From the NCBI RefSeq assembly GCF_900116045.1, contig NZ_LT630450.1:1417501-1481500 (forward strand): a DNA stretch of 64,000 nucleotides, in the 5' to 3' direction. Source of the DNA: Desulfovibrio piger. GTDB lineage: Bacteria > Desulfobacterota > Desulfovibrionia > Desulfovibrionales > Desulfovibrionaceae. This document shows, piece by piece, positions 1 through 64,000 of the stretch. The first letter of the stretch is position 1. Each line of letters opens with the position of its first letter. The notes below the pieces were generated by a model. That model was not told the DNA's origin. It ran no database searches and saw only the letters and a list, made by a program, of their open reading frames with translations. Both the position numbers and the translations under genes were made by a program.

Positions 1-30
1 TCTGAGCCAGAATCAAACTCTCCAGTTCAA
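1..30 (-). rRNA. rrs: 16S ribosomal RNA, 5' end only
   Basis: Read on the minus strand, the first 30 bases end with the universal bacterial 16S start AGAGTTTGATTCTGGCTCAG. The gene therefore begins near position 30 and runs leftward out of the window. About 100 bases of leader separate it from the nearest of three tandem promoters. Only the conserved 5' end is visible, so nothing can be said about the rest of the operon. The exact mature 5' end is estimated by comparison with the E. coli 16S terminus. Confidence 0.93.
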
Positions 31-137
31 ATCTGTAGCAAAGATCTCCGTTGGACGGAAATCAGAATCTCAAAGTTCCTTCCCGTTCGCTATTCACTTG
101 TCAATGAACCACGCCGAATCACTCGGCGCGAAGCAGT

Positions 138-166
138 TGTTTACGCCGCTTCGTTTTCGCTGTCAA
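138..166 (-). promoter_or_regulatory. rRNA promoter, gene-proximal copy
   Basis: On the minus strand there is a -35 TTGACA (161-166), a 17-base spacer and a -10 TAAACA (138-143). It is followed downstream by a CTTCGCGCC motif shared with the two copies further upstream. It is the closest promoter to the 16S start and should give a leader of roughly 100 bases. Confidence 0.8.
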
Positions 167-233
167 CAAGTTTTTTCATTTCGCGAAAGTTTTTTTGCGG
201 CCCCGCCGGGGCAACTCGTTGGCGCGAAGGAGA

Positions 234-262
234 CGTATGTCTCATTTTCAAACCCGCGTCAA
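234..262 (-). promoter_or_regulatory. rRNA promoter, middle copy
   Basis: Minus-strand -35 TTGACG (257-262), exactly 17 bases, then -10 CATACG (234-239), with TTCGCGCCAACGA immediately downstream. It lies about 96 bases upstream of the proximal copy and shares its architecture, so it is part of a tandem promoter array. Confidence 0.75.
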
Positions 263-338
263 GAACTTTTTTGCCATCCGGGAAAATCTCCTTCCCCGTC
301 GCCCTTGCGGACATGGCCAGTTCGTTGGCGCGAACGGC

Positions 339-367
339 TTTATGCGCCTTTTCGACCACACCGTCAA
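339..367 (-). promoter_or_regulatory. rRNA promoter, distal copy
   Basis: Minus-strand -35 TTGACG (362-367), 17-base spacer, -10 CATAAA (339-344), again followed by TTCGCGCCAACGA. It is about 105 bases upstream of the middle copy. A run of A residues just upstream of the -35 on the minus strand could act as an UP element. Confidence 0.75.
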
Positions 368-370
368 GCT

Positions 371-614
371 TTTTTCCGCAAAAGAACGGAGCGCTGTTGC
401 CGGGCCGTCAAAAAGTCGCTTGCATGTGGGTTGCTTTGTTTTTCAACCAGCTGTTTTTCAGCATAGGAAGACCCGCAAAAAATGTAAAGCATCTCATGCC
501 ATTTTTTATGAAATATGCCGCGCGAGTGACAATTCCGCCCATTTTACAGACTGTTGTCCCGGCGGGGCCGGGGAACGTCCTTCCCGGGAAGGGGGCGGGG
601 CCGTCCCGCAGGGG
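371..614. other. Intergenic, upstream of rRNA promoters
   Basis: No convincing gene. It holds the A/T-rich sequence upstream of the distal rRNA promoter and, near 575-595, a short CCTTCCCGGGAAGG palindrome downstream of the EamA gene that may help end its transcript. The reading frames open here are not supported by ribosome binding sites or recognisable products. Confidence 0.5.
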
Positions 615-1529
615 TCAATGCCTTTCGCGGTGCCACATGATGAAGAAGACCGAGCCCACCGTCATGCTGCAGGCCAGGAGCATCCTCCAGGTCAGCATCT
701 CGCCGCCCAGCAGCCAGCCCAGGAAGATGCCGATCACAGGCACCACATATTCGTAGGAAACGGCCGTGGCGATGGGGACGTGCTCCAGCAGCCAGAAGTA
801 GCAGGCATAGGCGATGACCGAGCCGCCGGTACACATCCAGGCAAAGGCCACGATGACGGGCCAGCGGATGTTCTCATAGTGCATCGCGTGCTGCTCCCCG
901 TCCAGGAAAGCCACCACAAGGCATTCCAGTCCGCCCACGAAAAGGAGCAAGGCACAGGACTGGAGGCTGGAAAGACGGGTCCTGAAGGGAAAACGCCGCG
1001 TCAGGAGCGTGCCTGCCACCCAGCCGAGGGTGGCCGTGAAGACCCAGATCATGCCGCTGATGCTGCTTTGCTGCACGCCGCCCACGTTCTGCTGGCTGCA
1101 GGCAAGCAGGATGAGGCCACAGGTCCCGGTGCACAGGCCTGTCCACTGCATGGGGCTCGGGCGGGGCTCATGGGCGAACAGCCAGCCGGCCACCAGCATG
1201 GTGATGGGCGTAGAGCCGGTGATGACCGCCGCCGTTGAGGAGGCCACGCTTTCCTGCCCCTTGGCCAGGAAGCCGCTGGCCATGAGGACCATGAATACCC
1301 CCATCCAGGCAGCGTGTATCCAGTCTTTTTTCGCCGGCCGCCGCCAGCGGCCCGACAGCATCAGCACCAGGGCCAGCAGGATGCCGCCCAGCACCATGCG
1401 GCTGCCGCCCACCATGAAGGGGCCTGCCACCCCGAGGCTGAATTTGTAACCGATATAGGTGGATCCCCACGAGATATACACCAGGAAAAGGTGCAGCATG
1501 ACGTGCAGGGATTTTTGCGAAATGGGCAT
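615..1529 (-). CDS. EamA-family drug/metabolite transporter
   Basis: A 304-residue inner-membrane protein of the drug/metabolite transporter superfamily. It has about ten hydrophobic segments arranged as two EamA repeats (roughly residues 10-145 and 160-295), and an N-terminal SWGSTYIGYKF motif typical of the YedA/RhaT-like branch. Family members usually export amino acids or other small metabolites; the substrate here cannot be read from sequence. The frame stays open upstream, but the methionine at 1527-1529 is preferred because a purine-rich AGAAGGGGG stretch precedes it and the hydrophobic alignment starts there. It is divergent from fur. A TTGACA box and a CAGTT/AACTG inverted repeat lie upstream. 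Confidence 0.85.
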   Translation of the reverse strand: MPISQKSLHVMLHLFLVYISWGSTYIGYKFSLGVAGPFMVGGSRMVLGGILLALVLMLSGRWRRPAKKDWIHAAWMGVFMVLMASGFLAKGQESVASSTAAVITGSTPITMLVAGWLFAHEPRPSPMQWTGLCTGTCGLILLACSQQNVGGVQQSSISGMIWVFTATLGWVAGTLLTRRFPFRTRLSSLQSCALLLFVGGLECLVVAFLDGEQHAMHYENIRWPVIVAFAWMCTGGSVIAYACYFWLLEHVPIATAVSYEYVVPVIGIFLGWLLGGEMLTWRMLLACSMTVGSVFFIMWHRERH

Positions 1530-1560
1530 GGGAGCGGCCCCCTTCTGAAAGTATAGGGGC

Positions 1561-1588
1561 CAAGTATCACAGTTGTGCAAACTGTCAA
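1561..1588 (-). promoter_or_regulatory. Candidate promoter and operator of EamA gene
   Basis: Minus-strand -35 TTGACA (1583-1588), 16-base spacer, weak -10 TACTTG (1561-1566). The spacer is covered by the inverted repeat CAGTTGTGCAAACTG (1570-1584), which could bind a repressor. A second -10-like TATACT sits at 1550-1555 without a well-spaced -35. Confidence 0.45.
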
Positions 1589-1730
1589 GGGATGGAATGC
1601 CGTCGTGATTTTTACTAAAAAAATACAAAAGGATACGTTTTCAAATCCCTGTCGTGCGCCCTGCCGGGCCCGGGGCCCGCCCTGGCGGCACGGCCCCCCC
1701 CTGCCATGGAGGCGGGGCAAGCTTTCAGAC

Positions 1731-1759
1731 TTGGCAGGCCATGTCTGCCATGCTATGAC
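1731..1759 (+). promoter_or_regulatory. fur promoter with overlapping inverted repeat
   Basis: -35 TTGGCA (1731-1736), 17-base spacer, -10 TATGAC (1754-1759), 21 bases before the fur start codon. TGGCAG and CTGCCA (1732-1750) form an inverted repeat between the two boxes, which looks like an operator. It does not resemble a classic Fur box, so the binding protein is unknown. Confidence 0.6.
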
Positions 1760-1780
1760 AATCCCGGGGGAAGGCTCATT

Positions 1781-2239
1781 ATGAAAGAAGAAAACAAAGA
1801 CCGATCAGAATTACTGGCATTCCTTGAATTCATGAGCCGCAAAGGCCTGAACACCACGGCCCAGCGGCGGATCATCGCCGATGTCTTTTTTGAACTCCCC
1901 GGCCACCACTCGCTGGAGGAGTTCTACCAGCATGTCCAGAAGCTGGACCCGCGCATCGGCCAGACCACCGTCTACCGGACACTCAAGCTCCTGTGTGATG
2001 CCGGCATGGCGACGGAGATCCACTTCAGTGACGGCATCACCCGCTACGAGGTGGCCGCTCCCGACAGCCACCATGACCATATCGTCTGCCAGTCCTGCGG
2101 CAAGATCGTCGAGATCTATGATCCCCGCATCGAGAAGCTGCAGCAGGAACTGACCAGGAAGCACGGCTTCCTGCTGCTGCGGCACGTGCACATCCTTTCC
2201 GGTCTTTGCGCCGACTGCCAGAAAAAAATGCAGAAATGA
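1781..2239 (+). CDS. fur: Ferric uptake regulator, Fur family
   Basis: A 152-residue metal-dependent repressor. The N-terminal winged helix covers about residues 15-85 (TTVYRTLKLL recognition region at 62-71). The dimerisation domain has the HHDHIVCQSCGK motif (97-108) and a second CADC pair, giving two CxxC sites (C103/C106 and C143/C146) as in Fur/PerR structural zinc sites. The HHDH motif and overall match favour Fur over Zur, though PerR cannot be fully excluded. The start at 1781 follows GGGGGAAGG and removes 25 unsupported residues from the open frame. The next gene rightward is an iron-uptake accessory protein behind a Fur-like box, consistent with iron control. Confidence 0.9.
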   Translation: MKEENKDRSELLAFLEFMSRKGLNTTAQRRIIADVFFELPGHHSLEEFYQHVQKLDPRIGQTTVYRTLKLLCDAGMATEIHFSDGITRYEVAAPDSHHDHIVCQSCGKIVEIYDPRIEKLQQELTRKHGFLLLRHVHILSGLCADCQKKMQK

Positions 2240-2263
2240 CCTGCTCCGGCCATCCGTCACAGC

Positions 2264-2288
2264 GGGCGGGGCTGTCCCGCCCTTTTTT
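2264..2288 (+). terminator. Rho-independent terminator of fur
   Basis: GGGCGGG and CCCGCCC form a stem with a five-base loop, followed by six T residues, 25 bases after the fur stop codon. Confidence 0.85.
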
Positions 2289-2309
2289 ACGGGCCCGCAT
2301 AAATTAAAG

Positions 2310-2338
2310 TTGATTTTCATTTTCATTTAGGCCATACT
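2310..2338 (+). promoter_or_regulatory. Promoter with Fur-like box
   Basis: -35 TTGATT (2310-2315), 17-base spacer, -10 CATACT (2333-2338). The -35 is overlapped by TGATTTTCATTTTCA (2311-2325), whose reverse complement TGAAAATGAAAATCA has a perfect left half of the 7-1-7 Fur motif and a partial right half. Fur with iron would block RNA polymerase here. Confidence 0.6.
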
Positions 2339-2372
2339 TGAAAAAAATCGACCGGAACGCGAGGACAACAGC

Positions 2373-2552
2373 ATGGATGGCCAAAGCATCGCCGTTATCG
2401 TCATAGTGGCTGTGGCCGTGATCTTCATGGCCAGGAAGCTTTTCATCTCCGCCCGCAAAGGACAGTGTTCCTGCGGCTGCGGGGACGGCAAACAGCAGGC
2501 CTGCTGCAAGGGATGCGGCATCGCCGCCAAACGCCAGGATCCGCTTCCGTAG
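2373..2552 (+). CDS. FeoB-associated Cys-rich membrane protein
   Basis: A 59-residue protein. Residues 5-25 form one transmembrane helix (start MDGQSIAVIVIVAVAV), followed by a basic stretch (RKLFISARKG) and a cysteine cluster, CSCGCG at 32-37 and CCKGC at 44-48, seven Cys in total counting C32. This matches the FeoB-associated Cys-rich family, small proteins that usually sit beside FeoB and are thought to assist ferrous iron uptake. No feoA or feoB is adjacent, which is unusual. It has its own promoter with a Fur-like box and its own terminator, so it is a single-gene unit. The ribosome binding site GAGGA is 8 bases before the ATG. Confidence 0.75.
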   Translation: MDGQSIAVIVIVAVAVIFMARKLFISARKGQCSCGCGDGKQQACCKGCGIAAKRQDPLP

Positions 2553-2562
2553 CGGAAACGTG

Positions 2563-2598
2563 AAGGCCGCCACTCCCGGAGGAGGGCGGCCTTTTTTT
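2563..2598 (+). terminator. Terminator after Cys-rich protein gene
   Basis: AAGGCCGCC and GGGCGGCCTT form a stem around a 12-base loop, ending in seven T residues. The opposite strand lies downstream of thyX and the A-rich left side may let it work in both directions. Confidence 0.8.
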
Positions 2599-2621
2599 GC
2601 ATGCGGCGTCGCTGCGCCCGG

Positions 2622-3419
2622 CTATTCCGCGTCGAAATCTTCGGCGCGGGCCACCTGGGCGCCCCTATGTTCACGCAGGATGGCCAGGGCTTCTTCCTGG
2701 GTCAGGATACGGCCGCGGCACTTGGGGTTCTGCAGGCGGTTTTCCGGGCAATAGCCCAGATGCACGCAGCTGGGCCCCGCGCCCTGGAACAGGTCCGGCG
2801 CGGCCTTGCGGCACAGGGAAAGCATCTGCCAGGCCAGATGGCGGATCTCGTGCTGGGCGTTGCGGCAGCAGCGGATGGAGAACCAGTCCAGCAGGGCATG
2901 GGCGTTCATGCCGATGATGGCCTTGAATTCCGTGGCCTGGGGCTTGAGGTAGCGCAGGTCCTCTTCCGGCAGTCCGGCTTCCAGCCCGGCGTCGTACCAC
3001 TGGCGGGTCAGGTCGGCCAGATCGCGGCCGGACAGGCGGGCCCTGTGCCCGTCAGGCAGGGTCACCTCGGCGCCGAAATCGCGCACGCTGGCAGGATAGA
3101 CCACGGAAAAACGCCGCTTGCCGCCCAGTTCCGCGCGCCCCGACTTGATGAGGTAGGAGGCCAGGCGCTTGCGCACCAGCTGTGTCTCCGTCACGCGGGA
3201 ATAGCCCTCCACCCCAAAGAGGAAAAAGTCGAATTCCAGGGCGGCGCGATGCCCGCTTTCCAGGATGTTGCGCACGATCTGCCGGGAATAGGGCGAGGCC
3301 GCTATCTCTTCCAGGCTGCGTTCACTGCGCACGAAACGCGCCGCGATGTCCGTGTAGATCTTGCCGCCCCCGGCCAGCAGCACCACTTTGCCGTTCCCGG
3401 TATATTTTTCATCCAGCAT
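2622..3419 (-). CDS. thyX: Flavin-dependent thymidylate synthase ThyX
   Basis: A 265-residue enzyme that makes dTMP from dUMP using methylenetetrahydrofolate, NADPH and FAD. The ThyX signature RHRx7S appears as R83-K84-R85, seven residues, then S93, so the central histidine is lysine. ESGHRAALEFDFF (54-66) and the C-terminal RCCRNAQHEIR (183-193) are also family features, the latter carrying the dUMP-binding arginine. Cysteines at 218, 224 and 234 in the tail are extra and could bind metal. AGGAGG precedes the ATG, and a promoter lies at 3447-3475. The gene stands alone between convergent and divergent neighbours. Confidence 0.85.
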   Translation of the reverse strand: MLDEKYTGNGKVVLLAGGGKIYTDIAARFVRSERSLEEIAASPYSRQIVRNILESGHRAALEFDFFLFGVEGYSRVTETQLVRKRLASYLIKSGRAELGGKRRFSVVYPASVRDFGAEVTLPDGHRARLSGRDLADLTRQWYDAGLEAGLPEEDLRYLKPQATEFKAIIGMNAHALLDWFSIRCCRNAQHEIRHLAWQMLSLCRKAAPDLFQGAGPSCVHLGYCPENRLQNPKCRGRILTQEEALAILREHRGAQVARAEDFDAE

Positions 3420-3446
3420 GCGTGCCTCCTGTGACGTGGAAGGCTG

Positions 3447-3475
3447 AACCTACATGAAAACGGCCCGGGCCTCAA
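3447..3475 (-). promoter_or_regulatory. thyX promoter
   Basis: Minus-strand -35 TTGAGG (3470-3475), 17-base spacer, -10 TAGGTT (3447-3452), about 28 bases upstream of the thyX start codon. Confidence 0.6.
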
Positions 3476-3565
3476 GCGCTCCTGCCCCGGCACGCCATGC
3501 GCGTCACCGCCGGCAAGCCCGGACAAAGGCCCGCACCGTACCGGACAGGCCGGGACCGGGCTTCC

Positions 3566-3594
3566 TTGACGCCTGCCGGCGGACGGCATAATGT
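3566..3594 (+). promoter_or_regulatory. trpB promoter and leader hairpin
   Basis: -35 TTGACG (3566-3571), 17-base spacer, -10 TAATGT (3589-3594). The leader then holds a CGCACGC/GCGTGCG hairpin (3620-3637) ending four bases before the AGGAG ribosome binding site, so it could modulate translation. No leader peptide rich in Trp was seen. Confidence 0.7.
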
Positions 3595-3650
3595 GGGAAC
3601 CTTCCGATACTGAACCATCCGCACGCTGCAGCGTGCGTAAAGGAGCGACC

Positions 3651-4877
<1,227 letters not shown>

Positions 4878-5014
4878 GGAAAACGTCCGCGGGGGAAGGG
4901 GCTCCGCCCTGCCGGTGAGGCCGGGCCGCCTGCGGCGGACGGGCACGGCGCGTGGACCCCTCTGCCCTGAAGGGGGAAGGGCTCCGGCCCCCTTCCCTTT
5001 CCCGGCATGTCTCG
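4878..5014. repeat. G-rich inverted-repeat spacer after trpB
   Basis: Two GGGGGAAGGG blocks (near 4891 and 4969) occur here. The second faces CCCCCTTCCCTTT about eight bases later, making an imperfect purine/pyrimidine hairpin. It is similar in style to palindromes found elsewhere in the window but is not a clear copy of the 80-base element. No gene is supported. Confidence 0.4.
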
Positions 5015-5049
5015 ACGGACCGGTACGCCCTGTGCCGGTCCGTTTTTTT
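5015..5049 (+). terminator. Rho-independent terminator of trpB
   Basis: GGACCGGTAC (5017-5026) and GTGCCGGTCC (5032-5041) form a ten-base stem with one G-T pair, followed by GTTTTTTT. Confidence 0.75.
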
Positions 5050-5216
5050 GCCGCAAGGGACGTGACCGCCCATCCCCGGATGGGAACGCCATCTCACGGT
5101 CCCGGAAGCGAGGCCCTCCCGTGCAGACGGGAGCGCCCGGGACCCAGCTCATCTCCTGACAAGGCCTGCCCCTGCGGACGGCCGGTCAGGCAAATTCCAT
5201 TCTGACGAGGCACACC

Positions 5217-6062
5217 ATGCGAGAGATCGACGCCGCGACCATCAGTGCCGCCGTGGCAAAGCTGGCCGTGCAGGCCTGCTGTCATCTGCCCGCCGATGTC
5301 CGGGACGCGTTCCGGCAGCGGCTGGACCAAGAGCCTTCGCCCGTGGGGCGCAATATCCTGGAACAGCTGCTGGAGAACGCGGACATCGCCGCGCGGGACG
5401 ACATCCCCATCTGCCAGGACACCGGCCTGGCCGTGGTCTTTGCCGAGGTGGGGCAGGAGGTGCACATCACGGGCGGCGATTTTGAGGCCGCCATCCACGA
5501 AGGCGTGCGCCGCGGCTATGTGGACGGCTATCTGCGCAAATCCTGTGTGGCCGAGCCCCTGTTCGAGCGCAGGAACACCGGTGACAACACCCCGGCCGTC
5601 ATCCACACCCGCATCGTGCCCGGCGACGGCCTGACCCTGCGTCTGGCCCCCAAGGGAGCCGGTTCCGAGAACAAGAGCGTGGTCAGGATGCTGGTGCCCG
5701 CCGACGGCATCGAAGGCGTGCGCAAGGTGGTGCTGGACGCCGTGCTGGCGGCCGGGCCCAACTCCTGTCCGCCCCTGGTGGTGGGCGTGGGCCTGGGCGG
5801 CACCATGGAAGTGGCCGCCCTGTGCGCCAAGCGCGCCGCGGCCCGCGACCTGGAGAGCCGCAACCCCGACCCCCGCTACGCCGCCTTCGAGGACGAGCTG
5901 CTGGAGCTCATCAACCGCACGGGCATCGGCCCCCAGGGCCTGGGCGGCGAGACCACGGCCCTCAAGGTGCATGTGGAATGGGCCCCCACCCATATCGCCT
6001 CCCTGCCGGTGGCGGTCAACATCAACTGCCATGCGGCGCGCCACGCCGAAGTGCGCCTGTAG
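5217..6062 (+). CDS. fumA: Class I fumarate hydratase, alpha subunit
   Basis: A 281-residue iron-sulfur subunit of the two-subunit class I fumarase, which interconverts fumarate and malate. The three [4Fe-4S] cysteines are readable as C66 (ICQDTG), C184 (NSCPP) and C271 (NINCHAARH). GAGG lies eight bases before the ATG. It is followed nine bases later by the beta subunit, as in other anaerobes where the E. coli FumA chain is split in two. In a sulfate reducer it would serve the fumarate/succinate branch or a partial TCA cycle. The enzyme should be oxygen sensitive. Confidence 0.93.
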   Translation: MREIDAATISAAVAKLAVQACCHLPADVRDAFRQRLDQEPSPVGRNILEQLLENADIAARDDIPICQDTGLAVVFAEVGQEVHITGGDFEAAIHEGVRRGYVDGYLRKSCVAEPLFERRNTGDNTPAVIHTRIVPGDGLTLRLAPKGAGSENKSVVRMLVPADGIEGVRKVVLDAVLAAGPNSCPPLVVGVGLGGTMEVAALCAKRAAARDLESRNPDPRYAAFEDELLELINRTGIGPQGLGGETTALKVHVEWAPTHIASLPVAVNINCHAARHAEVRL

Positions 6063-6071
6063 GAGGCCGCC

Positions 6072-6629
6072 ATGTCCGATGTGAAACGTATCCGCGCGCC
6101 CTTCGACGAAGCCACGGCCCGTTCCCTGCGTGCCGGTGACCGGGTGCTCATCACGGGCACCATCATCGCCGCCCGCGATGCCGCCCACAAGCGCCTGGTG
6201 GAGGCCCTGGCCCGGGGCGAGGAACTGCCCGTGGATCTGGACGGGGCGGTCATCTATTATGTGGGCCCCAGCCCGGCCAGACCGGGCCGGGCCATCGGCG
6301 CGGCCGGGCCCACCACCGCCGGACGCATGGACGCCTATACGCCCACCCTGCTGGCGCAAGGCCTGCGCGGCATGATCGGCAAGGGCTACCGCAAGCCCGA
6401 CGTGGTGGAAGCCATGAAGCGGCACGGTGTGCCCTATCTGGCGGCCGTGGGCGGGGCCGGGGCGCTCATCTCGCAGCGCATCAAGAAATATACGGTGCTG
6501 GCCTACCCCGACCTGGGCCCCGAGGCCGTGGCCGCGCTGGAAGTGGAAGACTTCCCGGCCATCGTGGTCATCGACAGCACCGGCGACAATTATTACGAGA
6601 CCGGCCAGGCCCCGTACCGGAAGCTGTGA
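6072..6629 (+). CDS. fumB: Class I fumarate hydratase, beta subunit
   Basis: A 185-residue protein corresponding to the C-terminal half of one-chain class I fumarases. YYVGPSPARPGRAIGAAGPTT (positions about 72-92) is the strongly conserved substrate-binding region, and the C-terminal half keeps GKGYRKPDVVEAM and VEDFPAIVVIDS motifs. It starts nine bases after the alpha-subunit stop, with GGAGG overlapping that stop, so the two are translated together. Length is normal for the split form. Confidence 0.92.
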   Translation: MSDVKRIRAPFDEATARSLRAGDRVLITGTIIAARDAAHKRLVEALARGEELPVDLDGAVIYYVGPSPARPGRAIGAAGPTTAGRMDAYTPTLLAQGLRGMIGKGYRKPDVVEAMKRHGVPYLAAVGGAGALISQRIKKYTVLAYPDLGPEAVAALEVEDFPAIVVIDSTGDNYYETGQAPYRKL

Positions 6630-6641
6630 CGGACAGATCAT

Positions 6642-6694
6642 GAGGGGGAAGGGGCCCCCCTTGGCTGACGCGCAAAGGGGTCCCCTTCCCCCTC
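6642..6694 (+). terminator. Long inverted repeat after fumarase
   Basis: GAGGGGGAAGGGG (6642-6654) pairs with CCCCTTCCCCCTC (6682-6694) around a GC-rich centre. It starts 12 bases after the fumB stop. There is no T tract, so it may be an RNA-stabilising hairpin or a relict of the purine-arm palindrome family rather than a standard terminator. Confidence 0.5.
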
Positions 6695-6800
6695 GCCCCC
6701 ATCCCTCCCCCAACGCGTTTCATTCTGGAGGATGGCGGCCATCCCTCCACACGGGCTTGCCCCTGCCTGCCGGTCCCCCGGCAGAGGTTTCGATAGGTCA

Positions 6801-6844
6801 AAAAACAAAGCGGCGGACAGGAGTTTTCCCGTCCGCCGCTTTTG
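6801..6844 (-). terminator. Terminator of porin gene
   Basis: GCGGCGGAC (6810-6818) and GTCCGCCGC (6831-6839) form a perfect nine-base stem. On the minus strand it is followed by TTTGTTTTTTG, 34 bases after the porin stop. It also carries TTTT on the plus side, so it may serve the fumarase transcript too. Confidence 0.85.
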
Positions 6845-6877
6845 CGTTTTGCTTTGCCGTACCGTCAGGGCAGCCTG

Positions 6878-8377
6878 CTAGAAACTGTACATGTAGGAAA
6901 GGCTGAAGTTCCAGGCGTCGCGCACTTCGTCGTTGCGGCCGTTCATGCGGCTGTTGCCCCACACGCTGCTGTCATGATCCAGCCACAGGGCCACATAGGC
7001 CACATCCAGGGCCACGGTGAAGTTCTCGGTCACCTTCGTGGTGCTGGTCAGGCCCCATTCCAGGGCATAATCCTGACGGGTCAGGTACAGACCGTCCATG
7101 CCCACCGCCCCGGACAGGGCGCCGGAATTGGCCGCCAGCCCCTGCGAGGAAAGCCACCTGGCCATGCCGGGGTCGTTGGTGCCGCCGATGAGGTTGACGC
7201 GGAAGGTCTGGTACAGGTCTTCGATGACGTTGACGTCACGCAGCTGCAGGCCCACGCCCCAGGTGCCCGCCATGCTGTTGCCCACCACGCCTTCACGGGA
7301 GATATACTCGTTGCCGTTGAAGGCATAGTGCGACCAGGCGTTATGGTTGTTGGCCACGCTGATATAGGGCATGCGCTCGGAGCCGTTGCCGCGGTCGTCG
7401 TCATCGCCGGAGGTGTACCAGCCGTAAAGGCCGGGCTTGGTCCAGCCCAGGTCGTATTCCACCAGCAGCGAGGCCAGCCAGCCGGCGCGGTTGGCGGAAC
7501 CGTCGTCATAGCTCACGGAACCGTAGTTCAGGTCCCAGGCGATGCGCCAGGGGTCCAGCAGGGTCAGCTCGCCGGTAAGGCCCGCCCAGAAGGCGTTGCC
7601 GTACAGGTCCATGCGGCTGTTGTGGGCCGCGCCACCGGCAGGCAGCATGCCCGCCCGGTACTGGCCGCCGGAAACGCCGATGCTCCGCCAGTCGCTGACG
7701 CGGTCGCCGTTGAGGCTGTTGGGACCGATGCCTGCATACATGGCCCAGGGCGTCAGGCGGAAACCGTCGAAGGTCAGGGGCAGCAGCAGGGCCGCCACGT
7801 CCACGTTGTCCATGTAGTTCCTGCGGCGACCGTCGTCGCCGTAGCCCTGGAAATTGTCATTGTACAGACGCGCCCACAGACCGGTGAGGGCCACGTTCTC
7901 GTTGATCTGCCAGCTGGCCGTGATGCCGGCGGCGTCATCACACCACACCTGGCTGCCGGTGGTCATGCTGGGCAGTGCGATGCCCTGCAGGCCCATGCGC
8001 ACCTTGATGTCGGTATCCGGCACCATCCAGTCCAGCCAGGCGTTCTTGACTTCCACCACCGTGCCGTCGGCGCCCAGGGCACCGCCGGTGGCGCTCTGGC
8101 CCCAGATCTGGTCGCCCATTTCAAAGATGATGGAACCGGCAAGGCTTTCCGAGGCCACGGCGTCCAGTTGCAGACGCAGGCGCTGGCGGGCCTCGAAGTT
8201 GTCCTCGTTGCCCTTCTTGTAGCCGGTCATGCCGTTGCCGCCGGTGAAGGCGCCATGCTCGCCGTAGTCAAAGGCCATGATCCACTGGCCGCGGATCTTG
8301 AAGTCGATGGCCTGGGCCATGCCCGCGGCGGAAAACAGCAGGCCGGCGGCCAGGAGGAGCGTTGCGATCTTTTTCAT
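6878..8377 (-). CDS. Outer membrane porin, Desulfovibrio homotrimeric type
   Basis: A 499-residue outer-membrane beta-barrel. A cleavable signal peptide (MKKIATLLLAAG through AGMAQA, residues 1-23) is followed by IDFKIRGQWIMAFDYG, and the chain ends in aromatic YMYSF as barrels do. Alternating hydrophobic and polar strands and many Trp, Tyr and Gly-Asn-Asp turns run throughout. It matches the abundant outer-membrane porin family of Desulfovibrio, which provides passive entry of small organic acids. The start with GAAGGAT ahead of it is preferred over the frame's earlier codons. It lies directly downstream of a LacI-type regulator but has its own promoter. Confidence 0.87.
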   Translation of the reverse strand: MKKIATLLLAAGLLFSAAGMAQAIDFKIRGQWIMAFDYGEHGAFTGGNGMTGYKKGNEDNFEARQRLRLQLDAVASESLAGSIIFEMGDQIWGQSATGGALGADGTVVEVKNAWLDWMVPDTDIKVRMGLQGIALPSMTTGSQVWCDDAAGITASWQINENVALTGLWARLYNDNFQGYGDDGRRRNYMDNVDVAALLLPLTFDGFRLTPWAMYAGIGPNSLNGDRVSDWRSIGVSGGQYRAGMLPAGGAAHNSRMDLYGNAFWAGLTGELTLLDPWRIAWDLNYGSVSYDDGSANRAGWLASLLVEYDLGWTKPGLYGWYTSGDDDDRGNGSERMPYISVANNHNAWSHYAFNGNEYISREGVVGNSMAGTWGVGLQLRDVNVIEDLYQTFRVNLIGGTNDPGMARWLSSQGLAANSGALSGAVGMDGLYLTRQDYALEWGLTSTTKVTENFTVALDVAYVALWLDHDSSVWGNSRMNGRNDEVRDAWNFSLSYMYSF

Positions 8378-8423
8378 GGCGTATCCTTCATAAGGCGAAT
8401 TTCTGTCCCGAAAGACAAAAGGC

Positions 8424-8452
8424 AGCATAGCCGCCGGCGTTCCGGCTGGCAA
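8424..8452 (-). promoter_or_regulatory. Porin promoter
   Basis: Minus-strand -35 TTGCCA (8447-8452), 17-base spacer that includes GCCGGAACGCCGGC, -10 TATGCT (8424-8429). The leader would be about 40 bases. The imperfect palindrome in the spacer may be regulatory. Confidence 0.6.
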
Positions 8453-8472
8453 GATGGTGCGTCAAATTTTTT

Positions 8473-9585
8473 TTACCGGCCTTCGTCCCCGGCCTGCGGG
8501 CTGCCCAGCGGCCCGCCCGCCTGCCGCTGCACGGGCGCGGGGCCGGTGCTGCCGCGCACGACCAGCTCCGGCATCACCTCCACGCGGGTGATGCTGCACC
8601 CCGGGCCGCTGGTGATGCGGTTGTGGAGCATCTCCAGCGCGCTGCGGCCCTTCTCGGCGATATGGTGCTCCACCGTGGTCAGGCCCACCCGCGCGAAATG
8701 GGACGGATAGATGTTGTCGAAGCCGCACAGGCTGTAATCCTCCGGGACACGGGCGCCGCTCTCCAGGATGGCGTCCAGCACGCCGTAGGCCACCATGTCG
8801 TTGACGGCCACGAAGGCCGTGATGTCCCGCTCGGCCAGGCAGCGCCGGGCCAGGGTGTAGCCCGTGCGGTGCTCGATGTTCAGGTCGCCGCGCTCCTGCT
8901 CGGGCGTGATGGTACAGGTGCGGACAAGGAAGCGGCCCTCGGGGCAGGACTCGCGGAACACGTCGCGCAGGCCTTCCAGGCGCCGCAGCCGTGCCGGATT
9001 GTCCCTGTTCAGGGGCGTGGCGATGCAGGCCACGGAGCGGTGCCCCAGGCCGATGAGGTAGCGGGCCACCAGCACGCCCGCATTATGGTTGTTGAGCTCC
9101 ACCGTATCCAGGTTGAGGCTGGCGTCCCTGTCCCCGATGACCACCACGGGCGTCTCCCTGTTGGCCAGCTCGGCCTGGGCCGGGCACAGCGGCATGGCGC
9201 AGAAGACGATGCCCCCCACGGAAGCGGCCGACAGCGCCCGCAGCAGGCGGGCCTCCACAGCGGCGTCGCGGTAGGTGGGGAAGACCATGGTGTCGTAATC
9301 GTGCCGGGCGGCGGCATCCTGCACGGACTGCACCAGGGTCGCGTAATAGGGGTTGACCACATTGGGGCAGAGGATGGCCACGCTTTTCCCGGCCATGAAG
9401 TGCGAGGGCCGGTGCCGCCGGATGGCACGGTAGCCGAGGGCCTCGGCGGCCTCGCGCACCCTGAGGATGGTCTCGCGCGAGAAGGAGACGTCCGGCCGTT
9501 CCGAAAGGATCATGGACGCGGTGGCCGTGGAGACGCCGCTGCGGGCGGCGATGTCTGCCAGGGTGACGCGCTGGCTGCGTTGCAT
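8473..9585 (-). CDS. LacI-family transcriptional regulator
   Basis: A 370-residue repressor-type protein. The N-terminal helix-turn-helix is clear (VTLADIAARSGVSTATAS, residues 7-24), followed by a hinge and a periplasmic-binding-protein-like sensor domain (about 65-340). The Pro/Gly-rich tail after about 345 is not conserved in the family. GGAGG precedes the ATG. It is divergent from an MHS-type transporter, with a 22-base perfect AT palindrome between them, and upstream of the porin. This suggests control of uptake of a small organic compound; the effector is unknown. Confidence 0.88.
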   Translation of the reverse strand: MQRSQRVTLADIAARSGVSTATASMILSERPDVSFSRETILRVREAAEALGYRAIRRHRPSHFMAGKSVAILCPNVVNPYYATLVQSVQDAAARHDYDTMVFPTYRDAAVEARLLRALSAASVGGIVFCAMPLCPAQAELANRETPVVVIGDRDASLNLDTVELNNHNAGVLVARYLIGLGHRSVACIATPLNRDNPARLRRLEGLRDVFRESCPEGRFLVRTCTITPEQERGDLNIEHRTGYTLARRCLAERDITAFVAVNDMVAYGVLDAILESGARVPEDYSLCGFDNIYPSHFARVGLTTVEHHIAEKGRSALEMLHNRITSGPGCSITRVEVMPELVVRGSTGPAPVQRQAGGPLGSPQAGDEGR

Positions 9586-9634
9586 GGGGACCTCCGCTGT
9601 TCATGGTTCACGATAAAAACCGTTGTTGATAAAT

Positions 9635-9656
9635 TTAATTTTTAATTAAAAATTAA
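9635..9656. promoter_or_regulatory. Perfect 22-base AT palindrome, putative operator
   Basis: Two 11-base halves, TTAATTTTTAA and TTAAAAATTAA, form a perfect palindrome 50 bases upstream of the LacI-family gene. A TTGTTGAT stretch is immediately next to it. The position fits an autoregulatory operator for the divergent regulator/transporter pair. LacI-family operators normally have a central CG, which is absent here, so the assignment is an inference. Confidence 0.55.
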
Positions 9657-9819
9657 TCAAGACTGCCGCCGAAAATGCCCGATCTCAGCTTTTTTATGTA
9701 AAAAATGTTCCATTTCCATGAAAATAGCCTGTCCGGGCTTTGCCCCCTCTTGTCTTCTTTTTCCTGCTATGGCAGCCTGTTCCCCGGCGCTTTTTCCCGG
9801 GCGCCCAGAACGGTCCCGA

Positions 9820-9847
9820 TGGTTAAAAATTAAATAAACATTAACCA
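9820..9847 (+). promoter_or_regulatory. Inverted repeat upstream of transporter
   Basis: TGGTTAA and TTAACCA flank an A/T-rich core just upstream of the transporter start, close to where the ribosome binding site begins. The core AAAATTAA resembles half of the 22-base palindrome 165 bases upstream, so both could bind the same regulator, perhaps with looping. Confidence 0.5.
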
Positions 9848-9864
9848 GATTTTCAGGAGCAGGC

Positions 9865-11190
9865 ATGAACCCTCCCTCCCAGAAACAGATCCGTACCGTG
9901 GCCCTGGCCAGCCTGCTGGGCGCCACCATCGAATGGTACGACTTCTTCCTCTACGGTGTCGTGGCGGGCATCGTCTTCAACAAGCTCTACTTCCCCACCG
10001 ACGACCCCTTCATCGGGACCCTGCTGGCCTACAGCACCTTTGCCATCGGCTACCTGGCCCGCCCCTTCGGCGCGTTCGTCTTCGGCCACTTCGGTGACAA
10101 GATCGGCCGCAAGAGCATGCTGGTGCTGACCATGCTCATCATGGGCATCGCCACCATCGGCATCGGCCTGGTGCCCACCTATGCCCAGATCGGCATCGCC
10201 GCGCCCGTCATCCTCCAGACCTTCCGCCTCATGCAGGGCCTGGGCCTGGGCGGCGAATGGGGCGGCTCCGTGCTCATGACCTACGAATACGCCAGCAAGC
10301 GCCAGCGCGCCTTCTATGCCAGCATCCCCCAGATGGGCCTGGCCACGGGCCTGTGCCTGTCCTCCGGCGTGGTGGCCCTGCTCTCCGCCAGCCTGAGCGA
10401 CCAGCAGTTCCTGGAATGGGGCTGGCGCGTGGCCTTCCTCATCAGCGTGGTGCTGGTGGGCGTGGCCCTGTACATCCGCCTGCACATCCTTGAGACCCCC
10501 GACTTCCAGAAGGCCAAGGATTCCGGCAAGACCGCCGACAAGACCCTGCCCATCGTCAAGGTCTGCCGCAACCATCCCGGCAACATCGCCCTGGGCGTGG
10601 GCGCCCGCTGGATCGACGGCGTGTTCTTCAACGTGCTGGCCGTGTTCGTCATCAGCTACCTTGTGCAGTACATCAGCATCGAGCGCACCCAGGCCCTGAC
10701 CATCGTCATGATCGCGGCCCTGCTCATGTGCCCCTTCATCCTCATCGCCGGCCGCCTGGCCGACCGCTACGGCCGCGGCATGGTCTACGGCGTGTCCAGC
10801 CTGCTCTGCGGCCTGTCCATCTTCCCCTCGTTCTGGCTCATGGAAGGCAGCGGCGGCAGCCTCTTCCTCATCGCCCTGGCCATCATCATCCCCATCAGCG
10901 TGTTCTACGCCGGTGTCTTCGGCCCTGAAGCCGCCCTGTTCTCCGACCTCTTCCCGCCGGACGTGCGCTACACCGGCATCTCCATCGTCTACCAGTTCCC
11001 CGGCTTCCTGGTGGCGGGCATCGTGCCCGGCCTGTGCACCTTCCTCATCAACTGGAACGAAGGCGATCCCCTGTATGTCTGCCTCTTCACCCTGCTCGCG
11101 GCCGTGACCAGCGCCCTCTCGGCCTTCGCCATCCAGCGCAAGAGCATCGCCGCCCGGCGCAGGCACGGCGACGACGCCGAGCATATCTAG
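9865..11190 (+). CDS. MFS transporter, metabolite:H+ symporter family
   Basis: A 441-residue, twelve-helix permease. ATIEWYDFFLYG (residues 20-31), the loop FGHFGDKIGRKSML (about 74-87) and RLMQGLGLGGEWGGSV (about 118-133) are hallmarks of the MHS group that includes ShiA, KgtP and ProP. These carry dicarboxylates, shikimate, betaine or similar acids with protons. The substrate is not readable. CAGGAG lies six bases before the ATG. A predicted phosphodiesterase follows 19 bases after the stop, so the two are probably cotranscribed, and a LacI-type regulator is divergent. Confidence 0.88.
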   Translation: MNPPSQKQIRTVALASLLGATIEWYDFFLYGVVAGIVFNKLYFPTDDPFIGTLLAYSTFAIGYLARPFGAFVFGHFGDKIGRKSMLVLTMLIMGIATIGIGLVPTYAQIGIAAPVILQTFRLMQGLGLGGEWGGSVLMTYEYASKRQRAFYASIPQMGLATGLCLSSGVVALLSASLSDQQFLEWGWRVAFLISVVLVGVALYIRLHILETPDFQKAKDSGKTADKTLPIVKVCRNHPGNIALGVGARWIDGVFFNVLAVFVISYLVQYISIERTQALTIVMIAALLMCPFILIAGRLADRYGRGMVYGVSSLLCGLSIFPSFWLMEGSGGSLFLIALAIIIPISVFYAGVFGPEAALFSDLFPPDVRYTGISIVYQFPGFLVAGIVPGLCTFLINWNEGDPLYVCLFTLLAAVTSALSAFAIQRKSIAARRRHGDDAEHI

Positions 11191-11209
11191 ACGCATCCGG
11201 GACAGCATC

Positions 11210-12034
11210 ATGGAAATCCTGCAACTATCGGACCTGCACCTGCGCGGCGACGGCAAGCTCTCCTTCCGCAAGGTGGACACGCCCGCCTGCCTGCGCACGG
11301 CGGCGGCCCATCTGCGTGCCCTGACCCGCATGCCCGACGCCATCGTCATCACCGGCGACCTGGCCGACAGCGGCGACGAGCGTGCCTACCACATGATCCG
11401 CGAGGCCCTCGGCGACCTGCCCGTGCCCATCTACGCCGTGCCCGGCAACCATGACCGCCGCGACCGCATGCGCGCCATCCTCAAAGGCTGGGTGCCCGAA
11501 GAGAGCCCCGTGCCGCCGCGCGTCTGCCACTGCGTGGACATGGGCGAACTGCGCCTTGTCCTGCTGGACAGCATGGAGCCCGGCTCCCACAGCGGCCACT
11601 GCCCCGGGGCCATGGCCCGCTGGCTGGATGCCTGCCTGCAGGAAGACGGCAGCCGCCCGGCCCTGGTCTTCATGCACCATCCGCCCTTCATCACGGGCAT
11701 GGGAGCCATGGACGAACCCTTCGAGGGCGCCGACCTGCTGCGTGACGTGCTGGCCCGCGCGCCCTGGGCCCGTCTGTGCTGCGGCCACATGCACCGCCCC
11801 ATCTTCACCTCCTGGGCGAAGGGCCTGGCCCTGACCGTGCCTTCCATCTCCATGCAGATCGACCTCGACCTCAGCCCCGGGGGCGGCGACACCTTCCGCA
11901 TGGAGATGCCCGGCTACATGCTGCACCACTGGGACGGCAGCCACCTCAACAGCCACGTGTGCCAGATCCCCGCCGATGTGGACTTTTCCGGTCCCCATCC
12001 CTTCGCGGATTCCGTCAACCCCGTGGAAGACTGA
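11210..12034 (+). CDS. Metallophosphoesterase, CpdA/GpdQ-like
   Basis: A 274-residue calcineurin-like phosphodiesterase. All five metal motifs are present: D8/H10 (SDLH), D50 (GDLAD), N80-H81 (GNHD), H156 (HHPP) and H193/H195 (GHMH). This pattern is class III cyclic-nucleotide phosphodiesterase or glycerophosphodiesterase. No signal peptide, so it should be cytoplasmic. It sits 19 bases after the transporter, with only a weak ribosome binding site (CCGGGA), suggesting coupled expression. The pairing could mean the transporter imports a phosphodiester or its product, but this is speculative. A clear terminator follows. Confidence 0.82.
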   Translation: MEILQLSDLHLRGDGKLSFRKVDTPACLRTAAAHLRALTRMPDAIVITGDLADSGDERAYHMIREALGDLPVPIYAVPGNHDRRDRMRAILKGWVPEESPVPPRVCHCVDMGELRLVLLDSMEPGSHSGHCPGAMARWLDACLQEDGSRPALVFMHHPPFITGMGAMDEPFEGADLLRDVLARAPWARLCCGHMHRPIFTSWAKGLALTVPSISMQIDLDLSPGGGDTFRMEMPGYMLHHWDGSHLNSHVCQIPADVDFSGPHPFADSVNPVED

Positions 12035-12040
12035 TACCAG

Positions 12041-12073
12041 GACGGCAGGCCCAGGCCTGCCGTCTTCTTTTTC
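12041..12073 (+). terminator. Terminator of transporter operon
   Basis: GACGGCAGGCC (12041-12051) and GGCCTGCCGTC (12054-12064) form an 11-base perfect stem, followed by TTCTTTTTC. Confidence 0.85.
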
Positions 12074-12130
12074 CTTCATGTCCGCACAGCGCCGTCCGCA
12101 CAACTCCGGCGCCGTGCGTCACCTTCAGCA

Positions 12131-12158
12131 GGAGCATCCCCCCGGATGCTCCTTTTTT
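12131..12158 (+). terminator. Second strong terminator
   Basis: GGAGCATCC and GGATGCTCC form a nine-base stem with a four-base loop and six T residues. It follows the previous terminator by only 60 bases with no gene in between. It may be a back-up terminator, or the 3' end of a short RNA starting near 12075. Confidence 0.8.
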
Positions 12159-12576
12159 GTCCGCATCGTCCCACACCGGCCGCCAGGATGCGGAGGCCGC
12201 GGACAGGACGGGCCCGCCTAAAGCGGGAAGACACGCGCACGAGAGACGCCAACGCCCGCTGTGCCCGCCGCACAGGGCCGGGCCCGCTCCCCCGAATGCC
12301 GTCGCCGCCACGGCTGCCCGAAAGATCCCCTGCCCCGTACCGCTCCCACAATATCCTTGCCCTGTCCTCCTGTTCCCGGCCCCGGCCGCTGCTGCCGCGC
12401 GGTTCCGGCCTGCCCGGCCAGCCAGCCTCTTCCGGCTTGAGGCCGCTGTCCCCCCGTGCTAGGATTGCCTTTTGTCCCTGCCCTGCCGCAGGGACCGGCG
12501 CGCCGGCCCGTCCCCGCGCTCCCGCGTCCACCGAGCCGGCCGGTGACGCCGCACAGACTCTGCCAAGGATCATCCC
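12159..12576. other. Intergenic region upstream of B3/4 gene
   Basis: About 420 bases, very GC-rich, with no supported gene on either strand. The only clear signal is a promoter, -35 TTGAGG (12437-12442), 17 bases, -10 TAGGAT (12460-12465), pointing to the B3/4-domain gene and giving a leader of about 105 bases. Confidence 0.5.
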
Positions 12577-13269
12577 GTGAGCGCTTCTTCCTTTCCCCGT
12601 CCCGACATCCGTCCCGATGCCGACATCCTCGCCCGTGTGCCCGGCCTCTGCCTGGGCTGTCTCGTCCATGAAGTGGACGTCGAACCCAGCCGCCCCGACT
12701 GTCAGGAGTACCTGGACAACGAGCTGGCGCCCCGCCTCGTGGCCCGCATGGAAGACGAGCCCCTGTCCCGGTGGCCCAATCTGGGCCCCTCGCGCGCGGG
12801 CTGCAAGGCCTGCGGCAAGGATCCCGGCCGCTACCGCATCTCCTCCGAGGCCCTGTACCGCCGCCTCAGGCAGGGCAAGGGACTGTACGCCATCAACAGC
12901 GTGGTGGATGCCAACAACATCGCCTCGCTGGAGACGGGCTTTTCCCTGGGCAGCTACACCCTCGCCAACCTCCGGGGCGGCATCACCTTCCGGCGCGGCC
13001 TGCCGGGCGAGACCTACGAAGGTATCGGCAAGGGCGGCCTCAATCTGGAGAACCTGCCCCTGCTGGCCGACGCCCTGGGCCCCTTCGGCAGTCCCGTCAG
13101 CGATTCCACCCGCGCTCTGGTAGACGAACGGACGCGCGTCTGCCTGACCGTCATCTACGGTTTTGACGGGGCAGCCCCTGTGGAGGAGGCGCTGCGCATC
13201 AGCGCCGCCGCCTTCGCCCGCTTCTGCCGCTGCCGTCCCCTGTGCGATCCCTGGTGCGTCCGGGGCTAG
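12577..13269 (+). CDS. B3/4 (tRNA synthetase-like) domain protein
   Basis: A 230-residue protein resembling the stand-alone B3/4 domain family, related to the editing region of phenylalanyl-tRNA synthetase beta chain. The motif GLYAINSVVDANNIASLETGFSLGSY (about residues 107-132) and the later acidic TRALVDERTRV are typical. The role is presumed to be binding or editing of an aminoacyl-tRNA or amino acid; it is not established. The start is GTG, supported by AAGGAT seven bases upstream. Five Cys in the last 20 residues (RFCRCRPLCDPWC, about 215-227) are unusual and could bind metal. It precedes phosphomannomutase by 128 bases. Confidence 0.7.
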   Translation: MSASSFPRPDIRPDADILARVPGLCLGCLVHEVDVEPSRPDCQEYLDNELAPRLVARMEDEPLSRWPNLGPSRAGCKACGKDPGRYRISSEALYRRLRQGKGLYAINSVVDANNIASLETGFSLGSYTLANLRGGITFRRGLPGETYEGIGKGGLNLENLPLLADALGPFGSPVSDSTRALVDERTRVCLTVIYGFDGAAPVEEALRISAAAFARFCRCRPLCDPWCVRG

Positions 13270-13397
13270 GACATCCCCGGCGGCCGGAGCGGCAGCCCCC
13301 GGGCGCCGCCCGCCGTGCCGGACGACGGCCCTGTTTGTGTCACCCTCACCGGAACGTCCCTGCCCACGGGCCGTACCGGCCCCTTCAAGGAGCCCCC

Positions 13398-14762
13398 ATG
13401 ACCGATCTTTCCTGCTTCAAGGCCTATGACATCCGCGGCAAGGTGCCCGCTCCCCTGTCCCCTGAGCTGGCCTTTGCCCTGGGCCGTGCCGTGGCCGAAC
13501 ATTTTGCCGCCCGGCGCGTGGTCCTCGGCCACGATGCCCGGTTGAGCGGCCCCGTGCTGCACGCCGCGCTGGCCGCTGGCCTGTACCAGGCCGGGGCCCG
13601 GGTCTTCAGCCTGGGCATGTGCGGCACCGAAGAGATCTACGATGCCGCCGCCCGGCAGGACTTCGACGCCGGCATCATGATCACCGGCAGCCACAACCCG
13701 GCCGACGAGAACGGCTTCAAGCTGGTGCTGCGCGGCGCCCGGCCCGTGAGCGGGGATTCCGGCCTGCACGACCTGCGCGAGCGCGTGGCGGCCCGGCTGG
13801 CGGCGGGCGTGTCCCTGCCCGCGGACGAAGCCCCGGTGACGCCGGTGAGCTTCCGGCAGGAGTATGTCCGCCGCATCCTGGACTACACCGGTGCCGCCGC
13901 GCAAAGGCCCCTCAGGATCGTGGCCGACGCGGGCAACGGCTGTGCCGGCCTGCTGCTCAAGGAGCTGGCCCCGCACCTGCCGCACGAATTCATCTTCTGC
14001 CAGATGGAGCCCGACGGCACCTTCCCCAACGGGGTGCCCAACCCCCTGCTGCCCGAAAAACGCGCCGCCACGGCCCGGGCCGTGCGCGAGCACAAGGCCG
14101 ACCTGGGCATCGCCTGGGACGGCGACTTTGACCGCTGCTTCTTCTACGACCACGAAGGCCACTTCATCGAAGGCTACTATCTGGTGGGCCTGCTGGCCTC
14201 CGAGCTGCTGCCCCGCTTCCCCGGCGCCAAAATCATCCACGATACCCGCGTCTACTGGAACACCCGCGAGCTCATCCTGGCGGGCGGCGGCGTCCCCGTC
14301 ATGGGCAAGACGGGCCATGCCTTCATGAAGGAACGCATGCGCGCCGAGGATGCCGTCTACGGCGGCGAGATGAGCGCCCACCACTACTTCCGCGACTTTG
14401 CCTACTGTGATTCCGGCATGCTGCCCTGGCTGCTGGTCATCGCGGCCATGCAGCGCCACGGCAAGCCCCTGGCCGAACTGGTGCGCGAGCGCATGGAGGC
14501 CTGGCCCTGCAGCGGCGAGATCAACCGCCGCGTGGCCGACGCCCCGGCCCTCATGCGCACGATCCGCGACCGCTACGCGCCCGCCGCCACCTATGAGGAC
14601 GCCATCGACGGCGTCAATCTGGAGTTCGGCGACTGGCGCTTCAACCTGCGCATGTCCAATACCGAGCCCCTGCTGCGCCTCAACGTGGAAAGCCGCGCCA
14701 ACAGGGAACTGCTGGAGGAAAAGACCGCCGAGCTGCTGGCCCTCATCGACGCCGGTCTGTAA
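13398..14762 (+). CDS. manB: Phosphomannomutase/phosphoglucomutase
   Basis: A 454-residue alpha-D-phosphohexomutase that interconverts hexose 6- and 1-phosphates for surface polysaccharide precursors. The phosphoserine is S98 in MITGSHNP, the Mg-binding loop is DGDFDR (D240, D242, D244), and the sugar-binding loop is GGEMSAHHYF (321-330). The GEMSAHHYF form is that of dual-specificity PMM/PGM enzymes such as AlgC. CAAGGAG precedes the ATG at 13398; the open frame upstream lacks support. No polysaccharide genes are adjacent. Confidence 0.9.
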   Translation: MTDLSCFKAYDIRGKVPAPLSPELAFALGRAVAEHFAARRVVLGHDARLSGPVLHAALAAGLYQAGARVFSLGMCGTEEIYDAAARQDFDAGIMITGSHNPADENGFKLVLRGARPVSGDSGLHDLRERVAARLAAGVSLPADEAPVTPVSFRQEYVRRILDYTGAAAQRPLRIVADAGNGCAGLLLKELAPHLPHEFIFCQMEPDGTFPNGVPNPLLPEKRAATARAVREHKADLGIAWDGDFDRCFFYDHEGHFIEGYYLVGLLASELLPRFPGAKIIHDTRVYWNTRELILAGGGVPVMGKTGHAFMKERMRAEDAVYGGEMSAHHYFRDFAYCDSGMLPWLLVIAAMQRHGKPLAELVRERMEAWPCSGEINRRVADAPALMRTIRDRYAPAATYEDAIDGVNLEFGDWRFNLRMSNTEPLLRLNVESRANRELLEEKTAELLALIDAGL

Positions 14763-14773
14763 GTCTGGATGGG

Positions 14774-14824
14774 GCGAGGGGAGGAGGGGCCCTTTTTGAA
14801 AAAAGGTCTCCCTCCTCCCCTCGC
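14774..14824. repeat. Purine-arm palindrome with T/A apex
   Basis: GCGAGGGGAGGAGGG (14774-14788) pairs perfectly with CCCTCCTCCCCTCGC (14810-14824). The apex is CCCTTTTTGAAAAAAGG. It begins 11 bases after the phosphomannomutase stop. There is no T tract after the stem, so it is not a standard terminator. It shares the arm style and TTTTT/AAAAA apex with elements at 15012-15092 and 27304-27386. Confidence 0.7.
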
Positions 14825-15011
14825 GCTCCTTATCCGGGTCACCGGCAGGACAGGGATGAAGCGACGGAAAGCGCTCTAGTGCCGGTCTCCCGGTGATGCG
14901 AGGGAAAAAACATATGGTGGCTGCTGTCGCGCGGTCGCATGGAGAGCTGGCACCACTGTAGCGGCGCTCATGAGACAGCGACGGAGACCATCGGGCCCGA
15001 CCGGAAGAAGG

Positions 15012-15092
15012 TTTTTTCGGGGTGGGAGAGAGTTTGAGAGGGGGAGGGGCAGTTTTTGCCCAAAAAACGCCCCTCCCCCTCTCAAGCCCTGC
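15012..15092. repeat. 80-base palindromic repeat, copy 1
   Basis: Starts TTTTTTCGGGG, then a G-rich lead, then arms at 15034-15050 (TTGAGAGGGGGAGGGGC) and 15069-15085 around an AGTTTTTGCCCAAAAAAC apex, ending GCCCTGCC. The whole arrangement recurs at 27304-27386. It lies 33 bases before the second EamA gene. Its function is unknown. Confidence 0.7.
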
Positions 15093-15124
15093 CGCACAGA
15101 AAACGAACCACAGGGAACCACGTC

Positions 15125-15994
15125 ATGGAAAAAAGCAAACTGGCCGCCGCCATGTTCATCGTGGGCAGCATCGGCCTCTTCGTCCATTACATCCCGCTGC
15201 CCCCGGCGGTCATCGCCTGCGCCCGGGCCGTCATCGGCACCCTTTTCCTGCTGCTGGCGCTGCGCCTGAAAAAAACGCCCCTGCACGGCCAGGCCATCCG
15301 CCAGAATGCCCTCTGCCTCCTGCTCTCCGGCGCGGCCCTGGGCTTCAACTGGATCTTCCTCTTCGAGGCCTTCCGCCATACCGGCATCGCCGTGGCCACG
15401 CTCTGCTATTACATGGCACCGGTCTTCGTCATCCTGCTCTCCCCCCTGGTGCTCGGCGAACACCTGACCCGCCGCAAGATCGTCTGCACCCTGCTGGCCG
15501 TGCTGGGGGCCGTGTGCATCTCCGGCGTGTTCACCGGCAGCCGGCAGGACCCGCGCGGCATCGCCTTCGGGCTGGCCGCCGCCCTGCTCTACTGTGCCCT
15601 CATCCTCCTCAGCAAGCGCCTGCGCGGGCTGGATACGCTGGAGACCACCTTCTGCCAGCTCTGCACCGCCGCCCTGGTCATGCTGCCCTATGTGCTGCTG
15701 GGCGGCCACCTGCACGGCCCTGCTCCCGCGCCGTCCACGCTCTTCCTGCTGCTGGTGGTGGGCATCATCCACACCGGCCTGGTCTACATCCTGTTCTTCT
15801 CGGCCGTGAGCCGTCTCCCGGCCCAGACCACGGCCGTGCTCAGCTATGTGGATCCCGTCACCGCCATCCTGCTGGCCACCCTTTTCCTGCACCAGCCCTT
15901 CGGCCCGGCCGAAGCCTGCGGCACCGTCCTCATCCTGGGCGCCACCCTGGCCAACGAGCTGCCGGGGAAGAAGACAGCAGGGGCGTGCGCCTAG
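15125..15994 (+). CDS. EamA-family drug/metabolite transporter
   Basis: A 289-residue inner-membrane exporter with ten predicted helices and two EamA repeats (about residues 5-130 and 145-280). FEAFRHTGIAVATLCYYMAP and the C-terminal LSYVDPVTAILLATLFL region are typical of DMT permeases. It is distinct from the first EamA protein of the window and shows no special similarity by eye. The ATG at 15125 is preferred because the hydrophobic first helix begins right after it, though the ribosome binding site is weak (AGGGA). Substrate unknown. Confidence 0.82.
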   Translation: MEKSKLAAAMFIVGSIGLFVHYIPLPPAVIACARAVIGTLFLLLALRLKKTPLHGQAIRQNALCLLLSGAALGFNWIFLFEAFRHTGIAVATLCYYMAPVFVILLSPLVLGEHLTRRKIVCTLLAVLGAVCISGVFTGSRQDPRGIAFGLAAALLYCALILLSKRLRGLDTLETTFCQLCTAALVMLPYVLLGGHLHGPAPAPSTLFLLLVVGIIHTGLVYILFFSAVSRLPAQTTAVLSYVDPVTAILLATLFLHQPFGPAEACGTVLILGATLANELPGKKTAGACA

Positions 15995-16293
15995 AGCACA
16001 TGGGGAGCCCGGGGGAACGGCGTGCGTGATCCCGGCAAGCGGCGGTCGCGCACACGCCCAGCGTCCCGGGCCGGATGCGGCCGCCCTCCTTGTCTCCTGA
16101 TACAGGGGGCCGTCCCGCCGCGCCCTGCCTCTTCGGGGAGCATCCGCACCAGCCCGCATATGGCTCCTGCTGCCCGATCCTCTCCCTTTTTTGCCGCATC
16201 CTGCCCGTCCTCTTTACTCCCGGCGGGCAGTCCTTATCTGTAAGGTCCCGGCGCGTGGGCGACCGGGTGTTTTCAACCAAGGAGGTATCCCCC
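15995..16293. other. Intergenic, no feature recognised
   Basis: About 300 GC-rich bases between the EamA gene and the flavoprotein gene. Only a weak promoter-like TTGCCG (16192-16197) with 17-base spacing to TTACTC is visible. No hairpin terminator of convincing strength was found. Confidence 0.4.
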
Positions 16294-16917
16294 ATGCAGG
16301 TCCTGCTCATCAACGGCAGTCCCCATCCCAAGGGCAGCACCGCCACGGCCCTGGCCACTGTGGCCGGACAACTGGAAAAGGCCGGTATCGAGACCACCAC
16401 GCTCCATGTGGGCCACAAGGCCATCCGCGGCTGTATCGCCTGCGGCAAATGCGCCCGGACAGGCCTGTGCGTCTTCAAGGACGACCCGGTCAACGAATGC
16501 ATCGAACGCATGCGCGAAGCCGACGGCCTGGTGGTGGGCTCTCCCGTCTACTACGCCGGGCCCAATGCCAGCCTCTGCGCCCTGCTGGACCGCATGTTCT
16601 ACATGAAGTCCGCGTCCTATGCCTTCAAGCCCGCGGCCGCCGTGGTGAGCTGCCGGCGCGGCGGGGCCAGCGCCTCCTTCGACCGCCTCAACAAGTATTT
16701 CACCATCGCCCGCATGCCCGTGGTCTCGTCCCAGTACTGGAACTCCATCCACGGCAACAATGCGGAAGAGGCCGTGCAGGATGCCGAAGGCCTGCAGATC
16801 ATGCGAGCCCTGGGCGACAACATGGCCTGGCTGCTGCAGTGCATCGAGGCGGGCAAGAAGGCGGGCATCACGCCGCCTGCCGTTGAGTCCTGGCAGCCCA
16901 CCAACTTCATCCGTTAG
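16294..16917 (+). CDS. Iron-sulfur flavoprotein / NADPH-dependent FMN reductase family
   Basis: A 207-residue flavodoxin-fold protein. LLINGSPHPKGSTATAL (4-20) is the FMN phosphate loop, and VVGSPVYYAGP (around 80-90) is the second FMN loop. Between them GCIACGKCARTGLC carries C47, C50, C53 and C59, the compact cysteine motif that holds a [4Fe-4S] cluster in archaeal-type iron-sulfur flavoproteins. The likely role is electron transfer or reduction of small molecules in the cytoplasm. The start has a near-perfect AAGGAGGT ribosome binding site. It is a single-gene unit ended by a strong terminator. Confidence 0.85.
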   Translation: MQVLLINGSPHPKGSTATALATVAGQLEKAGIETTTLHVGHKAIRGCIACGKCARTGLCVFKDDPVNECIERMREADGLVVGSPVYYAGPNASLCALLDRMFYMKSASYAFKPAAAVVSCRRGGASASFDRLNKYFTIARMPVVSSQYWNSIHGNNAEEAVQDAEGLQIMRALGDNMAWLLQCIEAGKKAGITPPAVESWQPTNFIR

Positions 16918-16933
16918 ACAGGCGCTGCCGGCG

Positions 16934-16969
16934 CGAAAAAAGGGAGACCGTCAGGCCTCCCTTTTTTCG
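16934..16969 (+). terminator. Bidirectional terminator after flavoprotein gene
   Basis: CGAAAAAAGGGAG and CTCCCTTTTTTCG form a 13-base arm pair around a nine-base loop; the T tract is within the arm. It would work from both sides. Confidence 0.85.
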
Positions 16970-17242
16970 TGTCTCCCCTCGACAGGGCCGGGATGGAGAC
17001 GCTGCCTTCTGACCGGCAACGCCCTGCGGCGCGACGCCTCCCCGGCAGGGATCCCCGGGGCAGGGCCCGTGCCGCTTTTGGAGGGGGACGTCCCCCTGCC
17101 CGCGGCAAAAGGGCCCCCTTTCCCCAAAACCGCCACAGGGCCCGGACAAACGGGGAAGGATGCCGCCGCACCCAATGATCTTTTTTCCTGCCGGGCCTGG
17201 CATGGCAGGCAGAGCCGCCGGGCCGCCTGACCGGGCCCCGGG
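16970..17242. other. Intergenic, GC-rich
   Basis: No supported gene. A GGGGGACGTCCCCC palindrome lies near 17082-17095. No T-rich terminator was seen for the leftward crcB transcript before the terminator at 16934-16969, which could serve it. Confidence 0.4.
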
Positions 17243-17629
17243 CTACCAGTGCTTGCCCACGGTCATGCCCAGGAATAGGGCCGCGAAGCCCAGGATGGTC
17301 TGGGCGCCGATGTTGAACAGCAGCAGGGCCAGGCGGGTCTGCCCCAGGGCGAAGGAATCGAAGATCAGGGACGAGAAGGTGGTGAACGAGCCCATGAAGC
17401 CCACCAGGATGATCAGGCGCACCGTGTCCGGGATGAGCAGGCGCACCGCAGCCAGCTCCCAGATCAGCCCGAACAGGAAGCAGCCCAGCACGTTGACCAC
17501 AAAGGTCCCCAGCGGGTACTGCCGCCCCACCAGCGTATTGGCCAGTTCCGAAACACCGTAGCGTGCCAGGGCCCCTGCCCCGCCCGCCAGAAAAAGAAGG
17601 CCGCAATTGCGCAGCGCCGTCACATCCAT
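17243..17629 (-). CDS. crcB: Fluoride ion channel/exporter CrcB (Fluc)
   Basis: A 128-residue, four-helix membrane protein that lets fluoride leave the cell. GGAGALARYGVS (near the N-terminus), GTFVVNVLGCFLFGL and GFMGSFTTFSSLIFDS are the conserved Fluc motifs, including the Asn of the NVLG segment and the Phe-box TFSS. The second in-frame ATG is chosen as start because GGAGG lies six bases before it and abuts the first. A single crcB gene implies a homodimer. No convincing fluoride riboswitch was found upstream. Confidence 0.9.
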   Translation of the reverse strand: MDVTALRNCGLLFLAGGAGALARYGVSELANTLVGRQYPLGTFVVNVLGCFLFGLIWELAAVRLLIPDTVRLIILVGFMGSFTTFSSLIFDSFALGQTRLALLLFNIGAQTILGFAALFLGMTVGKHW

Positions 17630-17800
17630 CGTCATCCTCCATCATGATCGCAGGCCGGGGCGCCGTGCCTGACGCCGCCGCGGCCATCACCAATCCTGCA
17701 CCGGCAATCCTGCGGGCAAGGCGCTGGCGTCCGCCGCATCCCGGGCGCATATGCTCCGCAGCAAGGCAGCGGCGGTTCCGAAATGTCAAACGGCCGGGCT

Positions 17801-17828
17801 TTGCAATCCCGCGCTTCTGCCTTAGGGT
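17801..17828 (+). promoter_or_regulatory. Candidate promoter for ion-channel gene
   Basis: -35 TTGCAA (17801-17806), 16-base spacer, weak -10 TAGGGT (17823-17828), giving a leader of about 150 bases. The remainder of the 350-base gap between crcB and the channel gene shows no further feature. Confidence 0.4.
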
Positions 17829-17982
17829 CAGCTTTGGAGCGATGTCCGGTAACGTGGCCCCTGCCTGCCCCGGCATGGCAAAAAACAGGGACGTGGCCCG
17901 CGCCGCCGCTCCGCTGTCTGCCGTTCAGGCAGGCCACGATCCGCCTGTTCCTGCGCTGCAACTGTCTGACCGGGAGGTCCCC

Positions 17983-18705
17983 ATGTTCCCTTGGCTGCAC
18001 GGACGCCGCTGGTGGCATTTTCGCCGTTTCGAGGGCCTGCTGCTTTCCCTTGCCTGCATGTTCCTGCTGAATATCATTTTTCCCGGAAAAATCTACGGCG
18101 GCACGGCCCAGGCCTGCTACCTGCCCCTGCAGCTGCTGGCCGGGATCAATCTGTACGGCCGTCTTCGTCCGGGCTTCTGGGCGGCGGTCCTGACGGCTAT
18201 GGGCATCCTGGCCCTGCATCCCTTCCAGGCGCTGTCCTCCATGCCCCGGGCGCTCCAGCTCAGCCTGCTCCTGCTGCATGGCCTGTTCTTCTTCATCATC
18301 CTGCTGGAAGTCTTCATGCAGCTCTACCGCGCCCAGACGCACCGCCTGCATCTGGATGCCCGGCAGACCCTCTGCGCGGGCCTTTCCGGACTGCTGCTCA
18401 TCGGCTACAGCGGCTTTTTCCTCTTCCTGCTGCTGGAGAGCTTCCAGCCCGGTTCCTTCCGGGGCCCCGATCCCGGCGGCGTGAGCCTGCAGGATCTTTT
18501 CTACTTCAGCTACATCAGCCTCATGACCATCGGCTACGGCGACATCACGCCCGTTTCCTGGGCCGCGCGCAATGCCACCGTGCTGGTGTCCCTGTCCGCC
18601 AACATCTATTCGCTGGTGGTCATCGCCTCCATCGTGGGACGCACCTTTGCCAGCCGCCCCGTCCAGAAGGCGGCCAAGGAACCCGCCCCCAAAGAAGACT
18701 CGTAA
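17983..18705 (+). CDS. Potassium-channel-like ion channel protein
   Basis: A 240-residue membrane protein with about six hydrophobic segments. The last pair flanks a pore helix and the K+ selectivity filter TIGYGD (182-187; SLMTIGYGDITP). There is no S4-type arginine ladder, so it is probably not voltage gated, and no C-terminal RCK domain: the chain ends about 20 residues after the last helix in a charged tail. GGGAGG precedes the ATG at 17983, and the long upstream extension of the frame is not supported. Single-gene unit; regulation unknown. Confidence 0.8.
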   Translation: MFPWLHGRRWWHFRRFEGLLLSLACMFLLNIIFPGKIYGGTAQACYLPLQLLAGINLYGRLRPGFWAAVLTAMGILALHPFQALSSMPRALQLSLLLLHGLFFFIILLEVFMQLYRAQTHRLHLDARQTLCAGLSGLLLIGYSGFFLFLLLESFQPGSFRGPDPGGVSLQDLFYFSYISLMTIGYGDITPVSWAARNATVLVSLSANIYSLVVIASIVGRTFASRPVQKAAKEPAPKEDS

Positions 18706-18832
18706 CGGTACCGCATACGCGGACACTTCCGCCATCCATGTCCCGCACGGAGAAAAAGGGCGTCGCTCCCGCCCCGTAGCACACGACGGACCGCAGCACG
18801 CACTTTCCCTGCCGCCCTCTCCTCTCACAAGG

Positions 18833-19972
18833 TTACACGCGGCGGCGGAACATCCACACCGCCACGCAGACGCAGACCACGGTGATGGCGCAGATCTTGA
18901 GCAGGCTCACGGAAGCGGCCTCGAAGGTGATGTCGCGCAGGAACACGCCCTGCACCAGAGTGGTGAAATGGCGGATGGGGTTGAGCTGGCTGCCGTGCTG
19001 CAGGACCACCGGCATGTTGATGACCGGCGTCACGGCCCCGGAAAGCAGGATGCAGGGCACGCCCACGGTGAAGGCGCCCAGAAAGGCCTGCTGCTGGGTG
19101 GAGGACAGGGAGGAGATCATCAGGCCGATGCCGCCCGCCGCCAGCGAGAAGATGAAGACGGCCACATAGAGCAGCACGACCGAGCCCGTGAAGGGCACGC
19201 CGAAACCGAAGACCGAGACCAGCAAGAAGATGGTGCCGTGGGCCAGGCCCACCACGCAGCCGGGGATGAGCTTGGCAAGGGCGATCTCGGTGGGCGTGGC
19301 CGGCGAGACCAGCAGCTGATCGAAGGTGCCCGCCTCGCGCTCGCGGGCGACGGACAGGCCCGTCACCACCAGCCCCAGCATGAAGCTCAGCATGCCGATG
19401 AGGTTGGGCAGGAAGAACCACTGGAACTCGAAATTGGGGTTGAACCAGCTGCGCTGCCGTATGTCCAGGCTGCCGCCGCCCGCCGGGGCGGCCTGCCGCC
19501 CCGGCGGTGTCTGCGCGGCCACCCCGGCCAGGATGGTCTGCACATAATAGGCCGCGATCTGGGCCGCATTGGAGCGTCTGCCGTCCAGCAGCAGCTGCAC
19601 GGTCACGGGCTCGCCGCGTGCGGCCCTGCGGGAGAACTCCGCATCGAAGACCATGACGAACAGGGCCTTTTCCTGCTCGATGGCCGGGCGCACCTCCTGC
19701 TGCCCGCGCAGGAAGAACACATGCCGGAAGGTGGGCGAGCCTTCCAGACGGCGCACGATCTCCCGGCTCAGGGGGCCGTTGTCATGGTTGAGCACGGCCA
19801 CGTCCACATGGCGCACTTCCATGGTGGCGGCCCAGCCGAACACGACGATCTGCATGAGCGGCGGCACGATGATCAGCATGCGGGAGACGGGGTTGCAGAA
19901 CAGGACCAGCAGCTCCTTGCGCACGATGGCCAGCATGCGCCGGACAGGGAGCGGGAAGACATCACGCGGCAT
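18833..19972 (-). CDS. ABC-2 type permease, YhhJ-like
   Basis: A 379-residue inner-membrane permease. One N-terminal helix (ELLVLFCNPVSRMLIIVPPL region), a large extracytoplasmic domain (about residues 50-175), then five helices from about 185, with the ABC-2 motif REREAGTFDQLLVSPATPTEI. The family exports drugs or envelope components. Its ATG overlaps the stop of the preceding permease (TGATG), so the two are translationally coupled. It is the last gene of a four-gene operon: fusion protein, double ATPase, permease, permease. Confidence 0.88.
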   Translation of the reverse strand: MPRDVFPLPVRRMLAIVRKELLVLFCNPVSRMLIIVPPLMQIVVFGWAATMEVRHVDVAVLNHDNGPLSREIVRRLEGSPTFRHVFFLRGQQEVRPAIEQEKALFVMVFDAEFSRRAARGEPVTVQLLLDGRRSNAAQIAAYYVQTILAGVAAQTPPGRQAAPAGGGSLDIRQRSWFNPNFEFQWFFLPNLIGMLSFMLGLVVTGLSVAREREAGTFDQLLVSPATPTEIALAKLIPGCVVGLAHGTIFLLVSVFGFGVPFTGSVVLLYVAVFIFSLAAGGIGLMISSLSSTQQQAFLGAFTVGVPCILLSGAVTPVINMPVVLQHGSQLNPIRHFTTLVQGVFLRDITFEAASVSLLKICAITVVCVCVAVWMFRRRV

Positions 19973-21111
19973 CAGACATCCAGCCTTTTGACCAGCTTTT
20001 TGTAGACCAGCCCCAGCATGAGCAGGGCCAGCAGGCTCATGGCCCCCAGACAGGGCCAGAACAGCTCCCAGACGTCCCCGGTCAGGAAGAGCGTCCGCAG
20101 GCAGGTATTGAAATAGCGGGCCGGCACCAGATGGGTGATGGCCTGCAGGACGGGCGGCATGCTGTTGATGTCGAACACGAAGCCCGACAGCAGCAGGGCG
20201 GGCAAGAAGCCGGAAAAAAGCCCGGCCTCGGCGGCCTGCAGCTGGCTGTGCAGGCTCACGGAGATGAGCAGGCCCTGCCCCAGGGCGCAGAGCATGAACA
20301 CCGAGGAGATGAACAGCAGCGCCCCCACCGAGCCCCGGTAAGGCACGCCGAACAGGGTCACGGCGGCCAGCGCGCACAGGCCCATGCTGAACATGCCCAT
20401 GCAGTAATAGGGGATGAGCTTGCCGAGCAGCATCTGCCAGCGGCTCACGGGCGTGGCCAGCATGGCTTCCATGGTGCCGCGCTCCCATTCGCGGGCAAAG
20501 ACCAGCGAGGTCAGCAGAGTGCCGATGAGCGTCATGATGACCGTGATGGCCCCGGGCACCAGAAAGCGCTCGCTCTTGGCCGTGGGATTGTACCAGTAGC
20601 GCTCCTCGATGCCCACCGGGCCGGCCTGCGGCACGCCGCCCGCCTGCCGGGCCCCCTGCCAGCGCAGCAGCACGGCCTGCGCGTAGCTCTGGATGAAGCG
20701 GGCCACGTTGGGCTCGGTGCCGTCCACGATGAGCTGCACGTCCGCCGTGGTGCCCCGGTCCAGCTGGGCGTCGAACTGCTGGCCCAGCACCAGGATGCCC
20801 TGCACGGAGGATTCGCGCATCAGGCGCTCTCCCTCGCGCATGTGGCTGATGGAACGGATGACGAAGTGCGGCGAATGGGCAAAGTCCGTCAGCAGGGCCC
20901 GCGAATGCCGGCCGCCGCTCTGGTTGAACACGGCCAGCTGCAGCACGCCCGCGTCCAGGGTGATGCCGTAGCCGAAGAGCAGCAGGAACAGCAGGGGCAG
21001 CACGCCGGCCACCAGATAGGACGAAGGGTCCCGCACGATCTGCTGGAACTCCTTGCCCACCAGGGCCAGCAGCTGCCGCACCCAGAGGCGGCGTGACAGA
21101 CGTTCTCGCAT
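19972..21111 (-). CDS. ABC-2 type permease
   Basis: A 379-residue permease with the same plan as its downstream partner: N-terminal helix, long periplasmic loop (about residues 55-180), then a membrane domain with the motif REWERGTMEAMLATPVSRWQ. The two are paralogues and probably form a heterodimeric channel. GGAGGAG precedes the ATG at 21111; an upstream frame extension is not supported. About 220 bases separate it from the ATPase gene upstream, a GC-rich stretch with no gene seen. Confidence 0.88.
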   Translation of the reverse strand: MRERLSRRLWVRQLLALVGKEFQQIVRDPSSYLVAGVLPLLFLLLFGYGITLDAGVLQLAVFNQSGGRHSRALLTDFAHSPHFVIRSISHMREGERLMRESSVQGILVLGQQFDAQLDRGTTADVQLIVDGTEPNVARFIQSYAQAVLLRWQGARQAGGVPQAGPVGIEERYWYNPTAKSERFLVPGAITVIMTLIGTLLTSLVFAREWERGTMEAMLATPVSRWQMLLGKLIPYYCMGMFSMGLCALAAVTLFGVPYRGSVGALLFISSVFMLCALGQGLLISVSLHSQLQAAEAGLFSGFLPALLLSGFVFDINSMPPVLQAITHLVPARYFNTCLRTLFLTGDVWELFWPCLGAMSLLALLMLGLVYKKLVKRLDV

Positions 21112-21329
21112 CAGGCTCCTCCCTCTCCCGGCCCGCCGTTGCGGATACCGGATTTCCCGATCCTCTTGCCCGCCCCGCACGTGCCCCGCCGGCCCGGCAC
21201 CGCGCCCCGGGCACCCTGTCCTGACAGCCGGGACCGCCCCGGGACCGTGCCCGACAGACGGCAACGCCCCGCGGCCATCAACGCACGGAGGCCGGGAGCG
21301 CCTTGCCCCGCGGCCGGGCCGGGCATCCC

Positions 21330-23228
21330 CTACTGCGGATGCTCGGCATCATAACGCCGGATGCTGGCGATGAAGGCATCTTCCAGCGTGGGGTCGTCGG
21401 GCATGCCCGCCATGCCCCGGCAGGAGGCCTTGAGCGCATCCGGCGTGCCCATGCTGATCATGGCGCCCCGGTAGATGAGGGCCATGCGGTCGCAGTATTC
21501 GGCTTCTTCCATGAAATGCGTGGTCACCAGCACCGAGGCCCCGGCCCCGGTCATGGCCGTGATATGCTTCCAGAAGTCCCGGCGGGTGCGCACGTCCACG
21601 CCCGATGTGGGCTCGTCCAGGAAGAGCACCGGCGGCTCGTGCAGGGTGGCGCACAGCAGGGCCAGGCGCTGCTTCTGCCCCAGCGGCAGGCTGAGGGTGC
21701 GGCTGTCCAGATAGTCCGTCAGCTCCAGGGCCTGCGCCAGCACGGGCAGCAGGGCCTTGCGGCGTTCCGGGGCCAGTCCGTACAGCTCCGCACAGGTGAG
21801 GATGTTCTCGCGCACCGGGATGTCCAGATACAGGGAAAATTTCTGCGCCATGTAGCCCAGGCGCGAACGCGCCGCGCTGCCCGCACGCAGCAGGTCCACG
21901 CCGTCCACGCTGCACTGGCCCGACGTGGGCCGCGACAGGCCGCAAAGCATGCGGAAGGTGGTGGACTTGCCCGCGCCGTTGGGCCCCAGCAGGCCGAAGA
22001 TCTCCCCGGCGCGCACCGTGAAGCTGATGTGGTCCGCCGCCGTGAACGTGCCGAAGCGCTTGGTCAGCCCCTGCGCCACGATGCGTTCCGGCGCTTCCAC
22101 GCTCAGCCGCGCCACCTGCCCGCCGCCGTCGCCTCCTGTCCTGCCGTAGGGCGACGGTTCCTGATTGAGCCCGCCCACCATGTGCATGTAGGCGTCTTCC
22201 AGACGGGCGGGGACGTCCTCTCCCCCGGCCTCGCGCACGGCGGCCCGTGTGCTTTCCGGGGCGTCCTGTCCCAGCAGCACACGGATGCGGCTGCCCTGCA
22301 TCAGGGCGTCTTCCACGCCCGGCGTCCGCGTCCAGCGGGCCAGGGCCGCCTTGCTGCCCTCGCTGCCCGGCGGCACATGGAACACGCGCCCTTCCACCCG
22401 GGCGGTGAGCCCTTCGGGCGGGCCGTCGTAAAGGATGCGGCCGCCGTCCAGCATGATGATGCCCGGACAGCGCGCGGCCTCGTCCAGATAGGCCGTGGAC
22501 CAGATGACGGTCATGCCGTCGTCGCTCAGCTCGCTGACCATCTGCCACAGCTCCTGCCGCGACAGGGGGTCCACGCCCACGCCGGGCTCGTCCAGCAGCA
22601 GCACGCGCGGCGCCCCCAAAAGGGCGCAGGCGATGCCCAGCTTCTGCTTCATGCCGCCGGAAAGGCGCCCGGCCAGACGGCGGGTGAAGGGCCCCAGCGA
22701 GGTAAAGGCCAGCAGCCTGTCGAACAGGGCGTCGCGGGCCTCGCCCTCCAGGCCGCGCAGACGGGCGTGCAGGCGCAGGTTGGCCATGACGGAAAGGTCT
22801 TCATACAGGCCGAAACGCTGCGGCATGTAGCCGATGCTGTTGGGGGCGTCCGCCGCCACCTCGCGGGCGGGACGGCCGAACAGCAGGGCCTGCCCCGCCG
22901 CCGGTTCCATGAGCCCGGCCAGCAGGCGCAGCAGGGTGGTCTTGCCCGCGCCGTCCGGTCCCACGAGACCGGTGATGCGCCCGGCCGGGATGCGGGCATC
23001 CAGACCGCGCAGGGCCTCCACGGCCCCGAAGCGCATGACCAGGCCGCGCAGTTCCACGGCGATGCCGTCCTGCGGCGCCACGGCGTCCTGCACAGCCTCA
23101 GGGGCGGCAGCGGCCTGCCGGCCTGCTCCCCCGCCCCTGCGGCCGTCACCGGCATGACCGCCCGCAGGACGGGCCGTATCCGGCTCCGCAGCTGCCCGGC
23201 GCCGCCACCAGGCGGACCAGAAGGACAT
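21330..23228 (-). CDS. Double ABC ATPase, RbbA/YhiH N-terminal type
   Basis: A 632-residue protein with two nucleotide-binding domains in one chain. The first has Walker A GPDGAGKTT (90-98), signature LSGGMKQ (189-195) and Walker B LLLDEP (210-215). The second has Walker A GPNGAGKST (415-423) and Walker B LFLDEP (535-540), but its signature reads LSLPLGQKQ (512-520) instead of LSGGQ, as in E. coli RbbA. The RbbA membrane half is absent; two separate permease genes follow instead. The first 50 residues are low-complexity. Its ATG overlaps the stop of the fusion-protein gene (TAATG). Confidence 0.9.
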   Translation of the reverse strand: MSFWSAWWRRRAAAEPDTARPAGGHAGDGRRGGGAGRQAAAAPEAVQDAVAPQDGIAVELRGLVMRFGAVEALRGLDARIPAGRITGLVGPDGAGKTTLLRLLAGLMEPAAGQALLFGRPAREVAADAPNSIGYMPQRFGLYEDLSVMANLRLHARLRGLEGEARDALFDRLLAFTSLGPFTRRLAGRLSGGMKQKLGIACALLGAPRVLLLDEPGVGVDPLSRQELWQMVSELSDDGMTVIWSTAYLDEAARCPGIIMLDGGRILYDGPPEGLTARVEGRVFHVPPGSEGSKAALARWTRTPGVEDALMQGSRIRVLLGQDAPESTRAAVREAGGEDVPARLEDAYMHMVGGLNQEPSPYGRTGGDGGGQVARLSVEAPERIVAQGLTKRFGTFTAADHISFTVRAGEIFGLLGPNGAGKSTTFRMLCGLSRPTSGQCSVDGVDLLRAGSAARSRLGYMAQKFSLYLDIPVRENILTCAELYGLAPERRKALLPVLAQALELTDYLDSRTLSLPLGQKQRLALLCATLHEPPVLFLDEPTSGVDVRTRRDFWKHITAMTGAGASVLVTTHFMEEAEYCDRMALIYRGAMISMGTPDALKASCRGMAGMPDDPTLEDAFIASIRRYDAEHPQ

Positions 23229-24205
23229 TACGGCTCCACCAGGGTCACGGTCACGGGCATGCCCTGCCGCATGACGTTGTCGGGATCGTCCACCTGCACC
23301 CGCAGCCGGTAGACCAGCGAGGTGCGCACTTCCATGGTCTCCACGCTCTTGGGCGTGAACTCCGCCGCCGGAGAGATGAAGCCCACCCGGCCCGAAAATT
23401 CCTTGTCCGGCACCGCATCCACGCGCACCCGCACGGCCATGCCCGGCTTGATGCGCCCCAGCTGCGGCTCGTCCACATAGACGCGCAGCCACACCGGATC
23501 CACCAGGCTCAGGGTGTACACGGTCTGCCCGGCCTGCACGATGGCCCCGGCCTCACGGGCACGGGTCAGGACGATGCCGTCCTGCGGCGCGGTCAGCACG
23601 GCGTCACGCAGCCGGATCTCGGCCAGCTCCAGCGCGGCCGCCGCGGCATCCACCGCCGCCCGCTGGGCCAGCACCTCTTCCTCGCGGTAGCCGGACAGCA
23701 GCATGTCCAGCTGCTCCTGCGCCGAACGCAGTTCCGCCCGGGCCGACCTGTCCGAACTGCGGGCGTTGTCCAGCTCCTTCTGGGAGATGGCGTTGCGTGC
23801 GCGCATGGCGCTGACGCGGTTCAGATTGATGGCCGCATTGTCGGCCACGGCACGGGCACGGGCCACGGCGGCACGGGCCTGCTCCACTTCTTCCGTGCGG
23901 TAGCCGCGCTCCAGGCGCAGCAGCTGGGCCTTCTGCCCGGCCAGCTGGGCCGCACTCTGGTCCCGCTGCTGGCGCAGCAGGTCATCGTCCAGACAGGCCA
24001 GCTCCTGCCCGGCGCGCACGCTGTCGCCTTCGTCCACCAGCACCCGGGCGATGCGGCCGTCCACACGAAAGCTCACATCCACCTGGCGGATCTCCACATT
24101 GCCGTACAGCACCAGGCTCCCCTGCGTCCCGTCCCACAGAAAATACCAGCCCAGCGCCACGACCACGCCCGCAAGCAGCACCGCTGCCAGAATCTTTTGC
24201 CGCAT
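23228..24205 (-). CDS. HlyD/EmrA-family membrane fusion protein, YhiI-like
   Basis: A 325-residue periplasmic adaptor. One N-terminal anchor helix (residues about 5-22) is followed by a lipoyl half-motif (VDGRIARVLVDEGDSVRAGQ), a long alanine/arginine-rich coiled-coil hairpin (about 75-190), the second lipoyl half and a beta-barrel domain. It would link the two permeases to an outer-membrane channel, which is not encoded here. First gene of the operon, with GGGAGA before the ATG and a promoter at 24352-24380. Confidence 0.9.
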   Translation of the reverse strand: MRQKILAAVLLAGVVVALGWYFLWDGTQGSLVLYGNVEIRQVDVSFRVDGRIARVLVDEGDSVRAGQELACLDDDLLRQQRDQSAAQLAGQKAQLLRLERGYRTEEVEQARAAVARARAVADNAAINLNRVSAMRARNAISQKELDNARSSDRSARAELRSAQEQLDMLLSGYREEEVLAQRAAVDAAAAALELAEIRLRDAVLTAPQDGIVLTRAREAGAIVQAGQTVYTLSLVDPVWLRVYVDEPQLGRIKPGMAVRVRVDAVPDKEFSGRVGFISPAAEFTPKSVETMEVRTSLVYRLRVQVDDPDNVMRQGMPVTVTLVEP

Positions 24206-24351
24206 ATCGTCTCTCCCGCAGGGAGCCCGGGACAGGAGGGCAGCCCCTCCCGCGCTCCGCGCAGCCCCGGACAATGTCTCCATACAGGCCCCGGATCGGG
24301 AATCCGGCATGATGCCGGCCGGATGCGACCGCCAGGGCCCTCAGGGCAGGC

Positions 24352-24380
24352 AGCATACGAAGATTGTCCCGCCCTGTCCA
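24352..24380 (-). promoter_or_regulatory. Promoter of ABC export operon
   Basis: Minus-strand -35 TGGACA (24375-24380), 17-base spacer, -10 TATGCT (24352-24357), about 150 bases before the fusion-protein start. The leader has no obvious hairpin. Confidence 0.55.
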
Positions 24381-24450
24381 TCCGGGGCGGGGACGGGGAT
24401 GGCGGGTCCCCGTCTTCGGACGCGGACAGGGGATCCCCTGCCTGGCACAT

Positions 24451-24484
24451 GAAAAACGGTGCGGGCCCCGCAAGGAGGCCCGCA
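24451..24484 (-). terminator. Terminator of cytochrome P460 gene
   Basis: On the minus strand, GCGGGCC and GGCCCGC form a stem with a nine-base loop, followed by ACCGTTTTTC, about 65 bases after the stop. Confidence 0.65.
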
Positions 24485-24549
24485 GGAAAGCGCGGGGCAA
24501 CACGGCCTGACGGTCCTGATGCCTGCGCTGTCAGGCCCGCGGCAGGGGC

Positions 24550-25062
24550 CTAACGGAACGTGGCGGCCTGGGTGAAGGCCCAGTCACGATGACGGACGGC
24601 GGCATGACATTCGATACATTCCTTTTCAAAGGACGCGTCCTTGCCGTAGGGGGTGCGGTCGGGCCCTTTCCAGCGGGCCCAGCCCCAGCCGGTACCGTTG
24701 GCGGCGAACTTTTTGCTGTCCTTGAACATGAACTCGGCGTTCAGGAGCTTGCCGGGCACCACGGCAGCGGGCCAGTCTTCCTCACTGGTCTCGGTCCAGG
24801 CCACCTTGGCGATGATGGCGCCGTCGGGCCAGGGCGAAGTCTGGCCGCTGCGGGCCGCCTTGACGGCGATGTCATTGCCCAGGATGACGCGCATGCTTTC
24901 CCGGTCCAGACGGTGGGAAATGGAGATCACCGCCCAGTTTTCAAAACCTTCCGGGATCTCGAGGCCATTGGGGGCGGGGGCCGGTTTCTGTTCCTCCGCG
25001 ACAGTCGGCGCCGCACACAGGCTGAACAGGCACAGGGCGGACAACAGGGGGGCAAACTTCAT
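24550..25062 (-). CDS. Cytochrome P460-family protein
   Basis: A 170-residue secreted c-type cytochrome. A signal peptide covers residues 1-22 (MKFAPLLSALCLFSLCAAPTVA). The family fold is indicated by NWAVISISHR (42-51), and WTETSEEDWP. One heme site CIECH (149-153) is near the C-terminus, where P460 proteins carry it. Classic P460 enzymes oxidise hydroxylamine or handle NO via a lysine-crosslinked heme; which activity applies here is not known. GGAGG precedes the ATG. A strong promoter overlapped by a palindrome lies upstream, so it should be tightly regulated. Confidence 0.82.
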   Translation of the reverse strand: MKFAPLLSALCLFSLCAAPTVAEEQKPAPAPNGLEIPEGFENWAVISISHRLDRESMRVILGNDIAVKAARSGQTSPWPDGAIIAKVAWTETSEEDWPAAVVPGKLLNAEFMFKDSKKFAANGTGWGWARWKGPDRTPYGKDASFEKECIECHAAVRHRDWAFTQAATFR

Positions 25063-25147
25063 GTCGAACCTCCGTAAAAGCGGCATGCATGTCCTGTGCG
25101 GGCCATCCGGCGCAGGGCATGGTGCCAAGTTATGGAAATAGTTATTT

Positions 25148-25177
25148 ATACTACTTATAAATGAAATGAGATGTCAA
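25148..25177 (-). promoter_or_regulatory. P460 promoter with palindromic operator
   Basis: Minus-strand -35 TTGACA (25172-25177), 18-base spacer, -10 TAGTAT (25148-25153). The -10 is covered by the palindrome ATTTATACTACTTATAAAT (25144-25162; two 7-base arms, 5-base centre). The region is strikingly A/T-rich against its surroundings. A dimeric repressor is likely; its identity is not evident. Confidence 0.65.
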
Positions 25178-25222
25178 CTTCTTTTTCCCGCCCTCGCATG
25201 TCCTGCTGCCGCAGGCACGGCC

Positions 25223-25256
25223 AAAAACAAAAAGCCCGTCGCAGGACACGACGGGC
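25223..25256 (-). terminator. Terminator closing the hyd operon
   Basis: On the minus strand GCCCGTCG and CGACGGGC form an eight-base stem with a seven-base loop, followed by TTTTTGTTTTTGG. It lies about 185 bases after the 28-residue ORF and is the first good terminator downstream of hydF. Confidence 0.8.
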
Positions 25257-25439
25257 CGGGAACATGGACGGGAACACCGCTGCCGTTCAGGTCAGCACAG
25301 CGGGAACAGGGGCGGGCTCACGCAGGCATGGCGGCTGCGCGGGGCCTTCCCGGAGGGATCAGCGGTCTTCCTCCTTGCGCCGGGCGGGAAATGCTTCCAG
25401 ACGCTTGTCCCCGGTACCCGGGGCAGGACGACGGGGCAT

Positions 25440-25526
25440 TCAGCCGCAACCGCCATTCTTGAAGACCCAGCGCATGACGAGCAACATGACGATGATGCCG
25501 ATGACGGCGAACAACGGTCCAGGCAT
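25440..25526 (-). CDS. 28-residue membrane peptide downstream of hydF
   Basis: A very short ORF. It starts MPGPLFAVIGIIVMLLV, forms a single transmembrane helix (residues about 5-18), then MRWVFK and ends NGGCG. A good ribosome binding site, GGGAGG, lies five bases before the ATG. It starts 39 bases after the hydF stop on the same strand and before the operon's terminator, so it is probably cotranscribed with the [FeFe]-hydrogenase maturation genes. The positive residues after the helix suggest the C-terminus is cytoplasmic, with one Cys near the end that could bind metal or a cluster. I do not recognise the family; function is unknown. Confidence 0.6.
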   Translation of the reverse strand: MPGPLFAVIGIIVMLLVMRWVFKNGGCG

Positions 25527-25565
25527 ATGACCTCCCGGGCATGATGCATGCCCTGTGGTTACGGG

Positions 25566-26810
25566 TTATCCCGGCAGCTGCGCCTGGGCACGCCAGGCGG
25601 CCAGCGCTTCCGGGAAGGGAGAGAGCACGCGTTCCAGCACGCCCTGCGCCAGCGAGATGCACATGCCGTAATTGGTCATGGGCAGCCCGTGGGCCCGGGC
25701 TTCGTCCAGCCGGGCCAGCATCTGGCCGCGCGTGATGGCGCAGGCGCCGCAGTGCACCACCGCGGCCGCGTCTCCCGCATATTCGGTGAATTCCTTGCCG
25801 GCCAGCATGGGGGTCTCCACGGGGCCGCCGGCCAGCCGGGCCAGCAGACGCGGGATCTTCACGCGGCCGATGTCATCTTTTTGCGCATGGTGCGAGCAGG
25901 CCTCCTGCACCAGCACGGTCTGGCCGGGCCGCAGACGGGTCAGGGCCGCCGCCCCCCGGGCCAGGGCCACCAGGTCGCCCTTGGCGCGGGCCATGAGGAT
26001 GGAGAACGTAGTCAGGGGCACGGACGGCGGCGTCAGGCGCGCGGCCACATGCACCACCTGCGAATCGCAGACCACCAGATCAGGCGGCTCCCGCAGGGCG
26101 GCAAAGGCCTGCGGCAACTGCTCTTCCGTCACCACAAGGCACAGGCAGCGGCCGTCCAGGCTGTCCCGGATGGTCTGCACCTGCGGCAGGATGAGACGGC
26201 CCTGCGGCGCCCCGGAATCCAGCGGCACCACCAGCAGCAGCGTGCCGTGTTCCGGCAGCAGGTCATGCACCAGCGGCGGCTGCTTCAGGGTCCCGGCCGG
26301 AGCCAGACGGGCCAGCGCGGCCCGGATGCCCTCCAGTCCCCAGCCTTCCCGGGCCGAGGCCCAGAGCACGGGGACCATCGCGGCAAGGTCCGCAGGGCGC
26401 CATGCCGCATCACAGGCGTCCGCCGCCCCGCGGCTGTTGACCACCACGGCAAAGGGGATGCCCGCAGCGGCCAGACGGGCGGCGGTGTCGTTTTCCACAG
26501 CCTCCCAGCAGGGACCGTCCAGCACCAGCAGGGCCACGTCCACCCGGCGCATGGCCCGCAGGCTGCGCTCCACCCGCCGGGCCCCCAGCGGGGCATCCAG
26601 ATCGTCCAGCCCGGCCGTATCCAGAAAGACCACCGGTCCCAGGGGCGCCATCTCCAGCGTTTTTTCCACCGGGTCCGCCGTGCTGCCCGGCGTGGGGGAA
26701 ACGATGGCCACGTCCTGCCCCACCAGCGCGTTGAGCAAGGAAGACTTGCCTGCATTGCGCCGCCCGAACAGGCCGATGTGCAGGCGCAGGGCCTTGGGAC
26801 TTTCGTTCAT
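25566..26810 (-). CDS. hydF: [FeFe] hydrogenase maturation GTPase HydF
   Basis: A 414-residue scaffold protein on which HydE and HydG assemble the 2Fe subcluster before transfer to HydA. The N-terminal GTPase domain has the P-loop GRRNAGKSS (16-24) and switch DTAG (64-67). The C-terminal iron-sulfur domain has C305-x-H307 and H353-C354-x-x-C357, matching the CxH...HCxxC HydF motif. The start at 26810 follows AAGGAG. It is unusually far (about 565 bases) from hydE in the same transcript direction, and a 28-residue ORF follows it closely. Confidence 0.94.
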   Translation of the reverse strand: MNESPKALRLHIGLFGRRNAGKSSLLNALVGQDVAIVSPTPGSTADPVEKTLEMAPLGPVVFLDTAGLDDLDAPLGARRVERSLRAMRRVDVALLVLDGPCWEAVENDTAARLAAAGIPFAVVVNSRGAADACDAAWRPADLAAMVPVLWASAREGWGLEGIRAALARLAPAGTLKQPPLVHDLLPEHGTLLLVVPLDSGAPQGRLILPQVQTIRDSLDGRCLCLVVTEEQLPQAFAALREPPDLVVCDSQVVHVAARLTPPSVPLTTFSILMARAKGDLVALARGAAALTRLRPGQTVLVQEACSHHAQKDDIGRVKIPRLLARLAGGPVETPMLAGKEFTEYAGDAAAVVHCGACAITRGQMLARLDEARAHGLPMTNYGMCISLAQGVLERVLSPFPEALAAWRAQAQLPG

Positions 26811-27374
26811 GCCGAACTCCTTCTGATGGCCGCCGGTCATGCCGGACGACACTCCGTAACTTGTATGCTGAAAAAATCCTGATGCGGACGAGAGGCCGAC
26901 AGGAGAGGTCGATGCCTCCAGCCGCCCTCACGGCCTTTCCTTCCAGATATAGGGACGCTGCGGGCACCTGTCCATGCCGTCATCCCTGAAAGAGCATAAA
27001 ACACTGCACCGCCGCAAATCCCGCAGCCGCTTGCGGCAGTCCCTTCCCGCTCCCCGGCTGTCCCGTCACAGCCCCCTGTCCCCCCTGTTCCACACAGGCC
27101 CTGTACTGCATCTCGACATGAAGAACACGCCGGGGGACTCGTCCCGATCTTCCTCCGCGCCCCCGAAAACATCGGCTTCGCAGCAATCGCAGCCTTTGTA
27201 ACGGCAAGGCTTCCCCGCGCCCGTAAACATCCTCAAGGGCATCCCGCCATGTCCCCGCCCTCACAGACGAAGACGGGGACCTGCCATACCGATCAGAACA
27301 ACGTTTTTTCGGGGCTGGAGGGGGTACGGGGGAGGAAGGGGCAGTTTTTACAAAAAACGCCCTTTCCTCCCTCG
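26811..27374. other. 564-base gap between hydE and hydF
   Basis: An unexpectedly long spacer inside an otherwise compact operon. It contains the second 80-base palindromic repeat (27304-27386, touching the hydE stop) and one possible small ORF (27066-27242, minus). No clear internal promoter for hydF was recognised, so hydF may depend on read-through or on a promoter I cannot identify. Confidence 0.5.
27066..27242 (-). CDS. Possible 58-residue Cys-containing ORF
   Basis: An ATG-started frame in the hydE-hydF gap. It contains PCRYKGCDCCEADVFGG (residues 12-28) with four Cys in nine residues, then an acidic stretch EEDRDES. The ribosome binding site is weak (GGCGGG), and codon positions do not clearly favour coding. 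In DNA this GC-rich, open frames arise by chance, so this is a tentative call; the cysteine clustering and acidic patch are the reasons to record it. Confidence 0.22.
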   Translation of the reverse strand: MPLRMFTGAGKPCRYKGCDCCEADVFGGAEEDRDESPGVFFMSRCSTGPVWNRGDRGL

Positions 27375-27386
27375 TCAAAACCTGCC
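27304..27386. repeat. 80-base palindromic repeat, copy 2
   Basis: Starts TTTTTTCGGGG, then arms GGAGGAAGGGGC (27331-27342) and GCCCTTTCCTCC (27359-27370) around AGTTTTTACAAAAAAC, ending CCTGCC. It matches the element at 15012-15092 in order, spacing and apex. On the minus strand it begins inside the last codons of hydE, so it forms the hydE 3' end. Confidence 0.7.
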
Positions 27387-28439
27387 TTCCTCCCCTGCCC
27401 AAGCTTCCGGCAGCGCATGCTCCAGCCCGGCGCCCGCGATGGCGCGCCGCACGGCGTCCATGTCCACCACAGCCTTGTGGTCGTAGATGCGGTAGGCGGC
27501 CCGGCGCGCCGCCGGGGTGAAGGAAGGCATGAGCACGTTGCCGCCCGCGGCAAGGCCCTGCCGCTGTCCGTCTTCGGGGCGCAGGCTGGCCAGCGCGGTG
27601 GTGGCGGGCAGGTTGGCCCAAGGCAGGGCCAGACGCAGCACGGCCATGACCCGCAGGCACAGCTCCGTGGAGCCGCGCGGCTGCCGCCCCAGAGGGGTGT
27701 CGGCCTGGGGCACGAAGGGCCCGGCCCCGCACATGGCCACGCGCATGTCCCGCACCAGCAGGATGTCGTCCACCAGACTTTCGGGGCGCTGGCCGGGCAC
27801 GCCGACCATGAAGCCGGAGCCCACCTCATAGCCCAGTTCCGCCAGCCAGGAGAGGGCCCGCAGCCGGTCGGCCAGCCGATAGCCGGGATGCAGGGCGGCA
27901 TAGAGACGGGCATCGGCGGTCTCGTGCTTGAGCAGGAAGCGGTCGGCCCCGGCCTCACGCCACAGGGCGTACCATTCGCGCGGCTGCTCGCCCACGCTCA
28001 GGGTCACGGGCAGGCCGAAGCGCTCCTTGAGGCCGCGCACCACCTGGGCCAGCCAGAGGGGGTTGCGGGCCGTCTCGCCCGATTGCAGCACCAGCGTGTC
28101 CACCCCGGCGGCCACGGCCTGCGACGCGGCCCGCAGCAGCTCCGCCGCCGACAGGCTGTAGCGGGCCAGGTGCCTGTTCTCGTGGCGCAGGCCGCAATAG
28201 CGGCAGTTGCGGCGGCAGACATTGGAAAACTCCAGCAGACCGCGCACATGCACATGCCGCCCCTTGTGCCGCAGACGGCACTGGTGCGCCAGGGCCCGCA
28301 ATTCCGGCCAGGGCAGGTCGAAAAGCAGCTCGCGCACTTCGGCCCGGGAAAGGGCGGGGATGGACGTGGGGGCAGCTGAAGAACGGGCGGCCTCGGGACT
28401 GGCCGTCACGGGGGAGGACGGCGGTGCGGATTCCGGCAT
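27375..28439 (-). CDS. hydE: [FeFe] hydrogenase maturation radical SAM protein HydE
   Basis: A 354-residue radical SAM enzyme that supplies part of the dithiomethylamine-bridged 2Fe precursor of the H-cluster. The SAM cluster motif is C75-x3-C79-x2-C82 (CRRNCRYCGLR), in FSNVCRRNCRYCG. The later VLQSGE and VGSGFMVGVPGQ segments also match HydE. The extra N-terminal 25 residues (rich in Ser, Pro, Ala) before SIPALSR are not conserved. AGGAGAT precedes the ATG at 28439. It lies 139 bases after hydG. Confidence 0.93.
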   Translation of the reverse strand: MPESAPPSSPVTASPEAARSSAAPTSIPALSRAEVRELLFDLPWPELRALAHQCRLRHKGRHVHVRGLLEFSNVCRRNCRYCGLRHENRHLARYSLSAAELLRAASQAVAAGVDTLVLQSGETARNPLWLAQVVRGLKERFGLPVTLSVGEQPREWYALWREAGADRFLLKHETADARLYAALHPGYRLADRLRALSWLAELGYEVGSGFMVGVPGQRPESLVDDILLVRDMRVAMCGAGPFVPQADTPLGRQPRGSTELCLRVMAVLRLALPWANLPATTALASLRPEDGQRQGLAAGGNVLMPSFTPAARRAAYRIYDHKAVVDMDAVRRAIAGAGLEHALPEAWAGEEGRF

Positions 28440-28578
28440 GACGGGATCTCCTGGGAAGAGCGGCGGGACAGGAAGGGCCTGCCCGCGGGAAGGATGGACG
28501 GAAAAGGCGGCCAAAACACGCGGAGGACGCCCGGGGCCGCTCCCGGCGGACAGGAGCAGCCCCGGAAAGGATACCGCC

Positions 28579-29997
28579 CTAGAAGCGGAAGTCCCGCTGC
28601 CCGGCCTCGATGGCGCTCAGGCACCGGATGGTGCGGGCGCGCACCTTGTCGCTGGGGATCTTGTCCAGTTCCTTCGCGATCATGTCCAGGCCCACGGCCC
28701 GGGTGGCGGGCGAGGCATAGTCCTGCAGATATTCCTTGAGGGTCAGCAGGGCATTGGGGTGGCAGCAGTTGAGGATCTGGCGGCTCTTGCACAGGCTCAT
28801 GAAGCGGTCGCCGGTGCGGCCCTCGCGGTAACAGGCCGTGCAGAAGCTGGGGATGTGGCCCTGATCCATGAGCCAGCGGACCACCTCGTCCAGGGTGCGG
28901 CGGTCGCTGACATCGAACTGGGCGGAGTTCTCGTCCTCGGGTTCGGGCTCGCAGTAGCCGCCCACGCTGGTGCGGGACGCGCCGCTGATCTGCGAGACGC
29001 CCAGGGGCAGCACCTTTTCGCGCACGGCCTGGCTCTCGCGGGTGGAGATGATCATGCCGGTGTAGGGCACGGCCACACGGATGCAGGCGCAGATGCGGGC
29101 AAAGGTCTCGTCGTCGATACCGTTGTCGAAGACGTCGGGGTCGATGTCGTCGGCCTTCTTGATGCGCGGCACGCTGATGGTGTGCGGGCCCACGCCGTGT
29201 ACGGCCTCCAGATGCTCGGCATGCATGAGCAGGGCCGCGAACTCGTAGCGGTAGCCTTCCAGGCCGAAGAGCACGCCCAGGCCCACGTCGTCGATGCCGC
29301 CCTGCATGGCGCGGTCCATGGCTTCGGTATGCCAGGCGTAATCATGCTTGGGGCCCGCGGGATGGAGCTTTTCGTAGCTCTGCTTGTGGTAGGTCTCCTG
29401 GAACAGGATGTAGGTGCCGATGCCCGCCTCCCTGAGCATCCGGTATTCCTCCACGGTGGTGGCCGCGATGTTCACGTTGACGCGGCGGATGGCCCCGTTC
29501 CTGTGACGGATGCCGTAGATGGTGCGGATGCAGTCGAGGATGTAGCTGATGGGGTTCATGGCGGGGTGCTCGCCCGCTTCCAGGGCCAGGCGCTTGTGGC
29601 CCATGTCCTGCAGGGCGATGACCTCGCGGGCCACCTCCTCCTGGGTCAGCTTCTTGCGGATGATGTGCTTGTTGCGGGCGTGGTAGGGGCAGTAGACGCA
29701 GCTGTTGACGCAGTAATTGGACAGGTACAGCGGCGCGAACATGACGATGCGGTTGCCGTAGAACTCGTGCTTGATGCGGTTGGCCAGCCGGTACAGGGCC
29801 TCCACCCTGTCCGGCAGCTCACAGGCCAGCAGGACGGAGGCTTCCCGGTGGCTCAGGCCCTTGCAGAGCGCGGCTTTGGCAAGGATGCCGTCGATGAGCC
29901 CGGCATCGCGGGCATGTTCCGCCGCCCAGGCAAGGGTCTCCTGCACCTCTTCGTGATCTATGAATTCTTCGGCATGCAGGGAATGGGGATCGTACAT
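28579..29997 (-). CDS. hydG: [FeFe] hydrogenase maturation radical SAM protein HydG
   Basis: A 472-residue tyrosine lyase that yields CO and cyanide for the H-cluster. The radical SAM motif is C96-x3-C100-x2-C103 (CVNSCVYCPY), and the C-terminal auxiliary-cluster cysteines lie in CTACYREGRTGDRFM and the following ILNCCHPNAL region. Length is normal. The ATG is preceded by AGAGG. It follows hydB by 110 bases with no terminator, consistent with one transcript with the structural genes. Confidence 0.95.
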   Translation of the reverse strand: MYDPHSLHAEEFIDHEEVQETLAWAAEHARDAGLIDGILAKAALCKGLSHREASVLLACELPDRVEALYRLANRIKHEFYGNRIVMFAPLYLSNYCVNSCVYCPYHARNKHIIRKKLTQEEVAREVIALQDMGHKRLALEAGEHPAMNPISYILDCIRTIYGIRHRNGAIRRVNVNIAATTVEEYRMLREAGIGTYILFQETYHKQSYEKLHPAGPKHDYAWHTEAMDRAMQGGIDDVGLGVLFGLEGYRYEFAALLMHAEHLEAVHGVGPHTISVPRIKKADDIDPDVFDNGIDDETFARICACIRVAVPYTGMIISTRESQAVREKVLPLGVSQISGASRTSVGGYCEPEPEDENSAQFDVSDRRTLDEVVRWLMDQGHIPSFCTACYREGRTGDRFMSLCKSRQILNCCHPNALLTLKEYLQDYASPATRAVGLDMIAKELDKIPSDKVRARTIRCLSAIEAGQRDFRF

Positions 29998-30107
29998 GGC
30001 AAACCTCTCTGGCGTGCGCCGTTTTCGGACAGGACACAGGGCTCGACAGAGAGGAACGGAAACCGTCCCAGGGTCAGGTGGCCCCCTTTCCGCAGACGGC
30101 AGGATGG

Positions 30108-30494
30108 CTAGAATTTCTGTTCGTAAGGATAGGGAGAAGCGGCGAACATCTCTACATCACGGGGATTGGGGAACGTTCCCGCCTCCACCAGACGGCGGTA
30201 CCCGGCGGACCGGTCCGTCCAGCGGGTATGCAGCAATTTCTCGGAAAGCGGGCCCAGCGGCTGCTTCAGATAGGCGGCATACAGTTCCCTGACCTGGGCG
30301 TTATCCTGCGAGGCCCGCACGGGAAAGGCGGCATCCGCACCGTAGACTCCGTTGATGCGGTCCAGCATGTAGTCCCTGATGTCCCGGAACCTGGCTACGG
30401 CCACACCGGCCATGCGCAGACTGATCATGGCGCCACCCGCGACCGCACAGGCCGCACGCAAGAAACCGCGACGGGTCAGATGCGTCATCTTCAT
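30108..30494 (-). CDS. hydB: Periplasmic [FeFe] hydrogenase small subunit
   Basis: A 128-residue subunit. It carries a twin-arginine signal, TRRGFLRAA (residues 7-15), which exports the assembled heterodimer since the large subunit has no leader. The mature part (RFRDIRDYMLDRINGVYG onward) matches the Desulfovibrio small subunit that wraps the catalytic subunit. AGGAGG precedes the ATG. It starts 11 bases after the hydA stop. Confidence 0.92.
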   Translation of the reverse strand: MKMTHLTRRGFLRAACAVAGGAMISLRMAGVAVARFRDIRDYMLDRINGVYGADAAFPVRASQDNAQVRELYAAYLKQPLGPLSEKLLHTRWTDRSAGYRRLVEAGTFPNPRDVEMFAASPYPYEQKF

Positions 30495-30505
30495 GGTGTA
30501 TCCTC

Positions 30506-31756
30506 CTAAACTTCCGCGCGGTCAAGACGTTGCCGCAGCGAAGCATACAGACTGGTGGCACGGCGCTGGGCCTGCTCCAGCAACGTGGGCATGACAGGCT
30601 GCCCGCCGCCGCAGACGCAACCTCCGGGACAGGCCATGAACTCGATGAAGTGATACGGCGACCTGCCCGCACGCACCTCATCACACACTTTTTTGAAACG
30701 TCTGGCTCCATGGACCACAGCTACGCGCAGCTCCGTGCCCTTGATGGTCAGCGTGGCTTCCTTGAGGCCGTCCAGTCCGCGCACGGCCCTGAAATCCCAG
30801 CTCCGGGGCTTGCCGCCCGTGATGGCTTCATAGGCGTAGCGCAGGGCGGCTTCCATGACACCGCCGCTGACGCCGAAGATGGTGGCCCCGCCCGACGATT
30901 CGCCCATCAGGCTGTCGCGGCCGCCATCGGGCAGCGAGGCAAAGTCGATACCGGCTTTCTTGATGAGCCAGGCCAGCTCGCGGGTCGTGATGGTGGCGTC
31001 GATGTCGCGCCGGCCACTGGCCGCGAGCTCAGGCCGCAACCCTTCGTATTTCTTGGCGATACAGGGCATGATGGAGACGGTGTAGACCGTATCGGGAGCA
31101 TAGCCCATGCGCTCCGCACCGTAGGTCTTGGCCAGGGCACCGTTCATGCCTATGGGCGACTTGCAGGACGAGAAATGCGGCAGCAGGTCGGGATAAAAGG
31201 TCTCGGCATATTTCTGCCAGCCCGGACAGCAGGACGTAAACTGGGGCAGGTCGCGACGCGCGGCCAGGCGTTCCACGAATTCCGAGGCTTCTTCCCAAAT
31301 GGTCACGTCCGCGGCGAATTCCGTGTCCCAGCAATGGGCGAAGCCCAGGGCTTTGAGCGCGGAGAGCATCTTTCCCGTGCTGACCGAGCCCACCGGCAGG
31401 CCGAAGCAGTCGCCCAGGGCGTAGCGCACGGCGGGCGCGGGCATGGCGATGCAGCGGATATCCTTGCGGACAAGCGCCGCTTCCAGCTCGGGAATCCAGC
31501 TCTGTTCCTCATAGATGGCCAGCTCAGGACAATGGGTCAGGCACTGGCCGCAGTTGATGCAGGCTTCGGGATGCGGGATGGCGTGCTCGCGCCCCACCTC
31601 GCCAAAGATGGCCCCTGTGGGGCAGTACTCCTGGCAGGTATCACAGCCGACGCAACGTTCGGCATCGATCTGCACGAACGGCAGGGTACCGGGATGCGGC
31701 CCCGGCTGCGGCACATGCGGCACATAGCCGATATGCTCCATCTCGATGCGCTTCAT
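30506..31756 (-). CDS. hydA: Periplasmic [FeFe] hydrogenase large subunit
   Basis: A 416-residue catalytic subunit that oxidises or evolves H2. Two [4Fe-4S] ferredoxin clusters are ligated by C35/C38/C41/C45 and C66/C69/C72/C76. The three H-cluster motifs are TSCCPGW (174-180), MPCIAKK (230-236) and [15 protein letters not shown] (373-387); the second Cys of TSCCP is the proton-relay residue. Compared with soluble clostridial enzymes the N-terminal extra clusters are lacking, as in the D. desulfuricans/D. vulgaris periplasmic enzyme. AAGGAGG precedes the ATG, which overlaps the upstream regulator's stop (ATGA). Confidence 0.96.
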
Positions 31757-32043
31757 GAATCCTCCTTGGGGGAAAGCTCTCGCCCGGCGGCAGTAAGCAG
31801 GACGCTGCGTACTTTCACACCGGGGATGTTCCCCAGTTTTCCGGTCATCGCCCCGAGGGCATCCGTATTGCCGTCCACCAGCAGGGCGATGATGCTCAGG
31901 CCCCGCTCACGGTACGGCACGCCCATGCGCCCCACCACCAGATCAGCGTACTGGCTGATGATGCTGTTGACGGAAGCCGCCCGGGCCTGCCTGTCGTGGA
32001 TGGCGAGGGCCACCACACCTATCCGTTTTTCCTGACTGACCAT
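31753..32043 (-). CDS. Iron-only hydrogenase system regulator, TM1266 type
   Basis: A 96-residue ACT-like or ferredoxin-fold protein ([20 protein letters not shown], then [22 protein letters not shown]). This family is found next to [FeFe] hydrogenase genes and is named after T. maritima TM1266; its regulatory role is inferred from context in other genomes. The chosen ATG removes a 60-residue low-complexity extension and follows GGAT. Its stop overlaps the hydA start by four bases, so it heads the operon. Confidence 0.85.
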
Positions 32044-32286
32044 GTCGTATCCGTGTCCCCAGGACAATGAGACGCGGCGGCACGGCCCCGGCACCCGGTG
32101 CGCCGGTCCTGGCCGGCTTGCGGCCCGCCCCTGCGGGCCCGCCGCGCGATATATGCCTGCACACGGCCCCTGCCTGCATCGGATGACAATGCCCGGAAAG
32201 CGCTCAGGGGATACCGGTGGCAAGTCGGCATCCCCTGAGCTGTCTCCCCGACTGCCAAAAAAAGGGAGACAGGGGGCGTATGCAAT

Positions 32287-32313
32287 CGTGTTATTTTTTA
32301 TAAAAACGTGTTA
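32287..32313 (-). promoter_or_regulatory. Candidate control region of hyd operon
   Basis: An A/T-rich block about 245 bases upstream of the TM1266-type gene. CGTGTTA occurs twice as a direct repeat exactly 20 bases apart (32287-32293 and 32307-32313), flanking TTTTTTATAAAAA. On the minus strand TATAAA could be a -10, but no good -35 is present. The two-turn spacing suggests cooperative binding on one DNA face. Confidence 0.45.
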
Positions 32314-32355
32314 CCAGTTTTGTAGCCTCCCCTCTTCCCCGTGTCAAGGGAGACA

Positions 32356-32396
32356 GAAAAAAAGCCGGGAAGACGATCATGGATCATCCTCCCGGC
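32356..32396 (-). terminator. Terminator of group-B hydrogenase gene
   Basis: On the minus strand GCCGGGAGGATGAT and ATCGTCTTCCCGGC form a long stem with a short loop, followed by seven T residues, about 95 bases after the stop. It separates this gene from the hyd operon promoter region. Confidence 0.88.
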
Positions 32397-32490
32397 ACAT
32401 AACGTCATCATCCGTCTGCCGCAGGCCCGGACGGGCGCCCCGAGCGACGGCAGCAGCAGGCGCTCGCAGACGATGGGGCGCCGCCCTCCC

Positions 32491-33933
32491 CTATACCTTG
32501 CCCCTGGCGGCAAAGTTCTCCACGGCCCTGGCGCCCTTGGCGACGGGCATCACCACACCGGCGCCGCCCACGCAGCCGCCCGCGCAGGTCATGACTTCCA
32601 CCAGGTTGCCGGGGCAGCCGCCCTTGACGAAGGACTGCAGTTTCCTGAGGCCCTGGGGAGAAAGGCCGTTGACGGACACGGGCCGCACCTCCATGCGGCC
32701 GCCCACCATCTTTTCCACGGCGGCGGCCACACCGCCCGCGATGGCATAGCCGCGGGCCTCGTTGCTGGGGCGCTCCAGCTCGTGTTCCTCGCACTCTTCC
32801 ACCACGATCCCGCGGGCATCGAACAGGGCCCCCACTTCCTCGAAGGTGAGCACATAGTCCACCATGTCGTCGTGCAGGCCTTCCTGGCGCTTGGCCACGC
32901 AGGGGCCGATGAAGACCGTCACGGTACCGGGATGGCGCTCGCGGGCCAGTTCCGCCGTATAGTGCATGGGCGTGGCCGTTTCCGACACATGGGGCAGGAG
33001 CTCGGGCGCATGGCGGCGCACGGCTTCCACATAGGCCGGGCAGCAGGACGTGGTCATGAAGCTGTCACCGCGTTCCATGCGTTCCACGAATTCCGCGGCC
33101 TCGCGCTGCGAGGTCACGTCCGCGCCCAGGGCCACTTCCATGACATCGGAAAAGCCCAGACCGCGCAGGGCCGTGACGATGCGGGCCGGGCCGCCGGGGA
33201 ACTGGCCCACGATGGCCGGAGCCATGAGGGCCGTCACATGGCGGCCGCCGGCCAGGGCGCGGAGCACGGGCAGCACCTCGCTGCGCTCCATGACCGCCCC
33301 GAAGGGACAGGCACGCATGCAGCGGCCGCAGCTGGTGCACTTTTCAAAGTCGATCTCGGCACGGCCCTTGTCGCCCTTGTGGATGGCGCGCACCGGGCAG
33401 GCCGTCTCGCAGGGGACGTTGAGGCGCACGATGGCATGGTAGGGGCAGGCGTCCATGCACATGCCGCAGTTGCGGCACTTGTCGGGGTCGATGGTGGAGC
33501 GGCCGCGGGAGAAGGAGATGGCCCCGAAGCGGCAGCTGCCGACACAGGAACGCGCCACGCAGCCCTGGCAGGCATCGGTCACATAGTAGCGGGCCCGCAT
33601 GCAGCCCTGGCAGGCGATGTCGCAGACCGTCAGGATGGGCCAGTTGGGTTCCGTGCGTTCCAGGGCCTCTTCGGCATAGGCGCGCAGCGGGATGGAGTCG
33701 TCCGTCTCGTCTTCGAGGCGGAAGCCCATGGCGGCGCGCAGGCGCTCGCGCAGGATGGCGCGGTCCTTGTAGATGCAGCAGCGGCTCATGATCTCGCTGC
33801 CGCGCGGGCGCATCAGCAGGGGGATGCGGTCCACGTCTTCCGGCAGGGTCCCGGCCCAGAACGAACGGGCCAGACGTTCGATGACGCCGAGGCGCAGCGA
33901 ACTCAACATATTGTCACTCTTGGTAGCAGGCAT
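32491..33933 (-). CDS. [FeFe] hydrogenase, group B type
   Basis: A 480-residue, probably cytoplasmic [FeFe] hydrogenase. H-cluster motifs are TTSCCPAY (294-301), GPCVAKRQE (343-351) and VMTCAGGCVGG (447-457). Before them lie many Cys: CDIACQGC (104-111), ACQGC and SCVGSC (122-134), CRNCGMCMDAC (153-163), and CTSCGRCMRAC (199-209), enough for several [4Fe-4S] clusters. The SCCPAY and TCAGGCVGG variants differ from HydA and match the monomeric group B family, whose role is not settled. No Tat or Sec signal. AAGGAG precedes the ATG; it has its own promoter and terminator. Confidence 0.88.
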   Translation of the reverse strand: MPATKSDNMLSSLRLGVIERLARSFWAGTLPEDVDRIPLLMRPRGSEIMSRCCIYKDRAILRERLRAAMGFRLEDETDDSIPLRAYAEEALERTEPNWPILTVCDIACQGCMRARYYVTDACQGCVARSCVGSCRFGAISFSRGRSTIDPDKCRNCGMCMDACPYHAIVRLNVPCETACPVRAIHKGDKGRAEIDFEKCTSCGRCMRACPFGAVMERSEVLPVLRALAGGRHVTALMAPAIVGQFPGGPARIVTALRGLGFSDVMEVALGADVTSQREAAEFVERMERGDSFMTTSCCPAYVEAVRRHAPELLPHVSETATPMHYTAELARERHPGTVTVFIGPCVAKRQEGLHDDMVDYVLTFEEVGALFDARGIVVEECEEHELERPSNEARGYAIAGGVAAAVEKMVGGRMEVRPVSVNGLSPQGLRKLQSFVKGGCPGNLVEVMTCAGGCVGGAGVVMPVAKGARAVENFAARGKV

Positions 33934-34124
33934 GGTCTCTCCTTGCGGCGGAACGCCCGGATAAGGATGACCGTCCGGGCATGCGGACGGTGATGGCCGG
34001 AACATCCGGCACCAGGGACAGGCGCCCGGAACAGGCGCGACAGGACAGGAGCGGCCCCGGCCGCACCGGGCCTGCCGGGGGCGGGGAAGAGGAGGCACGG
34101 CGCATGGAACCGTGACCATAAAAC

Positions 34125-34138
34125 TGTTTAATCAAACA
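34125..34138. promoter_or_regulatory. Inverted repeat at group-B hydrogenase start site
   Basis: TGTTTAATCAAACA (TGTTT/AAACA arms, four-base centre) lies just downstream of the -10, about where transcription starts. It could be a repressor site. It is shorter than the usual Rex site and is not an obvious match. Confidence 0.45.
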
Positions 34139-34151
34139 AACAATTTTTGCA

Positions 34152-34180
34152 ATGATAGCGATTTTTTTCACATATTGCAA
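34152..34180 (-). promoter_or_regulatory. Group-B hydrogenase promoter
   Basis: Minus-strand -35 TTGCAA (34175-34180), 17-base A-rich spacer, -10 TATCAT (34152-34157). The leader is about 215 bases, long enough to hold regulation. Confidence 0.7.
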
Positions 34181-34221
34181 GCGGGCCCCGGCGGCCCGGG
34201 AACGGCCCCGCCCCGCCGGGC

Positions 34222-34956
34222 CTAGCGGCGGCCGGGAACAGGCTTGCGGCTGCGCATGAGCGGCTTGCCCAGATGCATGTCCTGGGCGATGGCCTCCACC
34301 TCGCGGGCCCGCTCGTCCGTGCCGCGCAGGACCACCATGACCAGATAAAGCTTGCCGCTGCGCTCCATGCGGGTGCGCAGGCCGCGCCCTTCCAGGCGCT
34401 GGCGCAGATCGTCCACGATGCCGGCATCACGGAAGGCCCCCAGCTGGAAGACGAAATCATACATGTCGGTGGGGGTGGGCGGCGGCGCTTTTTCCCCGGC
34501 GGGCACGGCAGGCTGCATGCCCGGGGGCATGGGCGGATAGGCCGGGGCCTCCCCGGCCGCCGGTCTGGGCGCCTGGGCGGCGGGCAACGGCGGCGAGACA
34601 GGCTCCAGACGCGCGCCGGGCTCGGCACGCAGGGCCCGGGAAAAGCGCAGCTCCGAGGCCGCCAGCACCGAGGCCTCGGCCAGGGCCTCCGCCGCACTGT
34701 CCGCATCGGCGGCCTGGCCCTCCCCTGCGGCGTCATCCTTTTGTCCGTCCGTGGCAGCGGCCGCGGCCAGGGCCGCACGGGACTCTTCAAGGCTGCTGGC
34801 CCACTGGGCACGGCCGGTCATCACCCCGCCAAGATAGGCGAGGACGAGGGCCGCCACAAAAAGCACGCCGGCCGTCACCAGGACCGGCAGGGTCAGTTGC
34901 AGCCCTGCGGCGGGCGTCTGCTGGGGATGATCCTGCGCGCGGCGGGACGAGGACAT
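34222..34956 (-). CDS. SPOR-domain envelope protein
   Basis: A 244-residue protein with a single transmembrane helix (about residues 31-52, LPVLVTAGVLFVAALVLAYL), an Ala/Pro-rich linker (about 65-160), and a C-terminal SPOR domain (FVFQLGAFRDAGIVDDLRQR onward). SPOR domains bind peptidoglycan stripped of stem peptides, often at division sites. Orientation is cytoplasmic N-terminus, periplasmic SPOR. AAGGAG precedes the ATG at 34956; the frame is open far upstream without support. It may assist cell division, as FtsN or DamX do, but that is inference. Confidence 0.83.
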   Translation of the reverse strand: MSSSRRAQDHPQQTPAAGLQLTLPVLVTAGVLFVAALVLAYLGGVMTGRAQWASSLEESRAALAAAAATDGQKDDAAGEGQAADADSAAEALAEASVLAASELRFSRALRAEPGARLEPVSPPLPAAQAPRPAAGEAPAYPPMPPGMQPAVPAGEKAPPPTPTDMYDFVFQLGAFRDAGIVDDLRQRLEGRGLRTRMERSGKLYLVMVVLRGTDERAREVEAIAQDMHLGKPLMRSRKPVPGRR

Positions 34957-35223
34957 GGCGGCTCCTTGGAAAAACGGCATGGGAAAAAGGGCGGACAGCC
35001 CCGCCCGACTGATTCCTATACCAGCCGGGGCGGGCAGCGTAAAGGCCCCGCGCCGCCACAAAACTCCCCGCCTGCCTGCCCGCACCGGCGGCAATGCCTT
35101 GCGGCCCCGGCGGGCCTTTGCTACACCTACAGCATGCCGCGCGCTGCTGTGCGGCCCGATCCTGCCAACTACGGCCGCCGTGCCGTCCCAGCCCTTCAGG
35201 ACTGCAACCTGACGAGGTCCGAC

Positions 35224-36207
35224 ATGTTCCATCCCTGCCGTCTTCTTGTTCTGCTGACCCTTGTGCTCGCCTCCCTGATCGCGTCCTCCCCGGCCTTCGC
35301 GGCCCGGGACACCCAGGAAGACGAAAAAAGCCTGACCATCCGCAACGAAAGCGCCGAAGAGCTGCTGAGCATCCGCTTCACCGTGGGCAACCAGGCCAAC
35401 TATGCCCGTCTCGACCTCCTGCCCGGCGGCGAGGACCAGCTGCTCAACCCCGGCGGCACCGCCGACCTGCGCATGGACATGGGCCTGTACCTGTGGGACT
35501 TCGGCAAGGTCCGCCTGGCCGGCATCCAGAGCCTGACCCTGTGCGGCGAGCATCATCCCTGTCTGCTGGTCCGCGGCCTCGACGGCAAGACCAGCCATAT
35601 CACCGGCACGGAAAAATCCCTGCTGCCCGCGGAAGATGCCCGGCCCGTCTGCGCCCTGGACAAATTCCGGCCCGGCATGCTGATGAAGGACGCCTGCGCC
35701 CTGCTGGAAAAGGATCCCCTGCGTGACGACAGCGGCGCCGTGCTGACCAGCCTGGGCTTTGCCGACATGGTCTGGGCCGCCCGCCTGACGCCCTACACGC
35801 CCGGCGACGACAATGTGGAGACGTTCCCGGTCAAGGCCGGCGGCGAGGTGCTGGAACATGTGGAACTGCGCCAGAAGCTCAGCGACCAGCGCCTGGACGC
35901 CCTGCTGGCCAGCCTTTACGGCATGGGCTACCGTCCCTGGCAGGCCGAGCTGCCGGGCCTGGACATGAACTTTACCGAGATGCCCGTGGCCGACCAGAAG
36001 CGGCAGATGGAGATCCTGCACATGGCCCTGGGCATGCTCATGAACGCCCCGCGCGGCGACGCCTGCATCATGATGGCCCCCGGCGACATGCTGCCCGACC
36101 TCATCAGCGACACCCCCCGCAAGGACGTGCAGCTCTTCACCATCACCGTGCGCCGCCCCACCGCCACCCTTATCGTGGACATGACGGCGTACAGCGCCTC
36201 GTTCTAG
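35224..36207 (+). CDS. Secreted protein of unknown function
   Basis: A 327-residue protein with a signal peptide (MFHPCRLLVLLTLVLASLIA, cleaved after AFA near residue 27). The mature part is soluble, with a beta-rich N-terminal region (SLTIRNESAEELLSIRF) and four Cys at about positions 107, 113, 143 and 158 that could form disulfides. There are no repeats or catalytic motifs I recognise. GAGG precedes the ATG. It is a single-gene unit with a strong terminator, divergent from the SPOR gene. Base composition is like its neighbours. Confidence 0.65.
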   Translation: MFHPCRLLVLLTLVLASLIASSPAFAARDTQEDEKSLTIRNESAEELLSIRFTVGNQANYARLDLLPGGEDQLLNPGGTADLRMDMGLYLWDFGKVRLAGIQSLTLCGEHHPCLLVRGLDGKTSHITGTEKSLLPAEDARPVCALDKFRPGMLMKDACALLEKDPLRDDSGAVLTSLGFADMVWAARLTPYTPGDDNVETFPVKAGGEVLEHVELRQKLSDQRLDALLASLYGMGYRPWQAELPGLDMNFTEMPVADQKRQMEILHMALGMLMNAPRGDACIMMAPGDMLPDLISDTPRKDVQLFTITVRRPTATLIVDMTAYSASF

Positions 36208-36231
36208 CGGATACGGACGATCCCGCCATGA

Positions 36232-36271
36232 AGGGCCTCCGCTCCCCTCAGGGGGAGGGAGGCCTTTTTTA
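36232..36271 (+). terminator. Terminator of secreted-protein gene
   Basis: GGGCCTCC and GGGAGGCC form a stem with a GCTCCCCTCAGGG-rich loop that may pair further, followed by TTTTTT. Confidence 0.85.
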
Positions 36272-36395
36272 CGCCACCGCACCGGGGCGGACAGGCCGGA
36301 AGGACGCCCGGACGGAACGCGCGCTCCGCATCGTGCCGCCGCGACGGGCAGCGGGCCGGGCGGACGCCCCGTACGGTCTTTTTCCTGTGGCCCGC

Positions 36396-36430
36396 CGAAA
36401 AAACGAAAAGCCCCCTTTCGCAGGGGGCTT
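36396..36430 (-). terminator. Terminator of hypAB
   Basis: On the minus strand AAGCCCCCT and AGGGGGCTT form a perfect stem with a five-base loop, followed by TTCGTTTTTTC. It lies about 27 bases after the hypB stop. Confidence 0.9.
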
Positions 36431-36456
36431 CTGCATTCCGAAGATGCGGGCCGGGC

Positions 36457-37110
<654 letters not shown>

Positions 37111-37181
37111 CGTTTCCTCCCGGGACTCCGGCCCTTTTCCTCAGGGCCCGCCTGGCGGCGGCATGGCCGCAGGCCGTCGGT

Positions 37182-37556
37182 TTATGAATCCTGGCCCCCG
37201 CTGGCGGAGGCTTCCAGATGACTGATCTGCAGCTCCTTGCCCTGCTCCACCGTGTGACCTGTCAGGGCGCCGCACGCCGGGCACGGCTGCCAGAGGGCTT
37301 CCTGCCCCTCGCCGCCAAAGGTCCGCCCGCAGGCGGAACAGCGCAGCCGCAGGGGAAGGGACACCACTTCGAGCCGGGCAGCCGCATGCGGGCCGCCCTG
37401 CACCAGGGCCTCGAAGCAGAACTGCAGCGAGTCCGGCACCACGCCGGCCAGGGCGCCGCATTCCACACGGATGAGGTCGAGCCGGTCACAGCCCTGTCTG
37501 GCGATCTCTTCCAGAGCTATGTCCAGGATGCTTTGGGCGATGGACATTTCGTGCAT
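37182..37556 (-). CDS. hypA: Hydrogenase nickel chaperone HypA
   Basis: A 124-residue metallochaperone that delivers nickel with HypB. The N-terminus MHEMSI supplies the nickel ligand H2, and the zinc site is C73-x2-C76 and C92-x2-C95. There is no clear ribosome binding site ahead of the ATG; the MHEMS start is nevertheless invariant in the family. No [NiFe] structural genes or hypCDEF are in the window. Confidence 0.92.
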   Translation of the reverse strand: MHEMSIAQSILDIALEEIARQGCDRLDLIRVECGALAGVVPDSLQFCFEALVQGGPHAAARLEVVSLPLRLRCSACGRTFGGEGQEALWQPCPACGALTGHTVEQGKELQISHLEASASGGQDS

Positions 37557-37600
37557 GATGCGCCGATGCTAGCGCAAAGCCCCCGGCGCGTAAAGGGATT

Positions 37601-37615
37601 TGGCAAATCTTGCCA
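37601..37615. promoter_or_regulatory. Perfect 15-base inverted repeat between hypA and AMIN gene
   Basis: TGGCAAATCTTGCCA has two six-base arms and a three-base centre, 45 bases upstream of hypA. Rightward, TTGCCA (37610-37615), a 16-base spacer and TAGAGT (37632-37637) could be a promoter for the AMIN-domain gene. The repeat may therefore control one or both divergent genes. Confidence 0.5.
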
Positions 37616-37789
37616 TTCGGCACAAATCATGTAGAGTTTAGCCGTGCCTGCACAGGGGGCCCATGACCCGCCCCGGCCCGGCAAAGCTCTCCCCGCTGCC
37701 GGGGCACACGCATCATGGACCGCAACACGCGATCTTCCGCCGGGAACATCCGGCGGACATCCGGCCCAAAGGCACAGGAGCCTACTGGC

Positions 37790-38554
37790 ATGAACAAGAT
37801 CTTTCTCTGGATAGTCCTCGCGGTCATCATCCTTGGCCTGCTGCTCATCCTGCTCAACACGCGCATGGGCCAGTCCGGCGACGCCCAGGCCCCTGCCGAC
37901 AACAGCGTCTCCGCCCCCGTGACGCCCGCGCCGCCCGTTGCCCAGCCCCCCCTGCCCGTGACGCCCGGCAGCCCTGCCGATGGTGAAAAACTGGCCGCCG
38001 CCGGGGTCAAGCCTTCTCCCGCCGCCGTGGAACGCGGCTTCGCCTTCGATACCGGGGAAGAAACAGCGGCCGCGACGGCCGGGGACACGGCTCCCGCAGG
38101 CCCGGGCATGGCCCCGCCCGCCGCTGCCGGCCATGACGAAAAGGCCCGGCCTGTCCCGGCTCCTGCTCCGGCGGAGAAAAAGGCGGAAAAGCCCGCCGCC
38201 AAACCCCAGCCCGCGCCCCGCAAGGCGGCCCCCGCCCCCAGGGAGCAGACCATCACCAACTTCGTGGTCTTCGTGCGCGACGGCGGCGCCACCATCCGCC
38301 TGGACGCCTCGTCGCCCATCCGCTTCAAGCATCTGGAGCTGACCAGCCCCGCCCGCGTGGTGGTGGACCTGCACGGCACCTGGAAACTCAGCGAGCCCGG
38401 CGTGCCCAAGGGCGAGATGGTCAAGGACGTGCGCCTGGGCAAGAAGGGCGGCGACACCCGCATCGTCATCGACCTGCACGCCAAGGCCAGGACCCGCTAC
38501 ATCCTGACCAGGGGCAAGAAGCGCCTGGACATCCGTCTGGACAAGACCAAGTGA
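37790..38554 (+). CDS. AMIN-domain envelope protein
   Basis: A 254-residue protein with an N-terminal membrane helix (NKIFLWIVLAVIILGLLLIL, residues 2-21), an Ala/Pro/Lys-rich linker (about 30-165) and a C-terminal AMIN-like domain (ITNFVVFVRDGGATIRLD onward, about 170-252). AMIN domains localise periplasmic proteins to peptidoglycan or division sites. No amidase domain is attached. AGGAG precedes the ATG. It resembles the SPOR protein 3 kb away in plan: one helix, low-complexity linker, wall-binding domain. Confidence 0.78.
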   Translation: MNKIFLWIVLAVIILGLLLILLNTRMGQSGDAQAPADNSVSAPVTPAPPVAQPPLPVTPGSPADGEKLAAAGVKPSPAAVERGFAFDTGEETAAATAGDTAPAGPGMAPPAAAGHDEKARPVPAPAPAEKKAEKPAAKPQPAPRKAAPAPREQTITNFVVFVRDGGATIRLDASSPIRFKHLELTSPARVVVDLHGTWKLSEPGVPKGEMVKDVRLGKKGGDTRIVIDLHAKARTRYILTRGKKRLDIRLDKTK

Positions 38555-38572
38555 TTTCCCGCAGCTAACGAT

Positions 38573-38612
38573 AAAAAACGGCAGGGTCTCCCGCGAGACC
38601 CTGCCGTTTTTT
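38573..38612. terminator. Bidirectional terminator between AMIN gene and proC
   Basis: CGGCAGGGTCTC and GAGACCCTGCCG form a 12-base perfect stem with a four-base loop, flanked by AAAAAA and TTTTTT, between two convergent genes. Confidence 0.93.
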
Positions 38613-38649
38613 CGCATCTGGAAAAGGGAGGCTCACGCCTCCCCTTCCT

Positions 38650-39450
38650 TTATTCCTTTTCCATTTCCCTGCCGCGCTGGTCGGCGGCCAGCACCGCGTC
38701 CACCAGCAGGCCGGAAAGGCCCGCCCTGTCCAGGACATTGACCCCGGCGATGGTCAGGCCGCCGGGCGAGCAGACCTGGTCGCGCAATTCCATAAGCGGC
38801 GTGTCGCTGCGGGCCGCCATGACGGCCGAACCTTCGAACAGGGCCGCCACCATGTCGCGGCATTCCTTGCGGCCCAGGCCCAGGGTGACGCCGGCCTGCA
38901 CCAGCCCCTGCATCATGCCGAACACATAGGCAGGCCCGGCGCCGATGAGGGCCGAGAAGGCCGTGAAGCGGGACTCCGGCAGCTCCAGGCAGACACCCAG
39001 CTGGCTGAAGAAGCGCAGGATGTCCTCCTTGCCCGCCGCCGGGACCTTGTCGTCGAAACAGAGGGCGAACACGCCCTTGCCCACCAGCGCGGGCGTGTTG
39101 GGCATGCAGCGCACCACGGGGCAGCGGCCGCCCACGGCCGCCTGCAGACGGGCGATGCTGATGCCCGCCGCCACGGAGATGACCACCGTGTCGGGCCCGA
39201 AATCGGGCGCCATCCCGGCCAGCAGGGCCTCGATCTGGTAGGGTTTGACGGCCATGACCACATAGCGGGCCTTGCGGGCCAGCTCGCCGGCCGAATCCAG
39301 ACGGGTGACGCCCGCCGCTTCCAGAGGCGCCATGCGTGCCGCCGTGCGCGTATGGCCATACAGGGTGCAGTCCAGGGAAGAAGCGGCAAGACCGGCCAGG
39401 ATGGCCCCGCCCATGTTGCCGCAACCCACACAACCGATGCTCATGCTCAT
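38650..39450 (-). CDS. proC: Pyrroline-5-carboxylate reductase
   Basis: A 266-residue NAD(P)H enzyme for the last step of proline synthesis. The Rossmann loop GCVGCGNMGGAI is at residues 6-17, VRCMPNTPALVGKG covers about 113-126, and the C-terminal dimer motif SPGGLTIAGV (around 228-237) is intact. Three Met starts are possible in MSMSIG; the first follows GGAGAACGAAC. It stands between the AMIN gene (convergent) and the YibQ-like gene, which is 66 bases upstream on the same strand. Confidence 0.93.
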   Translation of the reverse strand: MSMSIGCVGCGNMGGAILAGLAASSLDCTLYGHTRTAARMAPLEAAGVTRLDSAGELARKARYVVMAVKPYQIEALLAGMAPDFGPDTVVISVAAGISIARLQAAVGGRCPVVRCMPNTPALVGKGVFALCFDDKVPAAGKEDILRFFSQLGVCLELPESRFTAFSALIGAGPAYVFGMMQGLVQAGVTLGLGRKECRDMVAALFEGSAVMAARSDTPLMELRDQVCSPGGLTIAGVNVLDRAGLSGLLVDAVLAADQRGREMEKE

Positions 39451-39516
39451 GTTCGTTCTCCATCACCGCCACAGGCGGCTGTCAGCCGGGAAGCGCGCCA
39501 GACGCTCCCGGAAAGA

Positions 39517-40785
39517 TCACTCCGGCCTGCCGGCCTGCCCGGCACGCAGCTGGGCCAGGTGCCAGACATAGCGCCGCAGGGGCACCACGGCCACGCCCTC
39601 GCGGTTCTCCCAGCGTTCCAGGGCCCGCAGGGTCGAGTCGTGCGGGTGCCCGATGGCGATGGCGATGCCCTGCCTGCGGGCCAGACGGGCGGCCTTGTCC
39701 AGCGCTGCCAGCACCTTGTCCGTGCCCTGGGGATCGTCCAGAAAGACATGGCGGCTGGCCGTGACGATGCCCTGGCGGACCATGCTGGTCTCCAGCTGGC
39801 TGTTGCCGCGGGTGACGCTGTCCAGCACGAACAGCCCGCGCCCGTAGGCCAGGCCGGCCAGCACGCGGCAGGCATCGCGCCGCCCGGTGAACCCGGACCC
39901 CATATGGTTGTTGAAGCCCAGGGCCGTGGGCACCTGTGCCAGCGCCCTGTCCAGGGCGTGTTCCATGGCATAGGCGTCCATGTCCGTTTCCAGCGCTCCG
40001 GGGCCCGGATCGGGCGCGGAGCCGTTCTTGCGGGGCATGGCCTCCATGGGCATGTGCAGCAGGACGTCCATCCCCATGTCCCGGGCCACCTGCTGCACAG
40101 GACGGCGGGCGGGCGCATGGGGCCAGAGGGCCAGGGCCACGGGGAACGGCAGGCTGGCCAGCTGCTCCGCCGGTTCCAGCTTCTGGCCCATATCGTCCAT
40201 CACCAGCACCAGGGCGGGCTCGGGCATGGGCCGGGAAAGCGTGGCCAGCATGGCCTCCCAGCCGGGGAAATGCAGGACGAGGCAGGTACGGCCATCCACG
40301 ACGGCTTCCAGCACACCGTCATCCGTCCAGCGCAGTCGGGGCAGGGGCACGTCATCGGCCAGCAGGCGCCCGCCGTCAGGGCCGGTACGCAGGACCTCCT
40401 GGCACAGCCGCTCCTGCAGGGCCAGGGCCAGCCGCAGGGGGGCGCCGTCGCCTTCCACGCGGTAATGCCGGGCCTCCTGCTCCGAGAAGCCGGGCATGGT
40501 CAGCAGACGGCAGCCGGGCATGACCCGGGGCAGGGTCTGCCGCATGAGATCGTCCAGACGGTCCCGGTGCCGCAGCCAGTCACCGGTGGCCAGCACGGGC
40601 TGTCCGTCCCCGTCCACCAGCACGGCGCCTCCCTCCCGGGAGACCAGCCACAGGCAAAGGCCCAGACACAGGCAAAACCACAGGACACCGCCCAGCAGCA
40701 GGCGGGCCGACGCACACGGCCCCCCGGGGAGGGCGGCATGATCGCCGCCGTCCGGGGGGCCGGGATGAAAGAAAGGCACGCGCAC
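39517..40785 (-). CDS. Divergent polysaccharide deacetylase, YibQ-like
   Basis: A 422-residue envelope protein. One N-terminal helix (LLLGGVLWFCLCLGLCLWLV, about residues 30-49) anchors it; the C-terminal half is the divergent deacetylase domain with LVMDDMGQ (about 194-201), LWPHAP, LHMPMEA and GFNNHMGSGFT motifs. GTG is the start, supported by GGAGGG. It follows the CtpA gene by 26 bases, an arrangement seen in other deltaproteobacteria near EnvC-type proteins, which suggests a cell-wall role. Substrate unknown. Confidence 0.82.
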   Translation of the reverse strand: MRVPFFHPGPPDGGDHAALPGGPCASARLLLGGVLWFCLCLGLCLWLVSREGGAVLVDGDGQPVLATGDWLRHRDRLDDLMRQTLPRVMPGCRLLTMPGFSEQEARHYRVEGDGAPLRLALALQERLCQEVLRTGPDGGRLLADDVPLPRLRWTDDGVLEAVVDGRTCLVLHFPGWEAMLATLSRPMPEPALVLVMDDMGQKLEPAEQLASLPFPVALALWPHAPARRPVQQVARDMGMDVLLHMPMEAMPRKNGSAPDPGPGALETDMDAYAMEHALDRALAQVPTALGFNNHMGSGFTGRRDACRVLAGLAYGRGLFVLDSVTRGNSQLETSMVRQGIVTASRHVFLDDPQGTDKVLAALDKAARLARRQGIAIAIGHPHDSTLRALERWENREGVAVVPLRRYVWHLAQLRAGQAGRPE

Positions 40786-40811
40786 AGGGTCCCTCCGCGC
40801 CGGACGCAGGC

Positions 40812-42125
40812 CTAGCGCCGGATCTCCTGGATGCGGGGCAGGCCCTTGACCAGCTGCAGGGCCATGCGCAGCTGGTTGTCGCGGGCCAGCTGTTCCGCGG
40901 CATCGTCACGCTTCTTGCTGCTCGCGGCCTTCTTGCCGCCATCGGCGTTCTCCAGATGGCCGCTCAGGTTCTGTTCGCGCAGCAGGATGCGGGGCTCGTC
41001 GGCGTCCTCTTCATGCGGGCGCTCGAAGGGGATCTCCAGGTCGGGCACGATGCCCTCGGCCTGGATGGAGCTGCCGCTGGGCGTGTAGTACAGGGCCACG
41101 GTCAGCTTGAGGGCCGAACCGTCGGACAGGGGGATGATGTTCTGCACCGAGCCCTTGCCGAAGGAACGCTCGCCGATGATCAGGGCGCGCTTCTGGTCGC
41201 GCAGGGCGCCGGCCACGATCTCGGAGGCCGAGGCCGAACCAGCATTGATGATCACCACCACGGGCACGTCGATGTCCCCGGCCTGGTCCTTGGCCTCGTA
41301 GATGCGCTCCGGCACGGGGCCGCGGCCCTGGATGGACACGATGGTGCCCTTGCTCAGGAACATGTCGGAAACGCTCACGGCCTGGTCCAGCAGGCCGCCG
41401 GGATTGTTGCGCAGGTCGAGCACGATGCCCTTGAGGCCGCCTGTCTTGGCGCATTCGCGGGTGGCCTTCTTGAGGGCGTCGCGCAGGTCCTCGTCGGTCC
41501 GGCCGGAAAAACGGGTGAGGCGGATCCAGTAGTAGCCGTCTTCCAGCGGCTTGGACTTCACGCTGACCAGCGGGATGGCCTCACGCTTGACCCGGACGGT
41601 CTTGGGCGACTTGGAGGTGCTGTGCAGGATGCCCAGCTCCACTTCCGTGCCCTTGGGGCCGCGGATGCGCGAGACCACGTCCTGCAGGCTCAGCTCCTGT
41701 GTGGGCTGGCCGTTGATGGTCAGGATGATGTCCCCGGACTGGAGCCCGGCACGGTAGGCGGGCGTATCCTCGATGGGCGTCACCACGGTCACCTGGCCGT
41801 TCTCCACCGTGATCTCGATGCCGATGCCGGTGAACTCGCCGGAGGTGGTCTCCTGCATCTCCTTGTGCTCTTCGGGCGTCATGAAGGTGGAGTGCGGATC
41901 AAGGCCCTGCAGCATGCCCTTGAGCGCACCGTCCAGCAGTTCGCCCTGGTTCACGTCCTTCACATAATAGCGGTTCACCAGATCCAGCACCTGGCTGAAA
42001 CGGCGCAGGGCCTCAAAGTCCTCCTCGACCTTGTCTTTGTCGGCCCTGGCGGCAGCGGTGGCTCCCAGCGGGCAGCAGAGGGCCAGCACGCAAAGGAAAA
42101 CGGTCAAACGGAACAGAGCTCGCAT
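40812..42125 (-). CDS. ctpA: Carboxy-terminal processing protease (S41)
   Basis: A 437-residue periplasmic serine protease. A signal peptide spans residues 1-26. The PDZ domain is about 98-170 (GIGIEITVENG, then AGLQSGDIILTINGQ). The catalytic serine lies in the GSASASE motif (296-302) with lysine K324 in SFGKGSVQ, forming the Ser-Lys dyad. It trims C-termini of envelope proteins. The C-terminal 45 residues are charged and Lys-rich. GGGAGG precedes the ATG at 42125; the open frame upstream is not supported. Confidence 0.93.
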   Translation of the reverse strand: MRALFRLTVFLCVLALCCPLGATAAARADKDKVEEDFEALRRFSQVLDLVNRYYVKDVNQGELLDGALKGMLQGLDPHSTFMTPEEHKEMQETTSGEFTGIGIEITVENGQVTVVTPIEDTPAYRAGLQSGDIILTINGQPTQELSLQDVVSRIRGPKGTEVELGILHSTSKSPKTVRVKREAIPLVSVKSKPLEDGYYWIRLTRFSGRTDEDLRDALKKATRECAKTGGLKGIVLDLRNNPGGLLDQAVSVSDMFLSKGTIVSIQGRGPVPERIYEAKDQAGDIDVPVVVIINAGSASASEIVAGALRDQKRALIIGERSFGKGSVQNIIPLSDGSALKLTVALYYTPSGSSIQAEGIVPDLEIPFERPHEEDADEPRILLREQNLSGHLENADGGKKAASSKKRDDAAEQLARDNQLRMALQLVKGLPRIQEIRR

Positions 42126-42414
42126 GGATTGCCTCCCGAAAAGATCATACGGACGCAGGCCGCTCCAGCCGGGACCGGCGGGGCAGCACACAGCCTGCCG
42201 GGCCGCCTGCGGAACGGCCATAGTTACCTTTTTCAGGTCAAAAAGCAATGACGGCGGGCAGCGGGAAGACAGGCGCGGGACGACGCCGCGCGCCTTGCCG
42301 CCTGCGGCAGGGACCAGGATGCCGTCCCCGGGGCCCCGGCCGTCCCCGGCGGGCCCGTCGGCCGCCCTTTGGCGGTATCTTTCGCGCCCGCGGCGCCCGG
42401 CGGACCGGCGCCCA

Positions 42415-42449
42415 TAAAAAAAGGGGCCGCCCGTCACCGGGCGGCCCCT
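42415..42449 (-). terminator. Terminator of NhaD-type antiporter gene
   Basis: On the minus strand AGGGGCCGCCCG and CGGGCGGCCCCT form a 12-base stem with a four-base loop, followed by seven T residues. Confidence 0.93.
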
Positions 42450-42469
42450 GGAAGCACGCGGCGCAGGGC

Positions 42470-43897
42470 CTAGATGAAGAACAGCCAGGTCAGGATCAGG
42501 AACAGCGGGATCAGGATACCCACGGACCAGGCCATGTAACCGAAGAAGCTGGGCATGGGCACGCCCTGTTCTTCGGCGATGGAACGCACCATGAAGTTGG
42601 GCGCGTTGCCGATGTAGCTGTTGGCGCCCATGAACACGGCACCGGCGGAGATGGCGGCCAGGGTGGACGCCATGTCGGTCATCAGGTGCGCGGGGTCGCC
42701 GCCGGCGGTGTTGAAGAACACCAGGTAGGTGGGCGCGTTGTCCAGGAAGCTGGACAGGGCGCCGGTCAGCCAGAAGAACATGTAGTTCACGGGCTCGCCG
42801 TCATGGAAGACCATGTTGATGACGCCGGACAGGGCGCCGTCGGTACCGGCACGCAGGATGGCCAGGGCGGGGATCATGCTCAGGAAGATGCCCAGGAAGA
42901 GCTTGGCCACTTCTTCGATGGGGGCCCAGGAGAAGCCGTTGAGTTCACGGCACTGGCGGGTGGTGAACTTCCAGGACAGGCCGGCCAGGCAGAGCAGCAG
43001 GATGTCGCGCAGCAGGTTCTGGCCGTCGATGCCCACGCCGTGGATGCTGATGACCTGGCCGAGGTCGATCATGCCGGAGACCAGCACGCAGAGCACGATG
43101 CCCAGCAGGAAGAGCAGGTTGATGGAGCCGTCGAGGCCCAGCTTTTCTTCCACCTTGTCGGGATCATGCGGGGGCTGGGGACGGCCTTCACGGCCGAACA
43201 GGACGGTATCCAGCACGAAGTAGATGCCCAGCAGGGCCAGGGACATGAAGAGGGTCTTCACGAACAGGTTGGTGGTGGTCCAGAAGAAGCTCACGCCCTT
43301 CAGGTAGCCCAGGAACAGCGGCGGGTCGCCCAGGGGGGTCAGGGAGCCGCCGATGTTGGCCACCAGGAAGATGAAGAAGACCACGGAGTGCACACGGTAC
43401 CTGCGGTGGGCGTTGGCGCGCAGCAGCGGACGGATCAGCAGCATGGCGGCGCCGGTGGTGCCCATCCAGCTGGCCAGGATGGTGCCCACGGCCAGGATGC
43501 CGGTGTTGACCACCGGCGTGCCCACCAGCGAGCCCTTCAGGCGCACGCCGCCGGCCACGGTGAACAGGGCGAACAGCAGCACGATGAAGGGGATGTACTC
43601 CAGCAGGATGGCATGGAGGAATTCATAGAAGGCCACGTTGAAACCGTAGACCGCCAGACAGGGGATCAGGAAGGCAAGCCCCCAGAAGATGGAGATCTTG
43701 CCGAAGTGATGATGCCAGATATGCGGCAGAGCTAGGGGCATGACGGCGATGGACAGCAGCATGCACACAAAGGGAATGACCCAGACCGCGGACAGTTCCG
43801 CACCGGGGATGCTCGGATGCCCTTCGGAGGCCAGGGCCAGCACGGGGAGCGCCAGCACGGTCAGCAGGGCAAGAGGCAGGGACCAGCGTTTCAACAT
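42470..43897 (-). CDS. Sodium:proton antiporter, NhaD/ArsB superfamily
   Basis: A 475-residue membrane protein with about 12 helices. ASWMGTTGAAMLLIRPLLRAN, NIGGSLTPLGDPPLFLGYL and SSFLDNAPTYLVFFN are the hallmarks of NhaD-like members of the ion transporter superfamily. The first helix is followed by EGHPSIPGAELS. GAGGAG precedes the ATG. It is a single-gene unit; upstream lies a TATCACAA/TTGTGATA inverted repeat likely to regulate it. Likely role is Na+ extrusion and pH control; a carboxylate carrier is a less likely alternative. Confidence 0.87.
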   Translation of the reverse strand: MLKRWSLPLALLTVLALPVLALASEGHPSIPGAELSAVWVIPFVCMLLSIAVMPLALPHIWHHHFGKISIFWGLAFLIPCLAVYGFNVAFYEFLHAILLEYIPFIVLLFALFTVAGGVRLKGSLVGTPVVNTGILAVGTILASWMGTTGAAMLLIRPLLRANAHRRYRVHSVVFFIFLVANIGGSLTPLGDPPLFLGYLKGVSFFWTTTNLFVKTLFMSLALLGIYFVLDTVLFGREGRPQPPHDPDKVEEKLGLDGSINLLFLLGIVLCVLVSGMIDLGQVISIHGVGIDGQNLLRDILLLCLAGLSWKFTTRQCRELNGFSWAPIEEVAKLFLGIFLSMIPALAILRAGTDGALSGVINMVFHDGEPVNYMFFWLTGALSSFLDNAPTYLVFFNTAGGDPAHLMTDMASTLAAISAGAVFMGANSYIGNAPNFMVRSIAEEQGVPMPSFFGYMAWSVGILIPLFLILTWLFFI

Positions 43898-43921
43898 GGG
43901 ATTCTCCTCAAGTCAGTAAAA

Positions 43922-43946
43922 TATCACAAAAGAAAACATTGTGATA
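43922..43946. promoter_or_regulatory. Inverted repeat TATCACAA-N9-TTGTGATA
   Basis: Two perfect eight-base arms separated by nine bases, about 25-50 bases upstream of the antiporter. The halves resemble CRP/FNR-family half sites TTGTGA but face outward. The whole region 43910-43990 is A/T-rich. A dimeric regulator is likely. Confidence 0.6.
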
Positions 43947-44042
43947 CACTATGAAAACTTCTAAATCTTACGCCATTTCCACCTTTTTTGCAACGAAAAT
44001 GCGACCTCTTGGCGCAAGATGGGACATTTCACAAGATCTGCC

Positions 44043-44633
44043 CTACTTGCCGGCATCCGGGCCGCCCCCGGGCAGGGGAGCGTCCGTGCCGCCGCCGCTG
44101 CCGTAAAGGCTGCGGTATTCGTGCTGGAAGATGCACATGCGCGTGGCGTCATGGTAGGCACCGTTGGCAAAGAACTCGTGGATGAGCACGCCCTCGGCCT
44201 GGAACCCCAGCTTGGAATAGACATGGATGGCGCGCACGTTCTCGTTGTCCACCACAAGATAGAGCTTGTAGAGGTTGAGCGCGTCGAAGGCATAGGCCAT
44301 GGCCAGCTTGGCCGCCGCCGTGGCGAAGCCGTGGTTCTGCCAGGCCGGGTCGATGATGATCTGGAACTCGGCCCGGCGGTGGATGTAGTCGATCTCCACC
44401 AGCTCCACCAGGCCCACGTTCTGGCCCTCGTAGTCCACGATGAAGCGGCGCTCGCTCTGGTCATGGATGTGCTTGTTGTACAGGTCCTGCAATTCCACGA
44501 AGGCCTCGTAGGGCTCCTCGAACCAGTAGCGCATGACGTTGGCGTTGTTGTCCAGGCCGTGCACGAACTTGAGGTCTTCCCGTTCCAGCGGCCGGATGCG
44601 GATGGCGGCCGATGCTTCCCTGCCAGTTTCCAT
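44043..44633 (-). CDS. speG: GNAT acetyltransferase, SpeG-like
   Basis: A 196-residue N-acetyltransferase. [20 protein letters not shown] (about 12-31), the acetyl-CoA region [15 protein letters not shown] and the C-terminal [14 protein letters not shown] closely follow spermidine N1-acetyltransferase. It would acetylate polyamines to limit their toxicity. The last 20 residues are Gly/Pro-rich and not conserved. GGGAG precedes the ATG at 44633. It is divergent from trmH. Confidence 0.83.
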
Positions 44634-44729
44634 GCTGTGACTCCCTGCCGCGCGCCGCAAGGCCAAGGCTTGCGGGAACGGCGTTTTTCTGCCAGATTCC
44701 CGGCGAATTCCACCAACAACGAGGATGCT

Positions 44730-45320
44730 ATGCCCAAGGACCCCACTCCCCGGCGCAAGGCGCGTCTGGGCTCGGTGCTTGCCCACCGTCAGCCCGACCT
44801 GACCCTTGTGCTTGCCAATATCCATGACCCGCACAATGTCTCGGCCATCTACCGTTCCTGTGACGCCTTCGGCGTGGACAAGGTGCACCTGTACTATACC
44901 GACACGCCCTTCCCCGTGCTGGGCCGCAAGACCTCGGCCTCGGCCCGCAAATGGGTGGAGAGCGTGCGCCACCGCGACCGCCAGGAGCTGGAGACCAGCC
45001 TGCGCGCCCGGAACATGCAGATCCTGGCCACCACCTTCACGCCCGCGGCCAGGCCGCTGCGCACCTGGGACTTCACCCGTCCCACGGCCATCATCATGGG
45101 CAACGAACACAGCGGCGTCAACGAGGAACTCATCAGCATGGCCGACGGTGAGCTCTATATCCCCATGTACGGCATGATCCAGAGTTTCAACGTCTCGGTG
45201 GCCTCGGCCATCATCCTGTCCGAGGCCTGCCGCCAGCGCGAGGCCGCCGGCTTTTACGACAGCCCCCGCCTGGAGCCCGACGAGCTGGAACGCCGCCTGG
45301 CCCTGTGGCTGGAAAAATAG
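44730..45320 (+). CDS. trmH: tRNA (guanosine-18-2'-O)-methyltransferase TrmH
   Basis: A 196-residue SPOUT methyltransferase. Motif 1 is [20 protein letters not shown] (about residues 30-49), motif 2 [10 protein letters not shown] (about 121-130), and motif 3 [20 protein letters not shown] (about 143-162), which form the SAM-binding knot. It modifies G18 of tRNA D-loops. GAGGAT precedes the ATG at 44730. The long upstream open frame overlaps speG antisense and is discarded. Confidence 0.9.
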
Positions 45321-45372
45321 GGCCCCGCACGATAGCAGAAAGGGGCGCCCTGCCGGGTGCCCCCTTGCTCCA

Positions 45373-46011
45373 TTACGGGATGTCCAGCCCGCCGGCAGGC
45401 CCGCCGCTGCCTTCCGCATGCGGCCTGACCACCTTCTGGAAGCGGTGCCCGTCCCAGCGGTAGCCGATCTCGTTGGCCAGCGGCAGGTAGAGCATGCCGG
45501 TCTTGTTCCAGAACACGGGGTGCGCGCGCAGGCCCCCCATGCCCAGGCAGATGAGCACCGAGGGGTTCACATCGTCGGGCACGGGCTGGCCCTTGGCGAA
45601 GAATTCCTGGATGTCCGGCTCCTGCGGCACGTCCACGGGCACCGTGCGCCCCGAGGCGTCCACGCGCCACAGCTCCACCGTGCACAGCTCGGTGCCCAGC
45701 GTGCCGATGGCCGCCACGGCCGAGCCGTCGTCAGCGTCCCGGAACAGGCGCAGGGCCACGCCGCTGTCACGGAAGGGCAGCGCCCGGAACACGATCACGT
45801 CCCGGCTCTCGCCGGCCAGCTCCCAGAACTCGCTCTGGCCTTCTTCCAGCAGCTGCTGCTTGTCCTCGTCCTCAAGGCCTTCGGCCGTATTTTCAAAAAT
45901 GCTCGTGGGCAGGGCGCTGAACGCCTCGCGGGCCGTGAGCGCGCTCTCCTGCGCCAGGCCTGCGGACGGGCCCAGCAGCATGAGCATCAGCAGACAGAAA
46001 AAAACACGCAT
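45373..46011 (-). CDS. Secreted protein of unknown function
   Basis: A 212-residue protein with a signal peptide ([20 protein letters not shown], residues 1-20). The mature chain is acidic at the start ([22 protein letters not shown]), then mixed, with no motif I recognise. Two Cys (about 110 and 156) could pair. GGGGGAGAT precedes the ATG at 46011. It is convergent with trmH and divergent from uvrA. A GGGGCGCCC/GGGTGCCCC hairpin at about 45341-45362 lies between it and trmH but lacks T residues. Confidence 0.65.
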
Positions 46012-46123
46012 ATCTCCCCCTTGCCGTGACACTGTCCCGGCTCGTCAAAAATTTTATACGGCCTTCCCTGCCCTTTGTCCATCGTCCCCGGCCGTTTTTT
46101 CCGGCGCTTATCAGGAATCCCTC

Positions 46124-46152
46124 TTGCCAAACAGCGCCGCCACGCTTACATA
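46124..46152 (+). promoter_or_regulatory. uvrA promoter (implies leaderless mRNA)
   Basis: -35 TTGCCA (46124-46129), 17-base spacer, -10 TACATA (46147-46152). The ATG of uvrA begins only seven bases after the -10, where transcription would be expected to start, and no ribosome binding site is present. Confidence 0.6.
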
Positions 46153-46159
46153 ACAGCCC

Positions 46160-49090
<2,931 letters not shown>

Positions 49091-49113
49091 GAGCGGCCCC
49101 GCACCGCCTGCCG

Positions 49114-49142
49114 GAGGCTGTCCCTGCGGACAGCCTTTTTTT
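49114..49142 (+). terminator. Terminator of uvrA
   Basis: GGCTGTCC and GGACAGCC form an eight-base stem with a four-base loop, followed by seven T residues, about 25 bases after the stop. Confidence 0.93.
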
Positions 49143-49520
49143 GTGTCCGCGGGCCTCTCTCCATGCAGGAGCATCCGCAGGGGATGCCGGGAAAGGGAAA
49201 ACCGCTGTTCCTGCCGTCAGGAACGGGATTTTTCCTTCTTGCAGCCATGCACAGGATGCGCAGGATGGTCCGTGGCCCTGCCTGCAGTTTTTTTTAAGAG
49301 AGTACGGCCCTTCTTCACTCATGCTCTATCAGTCATGGAATATACAAAATCCTTATCCGATGGCGCCACACCATGCCCGGCCCTTCCCGGCCTCCCCCCG
49401 GCGTCCCCCCGCCCCGCTCCCGCTGCCGCTGCTCCATAGGCAGAGGGCCTTTCCTGTGCTATGCTGCCTCCGTTCCCGTACCCGTACCGGGACCAAATCC
49501 CTGTGTCTCCAGGAGGCACC
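49143..49520. other. Intergenic upstream of autotransporter
   Basis: About 380 bases. It includes a GTTTTTTTT run near 49288-49297 after a CCCTGCCTGCAG stretch, and a -10-like TATGCT (about 49459-49464), about 60 bases before the autotransporter start, with only a poor -35. A/T content rises between 49290 and 49360. No gene is supported. Confidence 0.4.
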
Positions 49521-51667
49521 ATGACCGCGCTCCCCTCCCTCCACGATGGGGGTCTCTCCCCCCGGCTTTCCCTGCTCTGTCTCGTGTTCCTGCTTCTGCT
49601 GCCCGCCTGTCCGGCATCGGGTGCCGACCTCGACGGAACGGCCAGCAACCACCATACCGTGATCAGGGCCGGTGATTCCTACAGCAATGTCTACGGCACC
49701 ACGAACTACGGCGACAACGCCCTGGCCCGCTACGGCACGGTCGTCAGCAACGGCGGCCAGGCCGTGCAGGCTTTCGGCGGCTTGGGGTACGGCAACAGTG
49801 CCGATGCCGCCTACAACAGCGTGGTCGTCCATCAGGGCATCATCAGCAAGAACATCTACGGCGGTTTTGCCGACGGGTACCAGACCGCCCGCAGCAACAG
49901 CAATACCGTGGTCCAGAGCGGTGGCGACATCTCCCACATCGTGGGCGGCAATGCCGAAAGCGGCCGCGGCAGGGCCCGGGCCGACAGCAACCTCGTCATC
50001 ATCAACGGCGGCACGACCGGCACCGTGATAGGGGGGCACGGATCAGGCTATCTCGACGGCGCGGCCCGCTACAACCTGGTCAGCATCTCCGGCGGTTCCG
50101 TCACCAGCATCGTCGGCGGCAGCGCCACGACGACCAAAGGGACCGCCGATGCCAGTTTCAATGCCGTCCTCGTCAACGGCGGCCGGGTCAGCGGCAACAT
50201 CATTGGCGGGCTCGTCTATACCAGCAGCACCGGACAGGGCAGCACCGCGCGCTATAATGCCATCACCCTGGTCCAGGGACAGATCGATGGCCAGGTCTAC
50301 GGCAGCGCCCAGACGGACAGCCCGGGCCAGCTGGTCTCCCCCCTGCCCGCTGCCGGCAGCGGCAACAGCCTCAACCTGCTGGGCTGGCAGGGCACGCTCC
50401 GGCGTGTGGCGGCCTTCCAGTACCTCAACCTGGCCCTGCCCAACGGCATGCGCTCCGGGGACACCCTGCTGACGCTGGGCAACGAACAGGAAGCGGGCAC
50501 CTGCAGGGCGGCACGGTGCGCGTCCTGGGCGCCCTGGGGGGCCAGGGCATGCGCATCGGGGACCGGTACACGCTGATACGCGGCACAGGGACCGGCAACT
50601 TGGCCCTGCGCGACGGCGGCGTCGTCCATGATGCGCCCAAGGGCTTCGCCCTGCTCTTCGACGGCAGCATGCAGGTTGATGGCAATGCCATCGGCCTGAC
50701 CATCACCGGCCTGCGGACCAACCCGCAGATAAAGGCCTTCAACCAGTACCGGGTGGCCCAGATGGCGGCCCTCGACCGGGGGGCGCGCCTGGTGGAAGGC
50801 ACGGCCCTGGAGCAGGCCCGCAAGGCAGCTGCCGGACAGGATGCGTGGATGCCCTTCGCGGCCATCCACGGCGGCACGGAGCGCTACGGCAACGATGGTT
50901 GGGCGGACGGCACCGGCCTGGAACTGGCCGCCGGCCTGGCCCGGAGCTTCACGGGCGAGGCGGGGGACCTGCTGCTGGGCGCGTTCTTCGAATACGGTCA
51001 GGCCAGCATCGGCACCCGCGATGACTTTTCCGTGGGCGATGTCTGCGGTACCGGCAGCGTCCGCTATGCGGGCGGCGGCGTGATGTCCCGCTTCGACCTC
51101 ACGTCCGGTCTTTTGTCCGGCCTGTACGCGCAGGCCGGCCTGCGCCTGGGGCAGATCAACGGTGACTGGCAGAGCCAGGACATCGCCAGTGCCCTGCAGC
51201 AGACGGCGGATTTCGATACCTCCACGGCCTACTACGGCCTGTTCGCCGGTCTCGGCTACCAGTGGCAGGCCACGGAACGCCTGCGCCTGGACAGCCGGGC
51301 CAGCTTTTTCTGGAACCATCAGGACGGGCAGGACATCAGCATCATGGGCGAGGATTTCCGCTTCGACCCCATGGATTCCTGCCTGCTCCGCGTGGGCACC
51401 CGCCTGAGCTACGAGGTCTTCCAGGGCTTCAGTCCCTACGCGGGCGTGGCCTGGGAACACGAGTTCGACGGCACGGCCCGCACGGAACTGAGCAATCACG
51501 GCGTGGACGCGCCCTCGGTCTCCATGCGCGGCGACAGCGCCGTGTTCATGGCAGGCCTGCAATGGGACCCGCACAACAGCTCCCTGCATGTGGATCTGGG
51601 GCTCGAAGGCTCCGCCGGTGTCCGGCAGAGCATCGGCGGACAGGCCCGCCTGGTCTGGGAATTCTGA
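49521..51667 (+). pseudogene. Autotransporter adhesin, split by a frameshift
   Basis: Two adjoining frames encode one protein of about 715 residues. The first (from 49521) has a signal peptide (LSLLCLVFLLLLPACPASGA) and a passenger built of about eight Gly/Asn/Ser-rich beta-helix repeats with recurring VxxGG and IxGG motifs (for example GGSVTSIVGGS, GGRVSGNIIGG). The second (through 51667) is a C-terminal autotransporter barrel ending RLVWEF. In the first frame, meaning is lost near 50501 and the stop comes at 50576; shifting one base back restores LQGGTVRVLG. A missing C in ACC(C)TGCAG at about 50500 explains it. Could be a pseudogene, an assembly error or a phase-variable state. AGGAGG precedes the ATG. 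Confidence 0.75.
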
Positions 51668-51700
51668 CAGCGGGACGACGGCCCGCCCTCTCGGTCACAG

Positions 51701-51746
51701 TCATGCAGGAGGCCGGATGCGCGAACACATCCGGCCTCCTGCATGA
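51701..51746. terminator. Perfect 19-base-arm hairpin after autotransporter
   Basis: TCATGCAGGAGGCCGGATG (51701-51719) is the exact reverse complement of 51728-51746, with an eight-base loop. There is no T tract. It lies between two convergent genes and may protect or terminate both transcripts. Confidence 0.6.
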
Positions 51747-51945
51747 CATCGCCGCATCCGCCGTGGACGGGACGCTCCGGCCGGCACGGTCGGACTCCGC
51801 GCCGGGCACAGCCTGCCCTCCGTCCATCTCTTCCCGCCGGGCATCCTCCGGCCCCGGGGCCCTGCGGATGCCGGGGCGCCCCCTCTGCCCTGTCGCCGCG
51901 CGGGCGTGACGGCCCCCCATCTTTCCGGGCGATCATTCCATCCGA

Positions 51946-52536
51946 TTACTCCCCGCGGGCGTGACGGCGCAGCACGCCGTCCACCACTTCCTGCCCGAGG
52001 CTGCCGAAAGGACGCAGCGGCGCGGGTTCCCCCGCACCCGCCTCCTGCAGGCAGCGGCCATACCAGACGATGTCGTGCCAGCGGCCCTGCTTCCAGCCCG
52101 AGGCCGGGAAACGCCCCAGCAGGGAAAAACCCGCCGCCCTGTGCAGGGCCTCGCTGGCCTCGTTGGGCACGGCGATGCAGCCATAGGCATTGACCACGCC
52201 CTGCAGGCGCAGCAGTTCCAGCAGGGCCCCGTACAGGGCGCGCCCCACGCCATGCCCCCGGGCGGAGCCCAGCACATAGACGGAACACTCCACGTTCCAG
52301 CCGTAGGCCGCCCGCTCCATGTGCCGGTGGGCATAGGCATAGCCCAGCACCTGTCCCGGCGCCCGGCACACCAGCCAGGGATATGCCGGCAGCACCTGAT
52401 GCAGGCGTGCGCCGAATTCCGCGGCCGTGGGCACCTCGTACTCGAAGGTGATGGCCGTGTCCCGCACATACGGGGCATAGATGGCCAGCATGGGGCGGAC
52501 ATCACCGTCCCCGGCCACCTGCAGACAAAGATCCAT
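51946..52536 (-). CDS. GNAT acetyltransferase, phosphinothricin-type
   Basis: A 196-residue N-acetyltransferase. MLAIYAPYVRDTAITFEYEVP (about 16-36) and the acetyl-CoA motif GHGVGRALYGALLELL (about 92-107), followed by CIAVPNEASEALHRAAGF and WHDIVWYGR, are typical of the PAT/Bar (YncA/MnaT) branch that acetylates phosphinothricin, methionine sulfoximine or similar amino acid analogues. GGAGGAAG precedes the ATG at 52536. The upstream extension is not supported. Genomic context gives no substrate clue. Confidence 0.82.
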   Translation of the reverse strand: MDLCLQVAGDGDVRPMLAIYAPYVRDTAITFEYEVPTAAEFGARLHQVLPAYPWLVCRAPGQVLGYAYAHRHMERAAYGWNVECSVYVLGSARGHGVGRALYGALLELLRLQGVVNAYGCIAVPNEASEALHRAAGFSLLGRFPASGWKQGRWHDIVWYGRCLQEAGAGEPAPLRPFGSLGQEVVDGVLRRHARGE

Positions 52537-52699
52537 AACAGGCTTCCTCCTCCCGCAGTCCTGTGGCCCGTCCCCCACCGGCAGGAGGCGGGGCCGCGCT
52601 GCCGTGGACGCGGGGCGCTCCGGCACCGTCAGCCGGACGCCGCCATACTGCGGAACGGTGGCACCATAGCGGCAGCTTTGGCCGAATTCAAGCCGCCTC

Positions 52700-52728
52700 T
52701 TGCCACCCGGGCCCCGCTGCGCTAAGTA
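52700..52728 (+). promoter_or_regulatory. Promoter of NYN-domain gene
   Basis: -35 TTGCCA (52700-52705), 17-base GC-rich spacer, -10 TAAGTA (52723-52728), about 28 bases before the ribosome binding site. Confidence 0.6.
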
Positions 52729-52762
52729 AACTCAACTTTATTCATACGCGATTGAGGAGATT

Positions 52763-53455
52763 ATGGCACGTTTTACCGGTTTTGACGAAGTATACAGCGC
52801 CCTGTATGTGGATTTTGACAACATCTACACCCGTTTTCTTGAAGCAGACCCCGAAGCGGCCCGGGCTTTCGGCACCGCGCCCTACCGCTGGGTGCGCTGG
52901 ATCGAGAACCACGCCCTGCGCATCCTCTACGGCGACGGCGTGCGCCGCCGCATCCTGAAGCGCATGTGCTATCTCAACCCCCAGCGCTATCAGGAGTTCC
53001 GTTACCATTTCATCCGCAGCGCCTTCCAGGTGGTGGACTGTCCGCCCCTGACCACGCGCGGCAAGACCAGCACGGACATCCATCTGGTCATGGACTGCAT
53101 GGATGACCTCTCCCACCCCACCCATTTCGACGAATTCATCATCCTGTCCGGCGACGCGGACTTCACGCCCCTGCTCATCCGTCTGCAGGAACATGCCCGC
53201 CGCACCCTGATCCTTTCCGTGGGCTATTCCTCGCCCGCCTACACGGCGGCGGCCTCCTGGCGCATCCGCGAGGACTGGTTCCTCCAGCAGGCCCTCAAGG
53301 ACGAGCGCCTTGAGGACGATGCGGAAACGGCCGCTCCCGCCGGATCCTCCCTGCCCCAGGCCCGCCCCCTGCGCGACACCCTTTCGCGCATGGCCCCCGG
53401 CGCCAGTGACGAGGACGACGAGGATGACGGCCCCGCCCCGGGCAACCGCTGGTAA
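52763..53455 (+). CDS. NYN-domain (PIN-like) putative ribonuclease
   Basis: A 230-residue protein with the NYN fold. Acidic residues expected to bind Mg are D17 and D19 (YVDFDNIY), D105 (GKTSTDIHLVMD, 100-111) and D131/D133 (SGDADFTPL, 129-137). NYN proteins are related to PIN and FLAP nucleases and probably cut RNA. The C-terminal 50 residues are acidic (DEDDEDD) and unstructured. Many relatives carry an OST-HTH domain, which is absent here. GAGGAG precedes the ATG. It stands alone with its own promoter; target unknown. Confidence 0.82.
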   Translation: MARFTGFDEVYSALYVDFDNIYTRFLEADPEAARAFGTAPYRWVRWIENHALRILYGDGVRRRILKRMCYLNPQRYQEFRYHFIRSAFQVVDCPPLTTRGKTSTDIHLVMDCMDDLSHPTHFDEFIILSGDADFTPLLIRLQEHARRTLILSVGYSSPAYTAAASWRIREDWFLQQALKDERLEDDAETAAPAGSSLPQARPLRDTLSRMAPGASDEDDEDDGPAPGNRW

Positions 53456-53469
53456 GACCGGCCAGGCGG

Positions 53470-53498
53470 TTGACGCCGCCGCCCCTCCCGCATAAGAT
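53470..53498 (+). promoter_or_regulatory. Promoter of first binding-protein gene
   Basis: -35 TTGACG (53470-53475), 17-base spacer, -10 TAAGAT (53493-53498), giving a leader of about 100 bases. Confidence 0.75.
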
Positions 53499-53604
53499 AC
53501 GATATGGTACGGGGTCCGCTCGACCACGACGACCCCATGCTGGCCGGTCCGGCATGGTGCCCGGCCCGGGCCAGCCCCTTTCCCCTTTTTTTGGAGGCAG
53601 CATT

Positions 53605-54345
53605 ATGTTCCGCAAACTCACGCTCACCCTGTGTGCCCTCGTCCTGATGTGCACCCCCGTGGCCGCCAAGACCCTGGTGGTTGCCGGCAACTGTGCCTTC
53701 CCGCCCATGGAGTTCCTGACGGACAAGAAGGTCCCCACCGGCTATTCCATCGACTACATCCATGAGATCGCCAAACGCGCGAACCTGAAGATCACGTTCC
53801 GCGACGTGGCCTGGGACGGCATCTTCGCCGGTCTGGCCGCGGGCAACTATGACATCCTGGCCTCCTCCACCACCATCACTCCCGAACGCCAGCAGGCCTT
53901 CGACTTCACCATCCCCTACTACGGCGCCGTGCAGGCCGTGGTCATGCCCAAGGGCAAGAAGCTGGACAGCCTGGCCGGCCTCAAGGGCCTGACCGTGGGC
54001 AGCCAGATCGGCATCACCGGCGTGTTCGTGCTGCGCAAGGCCGACGTGGGCGCCAAGATCAAGGAATACGACGACATCGGCCTGGCCTTCGAAGACCTGG
54101 CCGCCGGCCGCACGGACGCCGTCATCTGTGACGACCCCGTGGCCAAGTACTACGCCAACAAGCGCGCCGACTTCGCCGGCAAGTTCACCGTGGCCTACCT
54201 GCACAAGGATCCCGAATACTACGGCTTCTGCCTGCGCAAGGGCGAGACCGAGCTGCTGGAACGCCTCAACAAGGCCATCGCCAGCATGCAGGCCGACGGC
54301 ACTGAGGCCAAGCTGAAGATCAAGTGGATGGGTGCCGCCGACTAG
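53605..54345 (+). CDS. Polar amino acid ABC binding protein, copy 1
   Basis: A 246-residue periplasmic solute-binding protein (family 3). A signal peptide covers about residues 1-20 (MFRKLTLTLCALVLMCTPVA) without a lipobox. Ligand-pocket motifs include YPPMEF-like FPPMEFLTDKK, VPTGYSIDYIHEIAKRA, and FAGLAAGNYDILASSTTITPERQ. It is highly similar throughout to the next gene, which has the same start MFRKLTLTLCAL and ending KxKWMGxAD. Its ligand is probably a polar amino acid. A hairpin follows, so its transcript may be partly terminated before copy 2. Confidence 0.92.
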   Translation: MFRKLTLTLCALVLMCTPVAAKTLVVAGNCAFPPMEFLTDKKVPTGYSIDYIHEIAKRANLKITFRDVAWDGIFAGLAAGNYDILASSTTITPERQQAFDFTIPYYGAVQAVVMPKGKKLDSLAGLKGLTVGSQIGITGVFVLRKADVGAKIKEYDDIGLAFEDLAAGRTDAVICDDPVAKYYANKRADFAGKFTVAYLHKDPEYYGFCLRKGETELLERLNKAIASMQADGTEAKLKIKWMGAAD

Positions 54346-54389
54346 GCGCCCTCCCCGGCCGGGACTTCCGGCCATCCCATCGTACTATC

Positions 54390-54420
54390 GGAAGGGCCTG
54401 CGGGCCCTTCCCCTGTTTTC
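54390..54420 (+). terminator. Hairpin/terminator between the two binding-protein genes
   Basis: GGAAGGGCC and GGGCCCTTCC pair with a three-base loop, followed by CCTGTTTTC. The same stem recurs at 55386-55407 after copy 2. Confidence 0.65.
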
Positions 54421-54486
54421 GGCCCCGTGCGGCCCGCCCGAAGGCGCCGCGGGCAGAAAAACTGCCGCCCCGGCGCCCGCCGGGTA

Positions 54487-54515
54487 TTGACGGCAGGGGC
54501 CTGCACGGCTAATAA
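54487..54515 (+). promoter_or_regulatory. Promoter of second binding-protein gene
   Basis: -35 TTGACG (54487-54492), 17-base spacer, -10 TAATAA (54510-54515). It is a near-consensus promoter of its own, so copy 2 and the transport genes can be expressed without copy 1. Confidence 0.8.
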
Positions 54516-54594
54516 AACGCAGTTTGGCCGGTTTTGGCATGCGGGCGCGAGCTTCAGGCCAGAACATCTTCATCAACCTTCCGGAGGCAGCATT

Positions 54595-55335
54595 ATGTTC
54601 CGCAAACTCACGCTTACCCTGTGTGCCCTCATGATGATGTGCACGTCCGTGGCCGCCGAGACCCTGGTGGTCGCCACCAACTGCACCTATCCGCCCATGG
54701 AATTCCTGAACGATAAAAAGGTGCCCACCGGCTATTCCATCGCCTATGCCACGGAAGTGCTCAAGCGTGCCGGTTATGACATGGAACTGCGCGATGTGGC
54801 CTGGGACGGCATCTTCGCCGGTCTGGCCGCGGGCAACTATGACCTGCTGGCCGCTTCCACCACCATCACCCCCGAACGCCAGAAAGCCTTTGACTTCACC
54901 GAGCCTTATTACGGCGTGGTGCAGGCCGTGGTCATGCCCAAGGGCAAGAAGATCGACAGCCTGGCCGGCCTCAAGGGCCTGACCGTGGGCAGCCAGATCG
55001 GCATCACCGGCGTGCTCGTGCTGCAGGAAGCCAACGTGGGCGCCAAGATCCGCGAATACGACGACATCGGCCTGGCCTTCGAAGACCTGGCCGCCGGCCG
55101 TGTGGACGCCGTCATCTGTGACGACCCCGTGGCCAAATACTATGCCAACAAGCGCGCCGACTTCGCCGGCAAGTTCGGCATCGCCTACCAGCACAGCAAT
55201 CCCGAATACTTCGGCTTCTGCCTGCGCAAGGGCCGCACCGAGATGCTGGACCGCCTCAACAAGGCCATTGCCGAGATCAAGGCCGACGGCACCGAGAACA
55301 AGCTGAAGGTCGAATGGATGGGCACTGCCGACTAG
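54595..55335 (+). CDS. Polar amino acid ABC binding protein, copy 2
   Basis: A 246-residue paralogue of the preceding gene, with an identical ribosome binding site region (GGAGGCAGCATTATG) and signal peptide start. Differences cluster in the pocket and first lobe: NCTYPPMEFLNDKK instead of NCAFPPMEFLTDKK, YATEVLKRAGYDMEL instead of YIHEIAKRANLKITF, and FTEPYYGVVQ instead of FTIPYYGAVQ. The C-terminal half is almost unchanged. This suggests a recent tandem duplication with changing ligand preference. It is next to the permease and so is probably the main partner. Confidence 0.93.
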   Translation: MFRKLTLTLCALMMMCTSVAAETLVVATNCTYPPMEFLNDKKVPTGYSIAYATEVLKRAGYDMELRDVAWDGIFAGLAAGNYDLLAASTTITPERQKAFDFTEPYYGVVQAVVMPKGKKIDSLAGLKGLTVGSQIGITGVLVLQEANVGAKIREYDDIGLAFEDLAAGRVDAVICDDPVAKYYANKRADFAGKFGIAYQHSNPEYFGFCLRKGRTEMLDRLNKAIAEIKADGTENKLKVEWMGTAD

Positions 55336-55385
55336 GGCAGCCGTCGCGACCGGCCCCGCCGGTCCCCAATTTGTGACACCTGTTC

Positions 55386-55410
55386 GGAAGGGCCTCCGGG
55401 CCCTTCCGGC
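55386..55410 (+). terminator. Hairpin between binding protein and permease genes
   Basis: GGAAGGGCC and GGGCCCTTCC pair with a three-base loop, but only GGCGTTCCC follows, so read-through is expected. It likely lowers permease expression relative to the binding protein, or stabilises the upstream mRNA. Confidence 0.55.
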
Positions 55411-55439
55411 GTTCCCGCATACAAGGGGCAACCTGTACA

Positions 55440-56223
55440 ATGAAAGACGAAGGGCAAAGCAAAGGCAACATCATCATGGTGACGGACGGCCCGTCCATCC
55501 CCAACCCCCGCGAATGGCGGCTCATCAACGCATGGTCCATCGCCCTGTGCGGTGCCGTCATCACCCTGGTGCTGCTCTGCACCACCGGACCGCAGGTCTA
55601 CCGTGATGCCATCATCTTCCTGCCTGACGGCCTGCTCCTCACCTTCAAGGTGACGGCCTACTCCATCTGCGGTGCCGTGCCGCTGGGCCTGCTGACCGGC
55701 CTGGGGCGCATCTCGCGCAACCGCTTCTTCAACCTGCTGGCCTCCACCTATGTGGAAGTCATCCGCGGCATCCCCCTGCTGGTGCAGATCTTCTACATCT
55801 ACTTCGCCATCTCCATGCTGGTGAAGATGGAAGGCGTGACCTCCGCCGTCATCGCCCTGAGCTTCTGCTACGGCGCCTACATGGGCGAGGTGTTCCGCGC
55901 GGGCATCCTGGCCATCCCCCACGGGCAGACCGAAGCGGCCCGCTCCCTGGGCTTCAACCGCGTGCAGACCATGTTCTATGTGGTGCTGCCCCAGGCCTGG
56001 CGCACCATCATCCCCCCCGTGGGCAACGAATGCATCGCCATGCTCAAGGACACGGCCCTGGTCTCCGTCATCGGCATGCCCGACCTGATGCAGCGCGCCC
56101 GCAGTTTTGCCTCCAAGAGCTACTGCTATTTCGAGTCCTACACCGTGGTCGCCCTGGTGTACCTCATCATCACCCTCATCCTCTCCAAGATCGTCAGCAT
56201 CATCGAAGCGAGGCTCAACCACT

Positions 56224-56240
<17 letters not shown>
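55440..56240 (+). CDS. Polar amino acid ABC permease
   Basis: A 266-residue inner-membrane permease of the HisM/GlnP type. The N-terminal half has a helix about residues 35-50 and the family's [23 protein letters not shown]; the EAA loop [29 protein letters not shown] is at about 162-190. It would work as a homodimer with the following ATPase. The ribosome binding site before 55440 is poor; an alternative ATG 36 bases later follows AAAGG, so the true start may be residue 13. Confidence 0.91.
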
Positions 56241-56973
<733 letters not shown>

Positions 56974-57000
56974 GCCGCTTTCCGGCCCAAGGTTTTCCGC

Positions 57001-57031
57001 AGCCCGTCAGCTTTTCTGGCGGGCTGTTTTC
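57001..57031 (+). terminator. Terminator of ABC importer operon
   Basis: AGCCCGTCAG and CTGGCGGGCT form a ten-base stem with one G-T pair and a five-base loop, followed by GTTTTC, about 28 bases after the glnQ stop. Confidence 0.75.
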
Positions 57032-57073
57032 GCATCTTCCTCCGGCCCGGCCGGACGCCAAGGAGACCTTCTG

Positions 57074-58237
57074 ATGACACAACTGGCCGTTGCCGTCAGC
57101 GGCGGCGTGGACAGCCTCTGCGCCCTCCTGCGCCTGCGCGGACAGGGACACGACGTCCTGGCCCTGCACGGGCTCTTCCTGCCCGATGCCGCATCCTCCG
57201 GCCCGCGCCCGGCCCATGACGGCCCCCGTCTGCTCACGGCGGCGGAAGCTCTGGACGCGCCCCTGCCCCCTGCCAGCCGTCAGGCGGTGGAAGGCCTGCG
57301 CACAGCCTGCGGGCAGCTGGGCATCCCCCTGCATGTGGCCGACATGCGCGCCGTCTTCGACAGGGAGGTCGTCACGCCCTTCGTGCGGGCCTATGCCCGG
57401 GGCCGGACGCCCAATCCCTGCGCGCTCTGCAACCGGGCCATCAAGTTCGGGGCCCTGCTGGACGCCGCCCTGGGCCTGGGGGCCGACCGCATCGCCACCG
57501 GCCATTACGCCCGCCTGCAGGAGGGCCCTTCCGGCCCGCTGCTGGCCGCGGCGGCCGACCTGTCCAAGGACCAGAGCTATTTCCTCTCCCTCGTGCCCCT
57601 GGAGCGCCTGCGCCGGGCCGTGTTCCCCCTTGCCCGGCAGGACAAGGCCGCCAGCATCGCCCAGGTGCGGGAGGCGGGCCTGGACGTGCCCGTGCCGCAG
57701 GAAAGCCAGGAGATATGCTTCATCCCCGCCGGAGAGGATGCCTACCGGGCCTTTCTGGAACGGCGCTGGCAGGCGGAAGGCCTGTCCCTGCCCGGCGGCG
57801 GCCCCGTCCTGCTGGAAGAGGCCGGCAGCGACGGCCGCCCCGCGCTGCGCCCGCTGGCCCGGCATGAAGGCCTGTGGCGCTACACCGAAGGCCAGCGCCG
57901 GGGCCTGGGCATCGCCCACAGCGAGCCCCTCTATGTGCTGCGCAAGCAGGAAGAGGACAATACCCTCGTGGTGGGCGGCAGGGCCCGTCTGGGCATGCAC
58001 GGCTGCCTCACCGGCCCCGTCAACCTGCTCTGCCCGCCCGAACAGTGGCCGGACACCCTGCTGGCCCGCCTGCGCCATCGCCAGCGCCCCACCCCCGCCC
58101 GGGTGGAGATCACGGACGACGGCCTGCGCATCACGCTGGCGGAACCGCAATTCCCCAGTGCCCCCGGACAGGTGGCCGCCATCTACGATGACCAGGGCCG
58201 CGTGCTGGCCGGGGCGCTGGTACGGGAACTGTTCTAG
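57074..58237 (+). CDS. mnmA: tRNA-specific 2-thiouridylase MnmA
   Basis: A 387-residue enzyme that thiolates U34 of Lys, Glu and Gln tRNAs. The ATP pyrophosphatase loop is SGGVDS (9-14). The two catalytic cysteines are C119 in PNPCALCNRAIKF and C215 in SQEICFIP. The segment 35-70 is longer and more variable than in E. coli MnmA. AAGGAG precedes the ATG. Genes follow on the opposite strand, with a shared terminator between. Confidence 0.92.
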   Translation: MTQLAVAVSGGVDSLCALLRLRGQGHDVLALHGLFLPDAASSGPRPAHDGPRLLTAAEALDAPLPPASRQAVEGLRTACGQLGIPLHVADMRAVFDREVVTPFVRAYARGRTPNPCALCNRAIKFGALLDAALGLGADRIATGHYARLQEGPSGPLLAAAADLSKDQSYFLSLVPLERLRRAVFPLARQDKAASIAQVREAGLDVPVPQESQEICFIPAGEDAYRAFLERRWQAEGLSLPGGGPVLLEEAGSDGRPALRPLARHEGLWRYTEGQRRGLGIAHSEPLYVLRKQEEDNTLVVGGRARLGMHGCLTGPVNLLCPPEQWPDTLLARLRHRQRPTPARVEITDDGLRITLAEPQFPSAPGQVAAIYDDQGRVLAGALVRELF

Positions 58238-58304
58238 CCCGGATGACCGGGAGGGAGGCAGACCGACTGTTCCATTTTGCAATATCCCGCTCCGGCAACG
58301 GACC

Positions 58305-58350
58305 ATAAAAAAACGTCCCTGTGACAGAGCACAGGGACGTTTTCCGTTTT
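58305..58350. terminator. Bidirectional terminator between mnmA and next gene
   Basis: ACGTCCCTGTG and CACAGGGACGT form an 11-base perfect stem with a six-base loop, flanked by AAAAAAA on the left and TTTCCGTTTTC on the right, between convergent genes. Confidence 0.9.
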
Positions 58351-58365
58351 CAGGACAGGGCAGGT

Positions 58366-58815
58366 TCAGCGCAGCACGAGGCCGGGATCAGCCGGGCAGC
58401 GCATGCCTTCCAGCAGGGGCGCGGCCGGGGGCAGCTCGCCCAGCACGCTGACCAGGACGAAACGTCCGTTGGACTGCGCCAGGAAACAGACGCCCTCCTG
58501 ACCGTCTTTCTTGATGGGGAAGCTGTACTGCCCCTCCCGCTCCACGGGATCGGCCGTGGCTCCGGTCACGGAGGCCAGCTCCGCCGCGATCTGGGCGGGG
58601 GCAAGGCCCGCATCGGCGGCCACCATCACGGCTATGGCCGTCCGGCGGTCCGCCTGCCGGAGCAGCAGCGTGGAAGTGGTCCCGGACGTGTTTTCCTCCA
58701 CGACGCTCCAGCCCTCAGGCAGAGGAAAAAAGACCCCGGCCACTTCCTTCTCCGCGGCCGGCGCAGGAACGGCCAGCAACAGGATCAGCAGGCCTGCCAG
58801 CAGTATTTTTTGCAT
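58366..58815 (-). CDS. Small secreted protein of unknown function
   Basis: A 149-residue protein with a signal peptide (MQKILLAGLLILLLAVPAPA, residues 1-20). The mature part begins AEKEVAGVFFPLPEGWSVVEE, a pattern seen in small periplasmic proteins with a PsbP- or DUF-like beta fold. Two Cys (about 110 and 138) could form a disulfide. GAGGAG precedes the ATG. It is followed by the mnmA-convergent terminator and lies 150 bases after murJ on the same strand. Confidence 0.65.
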   Translation of the reverse strand: MQKILLAGLLILLLAVPAPAAEKEVAGVFFPLPEGWSVVEENTSGTTSTLLLRQADRRTAIAVMVAADAGLAPAQIAAELASVTGATADPVEREGQYSFPIKKDGQEGVCFLAQSNGRFVLVSVLGELPPAAPLLEGMRCPADPGLVLR

Positions 58816-58964
58816 CTTCGTCTCCTCGATGGTGATGGAAAAACCATGCAGCCCGCCACAGGGCTAACAGGCATGGCGGCGGGCGCCCCGCCCGGGGCAC
58901 GCCTTCCTGTGGGGGACAGGCCGCTGTCCGAAGCCCCGGCCAGAACGACAGTGCGTCGTCCTCC

Positions 58965-60584
58965 CTAGGCCTGCCCCTGGGCACGGCCGCGCCGCAGCCG
59001 CCGCCAGACAGGTTCCAGTATGCCGGGTGCCAGCCTGCAGCTCAAGGGCAGGAAGACCACGGCAAAGGCCAGACCGCTGGCGGCGCAGGCCAGACAGGCC
59101 TGGGCCACGGCAGGCAGCGCCAGCACCCCGGAGGCGCGCAGGCTGTCCAGCCCGTACTGGGCCGCCCAGGAGGCCGCCCCGGCGGGCAGGGAGCACAACA
59201 GGGCCCGGCCGGACAGGGAAAGCAGGCCCGCGAAGGCGCCCGTGCCCTGCCGTCGTGCCCAGATGGCCACCAGCCAGAGCACATAGGCGCTGACGCTCAC
59301 CGCCGAGGTCAGGGCGATGGCCCACGCGCCCAGGGGCACGGCCCACCAGTAATAGACCGGCAGGGCCAGCAGGGTCATGGCCGTGCCCGTGGTGGCCGGG
59401 GTCAGGGTATCGCCGTCGGCATAGAAGGCGCGCACCAGCACCATGTACACGATCCACAGCGGCGTGGCGGCCAGCATGATCTGCAACAGGGGCGTGCTGG
59501 CCACGGTCTCGGCCAGGCCGAAGCGGCCGCCCTGGAAGATGACGCCCATGATGGGCCGGGCGGCCACGCCCATCCAGAGGGCGCAGGGGATGATGAGGCC
59601 CACGCTGGCCCGCAGGGCCGCGCTCAGGGTCTGGTCGAAGCGCTCCTTCTCGCCACTGGTCAGCAGGGAGACCAGGAAGGGATAGGAGGCCACGGCGGCC
59701 GCCTGTCCCATGAGGCCCACCGGCACCTGCATGATGCGCCGGGCATAGTTGAGCAGGCTCACGGCGCCGTCGCCCACCAGCGAGCCGAACACGCGCATGA
59801 ACTGCTCATCCAGAAAGATGACGGTCTGGCCCAGCATCAGGGGCAGGGCCATGATCAAAAAGCGCTTGAGCAGCGGGTGCCGGAAGACCGGCGAAAGGCG
59901 CAGCCCCCCGGCGGCGGCCACCCGGAAGGGCAGCAGAAAGGCCCCCAGACCGGCCCCCACGGTCACGCCCACGCAATAGCCGGTCATGCCGCCCAGTTCC
60001 CATTCGGCGGGCAGGGCCATGCCCTGCGTCAGCCAGGGCAGCAGCAGGCCGCCCGCGATGATGCAGCCGTTGTAGATCAGGGGCGCCAGCGCGGGCACGC
60101 GGAACTGCCGCCGCATGTAGAGCAGGGCCGTGACGCAGGCCCCGCACAGGAAGAAGACCTGCGCGGGCAGGATGATGCGCATGAAAAAGGCCAGCCGCGC
60201 CGTCTGGGCGGCATCGAAGCCCGGGGCCGTGATGCGGGCCAGCTCTTCGGCGCCCAGCATGCCCGCCCCCGTCACCAGCAGCGAGGCCACCACCATCCAG
60301 CAGAAGATGCAGGAGAAAAAGCGCCAGCCGTCGTCCTCGTCCTCCTGGAAGCGCCGGGACAGCAGGGGGATGATGGTGATGGCCATGATGCCCCCGGCCA
60401 GCAGGTGGTTGATGATGTCCGGCACCACGAAGGCCGCGAAGTACATGTCCGCTTCACTGCCCGCGCCGAACTGCCAGGAGATGACCTTGTCGCGCACCAG
60501 TCCCATGAGGCGGGAGAGGATGGTGCTGGCGGCCAGGATCAGGGCCGCCGCGCCCATGCGCTGTTTTTGCGAGAAAAAGCTCAT
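58965..60584 (-). CDS. murJ: Lipid II flippase MurJ
   Basis: A 539-residue membrane protein of the MOP superfamily with about 14 helices, which moves lipid II across the membrane for peptidoglycan synthesis. ILAASTILSRLMGLVRDKVISWQFG at the N-terminus and the arginine in that first cavity helix are typical; GLMGQAAAVASYPFL and FYADGDTLTPATTG are other MurJ motifs. Its ATG overlaps the RNase R stop (ATGA), so it is translationally coupled to rnr. Confidence 0.92.
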   Translation of the reverse strand: MSFFSQKQRMGAAALILAASTILSRLMGLVRDKVISWQFGAGSEADMYFAAFVVPDIINHLLAGGIMAITIIPLLSRRFQEDEDDGWRFFSCIFCWMVVASLLVTGAGMLGAEELARITAPGFDAAQTARLAFFMRIILPAQVFFLCGACVTALLYMRRQFRVPALAPLIYNGCIIAGGLLLPWLTQGMALPAEWELGGMTGYCVGVTVGAGLGAFLLPFRVAAAGGLRLSPVFRHPLLKRFLIMALPLMLGQTVIFLDEQFMRVFGSLVGDGAVSLLNYARRIMQVPVGLMGQAAAVASYPFLVSLLTSGEKERFDQTLSAALRASVGLIIPCALWMGVAARPIMGVIFQGGRFGLAETVASTPLLQIMLAATPLWIVYMVLVRAFYADGDTLTPATTGTAMTLLALPVYYWWAVPLGAWAIALTSAVSVSAYVLWLVAIWARRQGTGAFAGLLSLSGRALLCSLPAGAASWAAQYGLDSLRASGVLALPAVAQACLACAASGLAFAVVFLPLSCRLAPGILEPVWRRLRRGRAQGQA

Positions 60585-62992
60585 CCGCGTCTCCCCCGTC
60601 CCGCGGGACGCCGCCCCCCGCGATCCCCGTCCCGGCGGGCCTGGCCTTTGCCGCGCACGGGGCGCTGCCCGTCGCGGTCACGGCCCCGGCGCTGATGCGG
60701 CAATTTGGCATGACGGGCCGGAGCCTTGCCCGGCCGTCCCTGCCGCCCGCGCGACACTCGTCCGCCGCGGCGGGCCGCCACGCCCAGCTCCGTGGGCAGC
60801 AGGCGGATCTCCAGACGGCCGCTGTGCACCTCGGCCAGCACCACCTCCAGGGACTGGCCCATGCTCCAGCACAGGCCCGAGCGCTGCCCCACCAGACACT
60901 GGCGGCGGGCATCGAAGTCGTACCAGTCGTCGCCCAGATCCTCCACGCGGATCATGCCTTCCACGGGCATCTCGCTCAGTTCCACGAACAGGCCGAAGTC
61001 GTTGACGCCGGCCACCACGCCCCGGAAGCGCTCGCCCACGCGGCCCTCAAGGGCCATGCAGGCCAGACGCCGGGCCATCTCGCGCTCGCAGTCCAGGGCG
61101 TCCCGCTCGCGGCGGTTGAGCTGGTCGGCCACGCGCAGCAGCTTCTGCCCGGCGGGCAGGGCGCCGCCGTACAGGCCCAGGCTGGCCTTGAGCGCCCGGT
61201 GCACCAGCAGGTCGGCATAGCGGCGGATGGGCGAAGTGAAATGGCAGTAGGCACGGGACGCCAGACCGAAGTGGCCTTCGTTCTCCGGCTGGTAGCGGGC
61301 CTGGGGCATAGCCCGCAGGCACAGGCGCCCCACCAGGAACTCCCGGTCAGAGCCCTGCACGTCCCGCAGGATGCCCTGCAGGGCCGAGGCCGAGGGCTTC
61401 ACGGGCACCAGAGCGGGGTCGATGGCTTCCAGGGAATCGAACAGGCTCTCCAGCCGCTCGGGATCGGGCTGGGGATGCACGCGGTAGAGGAAGGGCTCCT
61501 TCGGGGCGCCCTCCACGCTGCCGTCGGCTTTCAGGCCGCCCAGATGGCGGGCCACGGCTTCGTTGGCCGCGATCATGAATTCCTCGATGAGGCGGTGCGC
61601 GTCATGGCGCACACGGCGGGACACGCGCAGCAGGCGGCCCTTGCCGTCAAAGCTGTATTCCGGTTCCGGCAGGTCGAAATCCAGGCTGCCCCGGCGCTGC
61701 CGGGCCTCGCGCAGGCAACGGTACAGTCCGAAAGCCGTCTCCAGCATGTCCAGCACTTCCTGCCCGCGCGGTCCCGCGGCCAGCGCGGCACGGGCCTGCC
61801 CGTCCCTGTCCAGCAGGCAGGCCTTGACCTGATCGTAGGTCAGGCGGGCCGCCGAGCGCATGACCACCGCCGCGAAGCGCGGTTTGCCCGGCTGCCCGGT
61901 GGCGGAAAAGGGGATCTCGGCCAGCATGGCCAGCCGGTCCTCGTCAGGGCGCAGGCTGCACAGGCCGTCGCACAGGGCGGGCGGCAGCATGGGCTCCACC
62001 GACGTGGGGAAATACCAGGAATTGCCGCGCGCCAGGGCTTCGGTATCCAGCGCCGAGCGCGGGCGCACATAATGGCTCACGTCGGCGATGGCCACACGCA
62101 GGAGCCAGCCCCCGCCGGGACGGGCCTCCACCTGCACGGCGTCGTCGAAGTCGCGGGCATCGGCGCCGTCGATGGTCACCAGCGGCAGCGCGCGCACATC
62201 CTCGCGCCCGGCCATGTCGGCATGCTGGGGCGCGGACGGCAGAGCGTCGGCCTCGGCCTGGACCCGGGGCGGGAACTCCCGCGGTACCTCGTGGTTGAGC
62301 TTGACCAGATCCTCCTGCACGGCGATGTCGTCTTCCCGGCCCACGGCCTGCAGCAGGCGCGCCTGCCAGAGGTCGGCTGCCAGACGCTTTTCCGGCGCTA
62401 CCAGCAGCAGCGAGCCGCCGGAAGGGCGCTCCATGTCCCCGGGCAGCTCCACGCTGACATCGAAGGGCATGCGGCTGTCCGCCGGACGGCACAGGGCACG
62501 GCGTCCGGTCACATGGATCACATGCACGGGCACTTCGCGGCAGCCGCGCTCCAGCACCTCCACGATGCGGCCTTCCCGGCTCTTGCCGCGGGCATGCGAA
62601 CGCGGCGACAGGGCCACGCGCACCATGTCCCGATGCCAGGCATCGCCCGCCTGCAGGGGATGGATGAAGATGTCCGGGCCGGCCACCTGCCCGTTGTCGC
62701 CCAGGGGCGTCACGAAACCGCCCGCGCCGCTGCGCAGGGCCATATAGCGGCCGCGCACCTGGCGCAGGCCGTCGGCACGGGCCCAGAGCCCGCCCTGCAG
62801 GCGCACCAGCCGGCCTTCGTCAGCCAGGGCGTAAAGCTGGTCTTCCAGCATCTTGCGGGCCGCACGCGGCAGGCCCGTGACCCGCAGCAGGGCATCCAGG
62901 CGCAGGGGGCGCTCCTGTTCGTGGAATATCTCCAGCAGCTCGGTATCAGAAAGGCTGGCCGGAAGATCGAAATAGTTGTTTTTCTTGCTCAT
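60581..62992 (-). CDS. rnr: Ribonuclease R
   Basis: An 803-residue 3'-to-5' exoribonuclease able to degrade structured RNA. N-terminal helix-turn-helix and cold-shock-like domains (to about 200) precede the RNB catalytic domain, with DARDFDDA (278-285) carrying the metal-binding aspartates and FTSPIRRYADLLVH later. An S1 domain follows (about 655-735), and a basic Arg/Gly-rich tail ends the chain. AAGGAT precedes the ATG at 62992; the earlier part of the open frame is not supported. It heads an operon with murJ. Confidence 0.93.
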   Translation of the reverse strand: MSKKNNYFDLPASLSDTELLEIFHEQERPLRLDALLRVTGLPRAARKMLEDQLYALADEGRLVRLQGGLWARADGLRQVRGRYMALRSGAGGFVTPLGDNGQVAGPDIFIHPLQAGDAWHRDMVRVALSPRSHARGKSREGRIVEVLERGCREVPVHVIHVTGRRALCRPADSRMPFDVSVELPGDMERPSGGSLLLVAPEKRLAADLWQARLLQAVGREDDIAVQEDLVKLNHEVPREFPPRVQAEADALPSAPQHADMAGREDVRALPLVTIDGADARDFDDAVQVEARPGGGWLLRVAIADVSHYVRPRSALDTEALARGNSWYFPTSVEPMLPPALCDGLCSLRPDEDRLAMLAEIPFSATGQPGKPRFAAVVMRSAARLTYDQVKACLLDRDGQARAALAAGPRGQEVLDMLETAFGLYRCLREARQRRGSLDFDLPEPEYSFDGKGRLLRVSRRVRHDAHRLIEEFMIAANEAVARHLGGLKADGSVEGAPKEPFLYRVHPQPDPERLESLFDSLEAIDPALVPVKPSASALQGILRDVQGSDREFLVGRLCLRAMPQARYQPENEGHFGLASRAYCHFTSPIRRYADLLVHRALKASLGLYGGALPAGQKLLRVADQLNRRERDALDCEREMARRLACMALEGRVGERFRGVVAGVNDFGLFVELSEMPVEGMIRVEDLGDDWYDFDARRQCLVGQRSGLCWSMGQSLEVVLAEVHSGRLEIRLLPTELGVAARRGGRVSRGRQGRPGKAPARHAKLPHQRRGRDRDGQRPVRGKGQARRDGDRGGRRPAGRGRRG

Positions 62993-63047
62993 AGATCCTT
63001 GTACGCCGCACAGGGCGGCGATGTTTGCACACGATGTCCGTCCGTCC

Positions 63048-63076
63048 TGCATACGGGCCCCGGGCCCGCTTGTCAA
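63048..63076 (-). promoter_or_regulatory. rnr-murJ promoter
   Basis: Minus-strand -35 TTGACA (63071-63076), 17-base spacer, -10 TATGCA (63048-63053), about 50 bases before the rnr start. Confidence 0.78.
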
Positions 63077-63090
63077 AGCCGGCAGACACA

Positions 63091-63122
63091 AGAGGGGCGG
63101 AAGGTCACCCTTCCGCCCCTCT
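63091..63122. terminator. Perfect 14-base-arm hairpin upstream of rnr
   Basis: AGAGGGGCGGAAGG and CCTTCCGCCCCTCT pair with a four-base loop. It is followed by GTCATC and has no T tract. It lies upstream of the rnr promoter and downstream of the BI-1 gene, so it may end or protect the BI-1 transcript. Confidence 0.5.
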
Positions 63123-63385
63123 GTCATCGCACGGGGTGGCCGCCATCATGCCATGCGGCCCTCCTTCTCCGGCCCTGTCAGCGATGTCTCTTGCTTCTGC
63201 AACAGGGCGTGGAGCCCCTCCCCTGCCCCTTGGGAAGAAGGAGGGATGTGGAGAAGCGAGCCACTTTCACCGCCGGCAGCCACCGAAGGCGGCCGCAGGC
63301 CGTGCCCATCGGGCCCGAACGCCCTGCGGACATCGCCAGCCTGGAAAAAGGCTTCCCTTCCCCCTGCTGGAAAAAACCCTTCCCG
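63123..63385. other. Intergenic downstream of BI-1 gene
   Basis: About 260 bases without a supported gene. It contains GGAGCCCCTCCCC and GAAGGAGGG runs near 63210-63245, and an imperfect GGGAAGGG/CCCTTCCC tract at about 63350-63385. These resemble the purine-arm palindromes in composition but do not match them. Confidence 0.4.
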
Positions 63386-64000
63386 CTAGTCGCGGTTGCC
63401 GCCGAACAGGCGCAGCAGCATCAGGAACAGGTTGATGAAGTCCAGATACAGTTCCAGGGCGCCCAGCAGGGCACCGCGGCGCATGGCCGTGGCGTCGTCC
63501 ACAGGGGCGTTCATGCCGAAGACGCGCAGCTTCTGGGTATCATAGGCGGTAAGGCCGGTGAAGATCAGCACGCCGATGCAGCTGATGACGAAGTCCATCA
63601 TGCTGCTGGCCAGGAAGATGTTGACGATGGACGCGATGATGATGCCGAACAGGCCCATGATCAGGAAGTTGCCCATGCCGGTCAGGTCACGCCTGGTCAC
63701 CGTGCCGTACACCGACATGGCCAGGAAGGTGCCCGTGGCCGTCAGGAAGGCATTGGCGATGGAGCCGATGGGATAGACCACGAAGATGCTGGACAGGGTC
63801 AGGCCGGTCAGGGCCGAATAGGCGATGAACACCGCCGTGGCCGTGGTGGCCGACATTTTGTGGACAGCGGCGCTCAGGGCGATGACCAGACCGAACTGGG
63901 CCACGATGAGGGCGATCATGATCGCCATGTTGCCCAGGATGGCCATCTGCAGGTCGGGGCTGGACGCCACGGCAAAGGCCGTCACGGCCGTGATGGCCAG
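63386..64000 (-). CDS. Bax inhibitor-1/YccA family membrane protein, 5' end cut
   Basis: At least 205 residues of a seven-helix membrane protein. AVFIAYSALTGLTLSSIFVVYP, GTFLAMSVYGTVTRRDLTGMG and the C-terminal TGLTAYDTQKLR followed by ALELYLDFINLFLMLLRLFG are BI-1/YccA hallmarks. E. coli YccA modulates FtsH; others are calcium leak channels. The frame is still open at the window edge (LAITAVTAFAV), so the true start is beyond 64000. Confidence 0.88.
   Translation of the reverse strand: MAITAVTAFAVASSPDLQMAILGNMAIMIALIVAQFGLVIALSAAVHKMSATTATAVFIAYSALTGLTLSSIFVVYPIGSIANAFLTATGTFLAMSVYGTVTRRDLTGMGNFLIMGLFGIIIASIVNIFLASSMMDFVISCIGVLIFTGLTAYDTQKLRVFGMNAPVDDATAMRRGALLGALELYLDFINLFLMLLRLFGGNRD

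Follow-up and report, generated by a model that had tools for sequence, protein, structure and literature searches.

The small open reading frame downstream of hydF in Desulfovibrio piger is, on sequence grounds, a real gene beyond chance, and the 28-residue peptide assigned to it most likely constitutes the front part of a longer membrane protein in which the stop codon is read as selenocysteine (Sec). Computational analysis of the window (the whole stretch of 64,000 nucleotides) and of related genomes identified a conserved read-through frame, a covarying hairpin, Sec machinery in the hosts, and linkage of the gene to hydF or to an [FeFe] hydrogenase. The resulting 55-residue selenoprotein, encoded with the [FeFe]-hydrogenase maturases, would quite probably be membrane-anchored and act as an iron or electron accessory. 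If true, D. piger and its relatives, which are gut hydrogen consumers, would possess an additional selenoprotein family of a kind that gene callers would truncate at the UGA or overlook, and there would be a handle on the cellular delivery of iron and reducing power to HydF and the apo-hydrogenase. Selenium supply would furthermore be coupled to hydrogen metabolism by way of [FeFe] enzymes, a link that is, to our knowledge, established only for [NiFeSe] hydrogenases.

Table 1. Positions of the predicted selenoprotein gene, its elements and neighbouring genes in the window
Feature	Position	Strand	Basis or remarks
Predicted selenoprotein gene	25359..25526	-	54 sense codons and in-frame UGA (Sec), 55 residues; TGA stop at 25359-25361; frame open in 4 genomes of the window's clade; conservation drops past the second stop
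28-codon frame with UGA	25440..25526	-	From ATG 25526 to TGA 25440-25442, MPGPLFAVIGIIVMLLVMRWVFKNGGCG; predicted membrane helix (residues 3-24) and NGGCG
In-frame UGA, predicted Sec codon	25440..25442	-	Read-through frame, hairpin and TGA-hairpin control
SECIS-like hairpin	25409..25423	-	CCCCG-GGUAC-CGGGG; loop begins 21 nt past the UGA
26-codon basic tail after Sec	25362..25439	-	MPRRPAPGTGDKRLEAFPARRKEEDR; read-through translation and clade alignment
Ribosome-binding site	25531..25536	-	GGGAGG, 4 bases ahead of ATG
Terminator-like hairpin with T tract	25233..25257	-	Consensus match; after the second stop
hydF	25566..26852	-	TIGR03918, 484.6 bits; stop 39 bases from the small gene's ATG
hydE	27375..28514	-	TIGR03956, 289.1 bits
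hydG	28579..29997	-	TIGR03955, 917.6 bits
Group B1 monomeric [FeFe] hydrogenase	32491..34119	-	TIGR04105, 569.4 bits; such a hydrogenase also precedes the selenoprotein gene in G007 and, for both clades, in the loci fetched more widely

In-frame UGA, hairpin and host machinery

The 28-codon sequence, its ribosome-binding site and its spacing from hydF were confirmed as originally predicted (Table 1), and GGAGG likewise precedes the ATG in the six copies of a second clade. The prediction of a small membrane protein closing the operon was upheld by conservation behind hydF, but its 28-residue end was not, given the hairpin, the 26 additional codons and the conserved tail. Doubt about this end arose from the second-clade alignment, in which conservation runs past the TGA; the selenoprotein gene had apparently been mistaken for a short peptide because the UGA was taken as a stop. 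The terminator that had been proposed downstream was recovered as a terminator-like hairpin, which is positioned after the second stop and not at the end of the peptide, and the tail would therefore share the transcript.

An in-frame UGA with an open continuation was present in all 13 copies of the gene (10 hydF-linked, two tandem paralogues and one hydrogenase-linked), each of which also displayed, 21 nt after the UGA, a GGU-loop hairpin composed of a five-pair stem and the loop GGUNN. Across these copies, which represent 10 distinct rows, 50/50 stem cells pair and three of the five pairs were changed on both sides; 0/500 shuffles reached the covariation score and 10/500 reached the number of doubly changed pairs, these shuffles ignoring kinship. 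When the hairpin register was shifted by 1-3 columns, pairing amounted to at most 62%. Consensus folding adds one loop-closing pair, and the loop may thus be a triloop. According to the accessible text of PMC1088965, bacterial SECIS hairpins carry a guanosine in the apical loop, as does the GGU loop in 13/13 copies. The fetched loci, which overlap one another and include the selenoprotein family repeatedly, contain 21,507 TGA triplets, and the exact hairpin was observed after 57 of these; counted by distinct context, six belong to the family and three are other. Within the window, which contains 1407 TGA triplets, the exact hairpin was found only at the small gene. A search of Rfam, which may hold no bacterial SECIS model, returned no matches up to E 10. 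Based on the frame and the hairpin, the TGA very probably encodes selenocysteine.

The hosts possess the means to decode such a codon: the 10 hydF-linked genomes gave tRNA-Sec scores of 78-85 bits, and G007, the genome with the hydrogenase-linked copy, one of 81 bits, and SelB exceeded its cut-off in 10/10 of the hydF-linked genomes. In the genus as a whole, tRNA-Sec above 65 bits was detected in 56 of 79 genomes. Additionally, a formate dehydrogenase with an in-frame TGA was identified in 10 of the 11 genomes searched, the eleventh presenting only a fragment at a contig end (loci L169, L170, L172-L175 and L177-L180 were read; L166-L168 and L171 were left out). The shorter formate dehydrogenase of the window's genome displays a GGUCU loop after 18 nt, the same loop as in the second clade, while the longer one displays a GGC, not a GGU, loop after 23 nt.

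Distribution and gene neighbourhood

HydF matches were obtained in 53 of the 79 genus genomes, and the DNA following hydF was examined in 50 of these (G078, G080 and G088 were left out, yet were covered by the profile searches). A short membrane frame ending in ...GCG-TGA was located behind hydF in 10/50 loci, including that of the window. The carriers comprise four D. piger-like genomes (HydF 95-100% identical), among whose named records are D. piger ATCC 29098 and PG-251-APC-1, and six genomes of the second clade (HydF 61-65%). These relatives were recovered by anchoring the search on hydF after a peptide-only search had missed them, the latter, run on 61 genomes, having returned besides the copy in the window only 13 weak matches (E of at least 0.2). 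Eight other hydrophobic short frames behind hydF (L023, L031, L033, L049, L052, L053, L055 and L056) were rejected as they lack the motif. When the 79 genus genomes were searched with a profile of the nine distinct peptides, 10 sites scored E below 1e-11, each of them immediately following hydF, and the next match was at 0.0063. Placed on a 49-row HydF tree, from which L060 was excluded for its short length, the 10 carriers require two changes, either a gain plus a loss or a pair of gains.

Searching 345 genomes of the order with a full-protein profile revealed that G092 and G094 each carry a second gene in tandem and that G007 has a further copy; matches in G011 and G254 were rejected since their translations resemble other proteins, and lower rows were also dropped. 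With the final profile at E up to 0.01, 16 of the 79 genus genomes matched and 11 were accepted, the matches in G011, G071, G023 and G086 being dropped as weak. In a phylum sample of 395 genomes, which includes only part of the genus, seven genomes matched, of which G000 and G007 were accepted and G605, G609, G449, G689 and G611 were dropped as weak (E 0.001 to 0.01). A search of a phage collection gave no match. Conservation behind hydF in related genomes and purifying selection had been put forward with the original prediction as checks on the peptide: as regards the former, the frame and its GCG-TGA end recur as described, but the gene was not found by profile in 68 of the 79 genus genomes, some of whose assemblies are incomplete. 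It is thus not needed for [FeFe] hydrogenase maturation in general.

The tandem second gene (KKRCG-U-RPRQRALG; L036:329-670 and L037:476-817, minus strand) was present in two genomes and encodes a C-terminus rich in Gly, Asp and Cys, GDCGGCDGGGGGD. In G092 (L036) approximately 140 extra bases separate hydF from the selenoprotein gene; these may be a dispersed repeat, as parts of them resemble, by eye, downstream stretches in L038 and L043.

The proposed identities of the upstream maturases were verified by family models (Table 1), and upstream in the window lie the genes for HydF, HydE and HydG, for both subunits (small and large) of a group A hydrogenase, for a TM1266-family regulator and for the B1 [FeFe] hydrogenase. 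The region 30108-34119 (minus strand) places group A (HydAB, with a Tat signal on the small subunit) and B1 [FeFe] hydrogenases in one locus with the regulator and the maturases. In D. piger ATCC 29098 the order is B1, hydG, hydE, hydF, selenoprotein, and HydAB is absent from the fetched 13 kb, while in the three second-clade loci fetched more widely (G065, G067 and G094) it is B1 hydrogenase, hydE, hydF, selenoprotein, with hydG on another contig. In G007 a same-strand group B1 [FeFe] hydrogenase precedes the copy by approximately 270 bases; HydF was not matched in this genome at E up to 1e-20, and its sole HydG match scored 319 bits, as opposed to approximately 880-920 bits for the operon HydGs of the carriers. 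Based on the fetched gene orders, the shared neighbours are therefore the B1 hydrogenase and (except in G007) hydF, and not the Tat-exported HydAB. This weakens the earlier suggestion that the peptide anchors HydF or the immature hydrogenase at the membrane before Tat export. Furthermore, relatives without the selenoprotein retain the order B1-hydE-hydF (L194-L196), which points to an accessory function for the protein.

Two further observations were made on these loci. The B1 [FeFe] hydrogenase of G007 (L161:6254-8650) is located in a genome that is rated 100% complete and has no HydF match. A second HydG-like radical SAM protein, scoring approximately 270-340 bits versus approximately 900 bits for the operon HydG, is encoded at G000:C1:1315605-1316912 and at similar places in many genomes of the genus; it may have another role, since several genomes without a HydF match retain it.

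Relationship to FeoB-associated proteins and proposed role

No Pfam or NCBIfam model matched the selenoprotein family over its cut-off, and NCBIfam gave no match for three full-length proteins. The nearest relatives are the FeoB-associated Cys-rich membrane proteins (PF12669), to which sub-threshold matches were obtained for three of seven proteins (E 0.0065, 0.033 and 0.23; best score 17.2 against a cut-off of 27 bits), none being listed for the window's own protein. Conversely, the full-protein profile retrieved FeoB-associated proteins in G068 (E 8e-4, over the Pfam cut-off) and G143 (E 1.6e-5), the latter looking like a FeoB-associated protein from its own sequence and from the FeoA-like frame that follows it. 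Comparison with a profile of 19 genus FeoB-associated proteins (19 of 24 extracted were aligned; candidate L082 was clearly wrong) gave 81%. When the helix and tail blocks were shuffled separately, 0/100 shuffles matched the profile score (best 28.0 versus 28.7); shuffling of the tail only gave 0/100 and of the helix only 14/100, indicating that the tail motif carries the PF12669-like signal. The selenoprotein is a probable distant relative, and not a member, of the FeoB-associated proteins. Both appear to combine a short N-terminal membrane helix with basic residues and then a Gly/Cys motif, and the Sec column stands opposite a Cys that is invariant in the 19 genus members. They differ in that FeoB-associated proteins are described in the accessible part of PMC8749426 as carrying a Cx3-5Cx2-3Cx6-8C motif, whereas the selenoprotein has one Cys and the Sec, and in that its gene adjoins hydF or the B1 hydrogenase and not feoB. 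A close Cys version was not found among the genomes searched, Cys at the Sec position being encountered only through these distant relatives.

With the bacterial selenoproteins of a 119-family inventory, as far as its available text goes (PMC13188914), the protein shares the in-frame UGA with a SECIS-like hairpin, the C-x-U spacing and a Sec-using host. In the portion of Table 1 of this 2026 inventory of prokaryotic selenoprotein families and subfamilies that was accessible, no entry corresponds to PF12669 or is tied to [FeFe]-hydrogenase maturation, and neither FeoB nor hydrogenase occurs in the available text of the 2025 deep-Sep paper (PMC12013277). Among the matches listed in open-licence literature, nothing links selenoproteins to HydF, HydE/F/G, FeFe hydrogenase, FeoB-associated proteins or D. 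piger. Selenium has reportedly been placed into the H-cluster artificially (PMC13339137). The HydE, HydF and HydG maturases share the operon with the selenoprotein, but family scans show no similarity to them. The protein would apparently be a previously undescribed selenium-containing helper of hydrogen enzymes.

AlphaFold2 bore out the single predicted helix (residues 3-24; mean pLDDT 85 for residues 1-10 and 90 for residues 11-20, lower after), past which confidence was low (mean pLDDT 66.5) and no thioredoxin-like fold was predicted. By the positive-inside rule, the basic flank of a membrane helix faces the cytoplasm. Here the first charged residue is R19 and basic residues come after the helix, which should place the Cys-Gly-Sec end in the cytoplasm. 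The C-terminal Cys singled out in the original prediction indeed belongs to a motif, Gly-Cys-Gly-Sec in the 55-residue product, that is conserved in the hydF-linked copies.

From these features we infer Sec insertion itself, the topology, the handling of iron or electrons, and the partner. One helix would anchor the 55-residue selenoprotein in the membrane, with the Gly-Cys-Gly-Sec motif just past it on the predicted cytoplasmic face and a short basic tail thereafter; the protein would probably bind and hand over iron, or pass electrons, at the membrane, and the recipients would be H-cluster assembly or the cytoplasmic group B1 hydrogenase. The model for this role is provided by the FeoB-associated Cys-rich membrane proteins, which are thought to handle iron. 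In the part of PMC8749426 that was available their Cys motifs are commonly linked to iron binding, and whether they are translated is called unanswered. The accessible text of PMC12752695, from which the word membrane is absent, describes HydE/F/G maturation in a defined system whose activity is strongly increased by the Fe-S carrier NfuA combined with a CO-binding myoglobin. On account of these Cys motifs and this defined system, an accessory function (hand-over of iron, or the keeping of iron or thiols in a reduced state, at the membrane) is favoured. By analogy, iron hand-over might plausibly be the function, and a redox function is conceivable to a somewhat lesser degree. More broadly, and with some reservation, the membrane-anchored selenoprotein could be a fourth, lineage-specific accessory, serving either [FeFe]-hydrogenase maturation or group B1 hydrogenases, its Cys-Gly-Sec delivering iron or electrons; it would then constitute a new selenoprotein family and, as far as we know, the first of natural origin to be connected with this pathway.

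It is also possible, though rather unlikely, that Cys-Gly-Sec transfers no iron and instead serves as a redox switch, or as a scavenger of peroxide or oxygen, that maintains the reduced state of HydF, of the B1 hydrogenase or of their clusters. The C-x-U motif and the one Cys besides Sec that is invariant in the 10 hydF-linked copies are compatible with this, and redox roles are ascribed to most selenoproteins (PMC13188914, available text). However, no thioredoxin-like fold is predicted for these 55 residues, with one helix and the rest of low confidence, the nearest family is iron-associated, and G007 has GGGU in place of GCGU, so that the Cys neighbour is not invariant.

Selection past the UGA and other readings of the frame

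Among the six genomes of the second clade, differences in the 12 codons after the UGA, summed over pairs, amount to 22.0 synonymous and 0 nonsynonymous, as compared to 0 synonymous and 14 nonsynonymous differences in the two other frames; these codons overlap the hairpin, and RNA structure may therefore account for part of the constraint. For the following 25 codons, pS was 0.344 and pN 0.183 (five sequences; L032 was omitted due to an indel), and selection beyond the first 12 codons thus appears only moderate, while for the 30 codons ahead of the UGA the values were 0.186 and 0.138, respectively. Read-through extends for 26 codons in the window's frame and for 61 to 86 in the second clade, with U-RPNLRALGLRDP and subsequently DGFF or GGFF as a shared tail. 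Among the D. piger clade, 3/84 columns vary in the helix part, 4/84 from the UGA to the second stop and 21/66 beyond. The tail of this clade exists in only two versions, and as all four differences between them are nonsynonymous, the clade does not by itself demonstrate purifying selection on the tail. The indication of the purifying selection sought with the original prediction comes from the second clade.

That the true product is the 28-residue peptide, the UGA a normal stop and the remainder 3' untranslated RNA is improbable. This corresponds to the standard code, and the peptide portion shows little variation across the D. piger clade, but it leaves unaccounted for the covarying hairpin at a fixed distance from the UGA, the purely synonymous differences after it, the conserved tail of the second clade and the similar residues that follow Sec in the paralogue and in G007. 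Even less probable is that the UGA and its hairpin form a selenium sensor, yielding the short peptide at low and the long product at high selenium and so tuning hydrogenase maturation to selenium supply. Efficient UGA recoding is reported to require sufficient selenium in the medium (PMC4513850), and the gene is the last one ahead of the terminator-like site; however, the translation of a terminal gene can hardly control the hyd genes upstream of it, and no gene-sized frame was assigned between the selenoprotein gene and the terminator-like site.

Open frames and GC-rich hairpins are common in the window, where 722 of the 1407 TGA triplets are followed by a 26-codon open frame, 34 pass a loose hairpin test and 16 do both, so that an open frame or a loose hairpin alone proves little. 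The selenocysteine reading nevertheless concerns a gene that is conserved in two diverged clades, in a tandem duplicate and in a genome without a HydF match, which leaves a chance frame combined with a chance hairpin with a negligible probability.
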